Shown here one piece after another: positions 1 to 64,000 of a DNA stretch of 64,000 nt; position 1 is the stretch's first letter, and every line of letters begins with the position of its first letter. The stretch spans positions 1 through 64,000 of the forward strand of contig JAEINL010000011.1 in NCBI GenBank assembly GCA_016342655.1. The letters are read 5' to 3'. The translations under genes were made by a program, and so were the position numbers. The DNA comes from Sphaerochaeta sp. (lineage in GTDB: Bacteria; Spirochaetota; Spirochaetia; Sphaerochaetales; Sphaerochaetaceae). A model generated the notes under the pieces. That model had not been told where the DNA came from, did not search any database, and saw nothing but the letters and a program-made list of their open reading frames with translations.

Positions 1-211
1 ATTGCTTCACCTCTTGTAATGCCAGTCTAAACCCTCTTTAAGAGCTTGTCAATAACCCATTAAACCTATCTACACCCCAATTCCTTCCAATAATTCACCT
101 TTTTCCAGTTGCCCATAGTCACGCTTAGCAGTACCTTTTTATCGATAGACCAAGCTTGACGAATGATTGAAAACAACGTATGAATAGATACACATATATT
201 ATTGAGGTACC

Positions 212-1075
212 ATGCTAGAATTCCATACACCGTCCGAAGAGGACAGAAACCTATTTCCGACAACGAGCAACTATCTTGCTTATGAATATTACTACTCCTA
301 TGCAGTAATCTGGGGAGATTCCATCGGCCTTACCATCTGCAAGACCGATACTGCTTTCTATTTACACCTAGCAGTTGATGACGTATTCCTCCTTCCCATC
401 ACCGATGACCTGCCCAAGGCAATGGCCGAACTGGAACAGCACTGCAAGGAGAGCGGACAGCGCTTCCAGCTGGAATGTGTCCCCACCGAACAAGCCCAAG
501 AGCTTACACAGCTTGGATACACCTCCGAACATGTCCGTGATCTTGATGACTACCTCTACGAGAGTCAGAAGCTCATCAAGCTCAGCGGCAAGAAGCTGCA
601 AAGCAAACGCAACCATATCTCCCAATTTGAACGCAAGTACACCTACTCGGTACGCCCCTTACGGACAGTTGAAGAGAGAGACGAGTGCTACAGGATGGCA
701 TCAACGACCTGGTTGGAAAACCAAGACGAGATAAGTGATGAGATCAAGGCCGAACTCGGGGCGTTGAGACGCACCTTTGACAACTGGGACAACCTAGGCT
801 TTGTGGGTATTCTCATCTGCGTCGACCACCATCTTTCAGCATTTACTGTAGGGGAAGTCATCGACGAAAAGCTTGCCATCGTCCACTTTGAAAAAGGTGA
901 CACCTCCTTTACTGGAATCTACGCAGTCATCAACCAGCTCTTCTGCTCGATGTACCTCTCTGACGTGCAGTACATCAACCGGCAGGAAGATGCAGGGATC
1001 CCAGGCCTGAGAAAGGCTAAGCTCTCCTACAAACCCGACCTTATGGTCGAGAAGTACCGCATAACGAGGCAGTGA
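212..1075 (+). CDS. DUF2156 family protein (phosphatidylglycerol lysyltransferase C-terminal-like, GNAT fold)
   Basis: A 287-residue protein resembling the DUF2156 family, which has the double GNAT fold also found in the catalytic part of phosphatidylglycerol lysyltransferase. The central stretch SGKKLQSKRNHISQFERK (about residues 125-142) is the lysine/arginine-rich motif I use to assign the family. There is no N-terminal membrane domain, so it is a stand-alone cytosolic version whose acceptor substrate cannot be read from sequence. The ATG is preceded by GAGG at a good distance. The next gene starts at the stop codon (TGATG), so the two acyltransferase-like genes are probably translated together. 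Family assignment is fairly sure; reaction unknown. Confidence 0.8.
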   Translation: MLEFHTPSEEDRNLFPTTSNYLAYEYYYSYAVIWGDSIGLTICKTDTAFYLHLAVDDVFLLPITDDLPKAMAELEQHCKESGQRFQLECVPTEQAQELTQLGYTSEHVRDLDDYLYESQKLIKLSGKKLQSKRNHISQFERKYTYSVRPLRTVEERDECYRMASTTWLENQDEISDEIKAELGALRRTFDNWDNLGFVGILICVDHHLSAFTVGEVIDEKLAIVHFEKGDTSFTGIYAVINQLFCSMYLSDVQYINRQEDAGIPGLRKAKLSYKPDLMVEKYRITRQ

Positions 1076-1881
1076 TGAAGATAGAACGGGCTACAGCGAA
1101 AGACCTCGACGAACTGAAGATGCTCTGGTCGATAGTGTTCCAGGAGGACCCTATGTTCCTTGAACGCTTCTTCTCACAGCGTTTCCAGCCCGAGCACGTA
1201 TTCGTCGCCCGTAAGGAGGGAGAGATAGTCAGCGCCCTTCATGCTCTTCCCTCATCCTACATCCAAGGCAACACCGAAAAGAGGTGTGCCTTCATTGTAG
1301 GAGCCGCCACCTATGCCAGTCATCGCAAACAAGGCATCATGGGCGAACTGCTTGCCTATACCAAGGCAAGTACCCCCTATCCAATCACCCTGTTCCCTGC
1401 TGTCAGGCCCTTCTATGAGGCAAACGCCTACATAACCACCTCAAGCATGGAGGAGTACTGGATTACCCAAAAAGAAGAAGAAGAAGAAAAAGAACAACAA
1501 AACCAGAGCTCCCGGTTTTCTGGGGAAAAGCCCCTCTCTGCCGCTGCCCTCGATAGGATCTATCGGGAGGCAACCAAAGAGAAGGGGGCCTTACTGCGTG
1601 ATGAACTGGGTTGGAACTTCCTTATTGACGGCTATGAGCTCACATCAGTCCAGGATGCCTATGCCTTCATCAAGGAGGGCATAGCAGTGGAGGCGATGGC
1701 TGTCAGCGAAGAAGCGGCAAGAGAGCTTCTCTCTCTGCTGAAGAGCAAACAGACAGCAAAGCTACGGGTCATTCCGAACTCACCGTTTGCATCCCTGCTC
1801 CAAGGTCCCTATGTCCAGATTCCCATGGGAATGAGCACAGATGAATCCATGCGCGGGGTCTATATAGCAGAACAGTACTGA
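1075..1881 (+). CDS. GNAT family N-acetyltransferase (Eis-like)
   Basis: About 268 residues. The N-terminal half reads as a GNAT domain: an ATAKDLDELKMLW start, then around residues 80-100 the acetyl-CoA loop region ATYASHRKQGIMGELL, matching the R-x-x-G-x-G/A-type motif as HRKQGIM. The C-terminal half has little similarity to anything I recognise, as in Eis-type acetyltransferases that carry a second degenerate domain. A Glu/Lys-rich linker (about residues 138-146) separates the halves. ATG 1075 overlaps the upstream TGA; a GTG at 1072 is also in frame. A hairpin terminator follows. The acetylated substrate is unknown. Confidence 0.8.
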   Translation: MKIERATAKDLDELKMLWSIVFQEDPMFLERFFSQRFQPEHVFVARKEGEIVSALHALPSSYIQGNTEKRCAFIVGAATYASHRKQGIMGELLAYTKASTPYPITLFPAVRPFYEANAYITTSSMEEYWITQKEEEEEKEQQNQSSRFSGEKPLSAAALDRIYREATKEKGALLRDELGWNFLIDGYELTSVQDAYAFIKEGIAVEAMAVSEEAARELLSLLKSKQTAKLRVIPNSPFASLLQGPYVQIPMGMSTDESMRGVYIAEQY

Positions 1882-1917
1882 GTGGTTGTTTGATCGAAAA
1901 GACACACTATACCTAGA

Positions 1918-1955
1918 CAGAGACGAGGGCCCCTGTATTCGGACCCTCGTCTCTG
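1918..1955. terminator. Bidirectional intrinsic terminator between convergent genes
   Basis: A perfect 12-bp inverted repeat, CAGAGACGAGGG (1918-1929) with CCCTCGTCTCTG (1944-1955), loop 14 nt. It lies between the end of the GNAT gene and the end of the minus-strand gene at 2050, so it can serve both. The T-run is weak. Confidence 0.65.
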
Positions 1956-2049
1956 TGTTGATTATTTGTTCAATCTATTCTTCAGTCTCAGCAAACAATA
2001 CTGCTGCTTCTGTTGCTGGACTTCCCTTGCAATAGGAGCTCTTCTGACT

Positions 2050-3273
2050 TTATTCCACCGAAAAGGATACTGGCAAGGACCAACTTTGATCTTGGCTATC
2101 AGAGACAGTCAGTTCAAACTCTATCACACTACCAGAAGGAGCAGCATCATCGATGACAAACCGAAAGGTATTGTAGCCTCCCCGTATTGCCAGCAGACCA
2201 GTTGTGGCAAATCTACTGTTATTTGTTGCATACCTGCCAGAGGAAAGAGATCCTAGGATCAAGCTGTCCACCAACATTGTGACATAGGGACTATCACTGT
2301 GCAGTGTCGCCTCCAACCCCTTCAGGTCGATAGTACCTGTATTCTGCATGAGAAACCCCACCCCAAGCTGTGTCCGCTTGGGCAGAGCACCGGAAGGATA
2401 ATACAGAGGTGCTACTTCGGGGATTTTCAGACTCTTCCAAAGAGGCTCAAATAGGGCACCTTTCCCTTCAACAGTATAGGTCTCCCTATCGGTAAGCAAG
2501 GTATTTGTCCCCCTGTCATACCAACCGACAAAGACAGCCGAAGAATCACTGGTGGAGGGGGTGGGAACCACCACCTCTTCTCCCACCTCTACATCTTCAT
2601 AGAGGGTATCCCTTGTCTCGCCTACAAACCTGACCCCTGTACTCCAAATGGCATAGAGGGTCTGGTTAGTGTAGGGCATCTGTATGGTCTCACCAGCGGT
2701 GTAGGTCAGATCGTCGGGTGTAAGCCCCCAACCTTTGAGGAGCCCTACCTGGCTACTGTTTGTCCGCAGTTGGGTATAATCAGGGAGGGTTACCTCTGAA
2801 AGAGGAGCCCTTTGTATCTGCTGACGATAGCGGTAGGGGAAGTTCTCTCCCTGGGATGAGAAGTCGAGGGTAAGCAGAGGGTTATAAGAATCACTTCTCT
2901 GATGCAGCCAGGTGGCATACTCGCCTTTCTTAGGCTCGCTCTCTGCCATGATGCGACCAAGAAGGAGGTTGCTCTCTTCACCCTTCATCCTGAAGGTCTT
3001 GAGCTTCTCATACCTTGCATAGGCCTCCCAGTAGGCAGCAAGGTCCCCTTTTTCCCTGGCTTCAAGCATATCAGTGCGAGCCTGTTGGGCATCACGAGCG
3101 ATACCATCATCAAGCTTATCGTAAGCACTTTTAATACTCTGTAGGCTTTGGCTCTGATAATCCAAGGCCTCCACTTCCCTAAAGAGTCTCTCTGCATTGG
3201 GCTCTGCTACCAATAAGGCTGCACTCACACAAAGCAAAAAGCACAGGGGGAATACTGTTTTACGTCTACTCAT
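2050..3273 (-). CDS. Exported protein with InlB B-repeat-like segment
   Basis: A 407-residue protein with a clear signal peptide (SRRK then a hydrophobic run ending near LLVAEP). Residues about 20-110 are charged and probably helical (LFREVEALDYQSQSLQ onward). The middle contains GWGLTPDDLTYTAGETIQMPY and FVGWYDRGTNTLL, the Gly-Trp-Tyr pattern of Listeria-Bacteroidetes (InlB B / Flg_new) repeats found in surface proteins. The C-terminal third looks beta-rich (LTVSDSQDQSWSLPVSF). RBS AAGGAGAAGG precedes the ATG. Probably periplasmic or surface-located; function not known. Confidence 0.7.
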   Translation of the reverse strand: MSRRKTVFPLCFLLCVSAALLVAEPNAERLFREVEALDYQSQSLQSIKSAYDKLDDGIARDAQQARTDMLEAREKGDLAAYWEAYARYEKLKTFRMKGEESNLLLGRIMAESEPKKGEYATWLHQRSDSYNPLLTLDFSSQGENFPYRYRQQIQRAPLSEVTLPDYTQLRTNSSQVGLLKGWGLTPDDLTYTAGETIQMPYTNQTLYAIWSTGVRFVGETRDTLYEDVEVGEEVVVPTPSTSDSSAVFVGWYDRGTNTLLTDRETYTVEGKGALFEPLWKSLKIPEVAPLYYPSGALPKRTQLGVGFLMQNTGTIDLKGLEATLHSDSPYVTMLVDSLILGSLSSGRYATNNSRFATTGLLAIRGGYNTFRFVIDDAAPSGSVIEFELTVSDSQDQSWSLPVSFSVE

Positions 3274-3357
3274 CGTCCTTCTCCTTATCTTTGCATATAT
3301 GTTTCATATACTAAAAAAACCTGAAATCGGCAAGTTTCTTCCCTTTTCACGCTACCT

Positions 3358-4017
3358 TCACTGACCATCAGATACGGTTATCGTATTTCTGGTAAAGCTA
3401 AGAATCTTCTCATCACGCAGGAGAGCCAAGGTCCTACTGAGGGAGGTCCTTTCCACTCCAAGACGGTAGGCCAACTCCTTCTTGGTAATCCTCAATCTGA
3501 TAATCTGACTGCCTTGCGTACGTGCCTCCTCACGGAGGTACGTAAGCAAGTTCTCCCTGAGAGTCTTGGAAGTCAGGTTGGTAAGGGATGTAGAGAGGGA
3601 GTAAGCCTTGTCTGATACAATCTGCAGGAGATTTTCCGTAAAGAGGCTGTGCTCCTTGCTGAGGGCCAGCACCAGAGCCTTGCTCAGGTGCAGGACCTCT
3701 GCAGACCCCTCTGAGACAACAGTCAGGGGAAACCTGTTGGAAGTGCCGAACAGCAAGGTTGCCCCATAGGTGTCACCCGCAGTCAGGACCTGGGCTTTGA
3801 AGAGGCTACCAGTCTCATCAAGGCTCTGCAACGACACACTCCCTTCCAAGAGAATATCCAAGCTAGTGCAACTCTCCCCAGACAAATAGATGACCTGGTC
3901 TCTTGTATAGCTTCTTATGCTATAGGGTTGCTTACCGAACAGGCGTTCAAGCTCTGAGGGAGAAAAAGAAGAGAACAGGGGAAGTTCTGTGAGGCGCTGA
4001 TAATCATTAGCCTGCAT
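3358..4017 (-). CDS. Crp/Fnr family transcriptional regulator
   Basis: About 219 residues in the usual Crp/Fnr order: an N-terminal cyclic-nucleotide-binding-like beta roll (LPLFSSFSPSELERLF to about residue 115) followed by a C-terminal winged helix with a crp-type HTH (ITKKELAYRLGVERTSLSRT, about residues 178-197). No N-terminal cysteine cluster of the classical FNR type is seen, so it may sense something other than oxygen through a [4Fe-4S] cluster. The ATG at 4017 has GGAG five bases upstream; an in-frame GTG at 4023 lies between the two and is less likely. It is divergent from the cupin/ferredoxin pair, and a palindrome between them is the likely operator, making this their probable activator. 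Confidence 0.88.
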   Translation of the reverse strand: MQANDYQRLTELPLFSSFSPSELERLFGKQPYSIRSYTRDQVIYLSGESCTSLDILLEGSVSLQSLDETGSLFKAQVLTAGDTYGATLLFGTSNRFPLTVVSEGSAEVLHLSKALVLALSKEHSLFTENLLQIVSDKAYSLSTSLTNLTSKTLRENLLTYLREEARTQGSQIIRLRITKKELAYRLGVERTSLSRTLALLRDEKILSFTRNTITVSDGQ

Positions 4018-4031
4018 ATACACTCCAAAGT

Positions 4032-4073
4032 GTTACATAGGTAACTCTCTAACAATCTATGGGAGAGTATACT
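4032..4073 (+). promoter_or_regulatory. Candidate Crp/Fnr operator (class II position) and promoter for the cupin operon
   Basis: A perfect inverted repeat GTTAC-N4-GTAAC sits at 4032-4045 between the regulator and the cupin gene. A good -10 TATACT lies at 4068-4073 and no -35 hexamer is seen at the proper spacing (CTCTCT there). If transcription starts at about 4080, the palindrome centre (4038.5) is at -41.5, the position for class II activation by Crp/Fnr proteins. The same site is about 20 bp from the regulator's own start, so it could also autoregulate. Confidence 0.55.
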
Positions 4074-4102
4074 ACAATAAAGGCAGACATAGGAGGCCAT
4101 AT

Positions 4103-4435
4103 ATGATAGAAAAAAGTATTCCCTTCACTATACCCAAAATGAAGGTCATAGAACAACTTGTCGGAAATGACGAGGTCATGATAAATCATATCGCCCTGGG
4201 AAAAGGGGATGTGGTTCCTATCCACTATAGTGACTCAAATGTCTATCTCATCGTTGTACAGGGAACCATAACCTTCATATTCGACGAACAGGAGGCTCAC
4301 CACCACAAGAGTGGCTCAATTGTTCAGGTTCCCTTCCACACCAAGATGGACATACGCAACACTCATGACGAACTGGGTGAGTTCTTCATCATCAAAGCCC
4401 CACATCCTCGCAAATACAAGGAATCACTAAAGTGA
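4103..4435 (+). CDS. Small cupin domain protein
   Basis: A 110-residue single-domain cupin. The cupin motifs are seen as GDVVPIHYSDSNVYLIVVQG (about residues 40-59) and the second metal motif region around residues 75-95 (HHHKSGSIVQVPF). His residues at about 46 and 71-73 could bind metal. RBS AGGAGG lies close to the ATG. It overlaps the next gene by four bases, indicating translational coupling to an electron-transfer membrane protein. A sensor or small-molecule-binding role is plausible; the ligand is unknown. Confidence 0.8.
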   Translation: MIEKSIPFTIPKMKVIEQLVGNDEVMINHIALGKGDVVPIHYSDSNVYLIVVQGTITFIFDEQEAHHHKSGSIVQVPFHTKMDIRNTHDELGEFFIIKAPHPRKYKESLK

Positions 4436-5049
4436 AAAAAGTGGTACAACGAAGTATACAGATTCTCTTTCTAGCACTTTTTGTAGTGCTGGCTGTAGTG
4501 GGAAAGATCCAGATATGGATGGGGATCTTTGTCCTATCGGCGTTGGCATCCCTGGTCTTCTCCAGGTTCTACTGTGGCTGGCTCTGTCCGATCAATACCG
4601 TCCTGAAGCCGGTTACCTGGGCGAAGAATACCCTGCACATCAAGAGTTTCAAGGTACCCAATTCCCTGAAAAAACCCTGGGTAAGAGTTTTTATGCTCCT
4701 CCTCTTCCTTGGAGTTCTTGGCTTTACCATCAAGACAGGAAAGAAACTCCCTGTACTGCCTATTTCTGTGGCTTTGGGTTTCACGCTGACCCTTTTCTTT
4801 CCTGAAGAGCTCTGGCACCGATACCTCTGTCCCTATGGGACAATACTGTCCCTACCCAGTCGCAAGGCAGCCTTCAGGATGAAGATTGACCAAAGCACGT
4901 GCATCAGCTGTGGCAAGTGCATGAAAGTCTGTCCTTCGGTAGCAATAACCAAGGAAGGGAAAAAGTACACCATCACCAAGAACGATTGTCTGGTATGCCG
5001 CTCTTGCGCTGAGGCCTGCCCTGTTGACGCCATCACCTATCACAAGTAA
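4432..5049 (+). CDS. NapH/CcoG-like membrane 4Fe-4S ferredoxin
   Basis: 205 residues starting with GTG that overlaps the cupin stop by four bases. About four hydrophobic segments are visible (residues about 8-40, 80-100 and 105-120), with the motifs CGWLCP near residue 48 and CPYG near residue 137 that mark the NapH/CcoG/RdxA family. The C-terminus is a two-cluster ferredoxin: CISCGKCMKVCP and CLVCRSCAEACP. The family moves electrons across or at the inner membrane. Its partner reductase is not encoded nearby, so the physiological acceptor is unknown. Control is probably by the divergent Crp/Fnr protein. Confidence 0.85.
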   Translation: MKKVVQRSIQILFLALFVVLAVVGKIQIWMGIFVLSALASLVFSRFYCGWLCPINTVLKPVTWAKNTLHIKSFKVPNSLKKPWVRVFMLLLFLGVLGFTIKTGKKLPVLPISVALGFTLTLFFPEELWHRYLCPYGTILSLPSRKAAFRMKIDQSTCISCGKCMKVCPSVAITKEGKKYTITKNDCLVCRSCAEACPVDAITYHK

Positions 5050-5074
5050 GGCAGCAAGACATGGGTGAAGACAC

Positions 5075-5189
5075 AATGAAAGGTATCAATACCCCAGGGC
5101 AAGCCCTGGAAAGAGGAGGCGTTGCCTCCTTTTCCGAGCCAAGGGGCTCACGTATCTCACCTTGCTTTCCCGGCACTCGCTCGGTAATG
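5075..5189 (+). repeat. Multi-hairpin dispersed repeat, copy 1 (3'-truncated)
   Basis: First of three same-orientation copies. It begins AATGAAAGGTATCAATACC and contains the hairpins GGTAT-CA-ATACC, CCAGGGC-AA-GCCCTGG, GGAGGC-GTT-GCCTCC and GAGCC-AAGG-GGCTC, then a conserved unpaired stretch and CACTCGCTCGGTAATG. It stops there, lacking about 40 bp of the distal part present in copies 2 and 3. It sits between the ferredoxin gene and its terminator. Confidence 0.85.
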
Positions 5190-5202
5190 AGGACAGACCA
5201 AG

Positions 5203-5245
5203 AAGAGGGAGCTCTATCTTCAATAGACACTCCCTCTTTCTTATT
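5203..5245 (+). terminator. Intrinsic terminator of the cupin/ferredoxin operon
   Basis: Nine-base-pair stem AAGAGGGAG (5203-5211) with CTCCCTCTT (5230-5238), an 18-nt loop, followed by a T-rich TCTTATTT tract. Confidence 0.65.
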
Positions 5246-5584
5246 TCAAAACCCTCTGTGTGTGCTTACAGACCTGCCTGATTGTAACGATTTGCCAGAA
5301 AAAGCTGGCAAGCATGTGCAACTGGTCTACGTACTGTTAGCCTCTCTTCTCTTTCTTGAAGCAGAGGAACCAGGTAACGCAATACTGAGCTGACAGCCTA
5401 GGGGGTTACCTCTAAGAATAGGTTTCTAGAGGTGTGCATAGCGTGTTTCTCCATGTTTTTCCTCACCCCCTTGTACCTTTCCAATTGTACTTACCTTCCT
5501 TTTATAGTATTTTGTCATAAGAAGTACTCGTGTTATTGATGCTTCGGGAATGTAGCACATGAAAGGAAATAAGGTAGGAGCACC
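5246..5584. other. Intergenic region with paired stems upstream of the large sensor
   Basis: No gene seen. Two neighbouring inverted repeats are present: GGTAAC (5373-5378) with GTTACC (5405-5410), and CCTCTA (5409-5414) with TAGAGG (5427-5432). They could be a structured leader or a regulator site for the sensor gene. I compared the region with the c-di-GMP riboswitch (GEMM) core and found no convincing match. A ribosome-binding AGGAG ends at 5580. Confidence 0.3.
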
Positions 5585-8470
5585 ATAAAAAAGACAGAAA
5601 GAACAGTACGCCGCTTTGTCGTGGGGATTGTCATCATAAGCATAACAATGCTGGGCATCCTTAGTTTTAATATGACCTTGAAGGACAAGGCAAAAGAGAG
5701 CAGTCGTCTCGTTTCACAGACTCATGATATATTGTATGAGTCTGCCTTATTAAAAATTTCCTACCATAATATTCTGCTACATCAAAAGGACTATCTGCTT
5801 ACAGGAAATGAGGATGATCGATACAGTATCAATTCCTACATAGACTCTTTTGTACAACACTATAGTAAGCTCTCCCACCTGACCAAGGGGAACGAGGCAC
5901 AACAAGAAAAGCTTCAGGAGCTCATGCAGATATTTCTCAGTATGTACAACAAGAATATCGAGCCGATGCTTCAAATGCGTGTCTTGATGGAAACCTCCCC
6001 CGAAGAATTTATCAAAGGATTCCAGTTTACCGAGACGTTCCATCTATCAGAGGCCTATACCTCTGAGCAGCTCGCCATACTCGATAGTATAGAGCAGAGC
6101 GCCCAGCAGGAGCTTGCAGAACAACAAAATAGTATGAACCGATGGTATTACTATGACACTGTGCTTACCATCGCAGGGCCAATAATTGTCCTTCTGGTAA
6201 CCTTCCTTACAGGGCTATTGGCTATGCTTAGGATTTCCTCCTACCGAAAGGAGCAGGAAGCTTACCAAAAACAACTCAAACATAGTCGGGACCAGTACAG
6301 CGATGTCATTGAAGGAGCCAATGTAGGTACCTGGATATGGCATGTGCAGGAAGAAACCATTTCTGTCAACGAAAAGTGGGCTGGGATGCTTGGGTATACC
6401 CTTGCAGAACTCCAGCCCATCTCGTTCAAGACCTGGGACGAAAACGTCCATCCCGATGACTATGCCCTATCACAGCAGATGATACAGGATATCATTTCCA
6501 GCACTAGGAAGTCCTATAGCTTTGATGTACGAATGAGGTGCAAGGATGGCTCTTGGACCTGGATTCATGACCAAGGGAAAGTCATCTCCTGGGATGATGA
6601 GGGCAAACCGTTGCTGATGACAGGCACCCATACCAACATCAACAAACGAAAGGAAGCACAATTTGCCCTGGAAAAGAGTGAAGCCGATAGCCGTCGCCTC
6701 ATTGAGTCCATGATCCAAGGCCATGCACACTGTGAGATTATCCTCGATGAGAGGGGCAAACCCTATGATGTTAGCTTCATAAAAGCCAACCCGAGCTTTG
6801 AGCACTACATGGAAGTTCCTAGAGGATACCTCGTCGGCAAGACTCTGCGTTCTGTCATGCCCGAGGTGGAAGACTACTGGATAGATCGTAACTGTGAGGT
6901 TGCCCTAACAGGAAAACCCACCTCCTTTGAGGGCTACAACAAGGTATTGGACAAGTATTTCTTAGCATCAACCTACTGCCCCAACCCAAACCAGTTCGCT
7001 ATCATCATGGACGATATCACCGAGCGAAAGCTCTTGGAACAGCAGGTGTACTATGAGAAGGAACTTTTTGAGACCACCCTGCTCTCCGTTGGTGATGGTG
7101 TCATCTCTACAGATGCTGAGGCAAAGGTCCTTTTCATGAACCAGGTTGCCGAACAGCTTACCGGTTGGAGGGCTGATGAGGCCAAGGGCCGTCCCTTTAC
7201 TGAGATATTTAAGACTGTCTGTGGTACGAAACGGGAGAAATATCCAGACCCCGTTTCCAGAGCCTTGGAACAAAAATGTACGATCAAATTGTTTGACGAC
7301 ACTATCCTCATCGCCCGTGATGGAGTGGAGCGCTACATTGACGACAGCGCCTCACCCATCATGGATAGGGATAAGACTATCAGAGGGGTGGTACTGGTAT
7401 TCAGGGACAGTACGGAGAAAAGGGAAGAGAAAGATAAGATTCTGCAACTTAGCTACCGCGACTCCCTCACCGGGCTCTATAACCGACGCTACTACGAACA
7501 GATCAAGCAGACCATCAATACCGAACCCTACTACCCCCTTTCCATGGTTCTTGGGGATGTGAATGGTCTGAAACTGACCAATGATGCCTTCGGACACGAT
7601 GCGGGGGACCAGTTGCTGAAGAAGGTCGCCGCAGTATTTCGCAAGACCTGCAGGGAAGGGGACATCATCACCAGAATCGGAGGAGACGAATTCATACTCC
7701 TGCTTCCCAGAACAGATGCCCTCAACGCCAAGATTATCGTTGACCGAATCAATGAGGCCCTTTTGACAGAAGAGATACGGGGCCTTAAGGTCTCAGTCTC
7801 CTTTGGCTATTCAGTGAAAGAAGGAGAGCCTATTTCCCTTGAGGAAACCTTCAAAATTGCCGAAGATGGCATGTACAGAGAAAAGCTTTCCAAAAGCGCA
7901 GACTTCAAGAAACATGCCATCGACACGCTCTTGGTAAAGCAGTTTGAAATGAACCAATGGGAAAGGGAACATAGCATCAAGGTCGGGCAACTCTGCAAGA
8001 GTTTCGCCGAGGTGATGGGATTCTCCAAGGAAGAGGTCTGGCAAATCGAACGGGGAGCAAGCCTGCATGACCTGGGAAAGATTGCCATAGACGAGAGCAT
8101 CCTCTCCCAAAGGGAAGACCTGACGCAATCACAAGGGTTGGAACTGAAACGCCACCCAGAAATTGGATATACGATACTCCGTTCAGTAGGAGAGTACGCT
8201 TCCTTTGCAGAGTATGTGCTCTACCACCATGAAAAGTGGGATGGGACTGGCTACCCACAAAAGCTAAAGGGTGAGGCCATCCCGCAACCTGCCAGGATGA
8301 TCGCTATTGTTGATTCCTATGTTGCTATGACCAGCAACAGGGCATACAAGCGAAAGCTCAGTCCCGAAGAGGCGATCGAAGAGCTCTATGCCTGCAGTGG
8401 CACACAGTTTGACCCCGAGCTTGTCCCTATCTTTGTGACCAAGGTGCTCTCCACAAAAAGACAAGACTAA
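5585..8470 (+). CDS. Membrane sensor with CHASE3-like, PAS, GGDEF and HD-GYP domains
   Basis: About 960 residues. It has a basic N-terminus and first membrane helix, an extracytoplasmic region with a CHASE3-like YLLTGNEDD motif, a second helix near residues 185-210, then three PAS-type segments (about 225-355, 360-480 and 485-610). A GGDEF domain with intact RIGGDEF and an HD-GYP domain with HDLGKI and HHEKWDGTGYP follow. Both c-di-GMP synthesis and hydrolysis motifs are intact. The first standard start codon is GTG 5621, which has no ribosome site and would cut off the basic end. Reading upstream in frame gives an ATA codon at 5585 followed by Lys-Lys-Thr-Glu-Arg, with AGGAG four bases before it; I therefore start there, with the start itself uncertain. 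Confidence 0.85.
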   Translation: MKKTERTVRRFVVGIVIISITMLGILSFNMTLKDKAKESSRLVSQTHDILYESALLKISYHNILLHQKDYLLTGNEDDRYSINSYIDSFVQHYSKLSHLTKGNEAQQEKLQELMQIFLSMYNKNIEPMLQMRVLMETSPEEFIKGFQFTETFHLSEAYTSEQLAILDSIEQSAQQELAEQQNSMNRWYYYDTVLTIAGPIIVLLVTFLTGLLAMLRISSYRKEQEAYQKQLKHSRDQYSDVIEGANVGTWIWHVQEETISVNEKWAGMLGYTLAELQPISFKTWDENVHPDDYALSQQMIQDIISSTRKSYSFDVRMRCKDGSWTWIHDQGKVISWDDEGKPLLMTGTHTNINKRKEAQFALEKSEADSRRLIESMIQGHAHCEIILDERGKPYDVSFIKANPSFEHYMEVPRGYLVGKTLRSVMPEVEDYWIDRNCEVALTGKPTSFEGYNKVLDKYFLASTYCPNPNQFAIIMDDITERKLLEQQVYYEKELFETTLLSVGDGVISTDAEAKVLFMNQVAEQLTGWRADEAKGRPFTEIFKTVCGTKREKYPDPVSRALEQKCTIKLFDDTILIARDGVERYIDDSASPIMDRDKTIRGVVLVFRDSTEKREEKDKILQLSYRDSLTGLYNRRYYEQIKQTINTEPYYPLSMVLGDVNGLKLTNDAFGHDAGDQLLKKVAAVFRKTCREGDIITRIGGDEFILLLPRTDALNAKIIVDRINEALLTEEIRGLKVSVSFGYSVKEGEPISLEETFKIAEDGMYREKLSKSADFKKHAIDTLLVKQFEMNQWEREHSIKVGQLCKSFAEVMGFSKEEVWQIERGASLHDLGKIAIDESILSQREDLTQSQGLELKRHPEIGYTILRSVGEYASFAEYVLYHHEKWDGTGYPQKLKGEAIPQPARMIAIVDSYVAMTSNRAYKRKLSPEEAIEELYACSGTQFDPELVPIFVTKVLSTKRQD

Positions 8471-8510
8471 TCGTATACTGGCAACCAGAAAAAAACTGCA
8501 AAGAGGGAAA

Positions 8511-9611
8511 ATGGCGAACATCTCACAAGTTGGTGAACAGTGTTTTGGATGCACAGCGTGCGAACACATATGCCCTGTCTCATGCATACGCATGGGTCAG
8601 GACACAAAAGGCTTCCTATATCCTACTGTTGACGAAAAACAATGCATTGACTGCGGCTTATGCCTACAGGTATGTCCTTATGTCTCTGATAGCACCTTGG
8701 ACTCTGACTTGTTTCCCGAGACCACAGTCTATGCTGCTAAGCACCCCGATGATGCAACTAGGATGCAAAGTGCCTCTGGAGGAGCTTTTACAGCTATCTC
8801 GGACTATATATTGGAGCACCAAGGGGTGGTATACGGCGTGGGATATGATGAGGAACTGACTGCCTGTCATATGAGGGCAACTTCTACCGGACAACGTGAT
8901 TTTCTTCGCGGTTCCAAGTACGTGCAAAGCAACCTCGGCGATACCTACAAAGCTGTTGAACAGGACTTGCAGAATTCACTTCGTGTCCTCTTTACTGGCA
9001 CACCATGCCAAGTTGCAGGACTTCGGAACTACCTGCAAAAGGACTATGAAAACTTGTTGCTGGTCGATCTTATCTGCCATGGGGTGCCTTCCCAGAAAGT
9101 ATTCAAGGATTACCTGTCCCAGATGGAACAACAAGAAGGCTGTCCCGTAACCGATTGTACGTTCAGGGACAAGGGCAAAGGGTGGAAGAATCTTGTGATG
9201 CGTCTTGATTTCCAATCAGGTACCAAAAAGATCGATGCTTCCGATTCAACCTTCTACTCCCTATTTATCAATGGCACAATACTACGTCCTAGCTGTTATG
9301 AGTGTAAGTTTACAAATTTTAACCGCCCAGGTGATATCACCATAGGGGATTTTTGGGGAATTGAAGATACCCTCCCCTCGTTTGATGATGAAAAAGGGAT
9401 TTCCTTGATCTTGGTCAATTCCCGAAAGGGTGAGACCTTTTTCCAATCTGCTTGTGATCAGCTTTCATACGTGCAAAGCACCCATACAGATTGCCTCCAA
9501 CACAGCCTTTTCGCACCTACCAAAGCTCATGCAAACAAGGATGCATTTTGGAAAGACTATGAAGAGCATGGATACCTGTTTGCCGGGGAAAAATACGGTG
9601 GAGGGAGGTAG
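8511..9611 (+). CDS. Coenzyme F420 hydrogenase/dehydrogenase beta-subunit family protein
   Basis: 366 residues. The N-terminus has two [4Fe-4S] motifs, CFGCTACEHICP and CIDCGLCLQVCP. The rest matches the FrhB-like family (SASGGAFTAISDYIL; FTGTPCQVAGLRNYL; VDLICHGVPS; GDITIGDFWGI). Family members are flavin and iron-sulfur proteins; outside methanogens they often occur with polysaccharide pyruvyl transferases and their substrate is usually unknown. No such partner is next to it here. RBS GAGGG precedes the ATG. It stands alone between the sensor gene and convergent MFS genes. Confidence 0.85.
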   Translation: MANISQVGEQCFGCTACEHICPVSCIRMGQDTKGFLYPTVDEKQCIDCGLCLQVCPYVSDSTLDSDLFPETTVYAAKHPDDATRMQSASGGAFTAISDYILEHQGVVYGVGYDEELTACHMRATSTGQRDFLRGSKYVQSNLGDTYKAVEQDLQNSLRVLFTGTPCQVAGLRNYLQKDYENLLLVDLICHGVPSQKVFKDYLSQMEQQEGCPVTDCTFRDKGKGWKNLVMRLDFQSGTKKIDASDSTFYSLFINGTILRPSCYECKFTNFNRPGDITIGDFWGIEDTLPSFDDEKGISLILVNSRKGETFFQSACDQLSYVQSTHTDCLQHSLFAPTKAHANKDAFWKDYEEHGYLFAGEKYGGGR

Positions 9612-9624
9612 GGTTCACCCTACC
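9607..9624. terminator. Hairpin at the convergent junction
   Basis: Perfect 8-bp stem GGTAGGGT (9607-9614), loop TC, ACCCTACC (9617-9624), overlapping the stop codon of the F420-like gene and ahead of the convergent MFS gene. No good T-run, so termination efficiency is uncertain. Confidence 0.45.
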
Positions 9625-9649
9625 CTAAAGGCAGGTTCCTAGGTATGTA

Positions 9650-10879
9650 TTACTGCCCACCTAGAGCTGCAACCATACGACGGTTGCTCCCCTGATACAT
9701 CAAGCCCACTCCAACCAGCAGGATTCCCGAGACAATGAGCAGACTTTCTATGGAAACAATATCTGCAAGAGGGCCAAAGAGAAGTATGCCAAAGGGCATG
9801 GAGAATCCAGCGATGAGCTCCACAATAGAGAATACCCTTCCCATCATGGACGGCTCCACAATCTCCTGAATAAGGACAGTCTCAGCTGTTGAGAGAATCG
9901 GCGTAAAGATGCCTACCCCTAGCATAACAACCAAGTACAGTGAGAAGGGATTGGCGATGCCCAATAGGGCAAAACCGACACCAAAGCCCACCAGAGCCAA
10001 GGCTATGGTACGTACCTTGTCCTTGAACTGCCCCTTAATTGCTATGAATACCCCCCCAACTAGACTGCCGGCTGTCCATGCTATCTCATTGGCTGTCAGC
10101 TTCCAGATTTCCGGGCCAAAGGAGCGTTCAACCAGAAGAGGAGTCAGGATGGCAGCAGGAGTTACCAGGAAAAAAGCAAAGGCGTAATAGAGAATGAGCC
10201 TCTTCAGTACCGGATTGCCAAAGGTATAGGAGAGCCCCTCTCTCATATCCTTACGCACAGAAAACGTTTCACCGGTGTGTTTGATCTTTTCGACCTTGAT
10301 GAAGGCAAATACTACGATAGCAAGAAAAGCTGAAATGACATCAAGCAGGAAAGCCCAGGAGATGTTCATCAGGGAAAGCACTACCCCACCAACGGCTGGG
10401 GAGAGCAACAGGAGAACAGAGCGTACACTCTGATTGATACCCTGAATCCTGGTCAGGTGTTCCTTTGGTACCAGTTGGGGAAAGATGGCATTGACTGCAG
10501 GGCTTTGGATACCAGATCCCAAGGACCGTATGACCGACACTGCAAGAAGAAGCTCAAGATGCCTGTATCCCATGCTGAAGAGAAGGAACAGTGCAAAGGT
10601 AGCGGCGGCAATAAAGCCATCACTGAGCATTATAAGGTGCTTACGGCTATACCTGTCTGCCCATACCCCACTGTACAGAGAGATAAGCAGGTAAGGAACC
10701 ATCGTAGCAAGGGTGACACCCATCATCCAGGTTCCACTGGAGGTCTGAAGCGTCACATACCAGATAATGGCATACCCAACCACAGAAGAGCCAAAGATGG
10801 AGAGATTCTGACTCACAAGGAAGAGCAGTATGCTGGGGGTAAAGAGCTTGGTATCCTTCTTGTCAGGTCTAGGGTTCAT
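9650..10879 (-). CDS. MFS exporter (MFS_3/macrolide-efflux-like)
   Basis: A 409-residue protein with about 12 hydrophobic segments and the MFS loop motif as SGVWADRYSRKHLIM (about residues 69-83). It resembles the MefA-like, drug-efflux branch of the major facilitator superfamily. It is a tandem paralogue of the next gene: SQNLS-FGSSVVG, QLVPKE-LTRIQGINQS and ILTPLLVERSFG are shared almost residue for residue, with most of the divergence at the ends and in TM loops. RBS GGAAGG precedes the ATG. Substrate unknown. Confidence 0.85.
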   Translation of the reverse strand: MNPRPDKKDTKLFTPSILLFLVSQNLSIFGSSVVGYAIIWYVTLQTSSGTWMMGVTLATMVPYLLISLYSGVWADRYSRKHLIMLSDGFIAAATFALFLLFSMGYRHLELLLAVSVIRSLGSGIQSPAVNAIFPQLVPKEHLTRIQGINQSVRSVLLLLSPAVGGVVLSLMNISWAFLLDVISAFLAIVVFAFIKVEKIKHTGETFSVRKDMREGLSYTFGNPVLKRLILYYAFAFFLVTPAAILTPLLVERSFGPEIWKLTANEIAWTAGSLVGGVFIAIKGQFKDKVRTIALALVGFGVGFALLGIANPFSLYLVVMLGVGIFTPILSTAETVLIQEIVEPSMMGRVFSIVELIAGFSMPFGILLFGPLADIVSIESLLIVSGILLVGVGLMYQGSNRRMVAALGGQ

Positions 10880-10973
10880 GAATATTCCTTCCCCCCATGG
10901 TAAGGGGAATTTGACTATAGCAAGAAGGGAGATGACAATACAAGGCTACTGGCGAGACTTTGCCGTTCACTAC

Positions 10974-12206
10974 CTACACCTTCCATACCCCTTGCTCTCT
11001 CATCTTCCTGTTGGTCCTCTGGTACAAGAGGCCCACCAGCGCCATCAAGGCCCCTGAAACAATGAGCAGGCTCTCTATGGAGACCCTGTCTGCAAGAGGA
11101 CCATAGATGAGCATCCCCAAGGGGATAGTGCTGCCAGAGAGTACCTGCACGATTGAGAAGACCCTTCCCATCTTATTCGAGGGGGTAATCTTCTGGATCA
11201 TGACAGTCTCTGCTGTGGTAAGAATCGGCATGAAGATACCCACGAGGGTCATGATGAGCAGATAGAGTGAGAAGAATGGCGCAAGACCCAGCAAGGCAAA
11301 GCCTATGCCGAGGGCAACAAGGGAGAGGGCTATGGCTTTCACCTTATCATTGAAGTGACCTCTGAGGGAGACAAGGATTCCACCGATAAGGTTTCCCACA
11401 GTCCAGGAGACCTCATTGACGGTCAGGCGCCAAACCTCGGAACCAAAGCTCCGTTCCACCAACAAAGGGGTGAGAATAGCTGCTGGGGTGAGCAGGAAAA
11501 AGGCAAACGAGTAGTAGATCATGAGACTGCGGAGAACTGGGTTACCAAAAGTGTAGCGCAACCCTTCAAACATGGCATGTACTACAGGGGTGTCCTTCTT
11601 TGCCCGCTTAATGGGGTCAACCTTGATGAAGACAAATATTGAGAGGGCTAGGGTGGCTGTCACCACATCAAGGAGGAATGTCCAAGATAGGTCCATAAGG
11701 CCCAGCACCATCCCACCCACCGCAGGGGCGAGCATGAACAGGACAGAAGAGATACTCTGATTTATGCCTTGGATCCTTGTCAGATACTCCTGAGGGACTA
11801 ACTGAGGCAAAATTGCACTTACTGCCGGTCCTTGGACACCGGTGCCCAAGGATCGTATGACAGAGACAAGCAACAACAGCCAGAGATACTGGAAGCCCAG
11901 GCGAAACAGGACAAACAAGACAAAGGTGACCAATGCGATGAAGCCATCACTTATCATGATCAGGTATTTCTTAGGGTATCGGTCAGCCCATACCCCGCTA
12001 TAGAGCGATATGAACAGGTGCGGAACCATATTTGCCAAGGTGGCGAACATAAGCCAGAGGCCACTGGAGGTTTCGATGGTTATGTACCAGATGATACCGA
12101 ACCCCACTACAGAGGAGCCAAACAGGGAGAGGTTCTGACTTATCATGAAAAGCACTATTCGTAAAGAAAAAAGCTCACTCCTAAGCAGCTTCTGCGTACT
12201 GTCCAT
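10974..12206 (-). CDS. MFS exporter, paralogue of the neighbouring gene
   Basis: 410 residues, 12 predicted membrane segments, loop motif SGVWADRYPKKYLIM. It closely matches the downstream MFS gene along its whole length and lies 94 bp upstream of it on the same strand, so the pair arose by tandem duplication. The two products could act as a heterodimer or have separated in substrate range; nothing in the sequence decides this. No regulator gene is adjacent. Confidence 0.85.
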   Translation of the reverse strand: MDSTQKLLRSELFSLRIVLFMISQNLSLFGSSVVGFGIIWYITIETSSGLWLMFATLANMVPHLFISLYSGVWADRYPKKYLIMISDGFIALVTFVLFVLFRLGFQYLWLLLLVSVIRSLGTGVQGPAVSAILPQLVPQEYLTRIQGINQSISSVLFMLAPAVGGMVLGLMDLSWTFLLDVVTATLALSIFVFIKVDPIKRAKKDTPVVHAMFEGLRYTFGNPVLRSLMIYYSFAFFLLTPAAILTPLLVERSFGSEVWRLTVNEVSWTVGNLIGGILVSLRGHFNDKVKAIALSLVALGIGFALLGLAPFFSLYLLIMTLVGIFMPILTTAETVMIQKITPSNKMGRVFSIVQVLSGSTIPLGMLIYGPLADRVSIESLLIVSGALMALVGLLYQRTNRKMREQGVWKV

Positions 12207-12389
12207 GAACTACCTGGTAGGCCTCTAACAAGGCACTTTTCCACATACCAAGATACTACCATTGGTAATTGGGGACAAGCTTTCTCCCCAAAGCAGGCAT
12301 AGCGAATCCCATCAGAATGGAGCAGATCGAGACCAAATAACGATGCAAAACACTGCAATGGGGAATGAAGTTAGCAGGTCCCTGTTGAT

Positions 12390-12442
12390 ACAACAAATAC
12401 ACCAAATTTGTTGTTGCCAGTACCCATGATAAGAAGTATCAT
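12390..12442 (+). promoter_or_regulatory. Promoter and inverted repeats upstream of the HipA-like locus
   Basis: A 9-bp inverted repeat ACAACAAAT (12390-12398) with ATTTGTTGT (12406-12414) is followed by a good promoter: -35 TTGCCA (12414-12419), 17-bp spacer, -10 TATCAT (12437-12442). A second repeat, ATGATA-N5-TATCAT (12426-12442), overlaps spacer and -10. This arrangement suits autoregulation by the DNA-binding partner of a toxin-antitoxin-like pair. The rest of 12207-12506 holds no gene I can support. Confidence 0.5.
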
Positions 12443-12506
12443 AATATATTAGTATAACCTATTGAAACCGAATACAGAAAGCAATACTATCCTTGGGAGG
12501 GACCTC

Positions 12507-13512
12507 ATGGATTACTCGTCATATACAAGGAACAACAAATACTATGCCGGAAGTGAAGAAAAGTTCGGCATTACCATAGATGATGTTGATTACATCATAA
12601 AATTCCAGAAATCTTCGGAAACGGGTCTTCTCAACAACACCATTAGCGAATATATAGGATGCCATATATTCGGCATGTTAGATATGAATGTCCAGAACAC
12701 GTATCTAGGAACCTATCAAGGAAGAAACATCGTCTTGCTGGAAGATTTTATCAAGGAAAACCAGCAGTTCGTACCTTTTAATGAAAGGTATCAATACCCC
12801 AGGGCAAGCCCTGGACCCAGGAGGCGTTGCCTCCTTTTCCGCCCCAAGGGGCGGGGTATCTCACCTTGCTTTCCCGGCACTCGCTCGGTAATGGAAGCAT
12901 GCTTCCGCTACTCTCGCTTCGTTGGGGAATGAAGTGGGAGATTCATCTCTGGAAAATGATCGTGATACGTATCAATACTCCTATACAGACATCATGCAGA
13001 TGCTCACAGAAAACACAAAGCTGACCCAAGTCTCATTAACCATTTCACAGTTCTGGAGAATGTATATCATTGATGCATTAGTAGGAAATTTTGATAGGCA
13101 TGGTGCAAACTGGGGCTTTATCAAAGAAAACAATCACTACACCTTGGCTCCAATCTTTGACAATGGCTCCTGCCTATTCCCTAGGATCCATAGCGATGAA
13201 GCTTGCCTGAGTATTCTGGACGACCAAAAGGAAATTGAAAAACGAATCTACTCGTTTCCAACATCCCAGATAAAACTCTGTAATAAAAAGAGTTCATATC
13301 ATGATATTATATTCAGCCTGCAATTCCCCGAATGCAATAAAGCCTTGCAGGACATCACAAGAAAAACAGATTGCAAGCAGATAGATGCTTTTATTGATTT
13401 AATTGACGAGATCAGTGGAATTCAGAAAAGGTTCTACAAAACCATCATCAGGGAACGGTATGAAAAGATCCTTCTGAGTTCCTATGAAAAACTACTAAGG
13501 GAAACAGTATGA
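12507..13512 (+). pseudogene. HipA-like Ser/Thr kinase gene interrupted by a palindromic repeat
   Basis: The N-terminal part (from MDYSSYTRNNKYY) and the C-terminal part (GNFDRHGANWGF catalytic loop, APIFDNGSCLFP metal-binding DFG-like motif) are in different frames. Between them lies repeat copy 2. AATGAA occurs at 12780-12785 and again at 12928-12933, 148 bp apart; removing 148 bp joins the two frames exactly and gives a 285-residue protein of normal length for short HipA/CtkA-type kinases. RBS GGAGG sits six bases before ATG 12507. As it stands the first reading frame runs about 49 codons into the repeat and stops, so the kinase is very probably inactive unless the two halves complement. 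The stop overlaps the next gene by four bases. Confidence 0.85.
12780..12930 (+). repeat. Multi-hairpin dispersed repeat, copy 2 (inside the HipA-like gene)
   Basis: Full-length copy of about 151 bp. Same hairpin order as copy 1, but the fourth stem is CCGCCCC-AA-GGGGCGG instead of GAGCC-AAGG-GGCTC: both arms changed together, which keeps the pairing. It continues past CTCGGTAATG into a fifth hairpin GGAAGC-AT-GCTTCC and ends CTTCGTTGGGGAAT. Its insertion shifts the host frame (148 is not a multiple of three). Confidence 0.9.
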
Positions 13513-14324
13513 GTTTAAATAGAGAATACACCACGCCTGTCTCACCTGCACTGAACAAGATATACAGTATCTCGGGGGAAATCTGCTTTGAGTATACGAA
13601 GAAGACCTTGTTCAAAGTCGCCAGGATCACCTATGAGTTGTTTGAAGACGAATCGTACCAGTATATATTTGAACCCTACTATGATGTCATTGACGGACTG
13701 GAACATGTTGACTGGGGAGGAATCCCCGGCATCGAAATGACAAATCGACAAAAGCAGTATTACAGGACCAGCATGATCCCAGTATTCATAAGTGAACGCA
13801 CTCCCTCTGCAAACAGGGTCAATCTCCAGGAGGAGTTGCGTGAAGCCAACCTTGAGTATCTGGACAGATTGGAATGGCTCATCAATACCGATACCGTATA
13901 TTCTGGCGATAGCCTAGTTGTAAAAAAAGACGGATTCAATTCCTTTTCCGGCATTTCTAAGCGAAGTGCTCAATGGCATGCCCTTTCAATTTTACAACTG
14001 TTGGGGATGAGACAACCAATCGAGATCGATGGCAAACTTTTCAAGGACAGCGACCGTAGTCTGCTGATTAAGACCTTCCTCATTGAATATGAGTTCCTTT
14101 CGACAAAACGAAAGGAAAACCAGAACATAGGCCAGCTCCAAGCAAAGGAAAAAGGCATCTATACTGGGAGAAAACCGATTAAGGTACCGTTACCCTTGTT
14201 GGATGAAGTGAGGAAAAAACTCTCTTCTGGGCAGATAACCCTGCATGAAGCACTGCACATAACCAATCTTTCCAAGGCAACCTTGTACAGGAAATTCAAG
14301 AAGCTGGAAGAGTCTCAAAAATAA
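13509..14324 (+). CDS. HipA-partner protein of unknown fold with C-terminal resolvase-like HTH
   Basis: 271 residues, ATG overlapping the stop of the HipA-like gene by four bases. Residues 1-210 match no family I can name; TPVSPALNKIYSISGEICFEY looks like a conserved start. Residues about 215-268 (GIYTGRKPI, then LLDEVRKKLSSGQITLHEAL, then NLSKATLYRKFKKL) resemble the helix-turn-helix of serine resolvases/Hin without any recombinase catalytic domain. Position and DNA-binding end suggest it is the transcriptional autoregulator or antitoxin-like partner of the kinase. The reading frame is intact even though the kinase is broken. Function inferred from context only. Confidence 0.6.
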   Translation: MSLNREYTTPVSPALNKIYSISGEICFEYTKKTLFKVARITYELFEDESYQYIFEPYYDVIDGLEHVDWGGIPGIEMTNRQKQYYRTSMIPVFISERTPSANRVNLQEELREANLEYLDRLEWLINTDTVYSGDSLVVKKDGFNSFSGISKRSAQWHALSILQLLGMRQPIEIDGKLFKDSDRSLLIKTFLIEYEFLSTKRKENQNIGQLQAKEKGIYTGRKPIKVPLPLLDEVRKKLSSGQITLHEALHITNLSKATLYRKFKKLEESQK

Positions 14325-14369
14325 ACGATATAACCTATTGATACTTTTCATATGAGTATTGGTTTCACC

Positions 14370-16130
14370 CTACTTATTGATAGAATTTACTTTGTTCGCT
14401 TGCCTTCCACTAGCTGATTCAATTTTGAAAAGCTTAGAATCTTGTGAAAGTTCAACTGCAGTATGAGCAATATCTAGAACTGTATCAGGAAGCTTATCCT
14501 TTAGGATTGAAACAATGAGTTGTATGTTTTTATCTTGAAGAAAATCAGCCACTTTGTTCAATTGATTATCATGCATCAGCTCTTTTTTATCATTTAGTAA
14601 AAAATGCAGACAAGATATGTTTTCTTCATCAGCAAAAAATATATATGCTACATCAAAACATAAAATTTCACCTTGTTTCTTTCCAGAACTCATATTTGTA
14701 TTGAAAGAGCTAAACTTATAGAACTTCTGTCTATTTTTGTTCTCCTTTCTTTCATATGTCAGTGCATACGTTTCACCATAGAGTTCTTTAGAGATGGATG
14801 AGAAGTGCTTATTAAACTTAGTTACCTGCGACTTTAGGTCTTTCTCAAATTCATCAGAAAATAAGACATCATTGATATTGTCTATTTTTTCTTTCAAGCG
14901 ATTGATAGTATCCTCCACTTCGTTTACCTGAAATATAATGCTTTCAAATTCACCTTTTAATTGGTATTTCGCATTCAAATCACCTATAATTTTCTCAAGA
15001 TCTCCGAAAGAATCACCTTTGGCAATCTTATTAGATAGTTCCTTCTCTTCTTTGAGCAATACGGAAATTGCCATCTTTTCTTCATCTATTTTTGCACTGA
15101 GAGTGGGCAGGTCTGCTACAATAAAATTTGCCTTTTCAACTACCATAGTATTATGGTAGGCGACCAATTCTGAAAATGTTTTTTGTATGCCTGAGATATT
15201 CATTTTTGCTTCAGAATATAGAATTTCCAACTGTTTCAAATCAATTGATGTGATACTATCTTCCAACTCTTTTTTAGCATCTTCAATGAGTTCCCTACGA
15301 ATCTGCATTTTGCTAATACTCGAACTACTCCGATTAAGCATATACTTGACTGAATTAAGTTTGTCCAAATCTTCTGCAAAATCCTCATTCAAATTAAAGC
15401 TAGCTCTTTTCGCCTGCAGAACAGCAATTTCATCTTCAAGTATTGATAATGCTATTTCATATGCAGTTTTTGTTTGCTGTTTTTCTAATCTTGCTTTGAA
15501 TGTAACTTCTTGCTGCTGTTGGGTGAGGAACGCTTGTTTTTTAGCTCCCTTATCAAAGTTGCACCCAAGCAAGAACAAATACAATGTTTCATACTCTATA
15601 TCAGACGTATACCGATCTAACGTTTGTAACGTATTATTTATATTTTCATCCTTATATCTTATGTTATGAGAAATTATTTGCCTCAAAGTTGGTTTTTCAG
15701 CTTTTCGATTGGGAACTATAAGAGCATGAAGCTCAGCATCAAATTCCTTCTTTGCATAAGCTACCCCATTTAGCGTATGAACAGCCTTATTCCTTTGCAA
15801 AAAATTCCTTTCAATCACTATTTTTTTGGATTGAGGAATACGTAAATCTTCGACCAATGTCAAAGTGACTACAATCTCGTGTTTTATCAAATAGTCTTTA
15901 ACAAGGGAGTATACTTCTTTTTTGTTTTCCGTATCGGTGTATATGATTGATGGCTCAGCACCTAAGCAAAAGTCAACCAATTTTAATACTGTTGTCTTAC
16001 CAACATTATTACCAGTTAATTTGCCTTCAGAAGGAGGAGTTCTATCAACAATAAGATTTATCCCAGCTTTAAATATAATTTCCCGAATGATTTCGGTAGG
16101 GCTTGCTATTATGAGAGATTTTATGAACAT
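14370..16130 (-). CDS. ABC-three component (ABC-3C) system ATPase, DUF2326-type
   Basis: 586 residues. The N-terminus has an SMC/RecN-like ATPase start with Walker A as GNNVGKTTVLKLVDFCLG (about residues 41-58). A long coiled-coil region follows (about 195-440). The C-terminal end carries the signature/Walker B area (MSSGKKQGEILCFDVAYIFF, about 490) and a domain fitting DUF2326 (HFLLNDKKELMHDNQLNKV). In ABC-3C systems such ATPases work with a middle component and an effector in predicted anti-phage or anti-plasmid immunity. RBS GGAGGG. It overlaps the middle-component gene by 10 bp and is last in the operon. AT-richer than the core genes around it. Confidence 0.8.
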   Translation of the reverse strand: MFIKSLIIASPTEIIREIIFKAGINLIVDRTPPSEGKLTGNNVGKTTVLKLVDFCLGAEPSIIYTDTENKKEVYSLVKDYLIKHEIVVTLTLVEDLRIPQSKKIVIERNFLQRNKAVHTLNGVAYAKKEFDAELHALIVPNRKAEKPTLRQIISHNIRYKDENINNTLQTLDRYTSDIEYETLYLFLLGCNFDKGAKKQAFLTQQQQEVTFKARLEKQQTKTAYEIALSILEDEIAVLQAKRASFNLNEDFAEDLDKLNSVKYMLNRSSSSISKMQIRRELIEDAKKELEDSITSIDLKQLEILYSEAKMNISGIQKTFSELVAYHNTMVVEKANFIVADLPTLSAKIDEEKMAISVLLKEEKELSNKIAKGDSFGDLEKIIGDLNAKYQLKGEFESIIFQVNEVEDTINRLKEKIDNINDVLFSDEFEKDLKSQVTKFNKHFSSISKELYGETYALTYERKENKNRQKFYKFSSFNTNMSSGKKQGEILCFDVAYIFFADEENISCLHFLLNDKKELMHDNQLNKVADFLQDKNIQLIVSILKDKLPDTVLDIAHTAVELSQDSKLFKIESASGRQANKVNSINK

Positions 16131-16348
16131 AAAAAGACCCTCCCCTTTTCATCAATTTCAGCAACTTCAATAAGGTATAGCCAATCCAGACTTAATAAAA
16201 AAGTAGGGAATGACATTTCATTCACTTCTTTAATTTTTTGATATAATCCAAAAAATGGTTGTACACCATTACGTTGCAACTCTTGAAGAACCAGTGAGCC
16301 ATTATAATAGAGACTATGCTCTGGATGTATATTATCTGGTAATAACAT
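16121..16348 (-). CDS. ABC-3C system middle component 6
   Basis: A 75-residue protein with MLLPDNIHPEHSLYYNG at the start and FLLSLDWLYLIEVAEI near the end, which I recognise as the middle component 6 type of ABC-three-component systems. Middle components connect the ATPase to the effector. It overlaps the SMEK gene upstream (17 bp) and the ATPase downstream (10 bp), so all three are co-translated. RBS AGGGG. Short length and gene order agree with the family. Confidence 0.75.
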   Translation of the reverse strand: MLLPDNIHPEHSLYYNGSLVLQELQRNGVQPFFGLYQKIKEVNEMSFPTFLLSLDWLYLIEVAEIDEKGRVFLCS

Positions 16349-17306
16349 GGTTATACCCCTCTGGATTTTTAAATATTTTACACCTTATAAATGCATCTAC
16401 TACTATGATATGAACACACATTTCCAATTCTTCATAGGGTATCTCAATATAATTTTTACTTTTGCTGATAATCCCTATCACACTATCTATTATGGCATAG
16501 AATAATTCGTATGACTCCATTCCCGTTGGTAATAGCTTAGTATATTGAGTTTTTATAACTTGAAAAACAGGTAAGCTTCTATTAGCCCCTTGCTTATCAA
16601 ACTCTTCATATTTTTCATTAAGCTTGCTGTAGTATATCTTATATTCCTCAATCCTATCCTGAACTGGTACTAAGTCGTTAAACACAATCTTATTGGAAAT
16701 TTGAAAAGCATTTATTTTAGGGGATTCAATTTCCAACCCTAGGTTCTCATTTGCCAATATATTAATTATCGTAGCTAAATTACTATCAACTTTAACGATG
16801 TCTATGTCATTACCAAGTTCATCTTTGATAAAGCCATACATAATTTTCTGTTTGTTAATGGACATATTCAAAATGATTCTTAGAATAGATGCTATATCAA
16901 TAATATCATCATTAGGATCAAATACTATTGTATGGGGATTGGAGAAATCTACTAATCTCAATTTATCAGCATTTTTCGAAATAGAAATATATTTAAAACG
17001 ATACCCTCGATATTGCGAAAACATCTCTTTTGCTAAGGAAGATTTTATCTTTTGCTCCGTGCAAGTTGCGGAAACTTGCACAACAAGTCTATTCTCTGCA
17101 TCTACTAAATCAATCCCCTCAACATTCTGTTTAACTGCATTGAGGTTCTTCAAATTATATCCAAATAGAAGATTTAACAAATCTGCGAAAAAGGTTTCAG
17201 AGTGGATATGTAAATCCAGCAAATTGATTTTGCCTCTTGTATCAATGCGAAAAGCTAGAACATTTAGCTTTTCATCAATGTAGTTATAATACTCGCTTCG
17301 ATTCAT
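16332..17306 (-). CDS. SMEK-domain protein, ABC-3C effector or sensor
   Basis: 324 residues. The N-terminal half (MNRSEYYNYIDEKLNVL; GKINLLDLHIHSETFFADLL; GIDLVDAENRLVVQVSATC) matches the SMEK domain found at the head of ABC-3C operons. The pattern D-x(n)-V-V-Q-V is what a restriction-endonuclease-like fold would show (core D of EGIDLVD, then QVS), but I cannot confirm nuclease activity. The C-terminal half (about 180-324) is likely a helical system-specific domain. First of three overlapping genes; RBS AAAGGGG. Confidence 0.75.
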   Translation of the reverse strand: MNRSEYYNYIDEKLNVLAFRIDTRGKINLLDLHIHSETFFADLLNLLFGYNLKNLNAVKQNVEGIDLVDAENRLVVQVSATCTEQKIKSSLAKEMFSQYRGYRFKYISISKNADKLRLVDFSNPHTIVFDPNDDIIDIASILRIILNMSINKQKIMYGFIKDELGNDIDIVKVDSNLATIINILANENLGLEIESPKINAFQISNKIVFNDLVPVQDRIEEYKIYYSKLNEKYEEFDKQGANRSLPVFQVIKTQYTKLLPTGMESYELFYAIIDSVIGIISKSKNYIEIPYEELEMCVHIIVVDAFIRCKIFKNPEGYNHVITR

Positions 17307-17325
17307 GAAGGGCCCCTTTCTATGC

Positions 17326-17574
17326 TTAGTTAACTCTCTTTGCAGGAACAGACATTGTCACCATCGAATTCGTATGAATCTGATTAAACTGAAAGATAGT
17401 AGCCCTGACACTACCTGTCTTTTCAGCTAGTTTTTTCAATTCCCGAGCAAGGGTTCCGTGATTACGTTTTGCTTCATATGCTGCAATTTGTAGCACTACA
17501 GTTTTAAATTTCTCATTGTGAGTAGTATAATTATGTACTTTAGGCAAGCTTATTATCTGATTTACCGTAGCCAT
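17326..17574 (-). CDS. Small protein resembling the N-terminal domain of an AAA ATPase
   Basis: 82 residues with a strong ribosome site (GAGGTGAAAGG before ATG), 19 bp upstream of the SMEK gene. Residues 1-50 (FKTVVLQIAAYEAKRNHGTL) resemble the small helical N-terminal domain of stand-alone AAA+ ATPases, which usually reads QIAAxEAxxGHxxLA. The ATPase part is absent. It may be a remnant of a displaced gene or a genuine small component of the operon. The tail after residue 55 matches nothing. Confidence 0.45.
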   Translation of the reverse strand: MATVNQIISLPKVHNYTTHNEKFKTVVLQIAAYEAKRNHGTLARELKKLAEKTGSVRATIFQFNQIHTNSMVTMSVPAKRVN

Positions 17575-17605
17575 CCTTTCACCTCATTTTTTGTACTCAT
17601 AGAGA

Positions 17606-17794
17606 CTATACCATATATTCCAAACTACTTAACAAAAATATACCATTTGTTACGAGATCTTCCTTGCTATCATGGAAATACTCTTCATATAATTCACACA
17701 AAAACATGGGGATAGCCTGCACCTCTACATAAGATTGTATCTGAATGTGGCTATCAATATTTTCTTGCAAGTAGCGTTCAACTGCTAAGGTCAT
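17606..17794 (-). CDS. Small ORF, first gene after the ABC-3C promoter
   Basis: 62 residues, 31 bp upstream of the AAA-like small gene. The sequence (VQAIPMFLCELYEEYF) is reminiscent of N-terminal parts of winged-helix proteins seen in some defence and toxin operons, but the rest of such a protein is missing, so it may be truncated. The ribosome site is weak. Its place directly after an operator-containing promoter would suit a regulator. No function assigned. Confidence 0.35.
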   Translation of the reverse strand: MTLAVERYLQENIDSHIQIQSYVEVQAIPMFLCELYEEYFHDSKEDLVTNGIFLLSSLEYMV

Positions 17795-17829
17795 TGCATC
17801 AAGTCTCTACTATAACAGTATTTACGTAT

Positions 17830-17858
17830 AATATAACATTACTATTGTTATATTGCAA
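17830..17858 (-). promoter_or_regulatory. Promoter with overlapping palindrome for the ABC-3C operon
   Basis: On the minus strand: -35 TTGCAA (17858-17853), 17-bp spacer, -10 TATATT (17835-17830). A perfect 9-bp inverted repeat AATATAACA (17830-17838) with TGTTATATT (17846-17854) covers the -10 and reaches the -35, so a repressor bound there would block transcription. The regulator is not identified. Confidence 0.6.
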
Positions 17859-17986
17859 GTTTTCAGTGTTAGATTAGAAGCAACTCAAGTAACAACGTAT
17901 ACGCTCAAGCTTCACTATGCTGGGCAAACACAGAGGAAAAGGAATCCTGTTTATAAGGGCTTCCTATTCCTTTGACATTATTGCCC

Positions 17987-18764
17987 TTATCCGCTGACTA
18001 TATTCTTTCCCTCTGATTTTGCCTCATACAACTTTGTATCTGCATTGTTTATGAGTTCATCAAGGGTATCTTCATTGAGAAGGCATCTGACTCCGATGCT
18101 TACAGATACCCGTATGGAAGTCTCATGAGCAACAACTATCTCTGCCTTTGCAATGGCGGTCCTGATACGTTCAGCAACCTTACATGCTGCTTCAAGGTTG
18201 CTATGAACCAGACCAACCAAAAATTCATCTCCCCCATACCGACCAAGGATATCAAAACCACGGATTTCACTTTTTGTTACTGCGGCTACTTTTGTCAGGA
18301 CAATGTCTCCGGCACTATGACCGTATGTATCATTAACACTCTTAAATCCGTCAATATCCATCATCAGGATACTGAGTGGCAGACCATTTTCTTGGGCTTG
18401 CTTGAAAACCTCAACCAATAACTGATGGGAATACTGGCGATTAAAAGTTTGGCACAAGACATCATTCTGCGCCATTTCCTTGAGCCGTTGACCTTCAACT
18501 TTTTCTGTAACATCCATGCAGCTTCCTATGAAACCGATGAAAGTCTTATCCGTATCATAGAAAGGAATACCACGGTCATTAATCCATCTGTATTGGCCGT
18601 CGTGTCGTTTGAGCCTGTAGTCCATCCGAATCCGTATTCCTCTTCTATAGTACGCCCGGTGAAATCGAGCCAGGTTGTAAGTAATCACATTCGGTACGTA
18701 GATTGGATCTCCATATCATGTTTGGGGAAGACTCAACAATCAGTCGATACTGTTCTAAATCCAT
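17987..18764 (-). pseudogene. Decayed PAS-GGDEF diguanylate cyclase
   Basis: The intact C-terminal frame gives PAC (MDYRLKRHDGQYRWINDRG) plus a GGDEF domain with RYGGDEF. The PAS start is upstream in another frame (MDLEQYRLIVESSPNMIW from 18764), with the middle piece TWLDFTGRTIEEEYGFGW in a third frame. There are two lesions: a small indel after ECDY, and a deletion joining the FGW codons to the RMDY codons that removes the HPDD-type part of PAS. The junction base string GGATTCGGATGGACTAC can be read both as FGW and as RMDY, so the deletion probably occurred between short repeats. A separate protein starting at 18688 would lack half of PAS. Confidence 0.75.
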
Positions 18765-18873
18765 ACTGTTCGGGGCCTCGCCTGCTTGAATTTCATATAA
18801 CTAGGATTATAACCCTAATGATATCTATTTCAAGTAATTTTTAGTCAAAAAGGAGGCCATCCCTTCAGTCCTC

Positions 18874-20037
18874 TTATTCCTCAACCCTCTCCAACAATAC
18901 CACCGTCTCTACGTGTCTGGTATGGGGGAACATATCCACGGGCTGGATACCTCTCACCTCATAAGGGCTGAACTTCAGCATATAGCGCAGGTCCCTTTCC
19001 AAGGTATCAGGGTTACAGGAGATGTAGATGATCTTCCTTGGGCCCATCTTCAGAGCAGCTGCGAGGAACCGCTCGTCGCTGCCACTTCGGGGAGGATCGA
19101 GAAAGAGAACATCACAGCTCTGCTTTTCTTTTGCCATCTGTTTAATATATACAGAAGCATCGGAGCAGATAAACTGTGCGTTGTCGAGCTTGTTCGCCTT
19201 TGCATTACGCAAGGCATCGGCAACGGCATCAGCGTTGGACTCAATTCCCAGGACCTGCTTCACACCCATGCTTGCAGCAATGAGTGCGATGGTGCCAGTT
19301 CCGCAATAGGCATCGATAACGCTGTCCCTTGCAGTCAGCTGTGCCATCCTCATGGCAATGGTGTACAAGACCTCAGTCTGTTGCGGATTTACCTGGAAAA
19401 AGGATTTGGGAGAGATGCGGAACGAAAGACCGCAGAGCTTCTCCTCAATGTAGCCTTTGCCATAGAGCAGCTTCTCTGGAATTTCACTGAGGACCATGCT
19501 TGTCTTCTCATTGTTCATATTCAAGGATATGGTCGTAATCTCAGGATGGCGCTGGCGTAGGATGCTGATAAAGTCATTCTTGGAAGGAATCGGCCAATGG
19601 CCACAGACGAGCACTACCATAGCTTCGCCGGTGAAGCGAGATACCTTGATGAGCACATGGCGGATATAGCCCATCTGCTCATCCTCGTCATAGGGGTCAA
19701 TACGGAAACGGTTCATCAGGCTACGTATGGTAGCAAGGATAGCATCGGCTGTGGGGTGTTCGACCAGACAATCACGAATGGGAACAATGTGGTGTGTTCC
19801 CTCACGGTAGATGCCGCTGATAACCTTGTTGTGGTAATCCCTACCAAAAACAGCCTGTATCTTGTGACGATAGTGGGTGGGATCATCCATCCCGACGATG
19901 GGGGCAATGGGACCGAACTGACCGAGCATGTCCTCGACAAGCTCCTCTTTGTATTCCAACTGTATGGGATAAGGGTAGGACATGAGGGCACACCCTCCGC
20001 ACTCTTTATCCAAGGGACATTTCTTATAAATATTCAT
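18874..20037 (-). CDS. RumA/RlmD-like 23S rRNA (uracil-5-)-methyltransferase
   Basis: About 387 residues. Near the N-terminus is the iron-sulfur type cysteine cluster CPLDKECGGC; the methyltransferase part has the SAM motif VIDAYCGTGTIALIAA (about 240-255), the LDPPRSGSDERFL motif, and the catalytic cysteine/base-flip region ISCNPDTLERDL near residue 340. These mark the TrmA/RumA family, which makes m5U in tRNA or 23S rRNA. The N-terminal TRAM domain is not evident, so it could be the RlmC/RlmD-like or RlmCD type. ATG 20037 is chosen over an upstream TTG because the cysteine cluster begins right after it. Confidence 0.85.
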   Translation of the reverse strand: MNIYKKCPLDKECGGCALMSYPYPIQLEYKEELVEDMLGQFGPIAPIVGMDDPTHYRHKIQAVFGRDYHNKVISGIYREGTHHIVPIRDCLVEHPTADAILATIRSLMNRFRIDPYDEDEQMGYIRHVLIKVSRFTGEAMVVLVCGHWPIPSKNDFISILRQRHPEITTISLNMNNEKTSMVLSEIPEKLLYGKGYIEEKLCGLSFRISPKSFFQVNPQQTEVLYTIAMRMAQLTARDSVIDAYCGTGTIALIAASMGVKQVLGIESNADAVADALRNAKANKLDNAQFICSDASVYIKQMAKEKQSCDVLFLDPPRSGSDERFLAAALKMGPRKIIYISCNPDTLERDLRYMLKFSPYEVRGIQPVDMFPHTRHVETVVLLERVEE

Positions 20038-20108
20038 AGTTTCTACCGTGACCGTTAAAAAGAGGTTTGTCAATTGTCTTTCCCTGTTCTCTTTGGTATG
20101 CTGGCATT

Positions 20109-20861
20109 ATGAAATACGTACGCTTCGTCTACCAGGGCACAACCAGTTACGGGCTCCTTGAGGAGAATACCATACAGGCTATCAAGGGAACCCCCTTTGA
20201 TGAGTTCTCCCTTACAGGAAAAACCTTTCCACTGGATGCTGTAAAGCTGCTTACCCCCTGTGACTTCTCCAAGGCTGTCTGTATAGGGCTCAACTACAGT
20301 GACCACGCCGTTGAATTTCAATTGCCCATCCCCACAGAACCTGTGGTCTTCATCAAGCCCTCAACATCAGCGCTTGCCCCCCTTGGGGTCATCAGATATC
20401 CCAAGATGTCCCACCGCCTCGACTATGAGGCGGAGCTGGCCATCGTCATTGGCAAGAAGGCAAAGGATGTACCCCTTGTGGATGTGGAGAACTACATCCT
20501 TGGATATACCTGTGCAAACGACATAACAGCGCGTGATCTGCAACCCAAGCAAGGGCAGTGGACAGTAGCCAAAAGCTTTGACACCTTCTGCCCCCTCGGA
20601 CCATTCATCAGTGACGAGGTCGACCCTTCTTCACTGACCATCGAAAGCCGGGTCAATGGCAAGACCATGCAAAAATCAAACACCAAGAACCTTATCTTCG
20701 GAGTGCCCTTCCTGGTAAGTTACCTCTCCCAGATCATGACACTGCTCCCTGGAGACATCATCCTCACAGGAACCCCAGGAGGCATCAGCGGGATGCATAA
20801 CGGTGATACGGTTGAGATACTGATCGAAGGCCTTGGGGTACTGAAGAACACTATCGGCTAA
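20109..20861 (+). CDS. Fumarylacetoacetate hydrolase family protein
   Basis: 250 residues, close to the length of bacterial FAHD1-like hydrolases/decarboxylases. Motifs: GLNYSDHAVEF (about 66), metal-binding glutamates in MSHRLDYEAELAIVIGK (about 98-114), YTCANDITARDLQ, KSFDTFCPLGP, and TGTPGGISGM near the end. The family cleaves C-C bonds or decarboxylates beta-keto acids such as oxaloacetate. Start chosen at MKYVRF, the conserved beginning. It is divergent from the rRNA methyltransferase and overlaps the convergent DUF6544 gene by 11 bp. Confidence 0.88.
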   Translation: MKYVRFVYQGTTSYGLLEENTIQAIKGTPFDEFSLTGKTFPLDAVKLLTPCDFSKAVCIGLNYSDHAVEFQLPIPTEPVVFIKPSTSALAPLGVIRYPKMSHRLDYEAELAIVIGKKAKDVPLVDVENYILGYTCANDITARDLQPKQGQWTVAKSFDTFCPLGPFISDEVDPSSLTIESRVNGKTMQKSNTKNLIFGVPFLVSYLSQIMTLLPGDIILTGTPGGISGMHNGDTVEILIEGLGVLKNTIG

Positions 20862-21687
20862 AGTACTCGATAGCCACATCCTTACCGTCAAAGTAGAGCA
20901 AGTCCCCCTCAGGATAGTTCCATACAGCCTGTAGGGTAGAAGGAAGCAAGAGATCGCCTTGCATTGTGTAGTCGGCAAGGATTGCCGTCCATTGAACTTG
21001 CTCCTTCTTCCCGTCCATACCGGTGGCCATCCTGTCGTCGGTGGTAAAGCTCAACATCTCCCCTTCTTCACTGAAGCTAAAGATGCCACTGCAGGTGATT
21101 CCATACGCCTCAATAGTTGCTTTTGCATGGGTGTCATCCATCGCTTCCCACTGTATGTACGGCTGCAGGGCAGCCGAGGGGACAAACAGGGCCTCAGCAA
21201 GAAAGGTAGCCAAGCAAGCACGATCCATATCCTCACCCCGTTGGTCAAACAGGGTAATGACCTTGGCAAGTCTCCCCAGCATCGCACCTGTGCCTCCTAG
21301 GTATGAGTCTAATCCCTCAAAGGGAATGCCGTAGAGGGAAGAATCGATATAGACCAAACGCTGAGGCTTTGCAACCCCATTGTACTGCACATAGTCGATT
21401 TTGATAGTAGGCTTCTGCCTGCCTAGAGAGAAATCGACATCCTTGAAGGTAGCCTTCATATAGGTCATCTTGGGTTTGCCTATGAACTGGCAATGGATAA
21501 AGAACTTTTGCACAGGAAGAGGAAGCGAAGCGATATCCTCCAGAGTGAAAAGCTCATCACTAATGCCAGCATCACTAATAAGCACATCGGTGGCCTTGGA
21601 AAACTCCTTGTGTGTTTTCGAATAGGGCAAAGCAAAGAATACCAACACCAACAAGATAATTCCAACCAAAACACCAAGTGCTATCAT
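20851..21687 (-). CDS. DUF6544-like membrane-anchored protein
   Basis: 278 residues with one N-terminal membrane helix (IALGVLVGIILLVLVFFAL) and an extracytoplasmic body (LPLPVQKFFIHCQFIGKP; YVQYNGVAKPQRLVYIDSSL; AILADYTMQGDLLLPSTL) that I recognise as DUF6544/DUF6920-like. Function unknown. The start is set by AAGGAGG six bases before ATG 21687; in-frame ATG 21711 would overlap the MarR gene. It lies 16 bp after the MarR gene in a two-gene operon, so it is likely the regulator's target. Confidence 0.75.
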   Translation of the reverse strand: MIALGVLVGIILLVLVFFALPYSKTHKEFSKATDVLISDAGISDELFTLEDIASLPLPVQKFFIHCQFIGKPKMTYMKATFKDVDFSLGRQKPTIKIDYVQYNGVAKPQRLVYIDSSLYGIPFEGLDSYLGGTGAMLGRLAKVITLFDQRGEDMDRACLATFLAEALFVPSAALQPYIQWEAMDDTHAKATIEAYGITCSGIFSFSEEGEMLSFTTDDRMATGMDGKKEQVQWTAILADYTMQGDLLLPSTLQAVWNYPEGDLLYFDGKDVAIEYFSR

Positions 21688-21703
21688 TCTAATCCTCCTT
21701 CCC

Positions 21704-22162
21704 TTATGCATACAGCTCCTCCAACCTGGCAATATTGCCTGATACCTTTGTAAGGCTCTGGGAAAGTTTCCTAAGCTCTTCTTCAGAAAATCCAGAGAAC
21801 AATGTCTCTATGAAAGCCTCTTCCTTGGATTCCCGGCTTTTACAGTGAGCAATACAAACCGGGGTGACCCTGACTTCCAAGAAGCGCTTGTCACCCTCAC
21901 GCTTTTCGATAGCAAGGAAGCCCTGCTTTTCCAGCAACTGTGCCATCTTCATCACATTCTGACGGGACGATCCCATCCTTTGGGCAAGTTCACTGACAGA
22001 GAGCGCTTCCTCTTCACTTCGCATGAGGACAGCTATGAGAAGCCACTGCTTGAGTGTCATCTGTTCATCCAGATTGTCACCAGCGGCCTGTAATCGGTTG
22101 GATAGGGTAAAAAAAGAACCGAATAAATATGCTTGTAGCATTTTTTGATCTTGCATTTGCAT
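21704..22162 (-). CDS. MarR family transcriptional regulator
   Basis: 152 residues with the MarR winged helix: LSVSELAQRMGSSRQNVMKM (about 55-74) is the recognition HTH and KREGDKRFLEVRVTP the wing with its D-K-R motif. RBS AAGGAG. It is the first gene of the operon with DUF6544. Two palindromes just upstream of its start are the probable autorepression sites. Confidence 0.88.
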   Translation of the reverse strand: MQMQDQKMLQAYLFGSFFTLSNRLQAAGDNLDEQMTLKQWLLIAVLMRSEEEALSVSELAQRMGSSRQNVMKMAQLLEKQGFLAIEKREGDKRFLEVRVTPVCIAHCKSRESKEEAFIETLFSGFSEEELRKLSQSLTKVSGNIARLEELYA

Positions 22163-22173
22163 AAAATCTCCTT

Positions 22174-22216
22174 AGTAGGTAACCTACTGCCTAATATAGG
22201 TAATAGGTTACCTAAT
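22174..22216 (-). promoter_or_regulatory. Two MarR-type operator palindromes
   Basis: AGTAGGT-A-ACCTACT (22174-22188, perfect) and AATAGGT-T-ACCTAAT (22202-22216, one mismatch), centres 28 bp apart, beginning 12 bp upstream of the marR start codon. Size and symmetry fit MarR-family dimers. Placement near the promoter suggests autorepression. Confidence 0.65.
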
Positions 22217-22314
22217 GTCAATACATTCCTGCCTTATCTTCTGAAAAAGTAGGGATATCTGCTACCTGCTGAAAATACCCTAACCCCTTTTCCTCTTGTA
22301 TAGGACATTGTCAT

Positions 22315-23031
22315 TCATGGTTTCATCAACTCAAACACTGCAGGAGAGAGAGAAGTCATTAAGATTTGAGCCCCAGCTGCCAAATCCAAAACAGCATGCC
22401 CTATCATCAAGGGCACAAGGTTCCTTCGCCTATAATAGATCAAGGCTAAGGTGACCAACAAAGGCACAAACGATAAGAATCTAAACAGGATATATTTCCA
22501 ATCTGCCAATAAGGGGATAAAACTATGCTGCAAAGCATAAAAAAACATTGGATACGCAATTGCGAGCAATTTGTTACCTGTCATCTTTTCAATTCCATTC
22601 AGAGAGTATCCAAAGTACAAGGGTAACTCAGCAAACACAATAGTTAGGGGAAAAAGTATGACATTTATGCTTGCAAGCCAAACAGGAATAGGCTGTATCA
22701 ATGTTACAGGCACATACCCATAGATCATGAATCCAAATACATACATCCCCACTATGCCCAAGACAAACATCACCACAATAAGGGGCAAGGTATATTTCAG
22801 ATTGTTTTGTCCCTTTTCATAGCCAATAAGTTTTCTATAGGTAATCCCTTCACGTTTGCAAATACCCACTATCAGGGCAATGGTAATACAATTGCAAACC
22901 GTACAGAGGATAGACCACCACCGACTTGCTTGTTCCAAGGATTGGTTGGTAACTTTCGCAAACAGCAGTCCAACAAGAATGAACAAACCACTTCTAAACA
23001 ACGGAAGGGTGAATGGCCCCATTGTATGCAT
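22315..23031 (-). CDS. CPBP family intramembrane protease-like protein
   Basis: 238 residues with about seven hydrophobic helices. The CPBP (CAAX protease/Abi) signature is partly preserved: AELPLYFGYSLNGI in place of EExxxR, FFYALQHSFI with the second-motif histidine, and GHAVLDLAAG with the third. The first motif has a single Glu followed by Leu rather than the usual Glu-Glu, so activity is uncertain. The start at 23031 is supported by GAGGAG eight bases before. The role of stand-alone members ranges from prenyl-protein processing to self-immunity; not determined here. Confidence 0.65.
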   Translation of the reverse strand: MHTMGPFTLPLFRSGLFILVGLLFAKVTNQSLEQASRWWSILCTVCNCITIALIVGICKREGITYRKLIGYEKGQNNLKYTLPLIVVMFVLGIVGMYVFGFMIYGYVPVTLIQPIPVWLASINVILFPLTIVFAELPLYFGYSLNGIEKMTGNKLLAIAYPMFFYALQHSFIPLLADWKYILFRFLSFVPLLVTLALIYYRRRNLVPLMIGHAVLDLAAGAQILMTSLSPAVFELMKP

Positions 23032-23822
23032 TTCATCTTCTCCTCGCACTGTACAGTTTTGGATATCTTCACCTAGGCGCACTATACCAATTGTATGGAA
23101 TCGCCATTGGGGTAGATTGGTACATCATCGAAGCGCTGCCAAATTGCTGCCTATAGTACTTTCTTTGTTGTGCCATCGGTTGGTGTCTCCATGCTATCAT
23201 TCTTTAGTAAAGAAGCCCTTTCTCCAGTATCATTTCACATACTACCACCACATATCGGAACACTCTACTAGAATTTGGTGGATTTTTCAGAGGGTTCAAC
23301 TACGTCTTCCTTTGTGCTGTATTCTTATACAATTGATTACTCCCTTGGAGTATATATTGGACCCTCTGTATGTATCCATCCCTGATGAAGCTGGGTATTA
23401 GACAATGCAGGTATCCGATAATTTCGGATACGTGCCGACTCTCAAACTTCACCCTCATCCTTGTAAGGATATACACAGCTTTAAGTTGAATCTATTCAAC
23501 TTGCTTTCACCTTAACAAAGAGGTATCGTTAAAAGGTAGCAAACACGCCACAGATACATAGGATGTTGCCCCACATTGATGCAATACAAGAAAGATAAGA
23601 CCTTTGTATGTATGAAGCCTCCCTTGTAAACGATTATCTGTATGTATGAGCAATGTACCTGTTTCCGAAGGGTGTTAGCTGGAAATAGGGGAACGGCCTT
23701 CTTTGCCCTTGCAATAAGGAGTACGTCTGGAAAGAACCTATATTAAAAATATGTATCGAGTATAATAATTCGGTATGGGTATATTTTGATTAGAGAACAT
23801 AATTTCCAAATAAGGAATTACA
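23032..23822. other. Long non-coding stretch
   Basis: No supportable gene in about 790 bp; the open frames have no ribosome site and no recognisable protein pattern. The one clear structure is a hairpin GTATCCGA-TAATT-TCGGATAC (23411-23431) without a T-run. The region is AT-rich and leads into the RhuM gene. Confidence 0.4.
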
Positions 23823-24842
23823 ATGGAACAGAAAAAGAACCAAAAAAATCAGCTGATACATAACAGTACTACAGAATTTTTGATATTTACAGCGCAGGCA
23901 GGCGAGCAAAGCATCGAAGCTCGATATGAGGAAGAGACTATCTGGTTGTCACAAAAATTGATAGCACAACTTTTTGATGTTGATGTACGAACAGTGAATG
24001 AACACTTGCAAAATATATTTAAAAGTGGGGAACTACAAGAGGATTCAGTTATCCGGAAATTCCGGATAACTGCCTCGGATGGTAAGAAATATAATACATA
24101 TTTCTATAACCTAGATGCTATTATATCTGTAGGGTATAGAGTAAATTCTGTTCGAGCTACTCAGTTTCGTCAGTGGGCCACACAAGTTTTGCGAGAATTT
24201 GCCATCAAGGGTTATGTGCTGGATAAAAAGCGAATGGAAAATGGAACCTTCCTTGGGGAAGACTATTTTGAACAGTTACTCGAAGAAATTCGAGAAATCA
24301 GACTGAGTGAACGACGTTTTTACCAGAAAATTACTGACATTTATACCACTAGCGTCGACTATAACAAAAATTCACCAACGACAAAAACCTTTTTTGCCAA
24401 AGTGCAGAACAAGTTGCATTTTGCAATCCACGGAAATACCGCTGCAGAGTTGATTAAGTGTCGGGCCGATAGCACAAAAACTAATATGGGACTGACTACA
24501 TGGGAAAAGGCACCAAATGGGAAGATTGTTAAAACCGATGTATCAGTGGCAAAAAACTACCTCAACACAAATGAACTGCAATCATTGGGAAGGATTGTCA
24601 ATGCCTATCTAGATGTTGCAGAAGATATGGCATTGCGTAAGATTCCTATGACCATGCAAGATTGGGAAACTCGTCTTAACAAATTCATTGAAGCAACCGA
24701 TAGGGAAATCCTGCAGAATGCTGGAAAAGTAACGGCTGAAATTGCCAAAGCCCATGCAGAAAGTGAATTTGAGCTATACCGAATTATTCAAGACCGACTT
24801 TTCGAGAGTGACTTTGACCGGGTTCTCAAGCAATTGGAATGA
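23823..24842 (+). CDS. RhuM family protein
   Basis: 339 residues. It matches the RhuM (virulence RhuM) family: EARYEEETIWLSQKLIAQLF and VDVRTVNEHLQNIF form an HTH-like start, then FRQWATQVLREFAIKGYVLD (about 118-137) and a helical C-terminus with KNYLNTNELQSLGRIVNAYL. RhuM proteins are common on genomic islands; their biochemical role is not established, with toxin- or DNA-binding-like functions suggested. It is a stand-alone gene between a long empty region and a strong terminator, consistent with an acquired cassette. Confidence 0.85.
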   Translation: MEQKKNQKNQLIHNSTTEFLIFTAQAGEQSIEARYEEETIWLSQKLIAQLFDVDVRTVNEHLQNIFKSGELQEDSVIRKFRITASDGKKYNTYFYNLDAIISVGYRVNSVRATQFRQWATQVLREFAIKGYVLDKKRMENGTFLGEDYFEQLLEEIREIRLSERRFYQKITDIYTTSVDYNKNSPTTKTFFAKVQNKLHFAIHGNTAAELIKCRADSTKTNMGLTTWEKAPNGKIVKTDVSVAKNYLNTNELQSLGRIVNAYLDVAEDMALRKIPMTMQDWETRLNKFIEATDREILQNAGKVTAEIAKAHAESEFELYRIIQDRLFESDFDRVLKQLE

Positions 24843-24858
24843 GGGGGGGGGAAATAGA

Positions 24859-24900
24859 ACAAAGCTTGTCCCTATCGCTAGATAGTGGGACAAGCTTTGT
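24859..24900. terminator. Strong bidirectional terminator
   Basis: A perfect 14-bp stem ACAAAGCTTGTCCC (24859-24872) with GGGACAAGCTTTGT (24887-24900), 14-nt loop, between the convergent rhuM and asnB genes. A T-rich stretch follows on the plus strand. A run of nine G (24843-24851) precedes it. Confidence 0.75.
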
Positions 24901-24972
24901 GTACCATTTTCTTATTCTTTTTATTCTTCTTGCTTTTATTCTTCTTCTTTTTCCGTCTTCGTCCCTTTAAGA

Positions 24973-26658
24973 TCAACCCTTGCTGTAGGAGTCGTCATGC
25001 ACCCCAGCAACAGCCCTTCCGCTTGGCTCATTCATTGCCTTGAATGCAACATCCCACTCAAGGGCTATTGCAGTGGAACAGGCAACCGAATCCTCACGGG
25101 GGACACACCTGGCAGCACTCTCACTGGGAAAATGGCTTGCAAAGAGGGCGCGGTAGAAGTACTCCTCCTTGGTAGCCGGGGTGTTGATCGCAAACCTCTT
25201 CGAAGCGGAGGCAAACTGCTCATCACTGACCTGTTCGCTGGTCATCTTCCTTAGGGTGTCGATCCAAGAGTATCCCACCCCGTCACTGAACTGCTCCTTC
25301 TGTCTCCAAAGGATTTCAGGTGGAAGATAGTCCTTGAAGGCTTCCCTCAAAATCCACTTCTCAATACGGGGTTTCCCATTCACCACAGGGGACATCTTCA
25401 AGGTGGGGTTGAGGTTCATGGCCACATCCATGAAGGTCTTGTCAAGGAAGGGGACCCGTCCTTCAATTCCCCAGGCAGCAAGTGACTTGTTTGCCCTGAG
25501 GCAGTCATACAGGTGCAGCTTGCTAAGTTTGCGCACCGTCTCCTCATGGAACTGGCGTGCATCGGGAGCCTTATGGAAGTAGAGGTATCCACCGAACAAC
25601 TCGTCACTTCCCTCACCGGAAAGCACCATCTTGATGCCCATAGAACGTATTACCCTGGCAAGGAGGAACATCGGCGTAGCAGCACGAATGGTGGTGATAT
25701 CGGAGGTCTCCAGATGGTAGACTACATCACTGAGCACATCCAAGGCTTCCTGGATGGTAAAATGCACCTCATGGTGTACGGTCTGAAGATACTTGGCGGC
25801 AATCTGGGCTGCCTTCAAGTCAGGAGAACCTTCCAGGCCTATGGCAAAGGAGTGCAATCGTGGCCACCAGGCAACTTCCTGGTCATCGGACTCCACTCGC
25901 TTGGCAGCATATTTTGCCGTGATGGCTGCAATGATCGAACTGTCCAGACCTCCGGAGAGCAGGACACCGTAGGGCACATCGCTCATCAGCTGCCGTTTCA
26001 CCGCTGCTTCCAAGGCAACACGCACCATTTCTGGACTGCCTCCATTATCCTTTACCACATCAAAGCTCGTCCATGTACGGCTGTACCACTTCTTGCATAC
26101 CCCATCGGGGCTGTAGTAGTAGTGACCGGGAAGGAACAGCTCCACTGTAGGACAGACGCCCTCAAGGGCCTTGAGCTCACTGGCAACATAGAAACGACCT
26201 TCGCTGTCCCAACCCTGATACAGGGGGATGACACCGATATGGTCTCGTGCGATAAGGTAGACATCCTTGGAATAGTCATAGAGGGCAAAGGCAAAGATCC
26301 CTTCCAACTCCTCAAGGAAGTCGGGTCCCTTATCCTGATAGAGGGCAAGGATAACCTCACAGTCACTCAATGTCTGGAACTCATAGGAATCCTTGTAATG
26401 TTTTCGTATCTCCTGATGATTATATATCTCACCATTGACGGCAAGCACCAGATTACCGTCCTTGCTATAGAGCGGTTGCCCTCCTGAAAGGGGGTCAACT
26501 ATCGCAAGCCTCTCATGGCTTATGATCGTCTTGGCTCCGGTGTGTATCCCTGACCAGTCAGGACCCCTGTGGCGAATCTTCCTTGACATGGCCAGTACTT
26601 GTGACCGCAGAGGAAAACAATCACCCACACTATCGAACATACCTACAAATCCACACAT
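24973..26658 (-). CDS. asnB: Asparagine synthase B (glutamine-hydrolysing)
   Basis: 561 residues, the usual length of AsnB. Cys2 (MCGFVGMF) is the glutaminase nucleophile; RHRGPDWSGIH, NGEIYNHQEIR complete the class II amidotransferase domain. The synthetase half has the PP-loop LLSGGLDSSIIAAI (about 237-250) and GEGSDELFGGY. It converts aspartate, glutamine and ATP into asparagine. RBS GGAGGTG precedes the ATG. It follows the arg genes on the same strand, separated by a hairpin that carries an ANTAR-type hexaloop, so it is probably controlled by nitrogen status through read-through. Confidence 0.95.
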   Translation of the reverse strand: MCGFVGMFDSVGDCFPLRSQVLAMSRKIRHRGPDWSGIHTGAKTIISHERLAIVDPLSGGQPLYSKDGNLVLAVNGEIYNHQEIRKHYKDSYEFQTLSDCEVILALYQDKGPDFLEELEGIFAFALYDYSKDVYLIARDHIGVIPLYQGWDSEGRFYVASELKALEGVCPTVELFLPGHYYYSPDGVCKKWYSRTWTSFDVVKDNGGSPEMVRVALEAAVKRQLMSDVPYGVLLSGGLDSSIIAAITAKYAAKRVESDDQEVAWWPRLHSFAIGLEGSPDLKAAQIAAKYLQTVHHEVHFTIQEALDVLSDVVYHLETSDITTIRAATPMFLLARVIRSMGIKMVLSGEGSDELFGGYLYFHKAPDARQFHEETVRKLSKLHLYDCLRANKSLAAWGIEGRVPFLDKTFMDVAMNLNPTLKMSPVVNGKPRIEKWILREAFKDYLPPEILWRQKEQFSDGVGYSWIDTLRKMTSEQVSDEQFASASKRFAINTPATKEEYFYRALFASHFPSESAARCVPREDSVACSTAIALEWDVAFKAMNEPSGRAVAGVHDDSYSKG

Positions 26659-26680
26659 ATTTCACCTCCAAATACAAAAA

Positions 26681-26723
26681 GAACAAGGCGTTCCAACCCC
26701 TAGGGATTGGAACGCCTTTGTTC
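26681..26723 (-). terminator. argD-asnB terminator with embedded AAAGGC hexaloop hairpin
   Basis: Minus-strand reading: a long GC-rich stem (GAACAAAGGCGTTCC with its near-perfect complement GGAACGCCTTGTTC) followed by TTTTTG, i.e. an intrinsic terminator. Its 5' arm can instead fold as GAAC-AAAGGC-GTTC (26723-26710), a four-pair stem with a six-base loop having A at position 1 and G at position 4. The same alternative fold exists before glnN and the glutamate synthase operon. Confidence 0.75.
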
Positions 26724-26743
26724 TTACAGAGATGGTAAACGTA

Positions 26744-27940
26744 TCAAGAAAGAGTTGCAAGCACCTCATCCACAATTACCATGGCTTTTTCTATCTCACC
26801 GGTGCTAATTACCAACGGAGGTACAAAGCGCAGGACATCAGATCCTGCACTCAAGACCAAAAGGCCCTTGGCAAAGCAGGCCTCCACGACCTGTCTTGGG
26901 GGGATGGTCAAAGCCAGGCCGTTCATCAGGCCAAAGCCCCTGACCGCTGTGCAGAGAGTGGGATACTTGCTTCGTATCCCTTCAAGCCTCGTGCGTAGAT
27001 ATTCACCCTTCTCAGTCACTTCATTGCAGAGGCCTGTATCACCTAACCTATGGGCCATCTCACAAACGCCAGCGGCGGCAAGGGCATTGCCTCCGAAAGT
27101 AGAGGCATGGTCCCCTGGACCAAAAACACTGGCAACATCCTTATTGGTAAGCATTGCCCCACAAGGAACGCCCCCGGCAAGAGCCTTTGCCAGGGTAAGG
27201 ACATCGGGCTTCACCCCATAAAGCTGCCACGCAAAAGGCTTGCCACTTCTGCCCATCCCACACTGCACCTCATCAAAGATCAACAGGAGGTCATGCTCAT
27301 CACAGATTTCTCTCAAGCCTTGCAAGAAAGCCTTGGTTGCAGGGACAACGCCCCCTTCGCCCTGGATGGGCTCAACCAGGACAGCGCAGGTCTGTTTGGT
27401 TATAAGGGCTTTGACACTTTCCAAGTCATTGAAAACCGCATAGCGAAAGCCCTGGGGAAGCGGATCAAAATTCTGGTGGTATTTTGTCTGTCCTGTAGCG
27501 GTAACCGCCCCATAGGTCCTCCCATGGAAGGAGTCCTTCATCGTTATGATCTCCGTCCTTGCAGGTGAATCCCTATGGCCAAACTTTCGTGAAAGCTTCA
27601 GGGCAGCCTCATTGGCCTCAGCACCGCTGTTGCAGAAAAAGACCTTGTCCATCTCTGAGATCGTACAGAGAGACTTTGCCGCTTCGATGGCCTTTTCATT
27701 GTAATAGAGGTTCGAACAGTGTAGCAAACCACTATCGAGGACATCGGTGAGCGCCTTGGTAAGACCCGCATCGCCATAGCCCAAGGCATTGACGGCAATA
27801 CCTCCCACGAAATCCAGATACTCTTTACCTTCTACATCAGTAAGGGTGCAACCCTTCCCTTTAGCGAAGACTACGGGAACCTGACTGTATGTCTTGAGCA
27901 GGTAGCCTGTACCTTGTTCTATCATCTGTTGCATATTCAT
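26744..27940 (-). CDS. argD: Acetylornithine aminotransferase
   Basis: 398 residues, class III PLP aminotransferase. Seen: FCNSGAEANEAALKLSRKF (about 104-122), FDEVQCGMGRSGKPFAW with the PLP aspartate, and the Schiff-base lysine in LTLAKALAGGVP (about residue 241). It makes N-acetylornithine from N-acetylglutamate semialdehyde, fourth step of arginine synthesis. Directly abuts argB (its ATG follows the argB stop with no gap), last of argC-argJ-argB-argD. Confidence 0.93.
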   Translation of the reverse strand: MNMQQMIEQGTGYLLKTYSQVPVVFAKGKGCTLTDVEGKEYLDFVGGIAVNALGYGDAGLTKALTDVLDSGLLHCSNLYYNEKAIEAAKSLCTISEMDKVFFCNSGAEANEAALKLSRKFGHRDSPARTEIITMKDSFHGRTYGAVTATGQTKYHQNFDPLPQGFRYAVFNDLESVKALITKQTCAVLVEPIQGEGGVVPATKAFLQGLREICDEHDLLLIFDEVQCGMGRSGKPFAWQLYGVKPDVLTLAKALAGGVPCGAMLTNKDVASVFGPGDHASTFGGNALAAAGVCEMAHRLGDTGLCNEVTEKGEYLRTRLEGIRSKYPTLCTAVRGFGLMNGLALTIPPRQVVEACFAKGLLVLSAGSDVLRFVPPLVISTGEIEKAMVIVDEVLATLS

Positions 27941-28825
27941 CTAGAGACTCTCCTTAGTGACCATGGTACCGATACCCTCTGTGGTGAAGATTTCGAGCAG
28001 GAGGGCATGGGGAACCCTGCCATCGAGCACGTGGACACTCTTCACCCCCTTATCCAGGGCATCGAGACAACACTGGACCTTGGGGATCATCCCACCAACA
28101 ATGGTCCCATCCTTGATATACCCAAGGGCTTCCAGTTCTGTGAGGGAGCTGAACAGGGTTGAAGCATCATCCTTGTCCTTCAAGATGCCTTCGACATCAG
28201 TAAGGAATATAAGCTTCTGGGCATCAAGGGCCCCTGCTACCGCACTGGCTGCATAGTCAGCGTTGACGTTGTAGGTATGGCTTTGGACATCGGTGCCCAC
28301 TGGGGAAAGGACAGGAACAAACCCCTTGTCGATCAAGGTATGCAACAAGGTAGTGTCCACGCTGTCAATCTGTCCTACAAACCCGAGATCCCTTCCCTTC
28401 TCGTCTTTCTTCTTGGAGCAAAGCAGGGTCCTCCCATCCTTGCCGCTTATGCCGACTGAGGGGATACCCACACTCTGCAAATTCTCCACCAGGCCCTTTC
28501 CAATGGAACCTGAAAGCACCATCTCAGCAATCTTGGCTGTCTCGGCATCGGTAACCCTAAGCCCATCGAGGAACTCAGTTTTCTTCCCCAACCTCTGTAA
28601 CAGGGATGTTATCTCATTCCCCCCACCATGCACCACCACAGGCTTCAGCCCGATATACTTGAGCATGGCGATGTCCTGGATGACCGAAGCGCACAAAGCC
28701 TCATCCACCATGGCGGAACCGCCATACTTCACCACCACCACACTCCCGGCAAACCGCCTTATATAGGGGATAGCCTCTACCAACACCTCAGCCTTGAGGA
28801 TCTCACTTTTCATCTTATGTATCAT
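27941..28825 (-). CDS. argB: Acetylglutamate kinase
   Basis: 294 residues. Amino-acid kinase fold: VVVKYGGSAM near residue 31, VVVHGGGNEI (about 63), and FLTDVEGIL with D-x-x-G. It phosphorylates N-acetylglutamate. ATG 28825 overlaps the argJ stop (ATGA); an in-frame ATG at 28813 is an alternative. Whether it is feedback-inhibited by arginine cannot be read with certainty; the N-terminal helix IPYIRRF, often present in arginine-sensitive enzymes, is there. Confidence 0.93.
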   Translation of the reverse strand: MIHKMKSEILKAEVLVEAIPYIRRFAGSVVVVKYGGSAMVDEALCASVIQDIAMLKYIGLKPVVVHGGGNEITSLLQRLGKKTEFLDGLRVTDAETAKIAEMVLSGSIGKGLVENLQSVGIPSVGISGKDGRTLLCSKKKDEKGRDLGFVGQIDSVDTTLLHTLIDKGFVPVLSPVGTDVQSHTYNVNADYAASAVAGALDAQKLIFLTDVEGILKDKDDASTLFSSLTELEALGYIKDGTIVGGMIPKVQCCLDALDKGVKSVHVLDGRVPHALLLEIFTTEGIGTMVTKESL

Positions 28826-30060
28826 CAGCTTCTATAGTCTCCATTAATGCGCACATACTCGTACGAGAGGTCACACCCCCAGGCAGTCCCTGTTCCTGGA
28901 CCATCACCAACCTTTGCATGCACCATCACCTCCCTCTCCAGGAGGATGGACTTCGCCTTTTTCTCATCAAAGGCAATAGGCTGTCCTCCCAAAAGGACAT
29001 CGATGCTGCCCTTTTCTGAGCTGAAGGAAAGATCTACCGTATTGGGATCAAAGGCAGAGCCACTGTAACCCATCGCACAGAGGATCCTGCCCCAGTTGGC
29101 ATCACTGCCAAAGAAGGCTGCCTTCACCAGGTTGCTCGATACCACCGAGCGGGCAAGACCTTGCGCGCTCGCCTTGTCCATAGCGCCAGTAACTGTCACT
29201 TCAATGAACTTCCCAGCTCCCTCACCATCACGCACTATTGCCTTGGCTAAAGCGGTATGGACAAAGAGAAAAGCTTCCTTGAAGCTATCCCATTCGGGAC
29301 TCTCCTCATGGATAAGGGGAGCACCACTTTGGGCATTGGCAAGAACCAGGACAGTGTCGTTGGTGGAGGTATCGCCATCGACACTGATCATATTGTAGGA
29401 ATCAACCACACTCTCCCCAAGAAGTGCCTGCAGGCTCTTCTTGGAAACCTTTGCATCGGTAGTGATGAAGCTGAGCATGGTGGCCATATTCGGGTGGATC
29501 ATCCCAGAACCCTTTGCCATACCTCCGATGCGCACTGCCTTATCCCCTATCATGACCTCGACAGCCACCTCTTTGGTGAAGGTGTCGGTAGTGCATATAG
29601 CCTGGGCAGCATCAAAGGCAGCCTCCTTGGTTGCCTTTAGGTTCTTGGTTATCTGTCCGATACCCTTTTCGATGATTTCCATGGGAAGGGGGACACCGAT
29701 GACCCCAGTGGAGCAGACCAACACTTCATTCGCTGTTGTGCCTAAGTTTCTCTCTGTAAGGCTCAGGGCAGCAAGGGAAGCCATCGAGCGGGTATCCCTA
29801 GATCCTTGCTCCCCTGTACATGCATTCGCATTCCCACTGTTGATCAGGATTGCCCTTACCGTTTCCTGGGTACGTACCAGGCTCTGGTCCCAGAGGACAG
29901 GGGCTGCCTTCACCAGATTGGTGGTAAAGGAACCTGCAAACGTGCACGGCCCCTCACTGACCACCAGGGCAAGATCCTTCTTCCGCTTCTTGAGGCCACA
30001 GGCTATGCCGTTGGCAAGAAATCCTGTAGCGGCAGTTATGCCGCCTTCAAGTATTTTCAT
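28825..30060 (-). CDS. argJ: Bifunctional glutamate N-acetyltransferase / N-acetylglutamate synthase
   Basis: 411 residues. The self-cleavage site is clear in AKGSGMIHPNMATMLSFITT: cleavage before Thr of ATML gives alpha and beta chains with Thr as nucleophile. Ornithine acetyltransferase recycles the acetyl group. No separate argA or argE is in the window, consistent with the cyclic pathway. Start at MKILEGG with GGAGAAATAACACC upstream; 13 bp after argC. Confidence 0.93.
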   Translation of the reverse strand: MKILEGGITAATGFLANGIACGLKKRKKDLALVVSEGPCTFAGSFTTNLVKAAPVLWDQSLVRTQETVRAILINSGNANACTGEQGSRDTRSMASLAALSLTERNLGTTANEVLVCSTGVIGVPLPMEIIEKGIGQITKNLKATKEAAFDAAQAICTTDTFTKEVAVEVMIGDKAVRIGGMAKGSGMIHPNMATMLSFITTDAKVSKKSLQALLGESVVDSYNMISVDGDTSTNDTVLVLANAQSGAPLIHEESPEWDSFKEAFLFVHTALAKAIVRDGEGAGKFIEVTVTGAMDKASAQGLARSVVSSNLVKAAFFGSDANWGRILCAMGYSGSAFDPNTVDLSFSSEKGSIDVLLGGQPIAFDEKKAKSILLEREVMVHAKVGDGPGTGTAWGCDLSYEYVRINGDYRS

Positions 30061-30073
30061 GGTGTTATTTCTC

Positions 30074-31114
30074 CTACAGGGGATTGACGACACTCGTCGC
30101 CAAGCCAGAATTTTCAGCAAAACCGAACCTGATATTCATATTCTGCACGGCCTGACCGCCAGCACCCTTGATAAGGTTGTCTATCGCCCCGATGGCGATG
30201 ACCCTTCGGGTCCTTGGGTCAACCTTCCAGCCAATGGCTGTGGTGTTGGTATTCCTGACAAACCGGGTCTCTGGCAGAGTCGATCCCATCAGACGGATAA
30301 AGTTCTCCTGTGCATACCATTTCATATAGGCTGCACGAATCTCCTCTTCTCCCACCCCCTCCTTGAGGTTTGCATAACAGGTAGAGAGAATTCCCCTGTT
30401 CATAGGGACCAGATGAGGGGTAAACTGTACAATGAGCTTCTCCCCTGCAAGAGCTGATAGTTCCTGTTCGATCTCAGGGGTGTGGCGATGGTTGGTCACG
30501 CCATAGGCCTTGAAGGACTCGTTGCATTCACAAAAAAGGGAATCGGTCTTCTCCACCCTTCCTGCACCCGTCACTCCACTGGCACTATCGATGATGATGG
30601 ATGTGGTATCAATCAGGTTCTCTGCCACCAAGGGAGCCAAGGTCAGAATAGAGCAGGTGGTATAGCATCCGGGGTTTGCAATGAGGTTTGCCTGGGAAAC
30701 CTCCTTGCGCTTCAGTTCAGATAAGCCATACACCGCTTCTTTCAGGAGGTTGGCACTACCATGTTCGCACTTGTACCACTGCGTATAGACGGAGGCATCG
30801 CTCAGGCGATAGTCAGAGCCGAGGTCTATGACGACACAACGCTTCAGAATCTCAGGGGTGACTAGCTTGCTTGCAAGGCCATGGGGAAGAGCAAGAAATA
30901 GGACAGAGCAACGCTTGCTTGCTTTTTCCAGGTCCTCCTCTTCCAATACCAGGTCACAAGAGCCTTCCATCGAAGGGTATATAGAGGAAAAACGCTTTCC
31001 CACATATGAGTGTGAAGCGAGATACGTGAGTGAGACATGGGGATGATTAACAAGCAAAGAGACCAGTTGGGCTCCTGCATATCCTGTAGAGCCGATGACA
31101 CCGGCAGTAACCAT
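30074..31114 (-). CDS. argC: N-acetyl-gamma-glutamyl-phosphate reductase
   Basis: 346 residues. Rossmann start VTAGVIGSTGYAGAQLVSLL, catalytic cysteine in NPGCYTTCSILTLAP (about 147), and HRHTPEIEQEL. It reduces acetylglutamyl phosphate with NADPH. First gene of the operon; the ATG at 31114 is fixed by GGAGG five bases before, making the in-frame TTG at 31126 unlikely. Confidence 0.94.
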   Translation of the reverse strand: MVTAGVIGSTGYAGAQLVSLLVNHPHVSLTYLASHSYVGKRFSSIYPSMEGSCDLVLEEEDLEKASKRCSVLFLALPHGLASKLVTPEILKRCVVIDLGSDYRLSDASVYTQWYKCEHGSANLLKEAVYGLSELKRKEVSQANLIANPGCYTTCSILTLAPLVAENLIDTTSIIIDSASGVTGAGRVEKTDSLFCECNESFKAYGVTNHRHTPEIEQELSALAGEKLIVQFTPHLVPMNRGILSTCYANLKEGVGEEEIRAAYMKWYAQENFIRLMGSTLPETRFVRNTNTTAIGWKVDPRTRRVIAIGAIDNLIKGAGGQAVQNMNIRFGFAENSGLATSVVNPL

Positions 31115-31135
31115 AGCTTCCTCCAAAGAGAATAT

Positions 31136-31194
31136 TTGGTATAATTATACAGAAATATACAATCATTACTAGATTCTATGCATAAACTTTCATA
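31136..31194 (-). promoter_or_regulatory. Candidate ArgR boxes and -10 upstream of argC
   Basis: Two 18-bp stretches resemble the ARG box: one around GGTATAATTATACA (31138-31151), overlapping a perfect -10 TATAAT on the minus strand, and TATGCATAAACTTTCATA (31177-31194). They agree with most of the wNTGAATwwwwATTCANw consensus on the minus strand. No good -35 is seen. No argR gene is in the window, so the regulator is inferred. Confidence 0.4.
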
Positions 31195-31262
31195 ATCATT
31201 GTATAAATATGTACGTTTCTTTTCTGATTGCAAAGAGAAAAAGCTCAAAGCATAGGTATTCG

Positions 31263-31637
31263 TTAGGCTTGTCTCGTATGCAGAATTGCTATACCCACAC
31301 TTAGTGCAACAAGCTGGGAGAAGTAGTAGCATCCGGTGACGACCCAACCGAATACAGTCTTTGGATTGCTTGCGAGGAAACAGACTACCATAGAGAGGGT
31401 GGCAACACCAGAGAAGATACTCATGGGGAGGGTGAATTTTGCAGACACTAGGGAACCAACCACCAGCAGGACCAGACCAATGAGGGAGAGAAGAGCATAC
31501 CCCATCTCTTGCAGAACGCTTCCCTCGCTACCCTTTCCGAGCAGGGCTCCGATGAAAAAAAAGAGCAGGGGTGTAAGTAGGGAAAAGCCTACGAGCATCA
31601 CCCCTGCTGAGAGGAGGATTGTCCCGGCATTCTTCAT
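31263..31637 (-). CDS. Small four-helix membrane protein
   Basis: 124 residues with four hydrophobic segments (about 5-30, 45-65, 75-90 and 95-118) and no recognised domain. ATG overlaps the stop of the cytidylate-kinase-like gene by four bases, so it is translationally coupled to it. Function unknown; presumably linked to the kinase-like protein. Confidence 0.6.
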   Translation of the reverse strand: MKNAGTILLSAGVMLVGFSLLTPLLFFFIGALLGKGSEGSVLQEMGYALLSLIGLVLLVVGSLVSAKFTLPMSIFSGVATLSMVVCFLASNPKTVFGWVVTGCYYFSQLVALSVGIAILHTRQA

Positions 31638-32281
31638 AACGTTGCCAGCATCTTCTCTACATGATTGAACAGCAAGGATTCGACCTCAATCGAACGCACT
31701 GTGCGTTCGATACCAAAGCGCTTGTTCTTCATAAGTGAGGTATATGCAGAAGCGATACAGGGGACGGCATCGTCAGCTTTGATAAAATCTGTGTTCAAGA
31801 CAATGTCATACATGCTTGCATCGTTTGCATCGAATTTCAGATCCGATTCTATGAACGAGGTGCGGGTCTGGTCAAACTTGCGTAACAGCTCTTCCCCTTC
31901 AGGCCTCTTCAACCCATGCTCCTTCATCTTCCTTTCAACCCGTAGGTCAAAAGGGGCTTGGACACGAACATTGAGCACATCCGAATAGCCCTGAAAGAGG
32001 CCAAAGCCACCCCGACCAAGCATAACAACATCGCCTACCTTGGCAATAGCATTCATAGCCCGGATGAGAAAATCGACGGTGAGTCCTCTTTGCTGGTCAA
32101 AGCGTTCCCAGAAATTCGGTTTGGAATCGTAGACCTCATCAAAAGAACTGAAGCCATACTCTCGCATAATCTTGCCGAGTTCCTGCTTGTCCACATACCT
32201 GAGACCCAGGTCTTTGGCAAGTTTCTTTCCTATATAGGTCCCTTCGCTTCCCATCTGACGCGAAATGGTAATGACGCCCAT
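31634..32281 (-). CDS. Cytidylate kinase-like family protein
   Basis: 215 residues. Start ITISRQMGSEGTYIGKKLAK is the P-loop-like start of the cytidylate kinase-like family (AAA/NK superfamily; G-S-x-G-x-x-I-G-K), followed by LGLRYVDKQ. LGRGGFGLFQGYSDVLNVRV and a DLRVERKMKE lid-like helix follow. The loop lacks a canonical GxGKS/T, so it may phosphorylate another substrate or act as a sensor. The start at 32281 is fixed by GGAGGTG. Longer in-frame extension upstream is repeat copy 3 translated and is not real. Confidence 0.75.
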   Translation of the reverse strand: MGVITISRQMGSEGTYIGKKLAKDLGLRYVDKQELGKIMREYGFSSFDEVYDSKPNFWERFDQQRGLTVDFLIRAMNAIAKVGDVVMLGRGGFGLFQGYSDVLNVRVQAPFDLRVERKMKEHGLKRPEGEELLRKFDQTRTSFIESDLKFDANDASMYDIVLNTDFIKADDAVPCIASAYTSLMKNKRFGIERTVRSIEVESLLFNHVEKMLATL

Positions 32282-32311
32282 ACACACCTCCTTGGTATTG
32301 TGCGAACGATT

Positions 32312-32470
32312 AATGAAAGGTATCAATACCCCCAGGGCAAGCCCTGGAAAGAGGAGGCGTTGCCTCCTTTTCCGAGCCAAGGGGTTCACGTATCTCACCT
32401 TGCTTTCCCAGCACTCGCTCGGTAATGGAAACATGGTAATGCTTCCACTACTCTCGCTTCGTTGGGGAAT
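32312..32470 (+). repeat. Multi-hairpin dispersed repeat, copy 3
   Basis: About 159 bp, from AATGAAAGGTATC to CGCTTCGTTGGGGAAT, 30 bp upstream of the cytidylate-kinase-like start codon. All four proximal hairpins are present; the fourth is GAGCC-AAGG-GGTTC (one G-T pair). The fifth region differs from copy 2 by GGAAACATGGTAATGCTTCC, with only its ends pairing. Intergenic and possibly part of the kinase leader or promoter region in reverse orientation. Confidence 0.9.
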
Positions 32471-32542
32471 CAAATCACACCTATAGGGTAAACAGTGCAC
32501 TAGGCGCTGTCAAGGAAGCGAGGAGGCTTTGGGTGTTGTTTT

Positions 32543-34558
32543 TCAGGAAAGGGATTCCCAGTCGATATTGAGGACTTTCTCAACGAAGAGCTTGGCAAGA
32601 GTGGGATCAAACTGTGTCCCCGCATGCTTTTTCAGCTCTCTTGCTGCTTCCTTTGGAGTAACCCTCTCACGATAGGTCCGCTCCGCTGTCATTGCATCAA
32701 AGGAGTCTGCAATAGTCACGATCCTCGACTGTAAGGGAATATCAAGACCCTTGAGGCCTTTGGGATAGCCCTTGCCGTCAATACGCTCATGGTGGGCAAG
32801 CACATAGGAGGCAAGGCCAGACATATCTTCGACTGAGAAAAGGATGCGGTATCCGATTTCGGGATGCCGCTTCATCTCCTGCCACTCCTTGTCAGTAAGC
32901 TTGCCCTCCTTGTTGAGGATGGACTCGCTGATGGCAATCTTACCGATGTCATGCATAAGACCAAGCAACTTCATCTCCGATACCTGCCACTCAGTCATCT
33001 CAAGGGCTTTGGCAAGCGCTTCACAAAAATCACTTACACGACGGGAGTGAAGCTCTTCACGTTTATTTTTCTCATGCAAGGTGTTGATGATGGCATAGAC
33101 TGCACGCCCACGCATATGGGAGGTCTCCATGAGCTTACGTGTATTGACATCCTTTTCGGCAACCTTGATAACCTCATTGATGTCATCATCTGTGGTGGCC
33201 ATCTCACACAAGCCGAAGCTGACAGAAACTCTTACCGAATCCATGACCAACAACTCAGAAACTTGCTCGCGGATGTCTCGGATGATGAGTTCAGCTTCCT
33301 TGGCCGTGGTATTGAAGAATACCACAGCCACCTCATCACCACCGACTCGTGAAGCATAGTTTCCTTGCCCAATCTTGTCCTTGATGATAGATGAAATTCT
33401 TTGCAGCAACAGGTTCCCCTGGTTCCTTCCGAATGCCTCATTGATGATCCTCAGACCATTCACATCACCGAAGGCCACAGTAAGGGGCAGGCTTCCTTTT
33501 GAGCCTAAGGTGTTCACATGCTCTTCAAAATGAGTCCTGTTATAGAACCCAGTCAGTGCATCATGGGTGCTGGCATAGAGGACCTTGTCCTCTTCACTCT
33601 TACGCTCTGAAACGTCAATGGTCATACACAAGGACTCTTGGGTATCTTTATCAGAGGGATCGAAGACACAGAGGGAAAGGTTTCCCCATACGACAGTGCC
33701 ATCCTTTCTGATGAACCGCTTGTCAAAGTTGAAAGGCCCCTTTTCTCCAAGACGCATCTTCTCTGTTATACCGGCTGAAAAGGCTTTGTCATCGGGATGG
33801 GTGAACTTGTCCCAGGTGATGCCAACAAGATCTTCACGTTCCAGGCCAAGAAAATCAAGATAGCTCTGGTTGATGCTTGTGATCTCACCTGTGATGAGGT
33901 TTGTGAGGGACATGCCGATGGGAGACTGTTCGAATATGGTCTTGAACTGGCGTTCACTCTTTCGCAGTTCGCTGAGGGTAGCCATCCTGTTAGCCTGACT
34001 GAATAGCAACAGGGACAGAAGGGAGAACCCGATGGGATAGTAGACGAGGATAGGAACAGCCAAGGATTGAAACACTGTACGTTGGAGTTCCTTAGGAAGC
34101 AGAAACATGCATAGATACATTCCAAGGTGGATCGCAAAACCAACAAGAAAGAATTCAAAGCCCAGATATTGCTGTCGGATCGAAACTTTCTTAAAGCGAA
34201 GCTTGCGCCAGAGGCTTCCTATGGAAAAAGAGACAAAGATGACTGCCACTCCTGTAAGGGTGCCTGCTCCCCCAAGGAAAATCCTAAAAAGGGCCATTAT
34301 AAGTGCCCCAATGAGGGAAGGGACAAGGCCAAAGATCATTGCACTAACCCCGACTATGATCGAGCGAGAATCAAACTGCACCTCTCCCTGCTCGAGGACC
34401 ATGGGATTGAGCATGATAAAAACACCCAGAAGACCAATGGCGATACCGGTAAAAAAAGAATGGGAGAAAAGCTTCGTATAGTTCTTAAAAGGATAGGTTG
34501 CATACACCACGCTGAGGGCGAGAAGCAACAAGATGTTAAAGACTATATCTATTACCAT
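32543..34558 (-). CDS. 5TM-sensor protein with PAS, degenerate GGDEF and HD-GYP domains
   Basis: About 671 residues. The N-terminal 190 residues form five to six membrane helices of the 5TMR-LYT type (IIVGVSAMIFGLVPSLIGAL; GGAGTLTGVAVIF). PAS follows (about 205-325), then GGDEF-like with RVGGDEV, where the final Phe is Val, and HD-GYP with HDIGKI and HHERIDGKGYP intact. It is probably a c-di-GMP phosphodiesterase with a weakened or regulatory GGDEF domain. ATG 34558 overlaps the upstream diguanylate cyclase stop (TGATG), so synthesis and breakdown enzymes are co-expressed. Confidence 0.88.
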   Translation of the reverse strand: MVIDIVFNILLLLALSVVYATYPFKNYTKLFSHSFFTGIAIGLLGVFIMLNPMVLEQGEVQFDSRSIIVGVSAMIFGLVPSLIGALIMALFRIFLGGAGTLTGVAVIFVSFSIGSLWRKLRFKKVSIRQQYLGFEFFLVGFAIHLGMYLCMFLLPKELQRTVFQSLAVPILVYYPIGFSLLSLLLFSQANRMATLSELRKSERQFKTIFEQSPIGMSLTNLITGEITSINQSYLDFLGLEREDLVGITWDKFTHPDDKAFSAGITEKMRLGEKGPFNFDKRFIRKDGTVVWGNLSLCVFDPSDKDTQESLCMTIDVSERKSEEDKVLYASTHDALTGFYNRTHFEEHVNTLGSKGSLPLTVAFGDVNGLRIINEAFGRNQGNLLLQRISSIIKDKIGQGNYASRVGGDEVAVVFFNTTAKEAELIIRDIREQVSELLVMDSVRVSVSFGLCEMATTDDDINEVIKVAEKDVNTRKLMETSHMRGRAVYAIINTLHEKNKREELHSRRVSDFCEALAKALEMTEWQVSEMKLLGLMHDIGKIAISESILNKEGKLTDKEWQEMKRHPEIGYRILFSVEDMSGLASYVLAHHERIDGKGYPKGLKGLDIPLQSRIVTIADSFDAMTAERTYRERVTPKEAARELKKHAGTQFDPTLAKLFVEKVLNIDWESLS

Positions 34559-35487
34559 CACAAGCCCTCCCCATCTTCAAAGAGGACAACCCTATTCCTA
34601 CCCTGTTTCTTTGCTTTATAGAGAGCCTTGTCTGCCCACCCGACCAAATCGTCGATATCTTTACTTAGAGTAGAAGCGGCAGCAACTCCTATGCTGCTAC
34701 AGACAGGGATACTGATCCCTTCATACATGAACTGATGCTCTTGCACTGCAAGGCGCAGTTCATTGCTCATCTCTACCACCTGGGTTGTGGGCATTCCGAC
34801 AAGGGAGATGATGAACTCGTCCCCTCCCAAACGGGCTATGGTATGGGTATGCTTCAGAACCTGATGGACGACAGAGGCGAAATCCTTGAGGATGGCATCC
34901 CCTGCAAGATGGCCGTAGAGGTCATTGACCAATTTGAAGTGGTCGAGGTCACAAAGGAGGACATGGACAGAAGTCCCCTTAGCATAATGGTCCTCAAGCT
35001 CTTCGGCTATGCGCTCCATGAAGTACCGACGGTTTGCCAAGGAAGTGAGGGGGTCAAGGTACGAAAGCTCCCTGAGTCGCTTTTGCAACACCTTACGTTC
35101 GGTTATGTTTATTATCATCGCTGTTACAACACGATAGCCTTGATAAGGATTTGGCATAGGGTACATGCGTGCTTCAAACCACTGCATCCCTCCTGGCCCG
35201 TTGAACGTGGGAAGGTCGACCTTGTCAGTCGCAAGCTGGTATTCAAAACAATTGAGAATATCGCCAGATAAGGTTTCTCGGATCTTTTGCATGAAAAAAT
35301 CAGCAAAAGCCTTCTCCATGAACTGGTAGATATTCTTCCCTTTCATAGGTTTCCCATCGTCATAGAGGGTGCGTTCGGTCCCGCCAAGCACCTCTAGGTA
35401 GGTCCCTTCCTCAGTGATGATGAAAAATGGGTCTGGGATGGTATTGAACAGGGAGAGCGACAAATCTGTCAAGAATGATGATTCCAT
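34558..35487 (-). CDS. PAS-GGDEF diguanylate cyclase
   Basis: 309 residues, no membrane segment. PAS domain 5-130 (SLFNTIPDPFFIITEEGTY; ITERKVLQKRLREL) and GGDEF 140-305 with LSYLDPLTSLANRRYFMERI and an intact RLGGDEF. An RxxD-type inhibitory site is not apparent at the expected place. Start fixed by GGAAGG ten bases before ATG 35487. Coupled to the HD-GYP protein downstream. Confidence 0.88.
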   Translation of the reverse strand: MESSFLTDLSLSLFNTIPDPFFIITEEGTYLEVLGGTERTLYDDGKPMKGKNIYQFMEKAFADFFMQKIRETLSGDILNCFEYQLATDKVDLPTFNGPGGMQWFEARMYPMPNPYQGYRVVTAMIINITERKVLQKRLRELSYLDPLTSLANRRYFMERIAEELEDHYAKGTSVHVLLCDLDHFKLVNDLYGHLAGDAILKDFASVVHQVLKHTHTIARLGGDEFIISLVGMPTTQVVEMSNELRLAVQEHQFMYEGISIPVCSSIGVAAASTLSKDIDDLVGWADKALYKAKKQGRNRVVLFEDGEGL

Positions 35488-35581
35488 GCAACCTTCCTTT
35501 TTATAAGGATACCAAGCATATGGGAATAAAGCTAGAACTACCTCCCCTTTCTTTCTTTTTTCTTTTTGCAATATCATAGAG

Positions 35582-35675
35582 AAAGGGGCTTTTCCCTTGG
35601 GAAAAGCCCCAAAGCAGAGAGAAAATTACGTACAATCCATTTTCATGTAAGCAAGTGCCTATACTGAATACAGCA
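35582..35675. repeat. 94-bp direct repeat, left copy (glnN 3'-end duplicate)
   Basis: Matches 43997-44090 over 94 bp without gaps and with about four mismatches. It carries the last codons of glnN (Leu-Tyr-Ser-Val-stop on the minus strand), the region after the stop, and the terminator hairpin. It bounds the ABC transport operon on the left. Confidence 0.9.
35585..35610 (-). terminator. Terminator of the ABC-transporter/BtpA operon
   Basis: GGGGCTTTTCCC-(TT)-GGGAAAAGCCCC, a perfect 12-bp stem, followed on the minus strand by TTTCTCTATG. It is part of the duplicated glnN segment. Confidence 0.75.
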
Positions 35676-35700
35676 TTAAATTCTTTGTAGGTTATTATTC

Positions 35701-36522
35701 CTAACTTCTCTGATTTTTTATTAGATCCATCATTGCCGTAACACGATCCAAATCAGTCGGGTTCTCAAGAATACCATCCTTCTTCAGAGCACTTCCTACA
35801 ATGATCCCATCAATATAGGGAAGAAAGGCAGAAGCATTTGCACTATTGAAACCACTTCCGATGAGCAGAGGAAGCGAACTCACCTGCTTGATGAATTTTG
35901 CATCCTCAACCGCCGGAGCTTTCCCGGTCGATGTCCCGGTAAGAATCAGGGCAGCAGCCCCACAACTTTGAACATCATGTGCCAACTCCTCGACCGGGCG
36001 ATCGTTGACGATAAAATGGCTTCCGTGCTTCACATGGAAATCACCCCACAACATGATATCATCAGCTCCAAGCATAGACCGATAGCGCAGTGCTTTCGGA
36101 CCAGCTGCCTCAATTAACCCTGAATTTGAAATATAGGCATTCGCTAATTCATAGACCCTGATCCACTTCGCATTGGTACTATGAGCAACAGCAATGGCTT
36201 GTTCAATCCCGTTCATCATGACATGCACCCCATAGGGGATATGTATGATCTGAGATACCAAAGTGGTAATCATCGTCATATAGGCTACAGTCTCATAGCC
36301 TATATCTGCAGGCTTGAGATATGGTCTGTCAAACTGGTTTTCCACTTGTAGACCATCAACGCCCCCTGCTTGCAGAGTCTCAGCCTCATGACAGGCAAAA
36401 TCAATAATCTGTTGCAGGCTTCCCTTATAGTTTGGAGTTCCGGGAAGCGGCATAAGATGGACCATTCCAATGACAGGTTTATCGGTTTTGAACAGTGTTC
36501 TCATTTTTTCATTACTAATCAT
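35701..36522 (-). CDS. BtpA/SgcQ family TIM-barrel protein
   Basis: 273 residues. The conserved start PVIGMVHLMPLPGTPNYKG, VDGLQVENQFDRPY, and LLIGSGFNSANASAFL, DGIIVGSALKKDG near the end are those of the BtpA/SgcQ family (named after a cyanobacterial photosystem I factor and an E. coli sugar-cluster protein). In heterotrophs it sits with sugar or nucleoside transport and kinase genes, and is thought to be an aldolase or phospholyase-like enzyme; no reaction is proven. RBS AAGGAG. Overlaps the LacI gene end by 8 bp; last gene of the operon. Confidence 0.85.
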   Translation of the reverse strand: MISNEKMRTLFKTDKPVIGMVHLMPLPGTPNYKGSLQQIIDFACHEAETLQAGGVDGLQVENQFDRPYLKPADIGYETVAYMTMITTLVSQIIHIPYGVHVMMNGIEQAIAVAHSTNAKWIRVYELANAYISNSGLIEAAGPKALRYRSMLGADDIMLWGDFHVKHGSHFIVNDRPVEELAHDVQSCGAAALILTGTSTGKAPAVEDAKFIKQVSSLPLLIGSGFNSANASAFLPYIDGIIVGSALKKDGILENPTDLDRVTAMMDLIKNQRS

Positions 36523-37519
36523 ACAAGCTCCTTGTTGAATTCCTGATAATCAGGTTATGTTCTAGATTTTCGCTCATCTGCACCTTAGCTTCTGAAAGCA
36601 GAGAGTCTAAGAGCAAGGTGATAGCCTTCGTACCCATTTCCAAGATAGGATAGCTAATGGTAGTTAGTCTGGGATTCACCAAAGAGGACAGAAAAATATT
36701 GTCAAATCCAACCAGAGAATACTGATTAGGAATTTTTATATCTAATTCATTCGCCCGTTCAATAATACCAATTGCCATCAAATCATTGGAACAAAAAATT
36801 GCGGTAGGTTTGATAGCCAGTGACTCAAAATACTCCAATGCCTTCCTACCTGTTTCGACAATGAAATCTCCTTGATATACAAGCTCTTTAGTAAAAGGAA
36901 TCCCTGCTTGCTTAAGAGCTTGAGCGTAGCCTTCGTATCGGGTATGACTGTTGGGAACCTCCTCGGGTCCCATAACAAATCCAATGCGTGTATGTCCAAG
37001 ATCAAGCAGATGCTTAGTTGCCACCTCAGCACCTCTTGTATTGTCCAAATAGACTTGTACGATATCTTGAAACGGCACAGTCCTATCCACAACAACCAAA
37101 GGAATCTGTTTATTCAACTCACTCAACTCAAAATCGTCTATGCGTGGAGCAACTAGAATAATTGCTTCACACATCCTAGACTGATACACAGATATATACC
37201 TTCTCTCAATGGCCAAGTCACCTTCGGTATTGCCAATCAACATGGAATACCCTCGTTCATTACAGATTTTCTCACCAGCCTTAACCAATGAAGCAAAGAA
37301 GGGGTTTGCTATATCAGGAACAATAACACCGATTGTCCAAGTCTTATTGGTTACCAGATTTTGCGCATTCATATTTGGAATGTAGGAAAGCTTCTTCATT
37401 GCCGATTCCACTCGTATACGAGTTTCATTAGCCACCTGACCTTTATTATTCACCACTCTTGAAACGGTCATGGTAGAAACGCCTGCTTCTTTAGCTACAT
37501 CACGAATTGTAATGCTCAT
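36515..37519 (-). CDS. LacI family transcriptional repressor
   Basis: 334 residues. HTH MSITIRDVAKEAGVSTMTVS, hinge region about 45-60, then the periplasmic-binding-like effector domain (TIGVIVPDIANPFFASLV; VGFDNIFLSSLVNPRLTTI). It is the sixth gene of the operon it probably controls; the three tandem operators upstream of the first gene fit a LacI-type protein. The inducer is unknown. Confidence 0.92.
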   Translation of the reverse strand: MSITIRDVAKEAGVSTMTVSRVVNNKGQVANETRIRVESAMKKLSYIPNMNAQNLVTNKTWTIGVIVPDIANPFFASLVKAGEKICNERGYSMLIGNTEGDLAIERRYISVYQSRMCEAIILVAPRIDDFELSELNKQIPLVVVDRTVPFQDIVQVYLDNTRGAEVATKHLLDLGHTRIGFVMGPEEVPNSHTRYEGYAQALKQAGIPFTKELVYQGDFIVETGRKALEYFESLAIKPTAIFCSNDLMAIGIIERANELDIKIPNQYSLVGFDNIFLSSLVNPRLTTISYPILEMGTKAITLLLDSLLSEAKVQMSENLEHNLIIRNSTRSLYD

Positions 37520-37539
37520 ATCTGCTCCATCTTTGGGAC

Positions 37540-38481
37540 TTACTTCCCTAATATTGTATAGATTTGTTCAATAGTACCATTATACCGAGCTCCCACTCCA
37601 GTACAACAATAAGCTCCACATGCATTGGCAAATTTACCAATTTCCTGCAGACTCATATTTCCATCAAGCATTCCATATACAAACCCAGCATGGAAAGCAT
37701 CTCCAGCACCAGTGGATTCCACCACTTCAACAGGATATCCTGCAATGTTATACGTATCCTTACCTTCGTAGATGTAGCAACCTTTGGAACCCGCAGTCAC
37801 AGCAATAATTTGCCCAGGGCGTTTTTGTAGATCACCCAAATGATGAGCAATATCACGACTCCCAATAAGTTCAATAGCAGCCGCCTTGCAGGGAATGAAC
37901 ACATCTGTCAGCTCCATTGCCTGATATATAAGCTCAGAACCTCCATTGATTCTGACCAGTTCACTAGGGGTGATATCCATATCCAAGACGATTTTAGTCC
38001 CAGCCTCACGAGCAATCTTCATCGCCTCAATAACCGGAGGCAGCGGTAGAACACTCGCTTCGGTCATCAACACTTCTGCATTCTCAATCAAACCTGCATG
38101 CTTTGACCGCACCTCTTGAGCAGTGAGCTCCACCAATACATTGGGAAACATGATAATCGTCCTGTTGGCATGATCATCACAGGTAATCCAGGTAAACATT
38201 GAGTGCTTACCTGCAACTAACTCCACGTTGGATAAAGAAGCCCCTTGCCGTTTGAAATCTTCAATCAACAATCTACCTGTCTCATCATCACCTATCTTAC
38301 CAAACCAGCTGGCATAGATTCCCAAGGCCGAAAGCTGCGAAATTACATTCCCAGCTACCCCCCCTGGCTTGACCTCATATCTTTTAGCCATGGTTTTCCC
38401 ATCCTCAATAAGAAGATTTGGAATAAAACAAAAATGATCTACTGCGAGTGTGCCGATTGAAGCCACACGTGGATTATTCAT
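37540..38481 (-). CDS. PfkB family sugar/nucleoside kinase
   Basis: 313 residues. Motifs: GGVAGNVISQLSALG near residue 40 and VESTGAGDAFHAGFVYGML near 255-273, where the Asp of GAGD is the catalytic base. It probably phosphorylates the sugar or nucleoside imported by the adjacent transporter. The specific substrate is not readable. ATG 38481 overlaps the end of the permease gene by a few bases; ATG 38490 is an alternative. Confidence 0.9.
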   Translation of the reverse strand: MNNPRVASIGTLAVDHFCFIPNLLIEDGKTMAKRYEVKPGGVAGNVISQLSALGIYASWFGKIGDDETGRLLIEDFKRQGASLSNVELVAGKHSMFTWITCDDHANRTIIMFPNVLVELTAQEVRSKHAGLIENAEVLMTEASVLPLPPVIEAMKIAREAGTKIVLDMDITPSELVRINGGSELIYQAMELTDVFIPCKAAAIELIGSRDIAHHLGDLQKRPGQIIAVTAGSKGCYIYEGKDTYNIAGYPVEVVESTGAGDAFHAGFVYGMLDGNMSLQEIGKFANACGAYCCTGVGARYNGTIEQIYTILGK

Positions 38482-38482
38482 A

Positions 38483-39424
38483 CTATACATCCTTCTTTGT
38501 ACTGCCACTGATGATGGCAATCATGATAATCAAACCAATAAATAGCTGTTGATAGTTTGCATCCACACCTAAGAGGTTCAATCCATTTCGGACGATACCC
38601 AAAAGGATGGCACCAAAGATTGTGCCAAGGATATTTCCCTTACCACCCTCCATGCTTGTTCCGCCCATGACAACGACGGCAATGGCATCCATCTCATAGT
38701 TTAATCCTGCAATAGGCTCAGCTGCGGCAATCATAGAAGTCAAAAACATTCCCCCGATAGCAGCAAGCAATCCACTGATACCGTAAAAGAGGAGTTTATA
38801 GGCTTTTACATTGATGCCTGAGATACGCACACATTTTTCATTGCCCCCTAAAGCAAAAGCAACTCTTCCAATAGTTGTTTTTTGTAAAAGAAAATACAAA
38901 ATCAATGATATAATGATGGCTAGGACGAACTGTTTAGGCAAAGGACCAATAAATCCAGTAAATAGATTAATGTATCGTGCATTGAGATCCATCAAAGGTC
39001 TACCGCCGGAAAATACCAGAGCCATACCTCTGAAAATGCTCATTGTCCCAAGTGTAGCGATAAAGGGCGGAATACGAAGGTACGCAATCAAAAGGCCATT
39101 GAAGAGACCACAACCTACCCCGACAGCTAAACCTATGAGAATCCCAACCATCACAGAACCTGATGATGGAGCACTCCTAAAATAGTTTGCGGTAAAAATT
39201 CCACACAGGGCAAGAACGGACCCAACTGATAGGTCTATTCCTCCGCCAATAATCAAAAGGGTGATTCCTGCTGCAATGATAATATTCACCGTTATCTGGT
39301 TAAATATATTTATGAAATTGTTCATACTCAGAAATACAGGTGAAAGAATACTGAGTGCTATAAAAAATACCACGATACCGATAAGAGAACCCCGATAGGG
39401 ACATTGCTTCAACCATTTACTCAT
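38483..39424 (-). CDS. Ribose-type ABC transporter permease (first of two)
   Basis: 313 residues with about 9-10 hydrophobic segments and the RbsC/BPD_transp_2 signature (GITLLIIGGGIDLSVGSVLALCG near residue 60-80; GGNEKCVRISGINVKAYKLL about 190). Start ATG 39424 with GGAGAG just before it. It pairs with the other permease, which differs in sequence, to form a heterodimeric channel. Confidence 0.9.
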   Translation of the reverse strand: MSKWLKQCPYRGSLIGIVVFFIALSILSPVFLSMNNFINIFNQITVNIIIAAGITLLIIGGGIDLSVGSVLALCGIFTANYFRSAPSSGSVMVGILIGLAVGVGCGLFNGLLIAYLRIPPFIATLGTMSIFRGMALVFSGGRPLMDLNARYINLFTGFIGPLPKQFVLAIIISLILYFLLQKTTIGRVAFALGGNEKCVRISGINVKAYKLLFYGISGLLAAIGGMFLTSMIAAAEPIAGLNYEMDAIAVVVMGGTSMEGGKGNILGTIFGAILLGIVRNGLNLLGVDANYQQLFIGLIIMIAIISGSTKKDV

Positions 39425-40931
39425 TGCTCTCTCCAAACTGTATTCCCATCAGGGATTGATAGTCGAGTTCCCCACGCATATAAGGACCTTGCAACCCATT
39501 GAGATTCAAAACATACAAGGAGTCACACAGTCCAAGTACTTCACGAGGTTCCGAGGAGAATATGAGGATACCTTTCTTTTGCTTGCTCAAAGTATTAATG
39601 ATCTTTGCCATCTCAGCTTTTGCAAGGACATCAATACCCTTTGTAGGTTCATCAAAAATTATCACTTCAGAATCACTTGCAAGCTGTCGAGCAACCACTA
39701 CCTTTTGCTGATTACCTCCACTAAGACTATTTGCAGGCAAATCAAGATATTGAATTTTCATGTTCATCTGTTTCACATAACCCATTCCGATGGATTTCTC
39801 TTTTTTTGAATCAATCACACTTGCCACTGAAACCTTCGGCAAGCATTTAAGGGTCATGTTGAACAGGCTTTTCAGACCAAGGATCAGTCCTTCACTTCTT
39901 CTGTCTTCCGTCACAAACGCAAGACCACGTCTTGATGATTCAATAGGATTATGCCCCTTCAGCTCTTTACCATGGAACTTGACAGACCCCTTGATCAGAG
40001 GCCTCAGCCCATATAAGGCTTGAGCAAGTTCACTCTTACCCATACCGACAAGACCTGAAAACCCCACAACCTCCCCGGCATGAAGATCAAAAGATATATC
40101 ATGAACCAGTTCCTCATTATCCTTCTTATAGGAAAGATCAGTACAGGAAAACAATACATCGCCAAATTCAGTTTTTTCGTGTGGATATTCCTCATCGAGG
40201 ATAGAACCAATCATTGGCTTTATTAAGCTTTGTTTGGTTATTTCAGGGCCATTGTCAAACATATCAACCAATTTCCCATCCCTCAGAATGGCAAAATAGT
40301 CACAGAGTTCCAAGACCTCTTCCAAACGATGAGAAATGAAGACTATCGCTTTACCTTTCTTGCAGAGGTTTCTCACCACAGAAAACAACTTTTCAGTTTC
40401 ATGCACCGTCAATGCTGAAGTAGGTTCATCCATGATGAATAACTTTCCACCTTGGATGATTCTCCGGCCGATAGCTACCATCTGTTGATTGGCTTTCGAG
40501 ATAGTCCCAAGGATATCCGAAGGATCGACACCCTCACAACCTAACTCCGCAAGGACCTCACCAGTTTTCTTTTCCATGGCTTTTGCATCAACAAAACCTA
40601 AAGAATCTCGAATCTCATAGCCAAGGAACATGTTCTCAGCAACAGTCATACAATGTACCAAAAGCAACTCTTGGGGAATCATACCGATACCCAAATCTTG
40701 TGCTTCCTGAGGACTGGCAAGAGACACGTTCTTCCCTTCAACAAAAATCTCACCCTCGCTGCATGTCTGAATCCCACAAAGGATTCTCATCAGTGTCGAT
40801 TTTCCTGCTCCATTCTCTCCCATCAAGCCGAGAATTTTTCCTTTTTTAATGGAAAAAGAAACTTGATCCAACGCTTGTATACCACCAAAACGTTTGGATA
40901 GATTGGTGAACTGTATAAATACATCACTCAT
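39417..40931 (-). CDS. Ribose-type ABC transporter ATPase (two-domain)
   Basis: 504 residues with two ATP-binding halves. The first has Walker A GENGAGKSTLMRILCG (about 36) and Walker B LFIMDEPTSAL; the second is degenerate at Walker A (GMGKSELAQAL) and has LSGGNQQKVVVARQLASDS and VIIFDEPTKGID. This is the RbsA/MglA layout. Four-base overlap with the permease upstream, eight-base overlap downstream. Confidence 0.92.
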   Translation of the reverse strand: MSDVFIQFTNLSKRFGGIQALDQVSFSIKKGKILGLMGENGAGKSTLMRILCGIQTCSEGEIFVEGKNVSLASPQEAQDLGIGMIPQELLLVHCMTVAENMFLGYEIRDSLGFVDAKAMEKKTGEVLAELGCEGVDPSDILGTISKANQQMVAIGRRIIQGGKLFIMDEPTSALTVHETEKLFSVVRNLCKKGKAIVFISHRLEEVLELCDYFAILRDGKLVDMFDNGPEITKQSLIKPMIGSILDEEYPHEKTEFGDVLFSCTDLSYKKDNEELVHDISFDLHAGEVVGFSGLVGMGKSELAQALYGLRPLIKGSVKFHGKELKGHNPIESSRRGLAFVTEDRRSEGLILGLKSLFNMTLKCLPKVSVASVIDSKKEKSIGMGYVKQMNMKIQYLDLPANSLSGGNQQKVVVARQLASDSEVIIFDEPTKGIDVLAKAEMAKIINTLSKQKKGILIFSSEPREVLGLCDSLYVLNLNGLQGPYMRGELDYQSLMGIQFGESNE

Positions 40932-41863
40932 CGGCTGCTCCTCAAAGAATCAACAATGACAGCTGCAATTGTGAGACTTCCAATAAATATTTGCTGATAG
41001 TGTTGATTAATGCCTACCATATTCAATCCACTCTTAATGCAAGAGAAAATCAAGACTCCGATGATCGTACCAAAGATGAAACACTTTCCGCCTTTCATGG
41101 AGTTTCCTCCAATGATAGGGGCTGCGATAGCCTCCATCCATTCAGTGGTAAGTCCGGCTAAAGGCTCAGCAGAGTCCATTTTTGCCATGTAGATAAACGA
41201 AGCAAGAACTGCAGTTGCTCCAGAAATTGCATACACACTTATCTTTATCTTACGCACTGCAATACCGCAGACAAAAGCAGCGTCTTCACAACCGCCGACA
41301 GCTCGCACTGATCTGCTGTATTTGGATTTTGCAAGAATTAGAATGGTGATCAGAGCAAGCCCCAAACTGCCAAAAATGCTGTTGCTCACCAAAGACTTGC
41401 CAATGATGAGATTCAGAAACCCTGAAGGAAGCCCAATAATTGGCTGTCCCTTAGAAAGCACCAGGGTCAAACCTCTTACTATATTGAGCATTGCCAAGGT
41501 AACGATAAATGGTTGGAGTCGGAATTGTGTGATGATAAATCCATTCACAAGACCGACAAAAACACCAAAGAGAACCGCGACAATAAGAGCAATCGGCCAA
41601 GGGAGCACTTTACAAATAAGCGCTGCTATGATGCCGGAACAAGCCAAGGTTGAGCCGATCGAAAGATCGATTCCCCCAGTTCCCAGCACAAATACCATAC
41701 CAATAGCCATTACCAATGAAATTGATGAGTGGTCAAAAATATTCAAGAAATTATAGGGTGTAAGATAATAAGGAGAAAGAAGGGAAAACAGAACATTAAT
41801 TACCAAAAGAGCTAGCAAAACTCCCCAGTACTGTCTCCAAGCTTGAAGTAAGAATTTTTTCAT
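40928..41863 (-). CDS. Ribose-type ABC transporter permease (second)
   Basis: 311 residues, about nine membrane segments. Shared family motif MVFVLGTGGIDLSIGSTLAC (about 56-75) and GGCEDAAFVCGIAVRKIKIS near 190. It follows the binding-protein gene by about 50 bp and is the more upstream of the two permease genes. Confidence 0.9.
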   Translation of the reverse strand: MKKFLLQAWRQYWGVLLALLVINVLFSLLSPYYLTPYNFLNIFDHSSISLVMAIGMVFVLGTGGIDLSIGSTLACSGIIAALICKVLPWPIALIVAVLFGVFVGLVNGFIITQFRLQPFIVTLAMLNIVRGLTLVLSKGQPIIGLPSGFLNLIIGKSLVSNSIFGSLGLALITILILAKSKYSRSVRAVGGCEDAAFVCGIAVRKIKISVYAISGATAVLASFIYMAKMDSAEPLAGLTTEWMEAIAAPIIGGNSMKGGKCFIFGTIIGVLIFSCIKSGLNMVGINQHYQQIFIGSLTIAAVIVDSLRSSR

Positions 41864-41914
41864 GTGCCCATCCTAAGGTTGGGCTTGGAGAACCTCCAAG
41901 CCCAATCATTATGC

Positions 41915-42994
41915 TTACAAGTCCTTCAGACCTACATACATTTCTCGATATTGAGCAACCTTACTTGTTACATTTTCAGCATCCCATATTTCCTGTGGCC
42001 CGAAGACTACAGTAGGTTTGCCGGCAAACTGATCTTCCAAGACAAGAATTGCAGCTTCGATTGAAGAGTAAGCAAGACCATACTGGAAGAATGCAGTGGT
42101 AGCACTCAACTCATTACGCATAATTGATTTGATTCCATCAGGAGTTGCATCAACACCAGTGACCAATACTTTTCCAGCAAGACCAGCATTCTTGACAGCC
42201 TGATAAGCACCAAGAGCGGTATCATCGTTACAAGCAACAATAGCCTTCAAATCAGGATGTGACTGCAAGACATCGGCAGTGATATCCATAGCTTTCTTTC
42301 GGTCCCATTCAGTATTGTAAATGCCAACACTTATCAAATTTGAATACTGAGCAAGCTCCTCTTCATAACCCATCTTTCTCTCTTCAGCACATCGACCACC
42401 AGGAAGACCCATCAAATGGATAACCTTTGCCTCAGCTCCTTGCAACTTATCTGCAATGAAACGAACTGACATGCGGGTATTTTCCTTAAAATCGACAGTG
42501 ATGAATGCAGAAATGTCAATGTTATGCTTTTTTTGATTCTCTTCATCAATATGAGCATCAATCGAATTGATGATAGGAATCCCCATCTGAGTTGCCTTAG
42601 CCAAAGGCTTAAGCAGGTTTGTATCAGTAATTGGAGAAACACAAAGCAAATTAAACTGCTTAGCAAGCATATCAGACATGGTGTTGGCCTGTGCTTGCAA
42701 ATCACTTTCTGTAGGAGCTGCAAAAACTTCTACTTGAACACCGTAATCGCGAGCGGCATCCTCGAATCCATTCTTAGCATCAAGCCAGAAATCATTGATC
42801 AACGTTTTTTCCATAACGCCAATTCTGTACACCTTGCTTGGTGCTGGAATAATGCCAAATTCAGGAATAAACCTGCTTTCTTGTCCCCCACGTGCAGACA
42901 CCACTTGGCTTTCTGCTTTTTCTGCTGCTCCCGCTGCAAAGAGCGTCCCGGTGACGATCAAAACTAGCATCAAGACAACGATACTCTTTTTCAT
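41915..42994 (-). CDS. Sugar-binding protein of the ABC transporter
   Basis: 359 residues. Signal peptide (KKSIVVLMLVLIVTGTLFAAGAAEK) with no lipobox cysteine. Periplasmic-binding fold of the ribose/galactose family: DFWLDAKNGFEDAARDYGV, PTESDLQAQANTMSDMLAKQ, and KAIVACNDDTALGAYQAVKN. First gene of the seven-gene operon. Start fixed by GGAGG before ATG 42994; the upstream in-frame ATG at 43006 is part of the ribosome site. Confidence 0.92.
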   Translation of the reverse strand: MKKSIVVLMLVLIVTGTLFAAGAAEKAESQVVSARGGQESRFIPEFGIIPAPSKVYRIGVMEKTLINDFWLDAKNGFEDAARDYGVQVEVFAAPTESDLQAQANTMSDMLAKQFNLLCVSPITDTNLLKPLAKATQMGIPIINSIDAHIDEENQKKHNIDISAFITVDFKENTRMSVRFIADKLQGAEAKVIHLMGLPGGRCAEERKMGYEEELAQYSNLISVGIYNTEWDRKKAMDITADVLQSHPDLKAIVACNDDTALGAYQAVKNAGLAGKVLVTGVDATPDGIKSIMRNELSATTAFFQYGLAYSSIEAAILVLEDQFAGKPTVVFGPQEIWDAENVTSKVAQYREMYVGLKDL

Positions 42995-43010
42995 ATGTAC
43001 CTCCATAAAA

Positions 43011-43075
43011 TGTTAGCGTTAACTGTTAGCGTTAACTGTTAGCGCTAACATAGCATGCTATAAAGCACCTGTCAA
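43011..43075 (-). promoter_or_regulatory. Promoter with three tandem LacI-type operators
   Basis: On the minus strand: -35 TTGACA (43075-43070), 17-bp spacer, -10 TATGTT (43052-43047). Next to the -10 and running to 43011 are three tandem units: TGTTAGCGTTAAC (43011-43023), the same 13 bases again (43024-43036), and TGTTAGCGCTAACA (43037-43050, a perfect palindrome with the central CG typical of LacI-family sites). They cover the start of transcription and most of the leader, so repression by the operon's LacI protein is expected. Confidence 0.8.
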
Positions 43076-43150
43076 CAAAAAATTTTACACATTTATTTCA
43101 TGTGACAAAACTAATGCTCTCAGTAAAAGCTCAGTATTGCTTTGGGATTT

Positions 43151-43636
43151 TTAGAATGCAACTCCGCATTCGATGAGGATATTTGTATATTTAGTGAATT
43201 CACCAGTGCGAATAAAACCAATGATCCGGCTTTGATCCAAAAGCTGTTTTTGTGATCTGGACATCTCTTTCGAGAAGTTTCTTGTTCGCTGATGATAGAT
43301 ATCTGGAGACAGAACAGCCTCTTTCATATCTGTGTGATTCATCAAGGTAGTACCTGTTTGGGAAGGTATCAAACGCTTTACCAAATCAATCATCGCTGGA
43401 TTACTATCCAAGGTTTCTTTCGTAAAATACAGCCAATCAATCGCCAGAGCCGAGAGTACGGCTTCTGCAACAGTAGAAAAATCTGGATACCCAGCAACAA
43501 GCCCCAAATCAATAACTTTGGTATACTTGGTATCAGGAAGAGGAAACCCCCTGTCGGTTATCATGATGTAATCACCGTGCCCAGCTGTACAAAGTAATGC
43601 CAAAATGTCTTTGTGCAACAAACCGTTCTTTTTCAA
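43151..43636 (-). CDS. RbsD/FucU family sugar mutarotase
   Basis: 161 residues from a TTG start chosen because AAGGAG lies eight bases before it and because homologues begin KKNGLLHKDILALL. Further motifs: CTAGHGDYIMITDRGFPLP (histidine and aspartate of the active site) and the C-terminal FIRTGEFTKYTNILIECGV. RbsD/FucU enzymes interconvert pyranose and furanose or alpha and beta sugar forms after import. It lies upstream of the operon's promoter in the same orientation, so it needs a separate promoter. Confidence 0.85.
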   Translation of the reverse strand: MKKNGLLHKDILALLCTAGHGDYIMITDRGFPLPDTKYTKVIDLGLVAGYPDFSTVAEAVLSALAIDWLYFTKETLDSNPAMIDLVKRLIPSQTGTTLMNHTDMKEAVLSPDIYHQRTRNFSKEMSRSQKQLLDQSRIIGFIRTGEFTKYTNILIECGVAF

Positions 43637-43722
43637 AACGTATTTCTCCTTTGTTCTGATACTACCGTAGGCTTTACCACCATGCAAGTAATAATCACAC
43701 TATGAAGCTTTGCTTGTATACC

Positions 43723-43908
43723 CTACTCTTCAAGCATCATCTCTGTTTCCCGCTCTTTGCATTCATCAAGGATTGCCTTCGTAGCCGTTGTCCCAAAACG
43801 GGAACGCCCAACATTTCTAAATGCCGAAACTGCATCCAAAGTACAGATACCTCCTGAAGCCTTGACCTGCATCATCGACAACCTGCCCCAAATGTTTAGA
43901 GGTCAGAT
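43723..43908 (-). pseudogene. 3' remnant of a deoC-like aldolase gene
   Basis: In the frame ending at TAG 43725-43723 the minus strand encodes MQVKASGGICTLDAVSAFRN-type sequence followed by RFGTTATKAILDE. This is the C-terminus of deoxyribose-phosphate aldolase (VKASGGI with the Schiff-base lysine; usual G-T-S becomes G-T-T). Only about 55 codons remain, with a stop upstream and no start. It points to a lost pentose/nucleoside step in this cassette. Confidence 0.75.
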
Positions 43909-43996
43909 AAAACTGGCTTCATGATGCAAGTGCAAAGTTTGAGTTAATACTACTGCTCGCGCTTTTCTTTTTTCATTCTTTGTTGAAATACCTACA

Positions 43997-44090
43997 AAAG
44001 GGGCCTTTCCCAAGGGAAAAGCCCCAAAGCAGAGAGAAAATTACGTACAATCCATTTTCATGTGAGCAAGTGCCTATACTGAATACAGCA
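43997..44090. repeat. 94-bp direct repeat, right copy, with glnN terminator
   Basis: Partner of 35582-35675. It covers the last glnN codons (44074-44090), the intergenic part, and the hairpin GGGGCCTTTCCC-AA-GGGAAAAGCCCC (44000-44025), which on the minus strand is followed by TTTTG and acts as the glnN terminator. Confidence 0.9.
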
Positions 44091-46164
44091 ACTGCTCATA
44101 GGTAGGCATTGGCCAACAGTCAGCTTCAACAAGAAGCTCCGATTCATCACAAAGCGAACGGATAGAAGCCATGGAGGGAAGGACATGCTGGCCATAGAAG
44201 CGGGCGGCAGCTTTTGCCTCATCGAGCATCTGAGCCTCGAGCACCAGAGCTTTCAATGCTTCCACCTCAGAAAAGATAGAATCAGAGAGCAGTCCGAGCC
44301 TCTTGACCAGTTCGCTTTCGTAGCTATTACCAAGGGATGGGACCAATGTGTGCTTCTGTGATGCGGCACTAGCCAACGTGCCGCTGAACCTGCTCAGAGC
44401 TGGGAGTACCTGCCTCAAGACCATATCAGTGAGAGTCAGAGCCTCAATATGGACGGTCTTGACATAGCTCTCCATCATTATCTCATACCGGCTGGCCATT
44501 TCCGAACGTGAGAAAACACCGAACTTCTTGCATACTGCAATATTTTTCTCAGCAAGGAACAGGGGCAAACTTTCATAGGCCGAAGAAAGGTTCAGCAATC
44601 CTCGTTTGGTAGCTTCTGCTAGCCATTCCGGGCTGTAGTTGTTCCCGTTAAACACAATTCTCCTGTGCTTCTGATAGGTTTCCTTAACCAACGCGGCGAG
44701 GGCCAAAGAAAAGTCGGGAGCCTTTTCCAAGGTGTCTGCAAAATCGCAAAGCTTGTCTGCAACTATGGTATTGAGCACAATATTTGGACCTGAAACACTG
44801 AAAGAGGAGCCTAACATACGGAATTCAAACTTGTTGCCAGTAAAGGCAAACGGACTGGTCCGGTTTCGGTCCGTACTGTCCTTGGGGAAATGGGGGATGA
44901 CAGGAACTCCCAGAAGCATCGATTCGCGCACCTTATTGACAGAGACTCCCCCATTGGCCAAGGCATCAAGAATTGCGGTCAGCTCATCTCCCAAGAAGAC
45001 AGATACGATGGCAGGTGGGGCCTCATTTGCACCAAGACGATGGTCGTTGCCTGCACTGGCAACAGAGATACGCAACAGATCCTGGTAGTCATCCACAGCA
45101 GCAATGATGGCAACAAGGAAAAGCAGGAACTGTTCGTTGTCCTTCGGACTGTCGCCCGGTTCCAACAGGTTCAGACCCGTATCGGTGGAAAGCGACCAGT
45201 TGTTATGTTTTCCTGAACCGTTTATCCCTGCAAAAGGTTTCTCATGCAACAGGCATACCATATCATGCTTGTCTGCAATCTTCTTCATCATTTCCATGGT
45301 GAGCTGGTTATGGTCGGTGGCAACATTACAGCTGCCATAGATGATGGCAAGCTCATGTTGGGCCGGGGCAACCTCGTTATGTTCGGTCTTTGCAAGGATA
45401 CCAAGCTTCCATAGTTCCCTATCCAACTCCTCCATAAAGGCCGAGACACGGCTCTTCAGGTTCCCAAAGTAATGGTCATCCATCTCCTGCCCTTTTGGAG
45501 GACGGGCGCCAAGAAGGGTGCGACCTGTATTGATAAGGTCGCGCCTCTTGAGGTATACGCTCTTGTCGACAAGGAAATACTCCTGTTCAGGACCGACTGT
45601 TGCAACCACGCGACAGACCTCAGTCTTACCAAAGAGATGGAGAATCCTTACAGCCTGTGCATTGACAGCCTCCATCGACCGCAAAAGGGGTGTCTTCTTG
45701 TCCAGGACCTCGCCGCTATAGGAACAGAAAGCTGTGGGAATACACAGGGTATGTTCCTTGATGAATGCATGGCTGCTTGGATCCCACGCTGTATACCCTC
45801 TGGCCTCAAAGGTAGCGCGTAGCCCTCCGGAAGGGAAGGAGGATGCATCGGGTTCGCCCATGATCAACTCCTTACCGGAAAATTCCAACAACGCCATGCC
45901 ATCCTTGGCAGGGACGACGAAGCTCTCGTGCTTTTCAGCGGTAATGCCTGTCATCGGCTGGAACCAGTGGGTAAAATGTGTCGCTCCCTTGGAGAGGGCC
46001 CACTCTTTCATGCCTTGGGCAACCATATTGGCAATGGAGGCCTTGAGCTGACTGCCATCAGCAATACTCTTCTTGAGTTCCTGGTACGCTTCCTTTGGCA
46101 AGAATGAGCGCATCATCTTTTCGTTGAACACCAATGAACCGAAATAGTTTGCTACAGTTTCCAT
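44074..46164 (-). CDS. glnN: Glutamine synthetase type III
   Basis: 696 residues, near the usual length for GSIII (about 700). Signature pieces: [72 protein letters not shown] and [12 protein letters not shown]. It makes glutamine from glutamate, ammonia and ATP as a dodecamer. Divergent from the glutamate synthase operon. The transcript starts with a terminator-like hairpin that carries an AAAGGC hexaloop, so it is probably under antitermination control by the ANTAR protein. Confidence 0.95.
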
Positions 46165-46218
46165 TATTCTCTCCTTCTCGGGTCTCTTGTTTTCTGAGTG
46201 TTTTGGCAGAAAATAGAG

Positions 46219-46298
46219 AAAGGCGCCGTAGATCCGTGACGGACCTACAGCGCCTTTGCTGATGGCATGTTTTACCCCAAAAGGAGCAAGCGTGTCAA
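46219..46298 (-). promoter_or_regulatory. glnN promoter and leader terminator/hexaloop
   Basis: Minus strand: -35 TTGACA (46298-46293), 18-bp spacer, -10 TAAAAC (46274-46269), start near 46262. The leader begins at once with CAGC-AAAGGC-GCTG (46261-46248), a 4-bp stem with a hexaloop having A1 and G4. The same bases are the 5' arm of a longer hairpin (46257-46219, about 17 pairs, loop TCA) followed by TTTCTCTATTTTC, a terminator. The two folds exclude each other. Confidence 0.75.
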
Positions 46299-46350
46299 TA
46301 AACAGAGTACATAAATGAGTAAGGTGGAAGCAAAAAAGTTTGTATCACTA

Positions 46351-46455
46351 ATGACAGGCCTTGCATTTTTCTGTATGATGGGAAAAAATATTTGGACAAA
46401 GGCGTCCACCAAAGAAGACTTGTTATGCAAGTTTCCCTTGGTGGACGCCTTTTTT
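46351..46455 (+). promoter_or_regulatory. Glutamate synthase operon promoter and leader terminator/hexaloop
   Basis: -35 ATGACA (46351-46356), 17-bp spacer, -10 TATGAT (46374-46379), start near 46386. The leader can fold as TGGAC-AAAGGC-GTCCA (46393-46408), or as a 14-bp terminator AAGGCGTCCACCAA (46399-46412) with TTGGTGGACGCCTT (46438-46451) followed by a run of T. The latter has a small nested stem (GACTTG/CAAGTT) in its loop. The hexaloop has A1 and G4, as in ANTAR targets. Confidence 0.8.
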
Positions 46456-46475
46456 CATACCCAGGAGTACCATTG

Positions 46476-47579
46476 ATGGAGATACACCAAAAACGAATGC
46501 CCCTTGAGGGAGAAGAGCGATTTTCCAGTGGCTGTGCGATAAGTGGATTCTTCAACAAGAATGGGGACCGCTTCTCAGGAAGAGACGCCATCACCTCCAT
46601 CAGCGTCATGCACGACCGCTCAAACGGCTTGGGAGGGGGATTTGCCGGCTACGGGATTTACCCCGAATACAAGGACTTCTATGCATTTCACATCTTCTAT
46701 TATGGCAATGAAGCCAAGAGAAATTGTGAAGAGTACCTTGATGAGCACTTTGATTTGATCAACCTCTCCAAGATTCCAACGGAAAAACATCCCAACATCA
46801 CAGACGAACCCTTGATCTGGCGCTATTTCGTCACTCCCCTTCCAACCAAACTGGCGAATAGCCAGCTCGACGAAAAAGAATATACGGCCCGCTGTGTCAT
46901 CCATATCAATACAGATATCAAGGGTGCCTATGTTTTCTCCTCAGGGAAAAACATGGGAGTCTTCAAGGCCGTAGGGTATCCCGAGGATGTAGGTGAATTC
47001 TATCGCCTGGACGATTACAAGGGGTACTCCTGGACCGTTCACGGGCGGTATCCAACCAACACCCCAGGGTGGTGGGGTGGAGCCCACCCTTTCGCCCTGC
47101 TGGACTACTCGGTAGTGCACAACGGAGAGATATCCTCCTATGACGCAAACCGTCGCTTCATCGAGATGTACGGCTACAATTGCACACTCCAAACCGACAC
47201 AGAGGTTATCACCTATATGATCGACTACCTCCACCGTCGCCAAGGGTTGACCCTTGAAGAGGTATCCCATGTCATTGCAGCCCCCTTCTGGTCGACCATC
47301 GGAAGGAAAAGCGAAGAAGAAATTGCAGAGTACACCTACCTAAGGAACACCTTCGCTAGCATGCTTATTACCGGACCGTTCTCCATCATCCTTGGCTTCA
47401 ATGGTGGGTTGATGGCTCTCAATGACCGTCTGAAACTCCGGTCGCTGGTCGCAGCAGAAAAAGGCGACATGGTGTATCTGGCAAGTGAAGAAGCGGCTAT
47501 CAGGATCATTGAGCCGAATCCAGACAGGGTTTGGCATCCAAGCGGCGGGAAACCGGTGATCGTCACATTGAACAAGTAA
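46476..47579 (+). CDS. Glutamate synthase amidotransferase subunit (GltB1-like, class II glutaminase)
   Basis: 367 residues. Class II glutamine amidotransferase of the archaeal-type split glutamate synthase. The nucleophile candidate is Cys20 in FSSGCAISGFFNKNG, so about 19 residues would be removed before activation. DYSVVHNGEISSYDANRRFIE and TDTEVITYMIDYL follow as in the family; it releases ammonia from glutamine for the FMN subunit. Start ATG 46476 with AGGAG eight bases before, 20 bp after the leader terminator. Confidence 0.88.
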   Translation: MEIHQKRMPLEGEERFSSGCAISGFFNKNGDRFSGRDAITSISVMHDRSNGLGGGFAGYGIYPEYKDFYAFHIFYYGNEAKRNCEEYLDEHFDLINLSKIPTEKHPNITDEPLIWRYFVTPLPTKLANSQLDEKEYTARCVIHINTDIKGAYVFSSGKNMGVFKAVGYPEDVGEFYRLDDYKGYSWTVHGRYPTNTPGWWGGAHPFALLDYSVVHNGEISSYDANRRFIEMYGYNCTLQTDTEVITYMIDYLHRRQGLTLEEVSHVIAAPFWSTIGRKSEEEIAEYTYLRNTFASMLITGPFSIILGFNGGLMALNDRLKLRSLVAAEKGDMVYLASEEAAIRIIEPNPDRVWHPSGGKPVIVTLNK

Positions 47580-47591
47580 GAGGAAAAGCAG

Positions 47592-49097
47592 ATGGGAATC
47601 AATTACCTATATCCGGACTTTGAAGTCCACCGAGACAAGGACAAGTGCATCACATGCAGGGTGTGTGAACGCCAGTGTGCCAATGAGGTGCATAGCTATG
47701 ACAAGGAACTGAACAGGATGGTCGCTGACGACAGCAAATGCGTGAACTGTCACCGGTGCGTTTCCCTCTGTCCTACCCATGCGCTGAAGATTGTCAAGAC
47801 CGATCACCTCTTTAAGGAGAATGCAAACTGGAAGGGAGAGGTAATCCAGGATATCTACCGTCAGGCTGAAAGTGGAGGCGTCTTGCTTGCCTCCATGGGT
47901 ACGCCCAAAGACTATCCCGTCTATTGGGACAAGATGCTCATCAATGCCTCACAGGTGACCAATCCCTCCATCGATCCGTTACGCGAACCCATGGAGACAA
48001 GGACATTCCTCGGACAGAAAAGCAACAAGATCAAGCGCGACGATCAGGGCAAGCTCATAACCACGACAGCCCCTCAACTCTCCCTCAACATCCCTATCAT
48101 GTTCAGTGCCATGTCGTATGGTTCGATCAGCTACAACGCCCACAAGAGCCTGGCTCTGGCGGCACAAGAGTTGGGAATCTTCTACAACACAGGAGAAGGA
48201 GGTCTGCATGAAGACTTCTACCAGTATGGGAAGAACACCATCGTACAAGTCGCCTCAGGCCGTTTTGGAGTCCATCCAGGGTATCTCAATGCGGGGGCGG
48301 CTATCGAGATCAAGATGGGACAGGGCGCAAAACCCGGTATCGGAGGACACCTTCCCGGATCGAAGATAGGGGAAGATATCTCCAAGACCCGTATGATTCC
48401 GGAACACGCTGACGCCATCAGTCCAGCCCCTCACCACGACATCTACTCCATTGAAGACCTCAGGCAGCTCGTCTATGCCCTCAAGGAAGCCACAGCCTAT
48501 ACGAAGCCGATCATAGTCAAGGTAGCGGCTGTCCATAACATCTCTGCCATAGCCTCGGGCATAGCCCGAAGCGGGGCGGACATCATTGCCATCGACGGTT
48601 TCCGTGGAGGCACAGGGGCAGCTCCAGCCAGAACCAGGGACAACGTAGGAATTCCCATTGAACTGGCCTTGGCCAGTGTCGATTCACGCCTTAGGCAAGA
48701 AGGGATCCGCAACAACGTTAGTTTGGTTGTCGGCGGTTCCATTCGAAGCAGTGCCGATGTCATCAAGGCCATCGCCCTTGGGGCCGATGCAATCTACGTG
48801 GCAACCAGCGCATTGCTTGCACTGGGCTGCCACCTCTGCAGAACCTGCCAGCTTGGAAAGTGCAACTGGGGCATTGCGACCCAGAAACCGGAGCTGGTCA
48901 AGCGGCTCAACCCTGAGGTTGGAAGCCAAAGGCTTGTCAACCTCATCACGGCCTGGGAGCATGAGATCAAGGAGATGATGGGAGGCATGGGAATCAATTC
49001 CATCGAGGCGTTGAGGGGAAATCGCCTGATGCTCAGGGGAATCGGACTGAATGAGACAGAATTACAGATTCTCGGCATCTCTCATGCCGGACAATAG
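47592..49097 (+). CDS. Glutamate synthase FMN-binding subunit with N-terminal ferredoxin (GltB2-like)
   Basis: 501 residues. The first 75 residues hold two [4Fe-4S] motifs (CITCRVCERQCANE, CVNCHRCVSLCPTH). The rest is the FMN barrel of glutamate synthase: NIPIMFSAMSYGSISYNAH, GEGGLHEDFY, GQGAKPGIGGHLPG, IDGFRGGTGAAP and the 3Fe-4S type cysteines CHLCRTCQLGKCNWGI. It binds 2-oxoglutarate and ammonia to make glutamate. RBS GAGGAAAAG before ATG 47592. Confidence 0.92.
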   Translation: MGINYLYPDFEVHRDKDKCITCRVCERQCANEVHSYDKELNRMVADDSKCVNCHRCVSLCPTHALKIVKTDHLFKENANWKGEVIQDIYRQAESGGVLLASMGTPKDYPVYWDKMLINASQVTNPSIDPLREPMETRTFLGQKSNKIKRDDQGKLITTTAPQLSLNIPIMFSAMSYGSISYNAHKSLALAAQELGIFYNTGEGGLHEDFYQYGKNTIVQVASGRFGVHPGYLNAGAAIEIKMGQGAKPGIGGHLPGSKIGEDISKTRMIPEHADAISPAPHHDIYSIEDLRQLVYALKEATAYTKPIIVKVAAVHNISAIASGIARSGADIIAIDGFRGGTGAAPARTRDNVGIPIELALASVDSRLRQEGIRNNVSLVVGGSIRSSADVIKAIALGADAIYVATSALLALGCHLCRTCQLGKCNWGIATQKPELVKRLNPEVGSQRLVNLITAWEHEIKEMMGGMGINSIEALRGNRLMLRGIGLNETELQILGISHAGQ

Positions 49098-49106
49098 GAG
49101 AAGCAT

Positions 49107-49535
49107 ATGAAGCGGGTTTACGTCAACGAACAATGGTGCCTCGGTTGCCATCTCTGCGAATATTACTGTGCCTATGCAAACTCCGGGCAAGAAAGCATGG
49201 TCAAGGCCCTAAAGGACAAGACCATAAGGGCCCGTATCAAGGTGGAGGAGAAGGATGGAATCAGTTTTGCCGTCAACTGCCGGCACTGCACTGAACCACT
49301 TTGTGTCAAGAGTTGCATTGCAGGGGCTCTCACCCAGAAGGACGGCCTGATCGTAATCGACCAGGACAAGTGTGTCGGGTGTTTCTCCTGCATCATGGCC
49401 TGCCCCTATGGAGCACTCATGCCCAATGAGGAGGGTGTCATGCAGAAGTGCGAACTGTGTACCACCAATTCACACATGCTGCCTGTATGTGTTTCCGGTT
49501 GCCCGAACAAGGCAATCGTATTTGAGGAGCGATAA
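49107..49535 (+). CDS. Four-cluster ferredoxin-like electron-transfer subunit
   Basis: 142 residues with four cysteine groups: CLGCHLCEYYC, CRHCTEPLCVKSC, CVGCFSCIMACP and CELCTT...CVSGCP. It looks like the HycB/DmsB type iron-sulfur subunit and presumably passes electrons from the FAD protein to the FMN subunit. Gap of 9 bp after the FMN gene and 1 bp before the next. Confidence 0.9.
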   Translation: MKRVYVNEQWCLGCHLCEYYCAYANSGQESMVKALKDKTIRARIKVEEKDGISFAVNCRHCTEPLCVKSCIAGALTQKDGLIVIDQDKCVGCFSCIMACPYGALMPNEEGVMQKCELCTTNSHMLPVCVSGCPNKAIVFEER

Positions 49536-49536
49536 C

Positions 49537-50769
49537 ATGAGATATGTAATTGTAGGAAACTCCATCGCTTCGGTTGGGTGCATCGAATCTATCAGAAAGG
49601 TCGACCAAGAGGGCCTCATCTGTGTCATAGGAGATGAAAACCACGCCTGTTATGCTCGGCCACTCATCTCGTATCTTCTGCAAAACAAGACAACTGTTGA
49701 TAAAATGGTATATCGCGACAAGGCTTTCTATGAAAGCAATGCTGTGACCTTGTTGCTTGGAAAACGGGTGGAGTCCATCGATAAAGAGAACAAGCACCTA
49801 GCCCTTGATGACGGTAGTACTGTCGACTATGACAAATTGCTCATCGCTACAGGCTCATATCCCTTCATCCCCCCCATGAAGAATCTCGATTCGGTGAAGA
49901 AATGCTTCACTTTCATGACCCTTGATGACGCGAAGAATCTGGAGAAAGCCCTCTCAAAAGAGAGCCGGGTCCTTATCATAGGAGCCGGTCTTATCGGCCT
50001 CAAATGTGCAGAAGGCATCCGAGACCGGGTCAAGTCCATTACCGTCGTCGATCTTGCAAGTCGGATACTTCCGAGCATTCTCGATGAGGCAGGTTCAGCC
50101 CTTGTTGAAAAGAAGCTCACTTCTGAGGGCATCACCTTCATCCTAAACGACAGTGTCAGAGAATTCTTCAACAGTGACGCACTGCTTTCCAGTGGTGCTG
50201 TGGTTGGTTTTGACATTCTCGTACTTGCCGTTGGAGTCAAGCCCAATGTTTCTCTGGTCAAGGAAGCGGAAGGGGAAGTCAACAGGGCAATCCTCATCGA
50301 TGAAAAGTGCCAGACCTCGATCACTGATGTGTATGCCGCCGGTGACTGCTGTGAATCGATCGACTATATCACCAAAGAGCGTAAGGTTCTTGCCATCCTT
50401 CCCAACGCCTATATGCAAGGAGAGGTTGCCGGAAGGAACATGGCTGGGGACGAGACTTTTTTTGACAAGGCCATGGCAATGAACGCCATTGGATTCTTTG
50501 GTCTCCATGTCATAACGGCAGGAATTTATGAGGGGCAGGAGAAACTCTTTACAACCGAGACAGGCTACAAACGGCTCTTTATACAGGATGGCACGTTGGT
50601 AGGGTACATCCTCATAGGCGATACCATAAATAGAGCGGGAATCTATACTTCTCTCATCCGAAACAAGACCGACCTTGCGACCTTGGACTTTGACCTCATC
50701 AGTGAAGAACCCCTTTTGATGGCCTTTGCAAAGAAAGAGCGGGCACACAAACTTGGAGATGCACAATGA
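49537..50769 (+). CDS. NAD(P)/FAD-dependent oxidoreductase of the glutamate synthase operon
   Basis: 410 residues. FAD-binding start MRYVIVGNSIASVGCIESIR, NAD-binding loop VLIIGAGLIGLKCAEGIRDR (about 145-164), and a second FAD motif VYAAGDCCES near 265. Similar to rubredoxin reductase/NADH oxidase-like enzymes. It likely supplies electrons from NAD(P)H to the ferredoxin subunit. Start ATG 49537 with GAGGAG before it; a frame-extended start further upstream lies in the ferredoxin gene. Confidence 0.9.
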   Translation: MRYVIVGNSIASVGCIESIRKVDQEGLICVIGDENHACYARPLISYLLQNKTTVDKMVYRDKAFYESNAVTLLLGKRVESIDKENKHLALDDGSTVDYDKLLIATGSYPFIPPMKNLDSVKKCFTFMTLDDAKNLEKALSKESRVLIIGAGLIGLKCAEGIRDRVKSITVVDLASRILPSILDEAGSALVEKKLTSEGITFILNDSVREFFNSDALLSSGAVVGFDILVLAVGVKPNVSLVKEAEGEVNRAILIDEKCQTSITDVYAAGDCCESIDYITKERKVLAILPNAYMQGEVAGRNMAGDETFFDKAMAMNAIGFFGLHVITAGIYEGQEKLFTTETGYKRLFIQDGTLVGYILIGDTINRAGIYTSLIRNKTDLATLDFDLISEEPLLMAFAKKERAHKLGDAQ

Positions 50770-51491
50770 CAACCATAGACGTGGGACTGAGAGCCTTTGA
50801 CGAACTGAACAAAGAAATTCGTGCGTGCACAGATACAGAGTTGGTACTCAACAATGTACAGGGGCAGCGCTACATCGGTTGCGCCTTGTCCAGACGATGC
50901 ATTACCATCGAGGGAACACCGGGCAATGCCCTCGGTTCCTACCTGGATGGATGCACCATCATAGTCAACGGAAATGCCCAGGATGCAACTGGGGACACCA
51001 TGAATGACGGAAGAATCATCATCCATGGCTCCTGTGGTGATGCCACAGGGTATTCGATGCGGGGTGGGAAGATCTTCATCCGTGACAGTGCAGGCTATCG
51101 TTCGGGTATCCATATGAAGGCATATGAGGAAAAACAACCGGTGATCATCATCGGGGACAGGGCTGGCAGTTTCCTAGGGGAATACCTGGCAGGGGGAACC
51201 ATCATTGTGCTGGGACTCCACCAAGAAGGCAAAGCTCCTGTAGGATATTTCTGTGGAACCGGGATGCATGGTGGAAAGATTTACCTCCGTTGTGATACAC
51301 TTCCTTCAGACCTGCCACAACAGGTTTCCGCCTCTGATGCAACGCCGGAGGATTTTGCTGAGATATCTGAGTCTCTTGAGGACTATTGTTCTACGTTTGC
51401 ATTGGATAAGGAAGCCTTGCTCTCCGCTCATTTTTTCGTGTTGAGACCAAACTCTAGTACTCCGTACAAGATGCTGTATACAAATGTATAA
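50766..51491 (+). CDS. GXGXG-repeat subunit of glutamate synthase (GltB3-like)
   Basis: 241 residues forming a right-handed beta-helix seen as repeated G-x-x-x-G units: GNALGSYLDGCTIIVNGNAQ, GDATGYSMRGGKIFIRDSAG, GSFLGEYLAGGTIIVLG. This matches the C-terminal domain of the glutamate synthase large subunit, here a separate gene. The domain has a structural role in channelling ammonia. ATG overlaps the previous stop (ATGA). Confidence 0.92.
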   Translation: MTTIDVGLRAFDELNKEIRACTDTELVLNNVQGQRYIGCALSRRCITIEGTPGNALGSYLDGCTIIVNGNAQDATGDTMNDGRIIIHGSCGDATGYSMRGGKIFIRDSAGYRSGIHMKAYEEKQPVIIIGDRAGSFLGEYLAGGTIIVLGLHQEGKAPVGYFCGTGMHGGKIYLRCDTLPSDLPQQVSASDATPEDFAEISESLEDYCSTFALDKEALLSAHFFVLRPNSSTPYKMLYTNV

Positions 51492-51507
51492 TCCAGGGAG
51501 AATCGTT

Positions 51508-52788
51508 ATGACCAATACCCAGAAAGAAGTGCTGCAATTCATCAAGGAACAGGATGTGCGCTTTGTTCGTCTTGTCTTCTGCGACATATTCGGGCACATG
51601 AAAAACTTGTCCATTTCCGAGGATGAGCTGGACAGGGCTTTCGCAACCGGTATCTCCTTCGATGCCTCTGCAGTCAAGGGTTTCTTACAGGTTGACGAGA
51701 GTGACCTTCTGCTCTTCCCCGATCCCTCCACCTTGGCAATTCTTCCCTGGAGACCTGCCCAAGGGCGGGTGGTCCGCCTCTTTTGTTCTATCAGGCGTCC
51801 CGACGGCACGCCTTTCGAAGGTGATGGAAGGTCCTTGTTACAGGACAAGGTACGCGAGGCAGAGCTTTCAGGGTATAAGTTCGGTGTAGGACCGGAGTGT
51901 GAATTCTATCTGTTCAAGATGGCCGAAGATGGCAAGCCGACCTTCACCCCCCTCGACTATGGGACGTACTTGGATGTGGCTCCCTTGGACAAGGGGGAAA
52001 ACGTAAGGCGGGATATCAGTCTGACCCTCCAACAGATGGGCTTCTATACCGAACGATCCCACCACGAGACAGGCCCCGGGCAGAATGAGATTGACTTCAA
52101 GTACAGCTCAGCCCTAGAGGCCGCTGACAACTTCATCACCTTCAAGTCTGTGGTGAAGACCATTGCAGACCGTAGTGGCCTGTTCGCCTCGTTCCTGCCC
52201 AAACCCCTTCAAAACGAGAGTGGTAGTGGCCTGCACATCAACCTCTCACTCACCTACGAAGGCTCTCCTGCCCAACACCTAGAAGAGGCAATGACCGAAG
52301 GTATCCTCAGAAGGATCCGCGAAATTACCCTATTTCTCAATCCTCTGGTCAACTCCTACGAACGCCTGGGAGCCTGTGAAGCCCCACGCCACGTAGGCTG
52401 GGGACGGGCAAACCGTTCCTTGCTTATCCGTATTCCTCAGACCAGCGGGGAGTACCGCCGTATTGAGGTCAGGTCCCCTGACCCCGCCTGCAACCCCTAC
52501 CTTGCCATTACGCTGCTGATGAGTGCAGCTTTGGAAGGGGTTAAGGATAAGCTGAAAGCAAGTGAAGAGTATCTTGGCGATGCCTACCAGAAACTAGGGG
52601 GAGAGGTACTTCCTTCGAACCTTGGTGAGGCGATAGAGCTGGCAGAACAAAGTTCCTTTGTCAGGGAGGTCGTCCCCCAGCGGCTCCTGAAGTTCTTCCT
52701 GGAAGCAAAAAAGGCAGAATGGGCAAAATTCGAGGCGAGTAGCGACAAAGCTCTAGAGAGTCGCCTCTCGTCCTTCTTCACCACCTAA
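51508..52788 (+). CDS. glnA: Glutamine synthetase type I
   Basis: 426 residues. FVRLVFCDIFGHMKNLSI start, VGPECEFYLF, HHETGPGQNEIDFKYS, NESGSGLHINLSL, and GWGRANRSLLIRIP. The adenylylation-site tyrosine loop seen in GSI-beta is not found and the length is shorter, which points to the alpha type. Second glutamine synthetase in the locus beside GlnN. Start chosen at MTNTQKE with GGGAG before it; it follows the GXGXG gene by 16 bp. Confidence 0.9.
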   Translation: MTNTQKEVLQFIKEQDVRFVRLVFCDIFGHMKNLSISEDELDRAFATGISFDASAVKGFLQVDESDLLLFPDPSTLAILPWRPAQGRVVRLFCSIRRPDGTPFEGDGRSLLQDKVREAELSGYKFGVGPECEFYLFKMAEDGKPTFTPLDYGTYLDVAPLDKGENVRRDISLTLQQMGFYTERSHHETGPGQNEIDFKYSSALEAADNFITFKSVVKTIADRSGLFASFLPKPLQNESGSGLHINLSLTYEGSPAQHLEEAMTEGILRRIREITLFLNPLVNSYERLGACEAPRHVGWGRANRSLLIRIPQTSGEYRRIEVRSPDPACNPYLAITLLMSAALEGVKDKLKASEEYLGDAYQKLGGEVLPSNLGEAIELAEQSSFVREVVPQRLLKFFLEAKKAEWAKFEASSDKALESRLSSFFTT

Positions 52789-52800
52789 GAGAGAAAACAC

Positions 52801-53370
52801 ATGTCACAGGCCCTTGTAGTTTCGTCGAATGAGAAAGGTATGCTTAGTATCTCCTCGCTTCTTAGGGAGTACGAGCTTACTTTCGACATCTACAAGTGCA
52901 CCAGCGGCAATGAGGCAAGACGCATCATCCTAGAGAACGAGCTCGATCTGGTTGTGGTCAATGCTCCGCTCTCTGATGAATCGGGTGAGGACCTTGCTGT
53001 CATGGTAACAGAGCAGAGCATGGCAGGCTCTATCTTACTGGTGAAGGGAGAGTATTTTGAGTCAACACAGATGCTCTTTGGTGAGCAAGGGGTTCTTGTA
53101 GTCTCCAAACCGATTATCAAGCAGGTCTTCTTCCAGAGCCTCGCCCTTGCCCGTTCAATGCGCAGGCGCCTAAGCACTCTGCGAAACGAAAATGATATGC
53201 TGCAGAAGAAGATAGAGGAGATCAAACTCATTGACAGGGCAAAACTGACTTTGATGCAGACCTTTGCGATGAGTGAACAGCAAGCCCATCGTCATATAGA
53301 ACAAGAGGCAATGAATCTACGTATTAGCCGGTATGAAGTGGCTTGTACAATTATACAGACCTATAGGTAA
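52801..53370 (+). CDS. ANTAR-domain RNA-binding regulator with pseudo-receiver
   Basis: 189 residues. Residues 1-120 have a receiver-like fold, but the phospho-acceptor position in [12 protein letters not shown] is Asn where Asp is expected, so it is probably not phosphorylated. The C-terminal ANTAR domain (about 130-189) shows [20 protein letters not shown] and [16 protein letters not shown], with the conserved Ala/Lys and Met positions. ANTAR proteins bind paired hexaloop hairpins and prevent transcription termination. Encoded 12 bp after glnA, the last gene of the nitrogen operon. The likely targets are the three AAAGGC leaders. Confidence 0.85.
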
Positions 53371-53386
53371 GGAGTGGACCACAGAG

Positions 53387-54991
53387 ATGGCAAAACATAT
53401 ATTCGTGACAGGTGGGGTTGTTTCGGGATTGGGGAAAGGGATTACAGCAGCCTCTTTAGGGCGCTTGCTCAAAGCAAGGGGATTGCAGGTAGCGGCACAG
53501 AAGCTTGACCCCTACATGAATGTCGATCCTGGAACGATGAGCCCCTATCAGCATGGGGAAGTCTTTGTGACTGAAGACGGGTCTGAGACTGACTTGGACT
53601 TGGGCCATTATGAGAGATTCATCGATGAGAACCTGAACAAGTTTTCAAACCTTACCAGCGGAAGGGTCTATTGGAATGTGCTCTCCAAGGAGAGACGGGG
53701 TGAATTTTTAGGCTCTACGGTGCAGATAATCCCCCATATAACCAATGAGATACGCGCTTCCCTCCATGCCTTGGCGGAAAAGACACAAGCCGATGTGGTC
53801 ATTACCGAAATTGGGGGAACCACCGGCGACATTGAAAGCCAACCGTTTCTTGAGGCCATCAGGCAAATTGGCCATGAGGTTGGGCATGAGAATTGTCTCT
53901 ATATCCATGTCACCTTGATACCGTTTCTCAAAAGCAGTGGGGAACATAAGAGCAAACCGACACAACACTCGGTAAAGGAACTTATGGCTTCCGGTATCTT
54001 CCCTGATATCATAGTCACCCGTTCCGACGAGCCCATCGAGCAGGAAATCAAGGACAAGATAGCGCTGTTCTGCAATGTGAAAAAGGACTGCGTCATAGAA
54101 AACAAGACCTTGGATGTACTGTATGAAGCACCTATGATGCTCAAATCTGAGAAATTCGATGATATCGTATGCAGAGAGCTTCACCTTCAGACAAAAGAAT
54201 CTGACATGACCGAATGGGAGGATATGCTCACCAGGATTAAGAAGGCAGACAAGCAAGTCAGGATAGCCCTTGTGGGCAAGTACATCCAACTGCATGATGC
54301 CTACCTTTCTGTGATGGAAGCCCTCAAGCATGCAGGGTGGCAACAGGGGGCTCAGGTAACCATCGTATGGATAGATGCTGAGAAGGTTACCCGAGAGACC
54401 GTGGAAACCCTATTGGGTTCGGTAGAGGGAATCCTTGTACCTGGAGGCTTTGGCGACAGGGGCATAGAGGGAAAGATTCTTGCCGCCTCCTATGCACGCA
54501 CACATAAGATTCCCTATCTGGGAATCTGCCTCGGAATGCAGATAGCTGTCATCGAGTTTGCCAGGAATGTTCTGGGCTATACGGATGCACATTCAAGTGA
54601 GTTTGAACAGAATACGTCGCACCCTGTCATTGCCCTGATGCCCGACCAGAGGGGAAACATTCCCAAAGGGGGAACCATGCGCCTGGGTTCCTATCCCTGC
54701 AAAATTACTAAGGATACCCATATGGATAGGGTGTATGGGGGAGAACAGGTGATAGAGGAACGACACCGCCACCGCTACGAGTTCAACAATGAGTTTCGTG
54801 CACCCTTTACGGAAAAGGGTATGACAATCGCGGGGACAAGTCCAAGCGGCCTGTTGGTGGAAGCTATCGAGCTGGCGGACCATCCTTTCTTCCTGGGTGT
54901 CCAGTATCATCCGGAATTCAAGAGCAGGCCCAACCGAGCCCATCCTGTCTTTAGGGGTTTCATTGAAGCGTCCCTAGGCCTAAATAGTTGA
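53387..54991 (+). CDS. pyrG: CTP synthase
   Basis: 534 residues, the normal length. N-terminal synthetase domain: [35 protein letters not shown], and [14 protein letters not shown]-terminal glutaminase: VPGGFGDRG, catalytic Cys in [14 protein letters not shown], and HPEFKSRP. It makes CTP from UTP and glutamine. Start at the conserved MAKHIF with AAGGAG upstream; 16 bp after the ANTAR gene, so it may share the nitrogen operon. Confidence 0.96.
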
Positions 54992-55029
54992 CAGTCTTGC
55001 GTTGTAGTTGTAGCTTATCTAAGGAAATT

Positions 55030-55102
55030 GGGGCCATAGCTCATCTGGTAGAGCGACTGGTTCGCAATCAGTAGGTAGAGGGTTCGAGTCCCTTTGGCTC
55101 CA
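55030..55102 (+). tRNA. tRNA-Ala (CGC)
   Basis: 73 nt folding as a full cloverleaf: acceptor GGGGCCA/TGGCTCC, D arm GCTC...GAGC, anticodon stem ACTGG/TCAGT with loop TTCGCAA (anticodon CGC), T arm GAGGG-TTCGAGT-CCCTT. The G3-U70 pair that defines alanine identity is present (third base pair of the acceptor is G-T). CCA is not encoded. It lies 38 bp after pyrG and is probably co-transcribed. Confidence 0.95.
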
Positions 55103-55114
55103 ATGGTAGAGAGA

Positions 55115-55146
55115 GGGGGTTGTCTAGAAAGGCAACCTCCTTTTTT
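55115..55146 (+). terminator. Intrinsic terminator after tRNA-Ala
   Basis: GGGGGTTGTC (55115-55124) with GGCAACCTCC (55131-55140), a 10-bp stem with two wobble pairs, loop TAGAAA, then six T. Ends the nitrogen-pyrG-tRNA unit. Confidence 0.85.
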
Positions 55147-55167
55147 GTCTAAAGACCTCTATTCCGT

Positions 55168-55314
55168 TTACCATAAAATGTTCTCCTTCACAGACTGCAG
55201 GGCCTGTTCTGTCCTTTCGTCATACTCTTGGTTGTTGGTTTCATTGCGATGAAAGTGAAACACTATTGGTAAATTTGTAGTCTTGACTTGTAAAACCCTT
55301 TCCACAAAGGGAAT
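55168..55314 (-). other. Possible coding remnant in the intergenic stretch
   Basis: The region 55147-55489 has no complete gene. One minus-strand frame stays open for 48 codons between two stops and reads like protein (VERVLQVKTTNLPIVFHFHR then EYDERTEQALQSVKENI). No start and no identified family; it may be the 3' tail of a lost gene. A hairpin CAGA-c-TTTCCC / GGGAAATCTG at 55442-55465 precedes the next promoter. Confidence 0.25.
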
Positions 55315-55487
55315 TCACGTATTTTGCCAATTCAGCATTGATTTATTGTTTCATGCTACTTGTAATGTAACGTTTGTAATGAAACCTATCTGATCAACTG
55401 AAACTTGCTACCATAAAAAGCGAACCTTACAACACAGGGTTCAGACTTTCCCTTGGGGAAATCTGGAAGTTGTCTTTGACACATATT

Positions 55488-55519
55488 AGTTGACAAAAGT
55501 TGACAAATATACCTATACT
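55488..55519 (+). promoter_or_regulatory. Promoter with tandem direct repeat, giving a nearly leaderless mRNA
   Basis: The 10-mer AGTTGACAAA occurs twice in a row (55488-55497, 55498-55507). The first TTGACA (55490-55495) is spaced 18 bp from -10 TATACT (55514-55519), so transcription would start about 55526, two bases before ATG 55528. No ribosome site is present. The repeat is a candidate operator for the XRE domain of the product. Confidence 0.6.
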
Positions 55520-55527
55520 ACCAGTAG

Positions 55528-56652
55528 ATGAAAAAACTCAACATCAAAGCAATACTAAACAAAATGGAAGAACTCGGGATACATCAGGCAGGCCTTGCAA
55601 AAGAGATGGGAGTATCTCGTGAAAGCATATCTCAATGGCTCAAGAATGTAAAAATGCCCCGCCCTGCGTATCTGCTGAAATTGGCTACCGTACTAGAGAT
55701 GTCATTCTCTGAAATTGTGATAAAAGAAGACCCCATTGGAACATATGCATATCGAACCCATAGAAAAGCAAAATTGAACGAGCCTAGGACGGAGAAGGCT
55801 GAAGTGATGATGGATCTCCTAGATGCAATTTTTAAGGAGAAGGAACCTGCTTCCTTATTGGCTATTCCAAAGCTGGAAAGCCCCAGTTTGAACTATGATT
55901 ATATCCAAAAAGCAGCTCGAACAATACGCAATTTGATGAACCTTAAAGAAACCCAAGCAGTTACCTTAAAACATAGTATTGCTTTGATGCACACGTTTCA
56001 AATCATCCTTATTCCTGTTCTTTGGACGGAAAAGGGAGACCAAGCATTAACTATTCATCTCAGAAAACCAAATCAATTCTGCTTATACCTAAACATTGAA
56101 ACCAAGGTATGTGACCTCACTTTTTGGCTTATACATGAACTAGCACATATACTTACCCCAGATTTACCACAGAAAGAAGCTGAGCAGTTTGCTGACTCAT
56201 TTGCAGGAGCTCTTCTATTCCCACAAGAAAATGCTAAAAAATTAGGCAAAGAGTTATCACTCGTCTCCAATACGGGGTCACAAATCATACGTATTCAGAA
56301 GGAGGCTACTACTAGGAGTGTGGCTCCAACTTATATCTTCAAAGAGATAAATTGCTATCTTGAAAGGAATGATAAGCCTTTGTTGGATATCAACATCTTT
56401 CCAGCTTCAACAAACTATCGCAAGTCAGTTCCTCTTCTCAGTGACCTTTTGTTTGAAGAAAAAACACCTTCTGCTATGCAATATATCGAAAAGAGTTCGG
56501 TTTTCTTTGGTTCTGCCTTTTGGGATACACTGACAAGGTGGCTCATTGCACAGGAAAAAACCTCCAGTACCGTTCAAGCAGTATTGAATATACCTTTGAT
56601 CGATGCAAAGGAGGTTTACTCTTATCTCACCAAAAAAGAAATATCTGATTGA
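55528..56652 (+). CDS. XRE HTH / ImmA-IrrE metallopeptidase protein
   Basis: 374 residues. XRE helix-turn-helix at 17-45 (HQAGLAKEMGVSRESISQWL) followed by an ImmA/IrrE-type peptidase domain (LTFWLIHELAHILTP, HELAH motif near 207, then AEQFADSFAGALLFP). Such fusion proteins act as regulators that cleave or bind repressors on mobile elements and in toxin-antitoxin systems. Partner of the PIN-domain gene. AT-rich composition unlike the core genes. Confidence 0.85.
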   Translation: MKKLNIKAILNKMEELGIHQAGLAKEMGVSRESISQWLKNVKMPRPAYLLKLATVLEMSFSEIVIKEDPIGTYAYRTHRKAKLNEPRTEKAEVMMDLLDAIFKEKEPASLLAIPKLESPSLNYDYIQKAARTIRNLMNLKETQAVTLKHSIALMHTFQIILIPVLWTEKGDQALTIHLRKPNQFCLYLNIETKVCDLTFWLIHELAHILTPDLPQKEAEQFADSFAGALLFPQENAKKLGKELSLVSNTGSQIIRIQKEATTRSVAPTYIFKEINCYLERNDKPLLDINIFPASTNYRKSVPLLSDLLFEEKTPSAMQYIEKSSVFFGSAFWDTLTRWLIAQEKTSSTVQAVLNIPLIDAKEVYSYLTKKEISD

Positions 56653-57220
56653 TTCCAACACCTATTTTAGGTTAGGCGATAATCTCTGCCCCCTCTTTCC
56701 TAAAATTATTACACTGGGTAAAGAATCGTTTTGTGCTTGCATTCTTGGAGGGACCTTTCAAGAGTATCTATACCAACCCCGTTTACAATCGAAATTTGAT
56801 TGGGTCTTTACTACCCGACATGTTGCTGATCGGAAACAGGGAAAGCTTCGCATTCAAAAGCATGAAGCCTCTTCAATCAAGGGGAAAAAAGAATTTGTGT
56901 ATGAGGGAAGCAAAGATATGGGGCTGGGGTGTTCCCCTTTTGATGTAGAATGCCTTGTAACGGCAATGGAAAAAAAACTTGCGCTTGTAACAGATGATTT
57001 GGATCTGGTCAGACTTGCCAAAGAGTATGACTGCCCAGTATTATCATCCATACAACTGCTCGGGCTTCTATATGAAAGCTCCCAAATCTCCAAACAGGAC
57101 ATAGTTGATACAATAGATATATGGATCTGGCTAGAAGACGTACCTTCTCAGTGGCAGAAAGACTATGCATCAGTATTTGGAGAGAAATATCCCCCTACTA
57201 TGAAGGGCGATAGTGATTAG
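56603..57220 (+). CDS. PIN-domain-like protein
   Basis: Up to 205 residues. PIN-like acidic motifs: YLIDSNTYFRL near the start (Asp) and SPFDVECLVTAMEKKLALVT, TDDLDLVRLAKEY (Glu and Asp residues for metal binding), then VLSSIQLLGLL. PIN proteins are RNases, often toxins. The true start is unclear: the ATG at 56603 has no ribosome site and overlaps the XRE gene by 50 bp, while AAAGGAGG lies inside the overlap and would fit a start near residue 8. Its stop codon lies in the duplicated target of the IS element. Confidence 0.7.
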   Translation: MQRRFTLISPKKKYLIDSNTYFRLGDNLCPLFPKIITLGKESFCACILGGTFQEYLYQPRLQSKFDWVFTTRHVADRKQGKLRIQKHEASSIKGKKEFVYEGSKDMGLGCSPFDVECLVTAMEKKLALVTDDLDLVRLAKEYDCPVLSSIQLLGLLYESSQISKQDIVDTIDIWIWLEDVPSQWQKDYASVFGEKYPPTMKGDSD

Positions 57221-57230
57221 CCACCATGTA
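57205..57230 (+). repeat. Target-site duplication, left copy (26 bp)
   Basis: Starts GGGCGATAGTGATTAG and ends CACCATGTA. Identical to 59279-59304 on the other side of the IS. It contains the stop codon of the PIN gene. Confidence 0.9.
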
Positions 57231-59278
57231 TCCTGACTTTATGACTTAGAACAGCCAATTCAATCGAAAACCTTAAGCCCAGAAGCCCAATTGCAGGTTT
57301 CTGGGTTTTCTTTACTAATAATATTGTCCACTTAGAGGCATACAAACATATTGCATATTTCCCCTTTCCGTGGTACTATTGTCCCAACAGGAGAACTGCC
57401 CATGTATGTCACCACCTCAGGCATAGAGAAATACAGAGTCGTCCAGTTCCGCGAGGACATCCGGATCCCCGGCACCGGCAAGAAAAAGACCAACATCATC
57501 AGGACCGTGGGCAAGTATTCCGACCTCCTTGCTGAAGACCCCGACTTCATGGTGAAACTGAAGGCAGAGGCAAAGAGGCTGACCAGGGAACAGAAGGAGT
57601 CGGAAAGGCCCCTGCTCATCGAGGCTGACATGAGGGAAATCGCAACTTCAGACGATGTGACCCCATCCTTCCAGTTCGGGCATGCGATCATCGCCAGGCT
57701 TTGGGACATCATGGGTCTGGATACCTTCCTGGAGAAGAACTGCACCAAGAAGAATGCCAGGAGCGTCAGGAATGCCATCTATCACCTGGTCGCCCACCGC
57801 TGCAGCGAGCCTGACAGCGTAAGGGCCACAGCAGCCGACCAGGGCAGGTATGCAGGGGTCACACCCGTAGGGCTGGATGTGCTGTCAGAGCAGAAGGAGG
57901 CGCTGGTGGAGCACCTGTGTTCCTTCTTCAAGCGAAGGACTACACGCAGGGAGGACATCGCCTGCTTCGACGTCACCACCGTGGCCTTCGAGAGCACCAA
58001 GTGGGGGGAGCTGAGGCTCTTCGGGTTCTCCAAGGCCCACAAGAACAACGAGGTGCAGGTGGTGATGGGCCTGCTCATAGACAACAACGGCATCCCCATC
58101 ACCTATGAGCTGTTCCCGGGGAACACCATGGACCAGAACACGCTGAAGGACTCACTCGCAAAGCTGAAGGAGCTGTATGGCCTCAAGGACATAACGGTGG
58201 TGACCGACAGGGGCATGAATGCGAACGACAACCTGCTGTTCCTGCATGGGGGAGGCTACCATTTCGTCATCAGCTACACCCTCAAGCGCTCCAAGCAGGA
58301 GTTCAAGGACGCCGTGTTCGGCGACGACACCCCCTGGGCAGTGGAGCACTATGACAGCAAAACAGGCCAGCTAACCTATGCATCAAAGGTCCTGAAGCAG
58401 AAGGTCTCGGCCAAGGTGGAGCTCACCGCCGAGGAGGTGGTGGCCCTGAAGGTGCAGCGGAGGCTGGAGAAGAAGAGGGGAAGATGCCCCAAATACAGGC
58501 AGGAGACGATAGACGCCCATGTCCATGTCACCTATTCGCTGAAGCGTGCAAACAAGGATCTTGGGGATAGGGACAGGATGCTCGAAAGGCTGAGGAGCAA
58601 GCTGGAAAACCCCGGCAAGCTGAAGGCGGCAATGAAGAGGGGCGGCAACCAGTACCTGCAGATGGACCTGGACACCGACAATGCCATCCTTGACGAGAGG
58701 AAGATACGCGAAGCCGCAAAGTTCGATGGATACTATGCTGTTGTCACCGACCGCATGGAGCTAACGACCGAGGATGTCATGGTCATCTACCGTGGACAGT
58801 GGAAGATTGAGGAGAGCTTCAGGGTCCTCAAGACCGACCTGCAGGCAAGGCCGGTGTTTGTCTGGACCGACGAGCACATCAGGGGGCACATTGCCATGTG
58901 CTACATAGCCTTGTGCATCATGAGATACCTGCAATATATGATGAAGGAGAACGGTTGGGAGGTGGTCCTCTCGGCGGAGGAGATCAAGAAGGCTATTTCC
59001 CAGCCCCTGGCTTTGGTCCAGGGCCAGTTTCCGAAAAAGATCGTCACCCCCACAGCAGTCCCCCAGTCCTATCTGGACATCGTCTCCATGCTGAAGCTGC
59101 CTCCGTTGCTGACAAACATGAGCCTTACCAAGTTCAGGTCGGCGACCAAACTGGACCTCAAGGAAAACACATTCTAAGTGGACAAATAAAATCTTTCAAA
59201 ATCATTAAAAAACTGCATTTGGGATTCCAATTTGCAGTTTTTCTTGATTTTTTTGGTCAACAAGTCATAAAGTCAGGA
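57231..59278 (+). mobile_element. IS1634-family insertion sequence
   Basis: 2048 bp with perfect 17-bp terminal inverted repeats: TCCTGACTTTATGACTT (57231-57247) and its reverse complement (59262-59278). Carries one transposase gene. Inside the left end a hairpin AAGCCCAGAA/TTCTGGGTTT (57275-57308) with T-run stops outside transcription, and at the right end AAAAACTGCA/TGCAGTTTTT (59207-59242) ends the transposase message. Flanked by 26-bp direct repeats, in line with the long, variable duplications known for IS1634-type elements. Confidence 0.93.
57402..59177 (+). CDS. IS1634 family transposase
   Basis: 591 residues, DDE type. First Asp in IACFDVTTVAFESTKWGELR, second in ITVVTDRGMNANDNLLFL, and the Glu in YRGQWKIEESFRVLKTDL. 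It starts at MYVTTSG with AGGAG eight bases before. Codon use is more GC-rich at third positions than the XRE and PIN genes it sits beside, consistent with recent arrival. Confidence 0.93.
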   Translation: MYVTTSGIEKYRVVQFREDIRIPGTGKKKTNIIRTVGKYSDLLAEDPDFMVKLKAEAKRLTREQKESERPLLIEADMREIATSDDVTPSFQFGHAIIARLWDIMGLDTFLEKNCTKKNARSVRNAIYHLVAHRCSEPDSVRATAADQGRYAGVTPVGLDVLSEQKEALVEHLCSFFKRRTTRREDIACFDVTTVAFESTKWGELRLFGFSKAHKNNEVQVVMGLLIDNNGIPITYELFPGNTMDQNTLKDSLAKLKELYGLKDITVVTDRGMNANDNLLFLHGGGYHFVISYTLKRSKQEFKDAVFGDDTPWAVEHYDSKTGQLTYASKVLKQKVSAKVELTAEEVVALKVQRRLEKKRGRCPKYRQETIDAHVHVTYSLKRANKDLGDRDRMLERLRSKLENPGKLKAAMKRGGNQYLQMDLDTDNAILDERKIREAAKFDGYYAVVTDRMELTTEDVMVIYRGQWKIEESFRVLKTDLQARPVFVWTDEHIRGHIAMCYIALCIMRYLQYMMKENGWEVVLSAEEIKKAISQPLALVQGQFPKKIVTPTAVPQSYLDIVSMLKLPPLLTNMSLTKFRSATKLDLKENTF

Positions 59279-59304
59279 GGGCGATAGTGATTAGCCACCA
59301 TGTA
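59279..59304 (+). repeat. Target-site duplication, right copy (26 bp)
   Basis: Second copy of the 26-bp duplicated target described for 57205-57230. Confidence 0.9.
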
Positions 59305-59335
59305 TATTTTTCCAGCTTGTACCAGGCCAGACAGA

Positions 59336-59380
59336 GGGCAGCTTTCGCTGCCCCTTGTTGTTTTGTTGTTTTGTTGTTCT
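59336..59380 (+). terminator. Original terminator of the PIN gene, displaced by the IS
   Basis: GGGCAGC-TTTC-GCTGCCC (59336-59353), then TTGTTGTTTTGTTGTTTTG. With the IS removed it would lie about 115 bp after the PIN stop. In reverse it also closes the minus-strand gene at 59398 (GAAA tetraloop). Confidence 0.6.
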
Positions 59381-59397
59381 GTTTTTGAAAACTACCC

Positions 59398-61959
59398 CTA
59401 CTTCGAGAATACCCCCTTAACAGTAAGGGTTGCATTGAGGGTATCGGCTGTATTATCAACCAGGGAGTCATAGTAACTCACATCGAAGACAGCAGAGGTG
59501 CTTATCGGGCCGAATCTCTTATCCAATGCTAATGACGTAGTGATCTTGTAGGCTTCCAAAGAGCTCTTGAACGCTTGGTCGAAGGATCCTGTGATGCTGA
59601 TAGTATCAAAGAACGTATCCTTGATCGCAAACTTGGCATCATAGCCCATGGAGGTCAGGGAAGCAGCTTCCGTGCTCCAAGCATGGTCAAATCCAAGGGT
59701 GAGGGCATACCGTTGGTAATTGACTCCCCCAGAAACACCATAGGAGTACTCCCAGAACGTGGTATCAGAGGAGGTTCCATCAACCTTACTCTGTATGACG
59801 TAGGAATCCTTTGTCTTAGCACCGAAGTTCATCGTGAAGTCCCCTGCCTTGTACCTGCCACTACGCCACCTCAATTCTCCTGTATGCGTATTGGTCACAT
59901 CATTGTCTGAGGAGGTCCGTATCGCTGTCGCTACAGCGGCGGTCGCCTTGGCTGCAAGGGCCTCTGCATCAGTGGTCTCCCATGCAAAGGTATAGTCAAA
60001 CTTGAGTGTACCCAACACCTTATATTGAGGGGTATTCACCCCAGCCTGAGCGGTATGCAGGATGTTTGCTATGTCATTTACTGTAGGCTCACTCGTAGGG
60101 GCCAAGTCAGGCTTCACCAAGGCTATGATATCGTTGAACAGGATATCTGCGATCGTATCCTTCTTGTAAGAATACCCTCCACTGAACGTGAATTTGGCAA
60201 AGGACTTCTCTGCAAAGGCTCCATAGGTGAACTCATCAGTAGCCACCGAGGATCCGAGGCTCTTATAGGTTGCATCAGTCTTACGTATCCAAATATCCAT
60301 TCCTACTGAAGGAATATTGACATCTGCACCATAACTGATACCCCAGAGATCCTTGTCAACCACACCTGCGATCAAGCCATTGGTCGGCAGGAAGTAGTCC
60401 AGTATAGGGAACACCCCCTGAATCTTATCAAGGTACCCCACATAGGTGCTTACATCCGGTCCTCCCTGATCCTTGAGGTCTGTAGCGAGTTGATTGACAT
60501 CCAGAACAGAACTGGCATTATCGTTGTAGAGACTCAGGGAGAAGGTCGCATCAAGAGTAAAGAACCTGTTGTCAAAACCGGTACTGAGCCCCATGACCAT
60601 ATTCTGATCAGGGGTAACAGAGCCAAGACCATACAGGCTTCCAATGGGCGAAGCGGATCCTGTCTTCAGACTCTCATATCGTCCCTGCAAAGAGCTGATA
60701 AACGAGATGTTTGTCTGCAAGTACCAAGCTTCCCTTGCCTTGATGGCTGTCTTGAATCCAAAGAAGTTTTGCGGCCAGGCAACCTGATACAACCCAAGGT
60801 CAGTCAGACCTTTGCTTATCATCAACTCAAAGAAGGGAAGGTCGATGCCGATTGAAGAGCCTCTGAGCCCCAGGTCATTGATGGTCTCCTTTTGGAACGT
60901 AATCTTCTGGTCTCCAAACTGGTAGCTGAGGATAGGGCCGAACAAGCTGATCTTGACTAAGAAACTGTTGTCGTTCTCATACTTCCTGACAATATCGCCA
61001 GTATAGTCAAACTCATTGGCAAAATTGATAGGATTGTAAAGATTCAGGATGTTCTGCAGATCCGCCAGCAAGGTATTCGGATAGGCATCCAGTATTTCAA
61101 AGGCAGAAAGACTGTCCTTTAGGGATGCCTGTAGTTCAAGGGCAACAGGACCGGCCTTCAGGTAGGCATCACCACCCAGCTCGAAGGAAACATCCAAGGC
61201 ATGGTCCAAATCAGAAAGCACAGATTCGATGTTAGTAGTATTGGCGCTCTTTCCCATCCCCAGCACATAGGCAAGTTCGAGGTTTGTCTGATAGTTGGCA
61301 TCCGCTACAAAGGAGGGAGCCTTCTCTGCACTTATGGTGAAGGTATACTCTTCGGTGGTGGAGTTTCCGTAGCGGTCCTTCATCGAAATCTGCACGACAC
61401 TCTCTTTCTTATCACTCGGGCCTACCAAGAGCGAGAGATACTGACCGAACACCCCTGACCGGAGGGCTTGTTGCCCATCCAAGGTGATGGTGAAATCAGA
61501 GAGCGCACTCTCATCCAGTATCTTAAATACAATGAGCTGCTCCTTCCCCTTGACCAGGGCAAAGGAAGCAGGGGAGAGCAACTCAAGCTTTGGAGGATTG
61601 GTATCCTTAATCAACCTCGCTTTTTGCTCTCCCATCTGAGGTGAGCGAAAGATCTTCCCATCCATATTCTGCATGACTGCGAAGTACACAAGCTCCTCAT
61701 CAGTCAGATAGGTGTAGGGAACCTTTGCAATCCAAACTCCTTTCTCCTCAGCAAATTCACTGTAGAGGGGCTCACGCTTCCCCTCTTGGTAGAAAAAGAA
61801 GCGGGCCTCTTTCACAGTCCCTTCACTAGGAGAAGGGGTCAGTATCACACTAAGGTTCTGGTAAGCGGGAACCTCATTGGGAATATCCAATGCCAAGGAA
61901 AACAAGGAAACGCTTACCATGACTATCAGAACTATACAAGTTATCGCTTTATATTTCAT
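59398..61959 (-). CDS. Large exported, probably outer-membrane beta-barrel, protein
   Basis: 853 residues with a signal peptide (KYKAITCIVLIVMVSVSLFS). Residues about 20-230 look like Ig/beta-sandwich repeats (LELLSPASFALVKGKEQLIV; SMKDRYGNSTTEEYTFTI). From about 235 to the end there are many alternating hydrophobic beta segments with aromatic ends and the terminal pattern LNATLTVKGVFSK, typical of barrel strands. No named family. RBS GAGGAGG. Its ATG follows the preceding gene's stop by about 11 bp, so the two are one operon. Confidence 0.65.
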   Translation of the reverse strand: MKYKAITCIVLIVMVSVSLFSLALDIPNEVPAYQNLSVILTPSPSEGTVKEARFFFYQEGKREPLYSEFAEEKGVWIAKVPYTYLTDEELVYFAVMQNMDGKIFRSPQMGEQKARLIKDTNPPKLELLSPASFALVKGKEQLIVFKILDESALSDFTITLDGQQALRSGVFGQYLSLLVGPSDKKESVVQISMKDRYGNSTTEEYTFTISAEKAPSFVADANYQTNLELAYVLGMGKSANTTNIESVLSDLDHALDVSFELGGDAYLKAGPVALELQASLKDSLSAFEILDAYPNTLLADLQNILNLYNPINFANEFDYTGDIVRKYENDNSFLVKISLFGPILSYQFGDQKITFQKETINDLGLRGSSIGIDLPFFELMISKGLTDLGLYQVAWPQNFFGFKTAIKAREAWYLQTNISFISSLQGRYESLKTGSASPIGSLYGLGSVTPDQNMVMGLSTGFDNRFFTLDATFSLSLYNDNASSVLDVNQLATDLKDQGGPDVSTYVGYLDKIQGVFPILDYFLPTNGLIAGVVDKDLWGISYGADVNIPSVGMDIWIRKTDATYKSLGSSVATDEFTYGAFAEKSFAKFTFSGGYSYKKDTIADILFNDIIALVKPDLAPTSEPTVNDIANILHTAQAGVNTPQYKVLGTLKFDYTFAWETTDAEALAAKATAAVATAIRTSSDNDVTNTHTGELRWRSGRYKAGDFTMNFGAKTKDSYVIQSKVDGTSSDTTFWEYSYGVSGGVNYQRYALTLGFDHAWSTEAASLTSMGYDAKFAIKDTFFDTISITGSFDQAFKSSLEAYKITTSLALDKRFGPISTSAVFDVSYYDSLVDNTADTLNATLTVKGVFSK

Positions 61960-61970
61960 GGTCTTCCTCC

Positions 61971-64000
61971 TCACATTCCAAATCCGGGCATTACGCCACC
62001 GAGCATTCCACCGCCACCGAAGAACAAACCCATCTGGCTTCCAAGGCCTGGATCAGGAGGACCACCTCCCATGCCGAATGAATCGAGATAGGCAGGAGGC
62101 ATAACCGGGTCGATGGGCTCTCCCATGCCAAAATAGTCGGGAGGTGCTGGAGGCCCTCCAGGGCCTGGTGTTCCCATGGGCATCCGATCATCCGAAGGAG
62201 TCTGGTCAGAACCTGTATTTCCATCAGAAGATGCACTGCTGTCCTGTGGCAGGGCATGTACCTGGATAGCCTTCAGGGCAGTACCGACAGAACCATCCTT
62301 TCCAACCGCTTGGACAGTTAGGATATGCTCGCCTGCACTGATGTTGGGCAGGTTTTCAAAGGAAAGGCTATACCCTGTACCCAGAACACCATCAAGGTGG
62401 GATCGCCAGCTGAAGGACGCTGCCTCAAGAGCCTTGCCATCCCGGTCTACACCACTTGCCGTCAAGCTCACCTTTGCACCCTTCTGTACGATCAAGAGCT
62501 CTTCGGATCCCTCAATCAGGACAGAGATGCGGTCAAGGACCTTCAGCAGGATGGAGGAACTGGCTTCCAACTTGTCTCCTGCGTATGCCTCGACTGTGAT
62601 CGAACGGTCTCCTGCTCGCAAGAGGGCCGCAGAGAGATCCAAGGTGAGGCCTGTAGCAATAGGATCGGGTGAGAGATCGCTGCTCCACTGGACCTTGTCT
62701 ACCGTAGGAAGGTCGGAGAGGGTTGCCGTGATCTGGACAGGCTCACCACTGAGGTCAAACTGAGCTGGGGCACCCTCAATGAAGACACCCTTCCTGCTTG
62801 CATAGAGGTTCAGGCTTGTTGCAGAGCTTCTTTGCACTCCATTCTCCCGGGCATTGACCACAACCTCATAGACCCCTTCCTTCACAAACAGTTCAGGTTG
62901 GAGCACAGCAGAAGCTTTCTGTACAGCCTCCCCCATCTCCCACTTCACTGGTAGCACGTTCCCGTTGATGGACAGGGTAAGTACAGGATTGGCAAAGCCA
63001 GTCATAGCTACCTCTAAGGTGACACTCTGGCCAACCCGCTGAATAGCGTCAGCGACAGGGCTTATGACTTGGAGCGTTGCATCGGAGGTGAAGAGTATCG
63101 GGAAATCCCTCCTAAGGATTTCACTACTGCTGCCTTCTCCTCCAGTGGTGTCTGTAAGGACCATGGTCACCACAGCCTCTCCACGAAGCAGCTGTCCAAC
63201 CTCAGCAAAGACAAGATAGGTCTCCTTACCTGCCTTCTCCAATACTCGGTTTCCTTGTCTGACCCTCCATGTTACCTGTGGGTCCCTTCCTCCAGTGAAG
63301 GATGCTCTCAGGGCAAGAGGGGCAGATTTTTCCGTAACGAGATAGGTGGGTAGGCCGTTGTTCACACTAGCCTCAAAAGAGCGAATAGGATCGTAGAACT
63401 GGATAGCAGCCGTTGCACGTGAACTGAGTCGCTGTGCGTCTGTCGCCTCTGCGGTGATGATGCGTTCCCCTGCACTTGAAGGGGTATAGATGACTGGGTT
63501 TCCTATACCAAGAGCCGTCCCGTCCTCTGTCTTCCAGCTGACTGTCCCCTTGAAGCTTTGGTCATCCTCCACCGTTGCAGATAAGATGAGGGGTTCTCCT
63601 GTGAGATACGCTCTTCCTTGTGCAATGCTGGTAATCGTGACCGTAGGCCGTGCATTGACTGTGAAGGAGACCTCTGCCTGTTCACTCTCTCCATCAGAGC
63701 GGTAGACTGCAGAGAGTGTGTAACTACCACTCATCTCCGGAGCCTTCAGGGCATTGATGTCCACAACAGTGTTGCCGTTAAGGAACCAGCTCACATTTGC
63801 GCTGCTTGTTTGTTCAGGCAACCCGATCAGAGTCGGCTTCAAGGCGGTTCCCGCATTGACCATACTTCCATGTGGCCAGTTGATATTGAGTTTCAAAGGC
63901 TCGTTCTTCACGTCGATGAGGACACTCTTTCTTGCCCTCTCACGGTTGTTTGCATCGACAAAAACTGAGGTGATATTTACCGCACCATTCGCTTTGCTGG
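61971..64000 (-). CDS. Large multi-domain exported protein with Ig-like repeats and Pro/Gly/Met-rich tail (partial)
   Basis: The frame is open up to the window edge, so the N-terminus is missing; at least 675 residues are visible. Several bacterial Ig-like or PKD-like domains follow in series (ARPTVTITSIAQGRAYLTGE; PVADAIQRVGQSVTLEVAMT; FDLSGEPVQITATLSDLPTV), each ending in a conserved Val/Ile-rich strand. The last about 75 residues are low complexity (GTPGPGGPPAPPDYFGMG; GGGGMLGGVMPGFGM) and may attach to another surface protein or be disordered. Function not known. A GTG at 63911 is not a start. Confidence 0.7.
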   Translation of the reverse strand, partial: SKANGAVNITSVFVDANNRERARKSVLIDVKNEPLKLNINWPHGSMVNAGTALKPTLIGLPEQTSSANVSWFLNGNTVVDINALKAPEMSGSYTLSAVYRSDGESEQAEVSFTVNARPTVTITSIAQGRAYLTGEPLILSATVEDDQSFKGTVSWKTEDGTALGIGNPVIYTPSSAGERIITAEATDAQRLSSRATAAIQFYDPIRSFEASVNNGLPTYLVTEKSAPLALRASFTGGRDPQVTWRVRQGNRVLEKAGKETYLVFAEVGQLLRGEAVVTMVLTDTTGGEGSSSEILRRDFPILFTSDATLQVISPVADAIQRVGQSVTLEVAMTGFANPVLTLSINGNVLPVKWEMGEAVQKASAVLQPELFVKEGVYEVVVNARENGVQRSSATSLNLYASRKGVFIEGAPAQFDLSGEPVQITATLSDLPTVDKVQWSSDLSPDPIATGLTLDLSAALLRAGDRSITVEAYAGDKLEASSSILLKVLDRISVLIEGSEELLIVQKGAKVSLTASGVDRDGKALEAASFSWRSHLDGVLGTGYSLSFENLPNISAGEHILTVQAVGKDGSVGTALKAIQVHALPQDSSASSDGNTGSDQTPSDDRMPMGTPGPGGPPAPPDYFGMGEPIDPVMPPAYLDSFGMGGGPPDPGLGSQMGLFFGGGGMLGGVMPGFGM

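Follow-up and report, generated by a model that had tools for sequence, protein, structure and literature searches.

How did a run of short hairpins come to lie inside a HipA-like kinase gene of a Sphaerochaeta species, and what could have moved it there? We addressed this question in a 64,000-nucleotide stretch of DNA (hereafter the window), which is contig 95 of a 3.9-Mb genome in 161 contigs; Sphaerochaeta halotolerans 4-11 (G003) served as a relative from the same genus. A first-pass annotation had listed three same-orientation copies of the hairpin repeat, starting at 5075, 12780, and 32312, and all three were recovered in a single orientation. Copy 2 (148 bp, 12780..12927, minus strand) and copy 3 (156 bp, 32312..32467, minus strand, with the target TTGATT at 32468-32473) are complete. 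Copy 1 (5075..5188, end approximate, minus strand) is present at 5075 and lacks its left end, which the annotation had taken for the right end: the transposon polarity is the reverse of that first assigned, with the window's minus strand as the active one. Neither an ORF nor terminal inverted repeats were found in the 148- to 160-bp element, in keeping with its initial description as gene-free and without classical terminal repeats. The window also contains an unrelated 94-bp direct repeat (35582-35675 and 43997-44090, two copies, 96% identity) with a AAAGGGGCTTTTCCCTTGGGAAAAGCCCC hairpin at its start.

The interrupted kinase gene and the ends of the element

The N-terminal part of the kinase (12462..12932, plus strand; ORF list and orthologues L169/L170) is read in a frame that enters the element and then stops, and the C-terminal part (12922..13512, plus strand) matches HipA_C (PF07804, E=2e-11). 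In relatives, the intact kinase has 291 aa (PF07804 HipA_C, E=7e-17), and orthologues without the insert occur in two congeneric genomes (L169 and L170, ~70% identity), whose sequence runs uninterrupted across the insertion point as ...CCTTTCAACGAA|GTGGGGGAC.... The two flanks were matched to the orthologue separately, not joined inside the gene; the left blastn match ends at 12785 and the right one starts at 12928. These matches share 6 bp of the orthologue, so the element adds exactly 148 bp net. This confirms the annotated length against intact orthologues in two relatives, and the frame restored on its removal agrees with their intact frame of 291 aa. The annotation had also considered that sister strains might all share the interruption, with an empty site nowhere; sister species do have empty sites. 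The insertion has disrupted the HipA-like kinase gene in the window. An intact relative of this kinase matches PADLOC candidate-defence models (PDC-M03A, E=3e-30). In the window, an adjoining ORF follows the kinase at 13509-14324 (12462-14324 for both together), so the element may have inactivated a pair with a defence or toxin-antitoxin-like function.

Read on the minus strand, the element takes the form TNATT | CCCCAACGAAGCGAG ... GGTATTGATACCTTTCATT |. Its ends were examined in a first sample of 67 copies and then in a larger sample of 91 left and 107 right ends. The left flank reads T (75/91), T (89/91), N, A, T, T, followed by CCCCAACGAAGCGAG, with ATT in 91/91 copies. The right end is ATACCTTTCATT, with TTTCA in 107/107 copies, and its terminal TTTCATT is near-invariant, at most 4 of the 107 copies differing at any base. 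Flanks beyond the left target and the right terminus are random. In copy 2, the right end GGTATTGATACCTTTCATT occupies 12780..12798 (minus strand), its TTTCATT being the element's own, CR-like terminus, and the identical 19-mer is found in genomes of several families. The CL-like target TTCATT (12928..12933, minus strand; consensus TNATT from the target logo and other empty sites) lies outside the element at its left end, and the intact orthologues carry AACGAA (plus strand) at the matching six bases. The AATGAA noted on both sides of copy 2 is thus real, but the two sides are not equivalent. The one on the left of the window, already suspected to be element sequence, is near-invariant in the 107 copies and does belong to the element; the one on the right is a variable target (AATGAA, AATCAA, or AATAAA among copies) already present in empty sites. 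The right TTTCATT is near-invariant and the third base on the left (the N of TNATT) varies independently, so the two are not a duplicated target. The left TNATT is a pre-existing target, and the right TTTCATT terminates the element.

We also searched for further empty sites by BLAST of copy flanks against DNA fetched from around the copies. Six more copies proved to have a clean empty site; in these sites ATT (mostly as part of TNATT) was present beforehand and is directly followed by the right flank. Examples read ...GCAATTTTATT GCCAATC... at L146 (an IS605-type tnpA locus), ...CACCTTCATT CTTACAGG... at L157, ...TTGTTTATT GCTAGTAC... at L149, and ...TATTGATT GCATTTTC... at L303, in each case with the element exactly between the two parts and nothing duplicated. 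A copy upstream of an IS605 tnpB (L152) is consistent with the same boundaries when compared with the uninterrupted paralogues L062 and L063, and the pairs L112/L307 and L020/L212 align less cleanly, the target not being shown. A 6-bp target duplication was rejected on account of the unmatched flanks of other copies and the empty sites without duplication. A MITE moved by a DDE transposase, with AATGAA as its 6-bp target duplication, would explain the kinase site, which AATGAA flanks on both sides; it is nevertheless scarcely credible, given that one AATGAA is invariant while the other varies independently among copies, that terminal inverted repeats are absent, and that empty sites show no duplication. 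The intergenic location of many copies might instead suggest an ancestral, immobile intergenic sequence amplified by gene conversion, but the precise empty sites refute this reading, gene interruption and strand bias (see below) also speak against it, and we regard it as exceedingly unlikely. Among left-truncated copies in G000, 8 of 22 begin between element positions 33 and 42, immediately ahead of the second GCGAG motif (ATT|ACCGAGCGAG), a start that may reflect alternative left cleavage.

Fold and replication-strand bias

Folding of the minus strand with RNA parameters predicts a stem-loop on the left and, on the right, a cloverleaf-like domain of three hairpins, and DNA-parameter folding of the plus strand gives local hairpins. 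The left-end domain of copy 2 (12866..12927, minus strand; helices 1-3 of the pair counts) comprises a TTCCC:GGGAA stem, in which the two T of TTCCC are target bases, an apical GGAAGC hairpin, and two GCGAG motifs. The cloverleaf-like domain (12785..12866, minus strand; helices 4-9) comprises an AAGGT:ACCTT foot, an ATACC:GGTAT stem, and three short hairpins. Covariation was counted in 36 copies from 16 genomes; RNAalifold by itself gave a poor right domain, and a hand structure of 42 pairs, derived from a single-sequence fold, was counted instead. In this structure 93.3% of cells are paired, compared with 43-62% when it is slid by 1-3 columns, the former percentage being somewhat favoured by the structure having been taken from one of the counted sequences. 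Changes on both sides occur in 16 of the 42 pairs, and none of 500 shuffles reaches any of the measures. The difference in both arms of stem 4, read in the annotation as compensatory and as a sign of a maintained fold, proved real, and the pair counts indicate that compensatory changes maintain the multi-hairpin fold.

Homologues retain AACGA(A)GCGAG, CCGAGCGAGTGC, AAGG..ATACC, and the right end, and their internal hairpins differ in number and sequence, from a single one in a ~70-bp element (L171, G017) to long arrays in G101. In the latter, one of the family f3 genomes, the right domain has grown into long arrays of repeated hairpins (L352, L353). Two copies in G238 (L339, L377) carry an extra tandem left end ending in CCTTTCAT, and look like the outcome of one element's insertion into, or recombination with, a second one.

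The orientation of 113 copies was surveyed, in 61 regions with a combined length of 1.02 Mb. Their transposon strand is G-rich in 93 cases and C-rich in 20; in regions with |skew| >0.03 the figures are 64 and 5 (binomial p about 4e-14). Gene direction was rejected as the cause of this bias: among copies flanked by co-directional genes of the opposite strand, orientation agrees with the skew in 15 and with the genes in 0. The transposon strand coincides with the lagging-strand template, an assignment made because the G-rich strand is assumed to be the leading-strand sequence in this genome, of which the parental copy is that template. IS608 and ISDra2 likewise use the lagging-strand template for transposition (PMC6006769).

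These data also bear on the reading that the element is transcribed into a structured RNA with a role in regulation, decay, or guiding, its copies having spread secondarily and its fold serving the RNA. In its favour, the element pairs covary strongly, RNA-parameter folding beats shuffles on both strands (z about -3.3), and G-U pairs occur in the fold, so that pairing as RNA is possible. However, no Rfam family was found at gathering or permissive thresholds and no promoter- or terminator-like signal was detected; orientation tracks replication rather than transcription (15 versus 0), and the free variation of hairpin number and sequence between genomes suits a single-stranded DNA structure. 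We therefore consider an RNA function improbable as the explanation for the element. Integron attC sites, which the GTTGGGG end and the same-orientation copies could recall, were dropped by inference, given that the copies are oriented with replication and that empty sites show no arrangement of cassettes.

Copy number, distribution, and recent activity

A 25-base element pattern has 148 matches in the genome of the window at ≤3 mismatches, compared with 0 for a reversed control, and the 19-base right end GGTATTGATACCTTTCATT has 162 matches at ≤2 mismatches, so the genome-wide count is about 160 copies. By blastn, the element is present in 14 of 60 relatives, including members of other families. 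Among 395 Spirochaetia genomes, right ends number 85 in G003, 62 in G056, 35 in G238, 33 in G360, 32 in G085, and 15 in G010; a few more genomes are positive and most have none, giving a patchy distribution across the class, with isolated two-mismatch matches occurring at about control level. No match was found in phages, plasmids, or viral contigs. G393, which has a RAYT, and G060, which has none, each contain one degenerate copy.

Of 86 full-length copies in the genome of the window, 15 are identical to another copy, and the median nearest-neighbour identity is 0.981; values are mostly 0.97-0.99 in G003 and 0.87-0.96 in G056. Judged by these identities, the element has multiplied recently in the genome of the window and looks inactive in G056. 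With empty sites, ~160 copies, near-identical recent copies, and a conserved fold, the original view of a mobile, non-autonomous, REP/RPE-like palindromic element holds.

A candidate enzyme and relation to known systems

The element shows the hallmarks of Y1 HUH transposition: a fixed short target 5' of the insertion, no duplication, lagging-strand bias, and subterminal structures at both ends. It is a non-autonomous DNA transposon, and very probably one that transposes in single-stranded form along the IS200/IS605/RAYT route. In the proposed mechanism, the active strand (minus at copy 2) would become accessible on the lagging-strand template as the fork passes and would fold into the left stem-loop and the cloverleaf-like right domain; a Y1 enzyme would cut 3' of TNATT on the left and 3' of TTTCATT on the right, and the excised piece would be joined 3' of a new TNATT without duplicating the target. 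That a Y1-class enzyme moves the element is very likely, and the best candidate for it in this genome, at roughly even odds, is a RAYT linked to dprA.

This protein, L060 (270 aa), is the only intact full-length member among seven PF01797 matches in the genome of the window, the others being broken IS200/IS605 genes. It contains the motifs HYH and YIVRNPVKAG (YxxxNP) of the RAYT Y1 core, although its match to the NCBIfam RAYT model falls below that model's cut-off, and a C-terminal HTH-like region, with HTH_23 likewise below cut-off (0.027 in L060; 2e-4 in L203). A sequence search of the PDB gave E. coli TnpA-REP (4ER8) as its sole relative. In domain content, L060 resembles RAYT subclass 2.1 (TIRYT), to which Bertels group 1 reportedly corresponds. 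Its gene directly follows dprA, as it does in close relatives within the genus and in G037, G360, and G393. The annotation had envisaged a RAYT-like or other transposase with matching ends; the genome has a single intact RAYT, and no element flanks its gene.

Among the 395 class genomes, a RAYT above 150 bits is present in 15, the element in 14, and both in 11, that is, in 11/14 element-bearing genomes versus 4/381 others (Fisher p=6e-16, phylogeny being ignored and the genomes not being independent lineages). Two of the 11, G085 and G238, have a distant RAYT without linkage to dprA; only distant RAYTs occur in these two and in G029. Genus members without a RAYT match (G002, G006, G007, G009, G018) have no element by covariance model. 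The correspondence has exceptions on both sides: G005, G016, G020, G024, and G280 are RAYT-positive (G020 and G024 by partial matches) and lack the element even by covariance model, and G056 (with older copies), the incomplete G021, G064, and G101 are rich in the element without a close RAYT. In genus g36, the sole RAYT of G238 is a second one, which carries an in-frame TAG, and the classifiable copies of this genome are all of type B (8/8); G360 has both RAYTs, its copies read being 8 of type B and 1 of type A; these few data are suggestive of a second RAYT paired with a second element type. We hold in even balance the fuller proposal that a dprA-linked, HTH-bearing, subclass 2.1-like RAYT, of a class with no described REP-like substrate, acts in trans to move a long multi-hairpin element with two distinct ends, a domesticated transposase maintaining an asymmetric transposon family by vertical inheritance, with a second RAYT and element type in one genus.

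The main rival is a classical IS200/IS605 TnpA, with the element being an ordinary PATE whose parent IS has decayed or been lost. L058, the remnant of an IS200-type copy in this genome, has similar ends (...ATT|CCCC on the left, GATACC-hairpin-TTCATT on the right), as does its relative in G057 (TTAATT|CCCC and TTTCATT), and Haloquadratum PATEs are known in a genome without an intact IS200-type tnpA (PMC3119063). On the other hand, an intact IS200 tnpA is absent from this genome, yet some element copies are identical; across 60 relatives, IS200 TnpA tracks the element poorly, with weak matches in element-free and none in several element-rich genomes. The comparison of parent ends gave only a short likeness to decayed IS200 ends in L058 and L130, and neither an autonomous element sharing the left-end sequence nor a larger version of the element with the common left end was seen. 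We judge this alternative plausible but less likely than the RAYT. The IS605/TnpB loci of this genome were rejected as parents, their ends not matching.

Compared with known systems, the element shares with the PATEs of Haloquadratum (PMC3119063) and Halanaerobium (PMC7290912) its short, gene-free form, near-terminal palindromes without inverted terminal repeats, a conserved terminal oligonucleotide, and a 4-5-bp target at the 5' end, following IS605-type logic without duplication. It differs in its cloverleaf-like multi-hairpin right domain, in having no parent IS605 with common ends that we could find, and in having a RAYT as candidate mover; its strong strand bias also contrasts with the absence of bias in Halanaerobium IS605 elements (10/22). 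With REP/BIME/REPIN and RAYT systems (TnpA-REP, such as E. coli 4ER8), it has in common many hairpin repeats and a single-copy, apparently non-mobile Y1 gene; however, it measures 148-160 bp with distinct left and right ends rather than forming 20-40-bp palindromes, it lacks the conserved GTAG/GTGG foot of GTAG/CGTC REP (only some copies contain GTAG, and G003 is among the genomes that lack it), and the arrangement differs from a REPtron in that no repeat flanks the RAYT gene. L060 has a Y1 core and a putative C-terminal HTH_23/HTH_28-like region, resembling the description of subclass 2.1 (PMC6006769), but TIRtrons have inverted repeats (GGGGWSAS) around the gene, whereas the L060 gene lies directly behind dprA and the element copies are scattered through the genome. 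IS608 and ISDra2 (IS200/IS605) similarly have a target 5' of the left end, no duplication, and a lagging-strand template, but encode TnpA inside the element; the Sphaerochaeta element encodes none and is not an IS. No description of this family in Sphaerochaeta was found in the open-licence literature searched, and the element, PATE/REP-like in kind, appears to transpose in the manner of IS200/IS605 elements and PATEs.

Quentin et al. reported that automatic and manual searches near subclass 2.1 genes gave no REP-like sequences and that some of these genes are TIRYTs (PMC6006769, PMC3733652). Subclass 2.1 RAYTs are a large group, and a candidate substrate makes the question of their substrates directly testable. 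The element is abundant, natural, and recently active; its ends are defined, a single-copy RAYT is the candidate enzyme, and strains of the genus are in culture, among them S. halotolerans 4-11 with its 85 right ends. It also offers a structured, gene-free family whose ends are kept across bacterial families while internal hairpins change freely. At the RAYT locus itself, the 3' part of the gene is repeated ~3 kb downstream at 92% identity (L060, L213; G000:C13:15250-19253), with a serine-recombinase-like ORF in between, and a similar repeat lies about 5 kb downstream in G005 (L214); an integrative element seems to use the 3' end of the RAYT gene as its attachment site.
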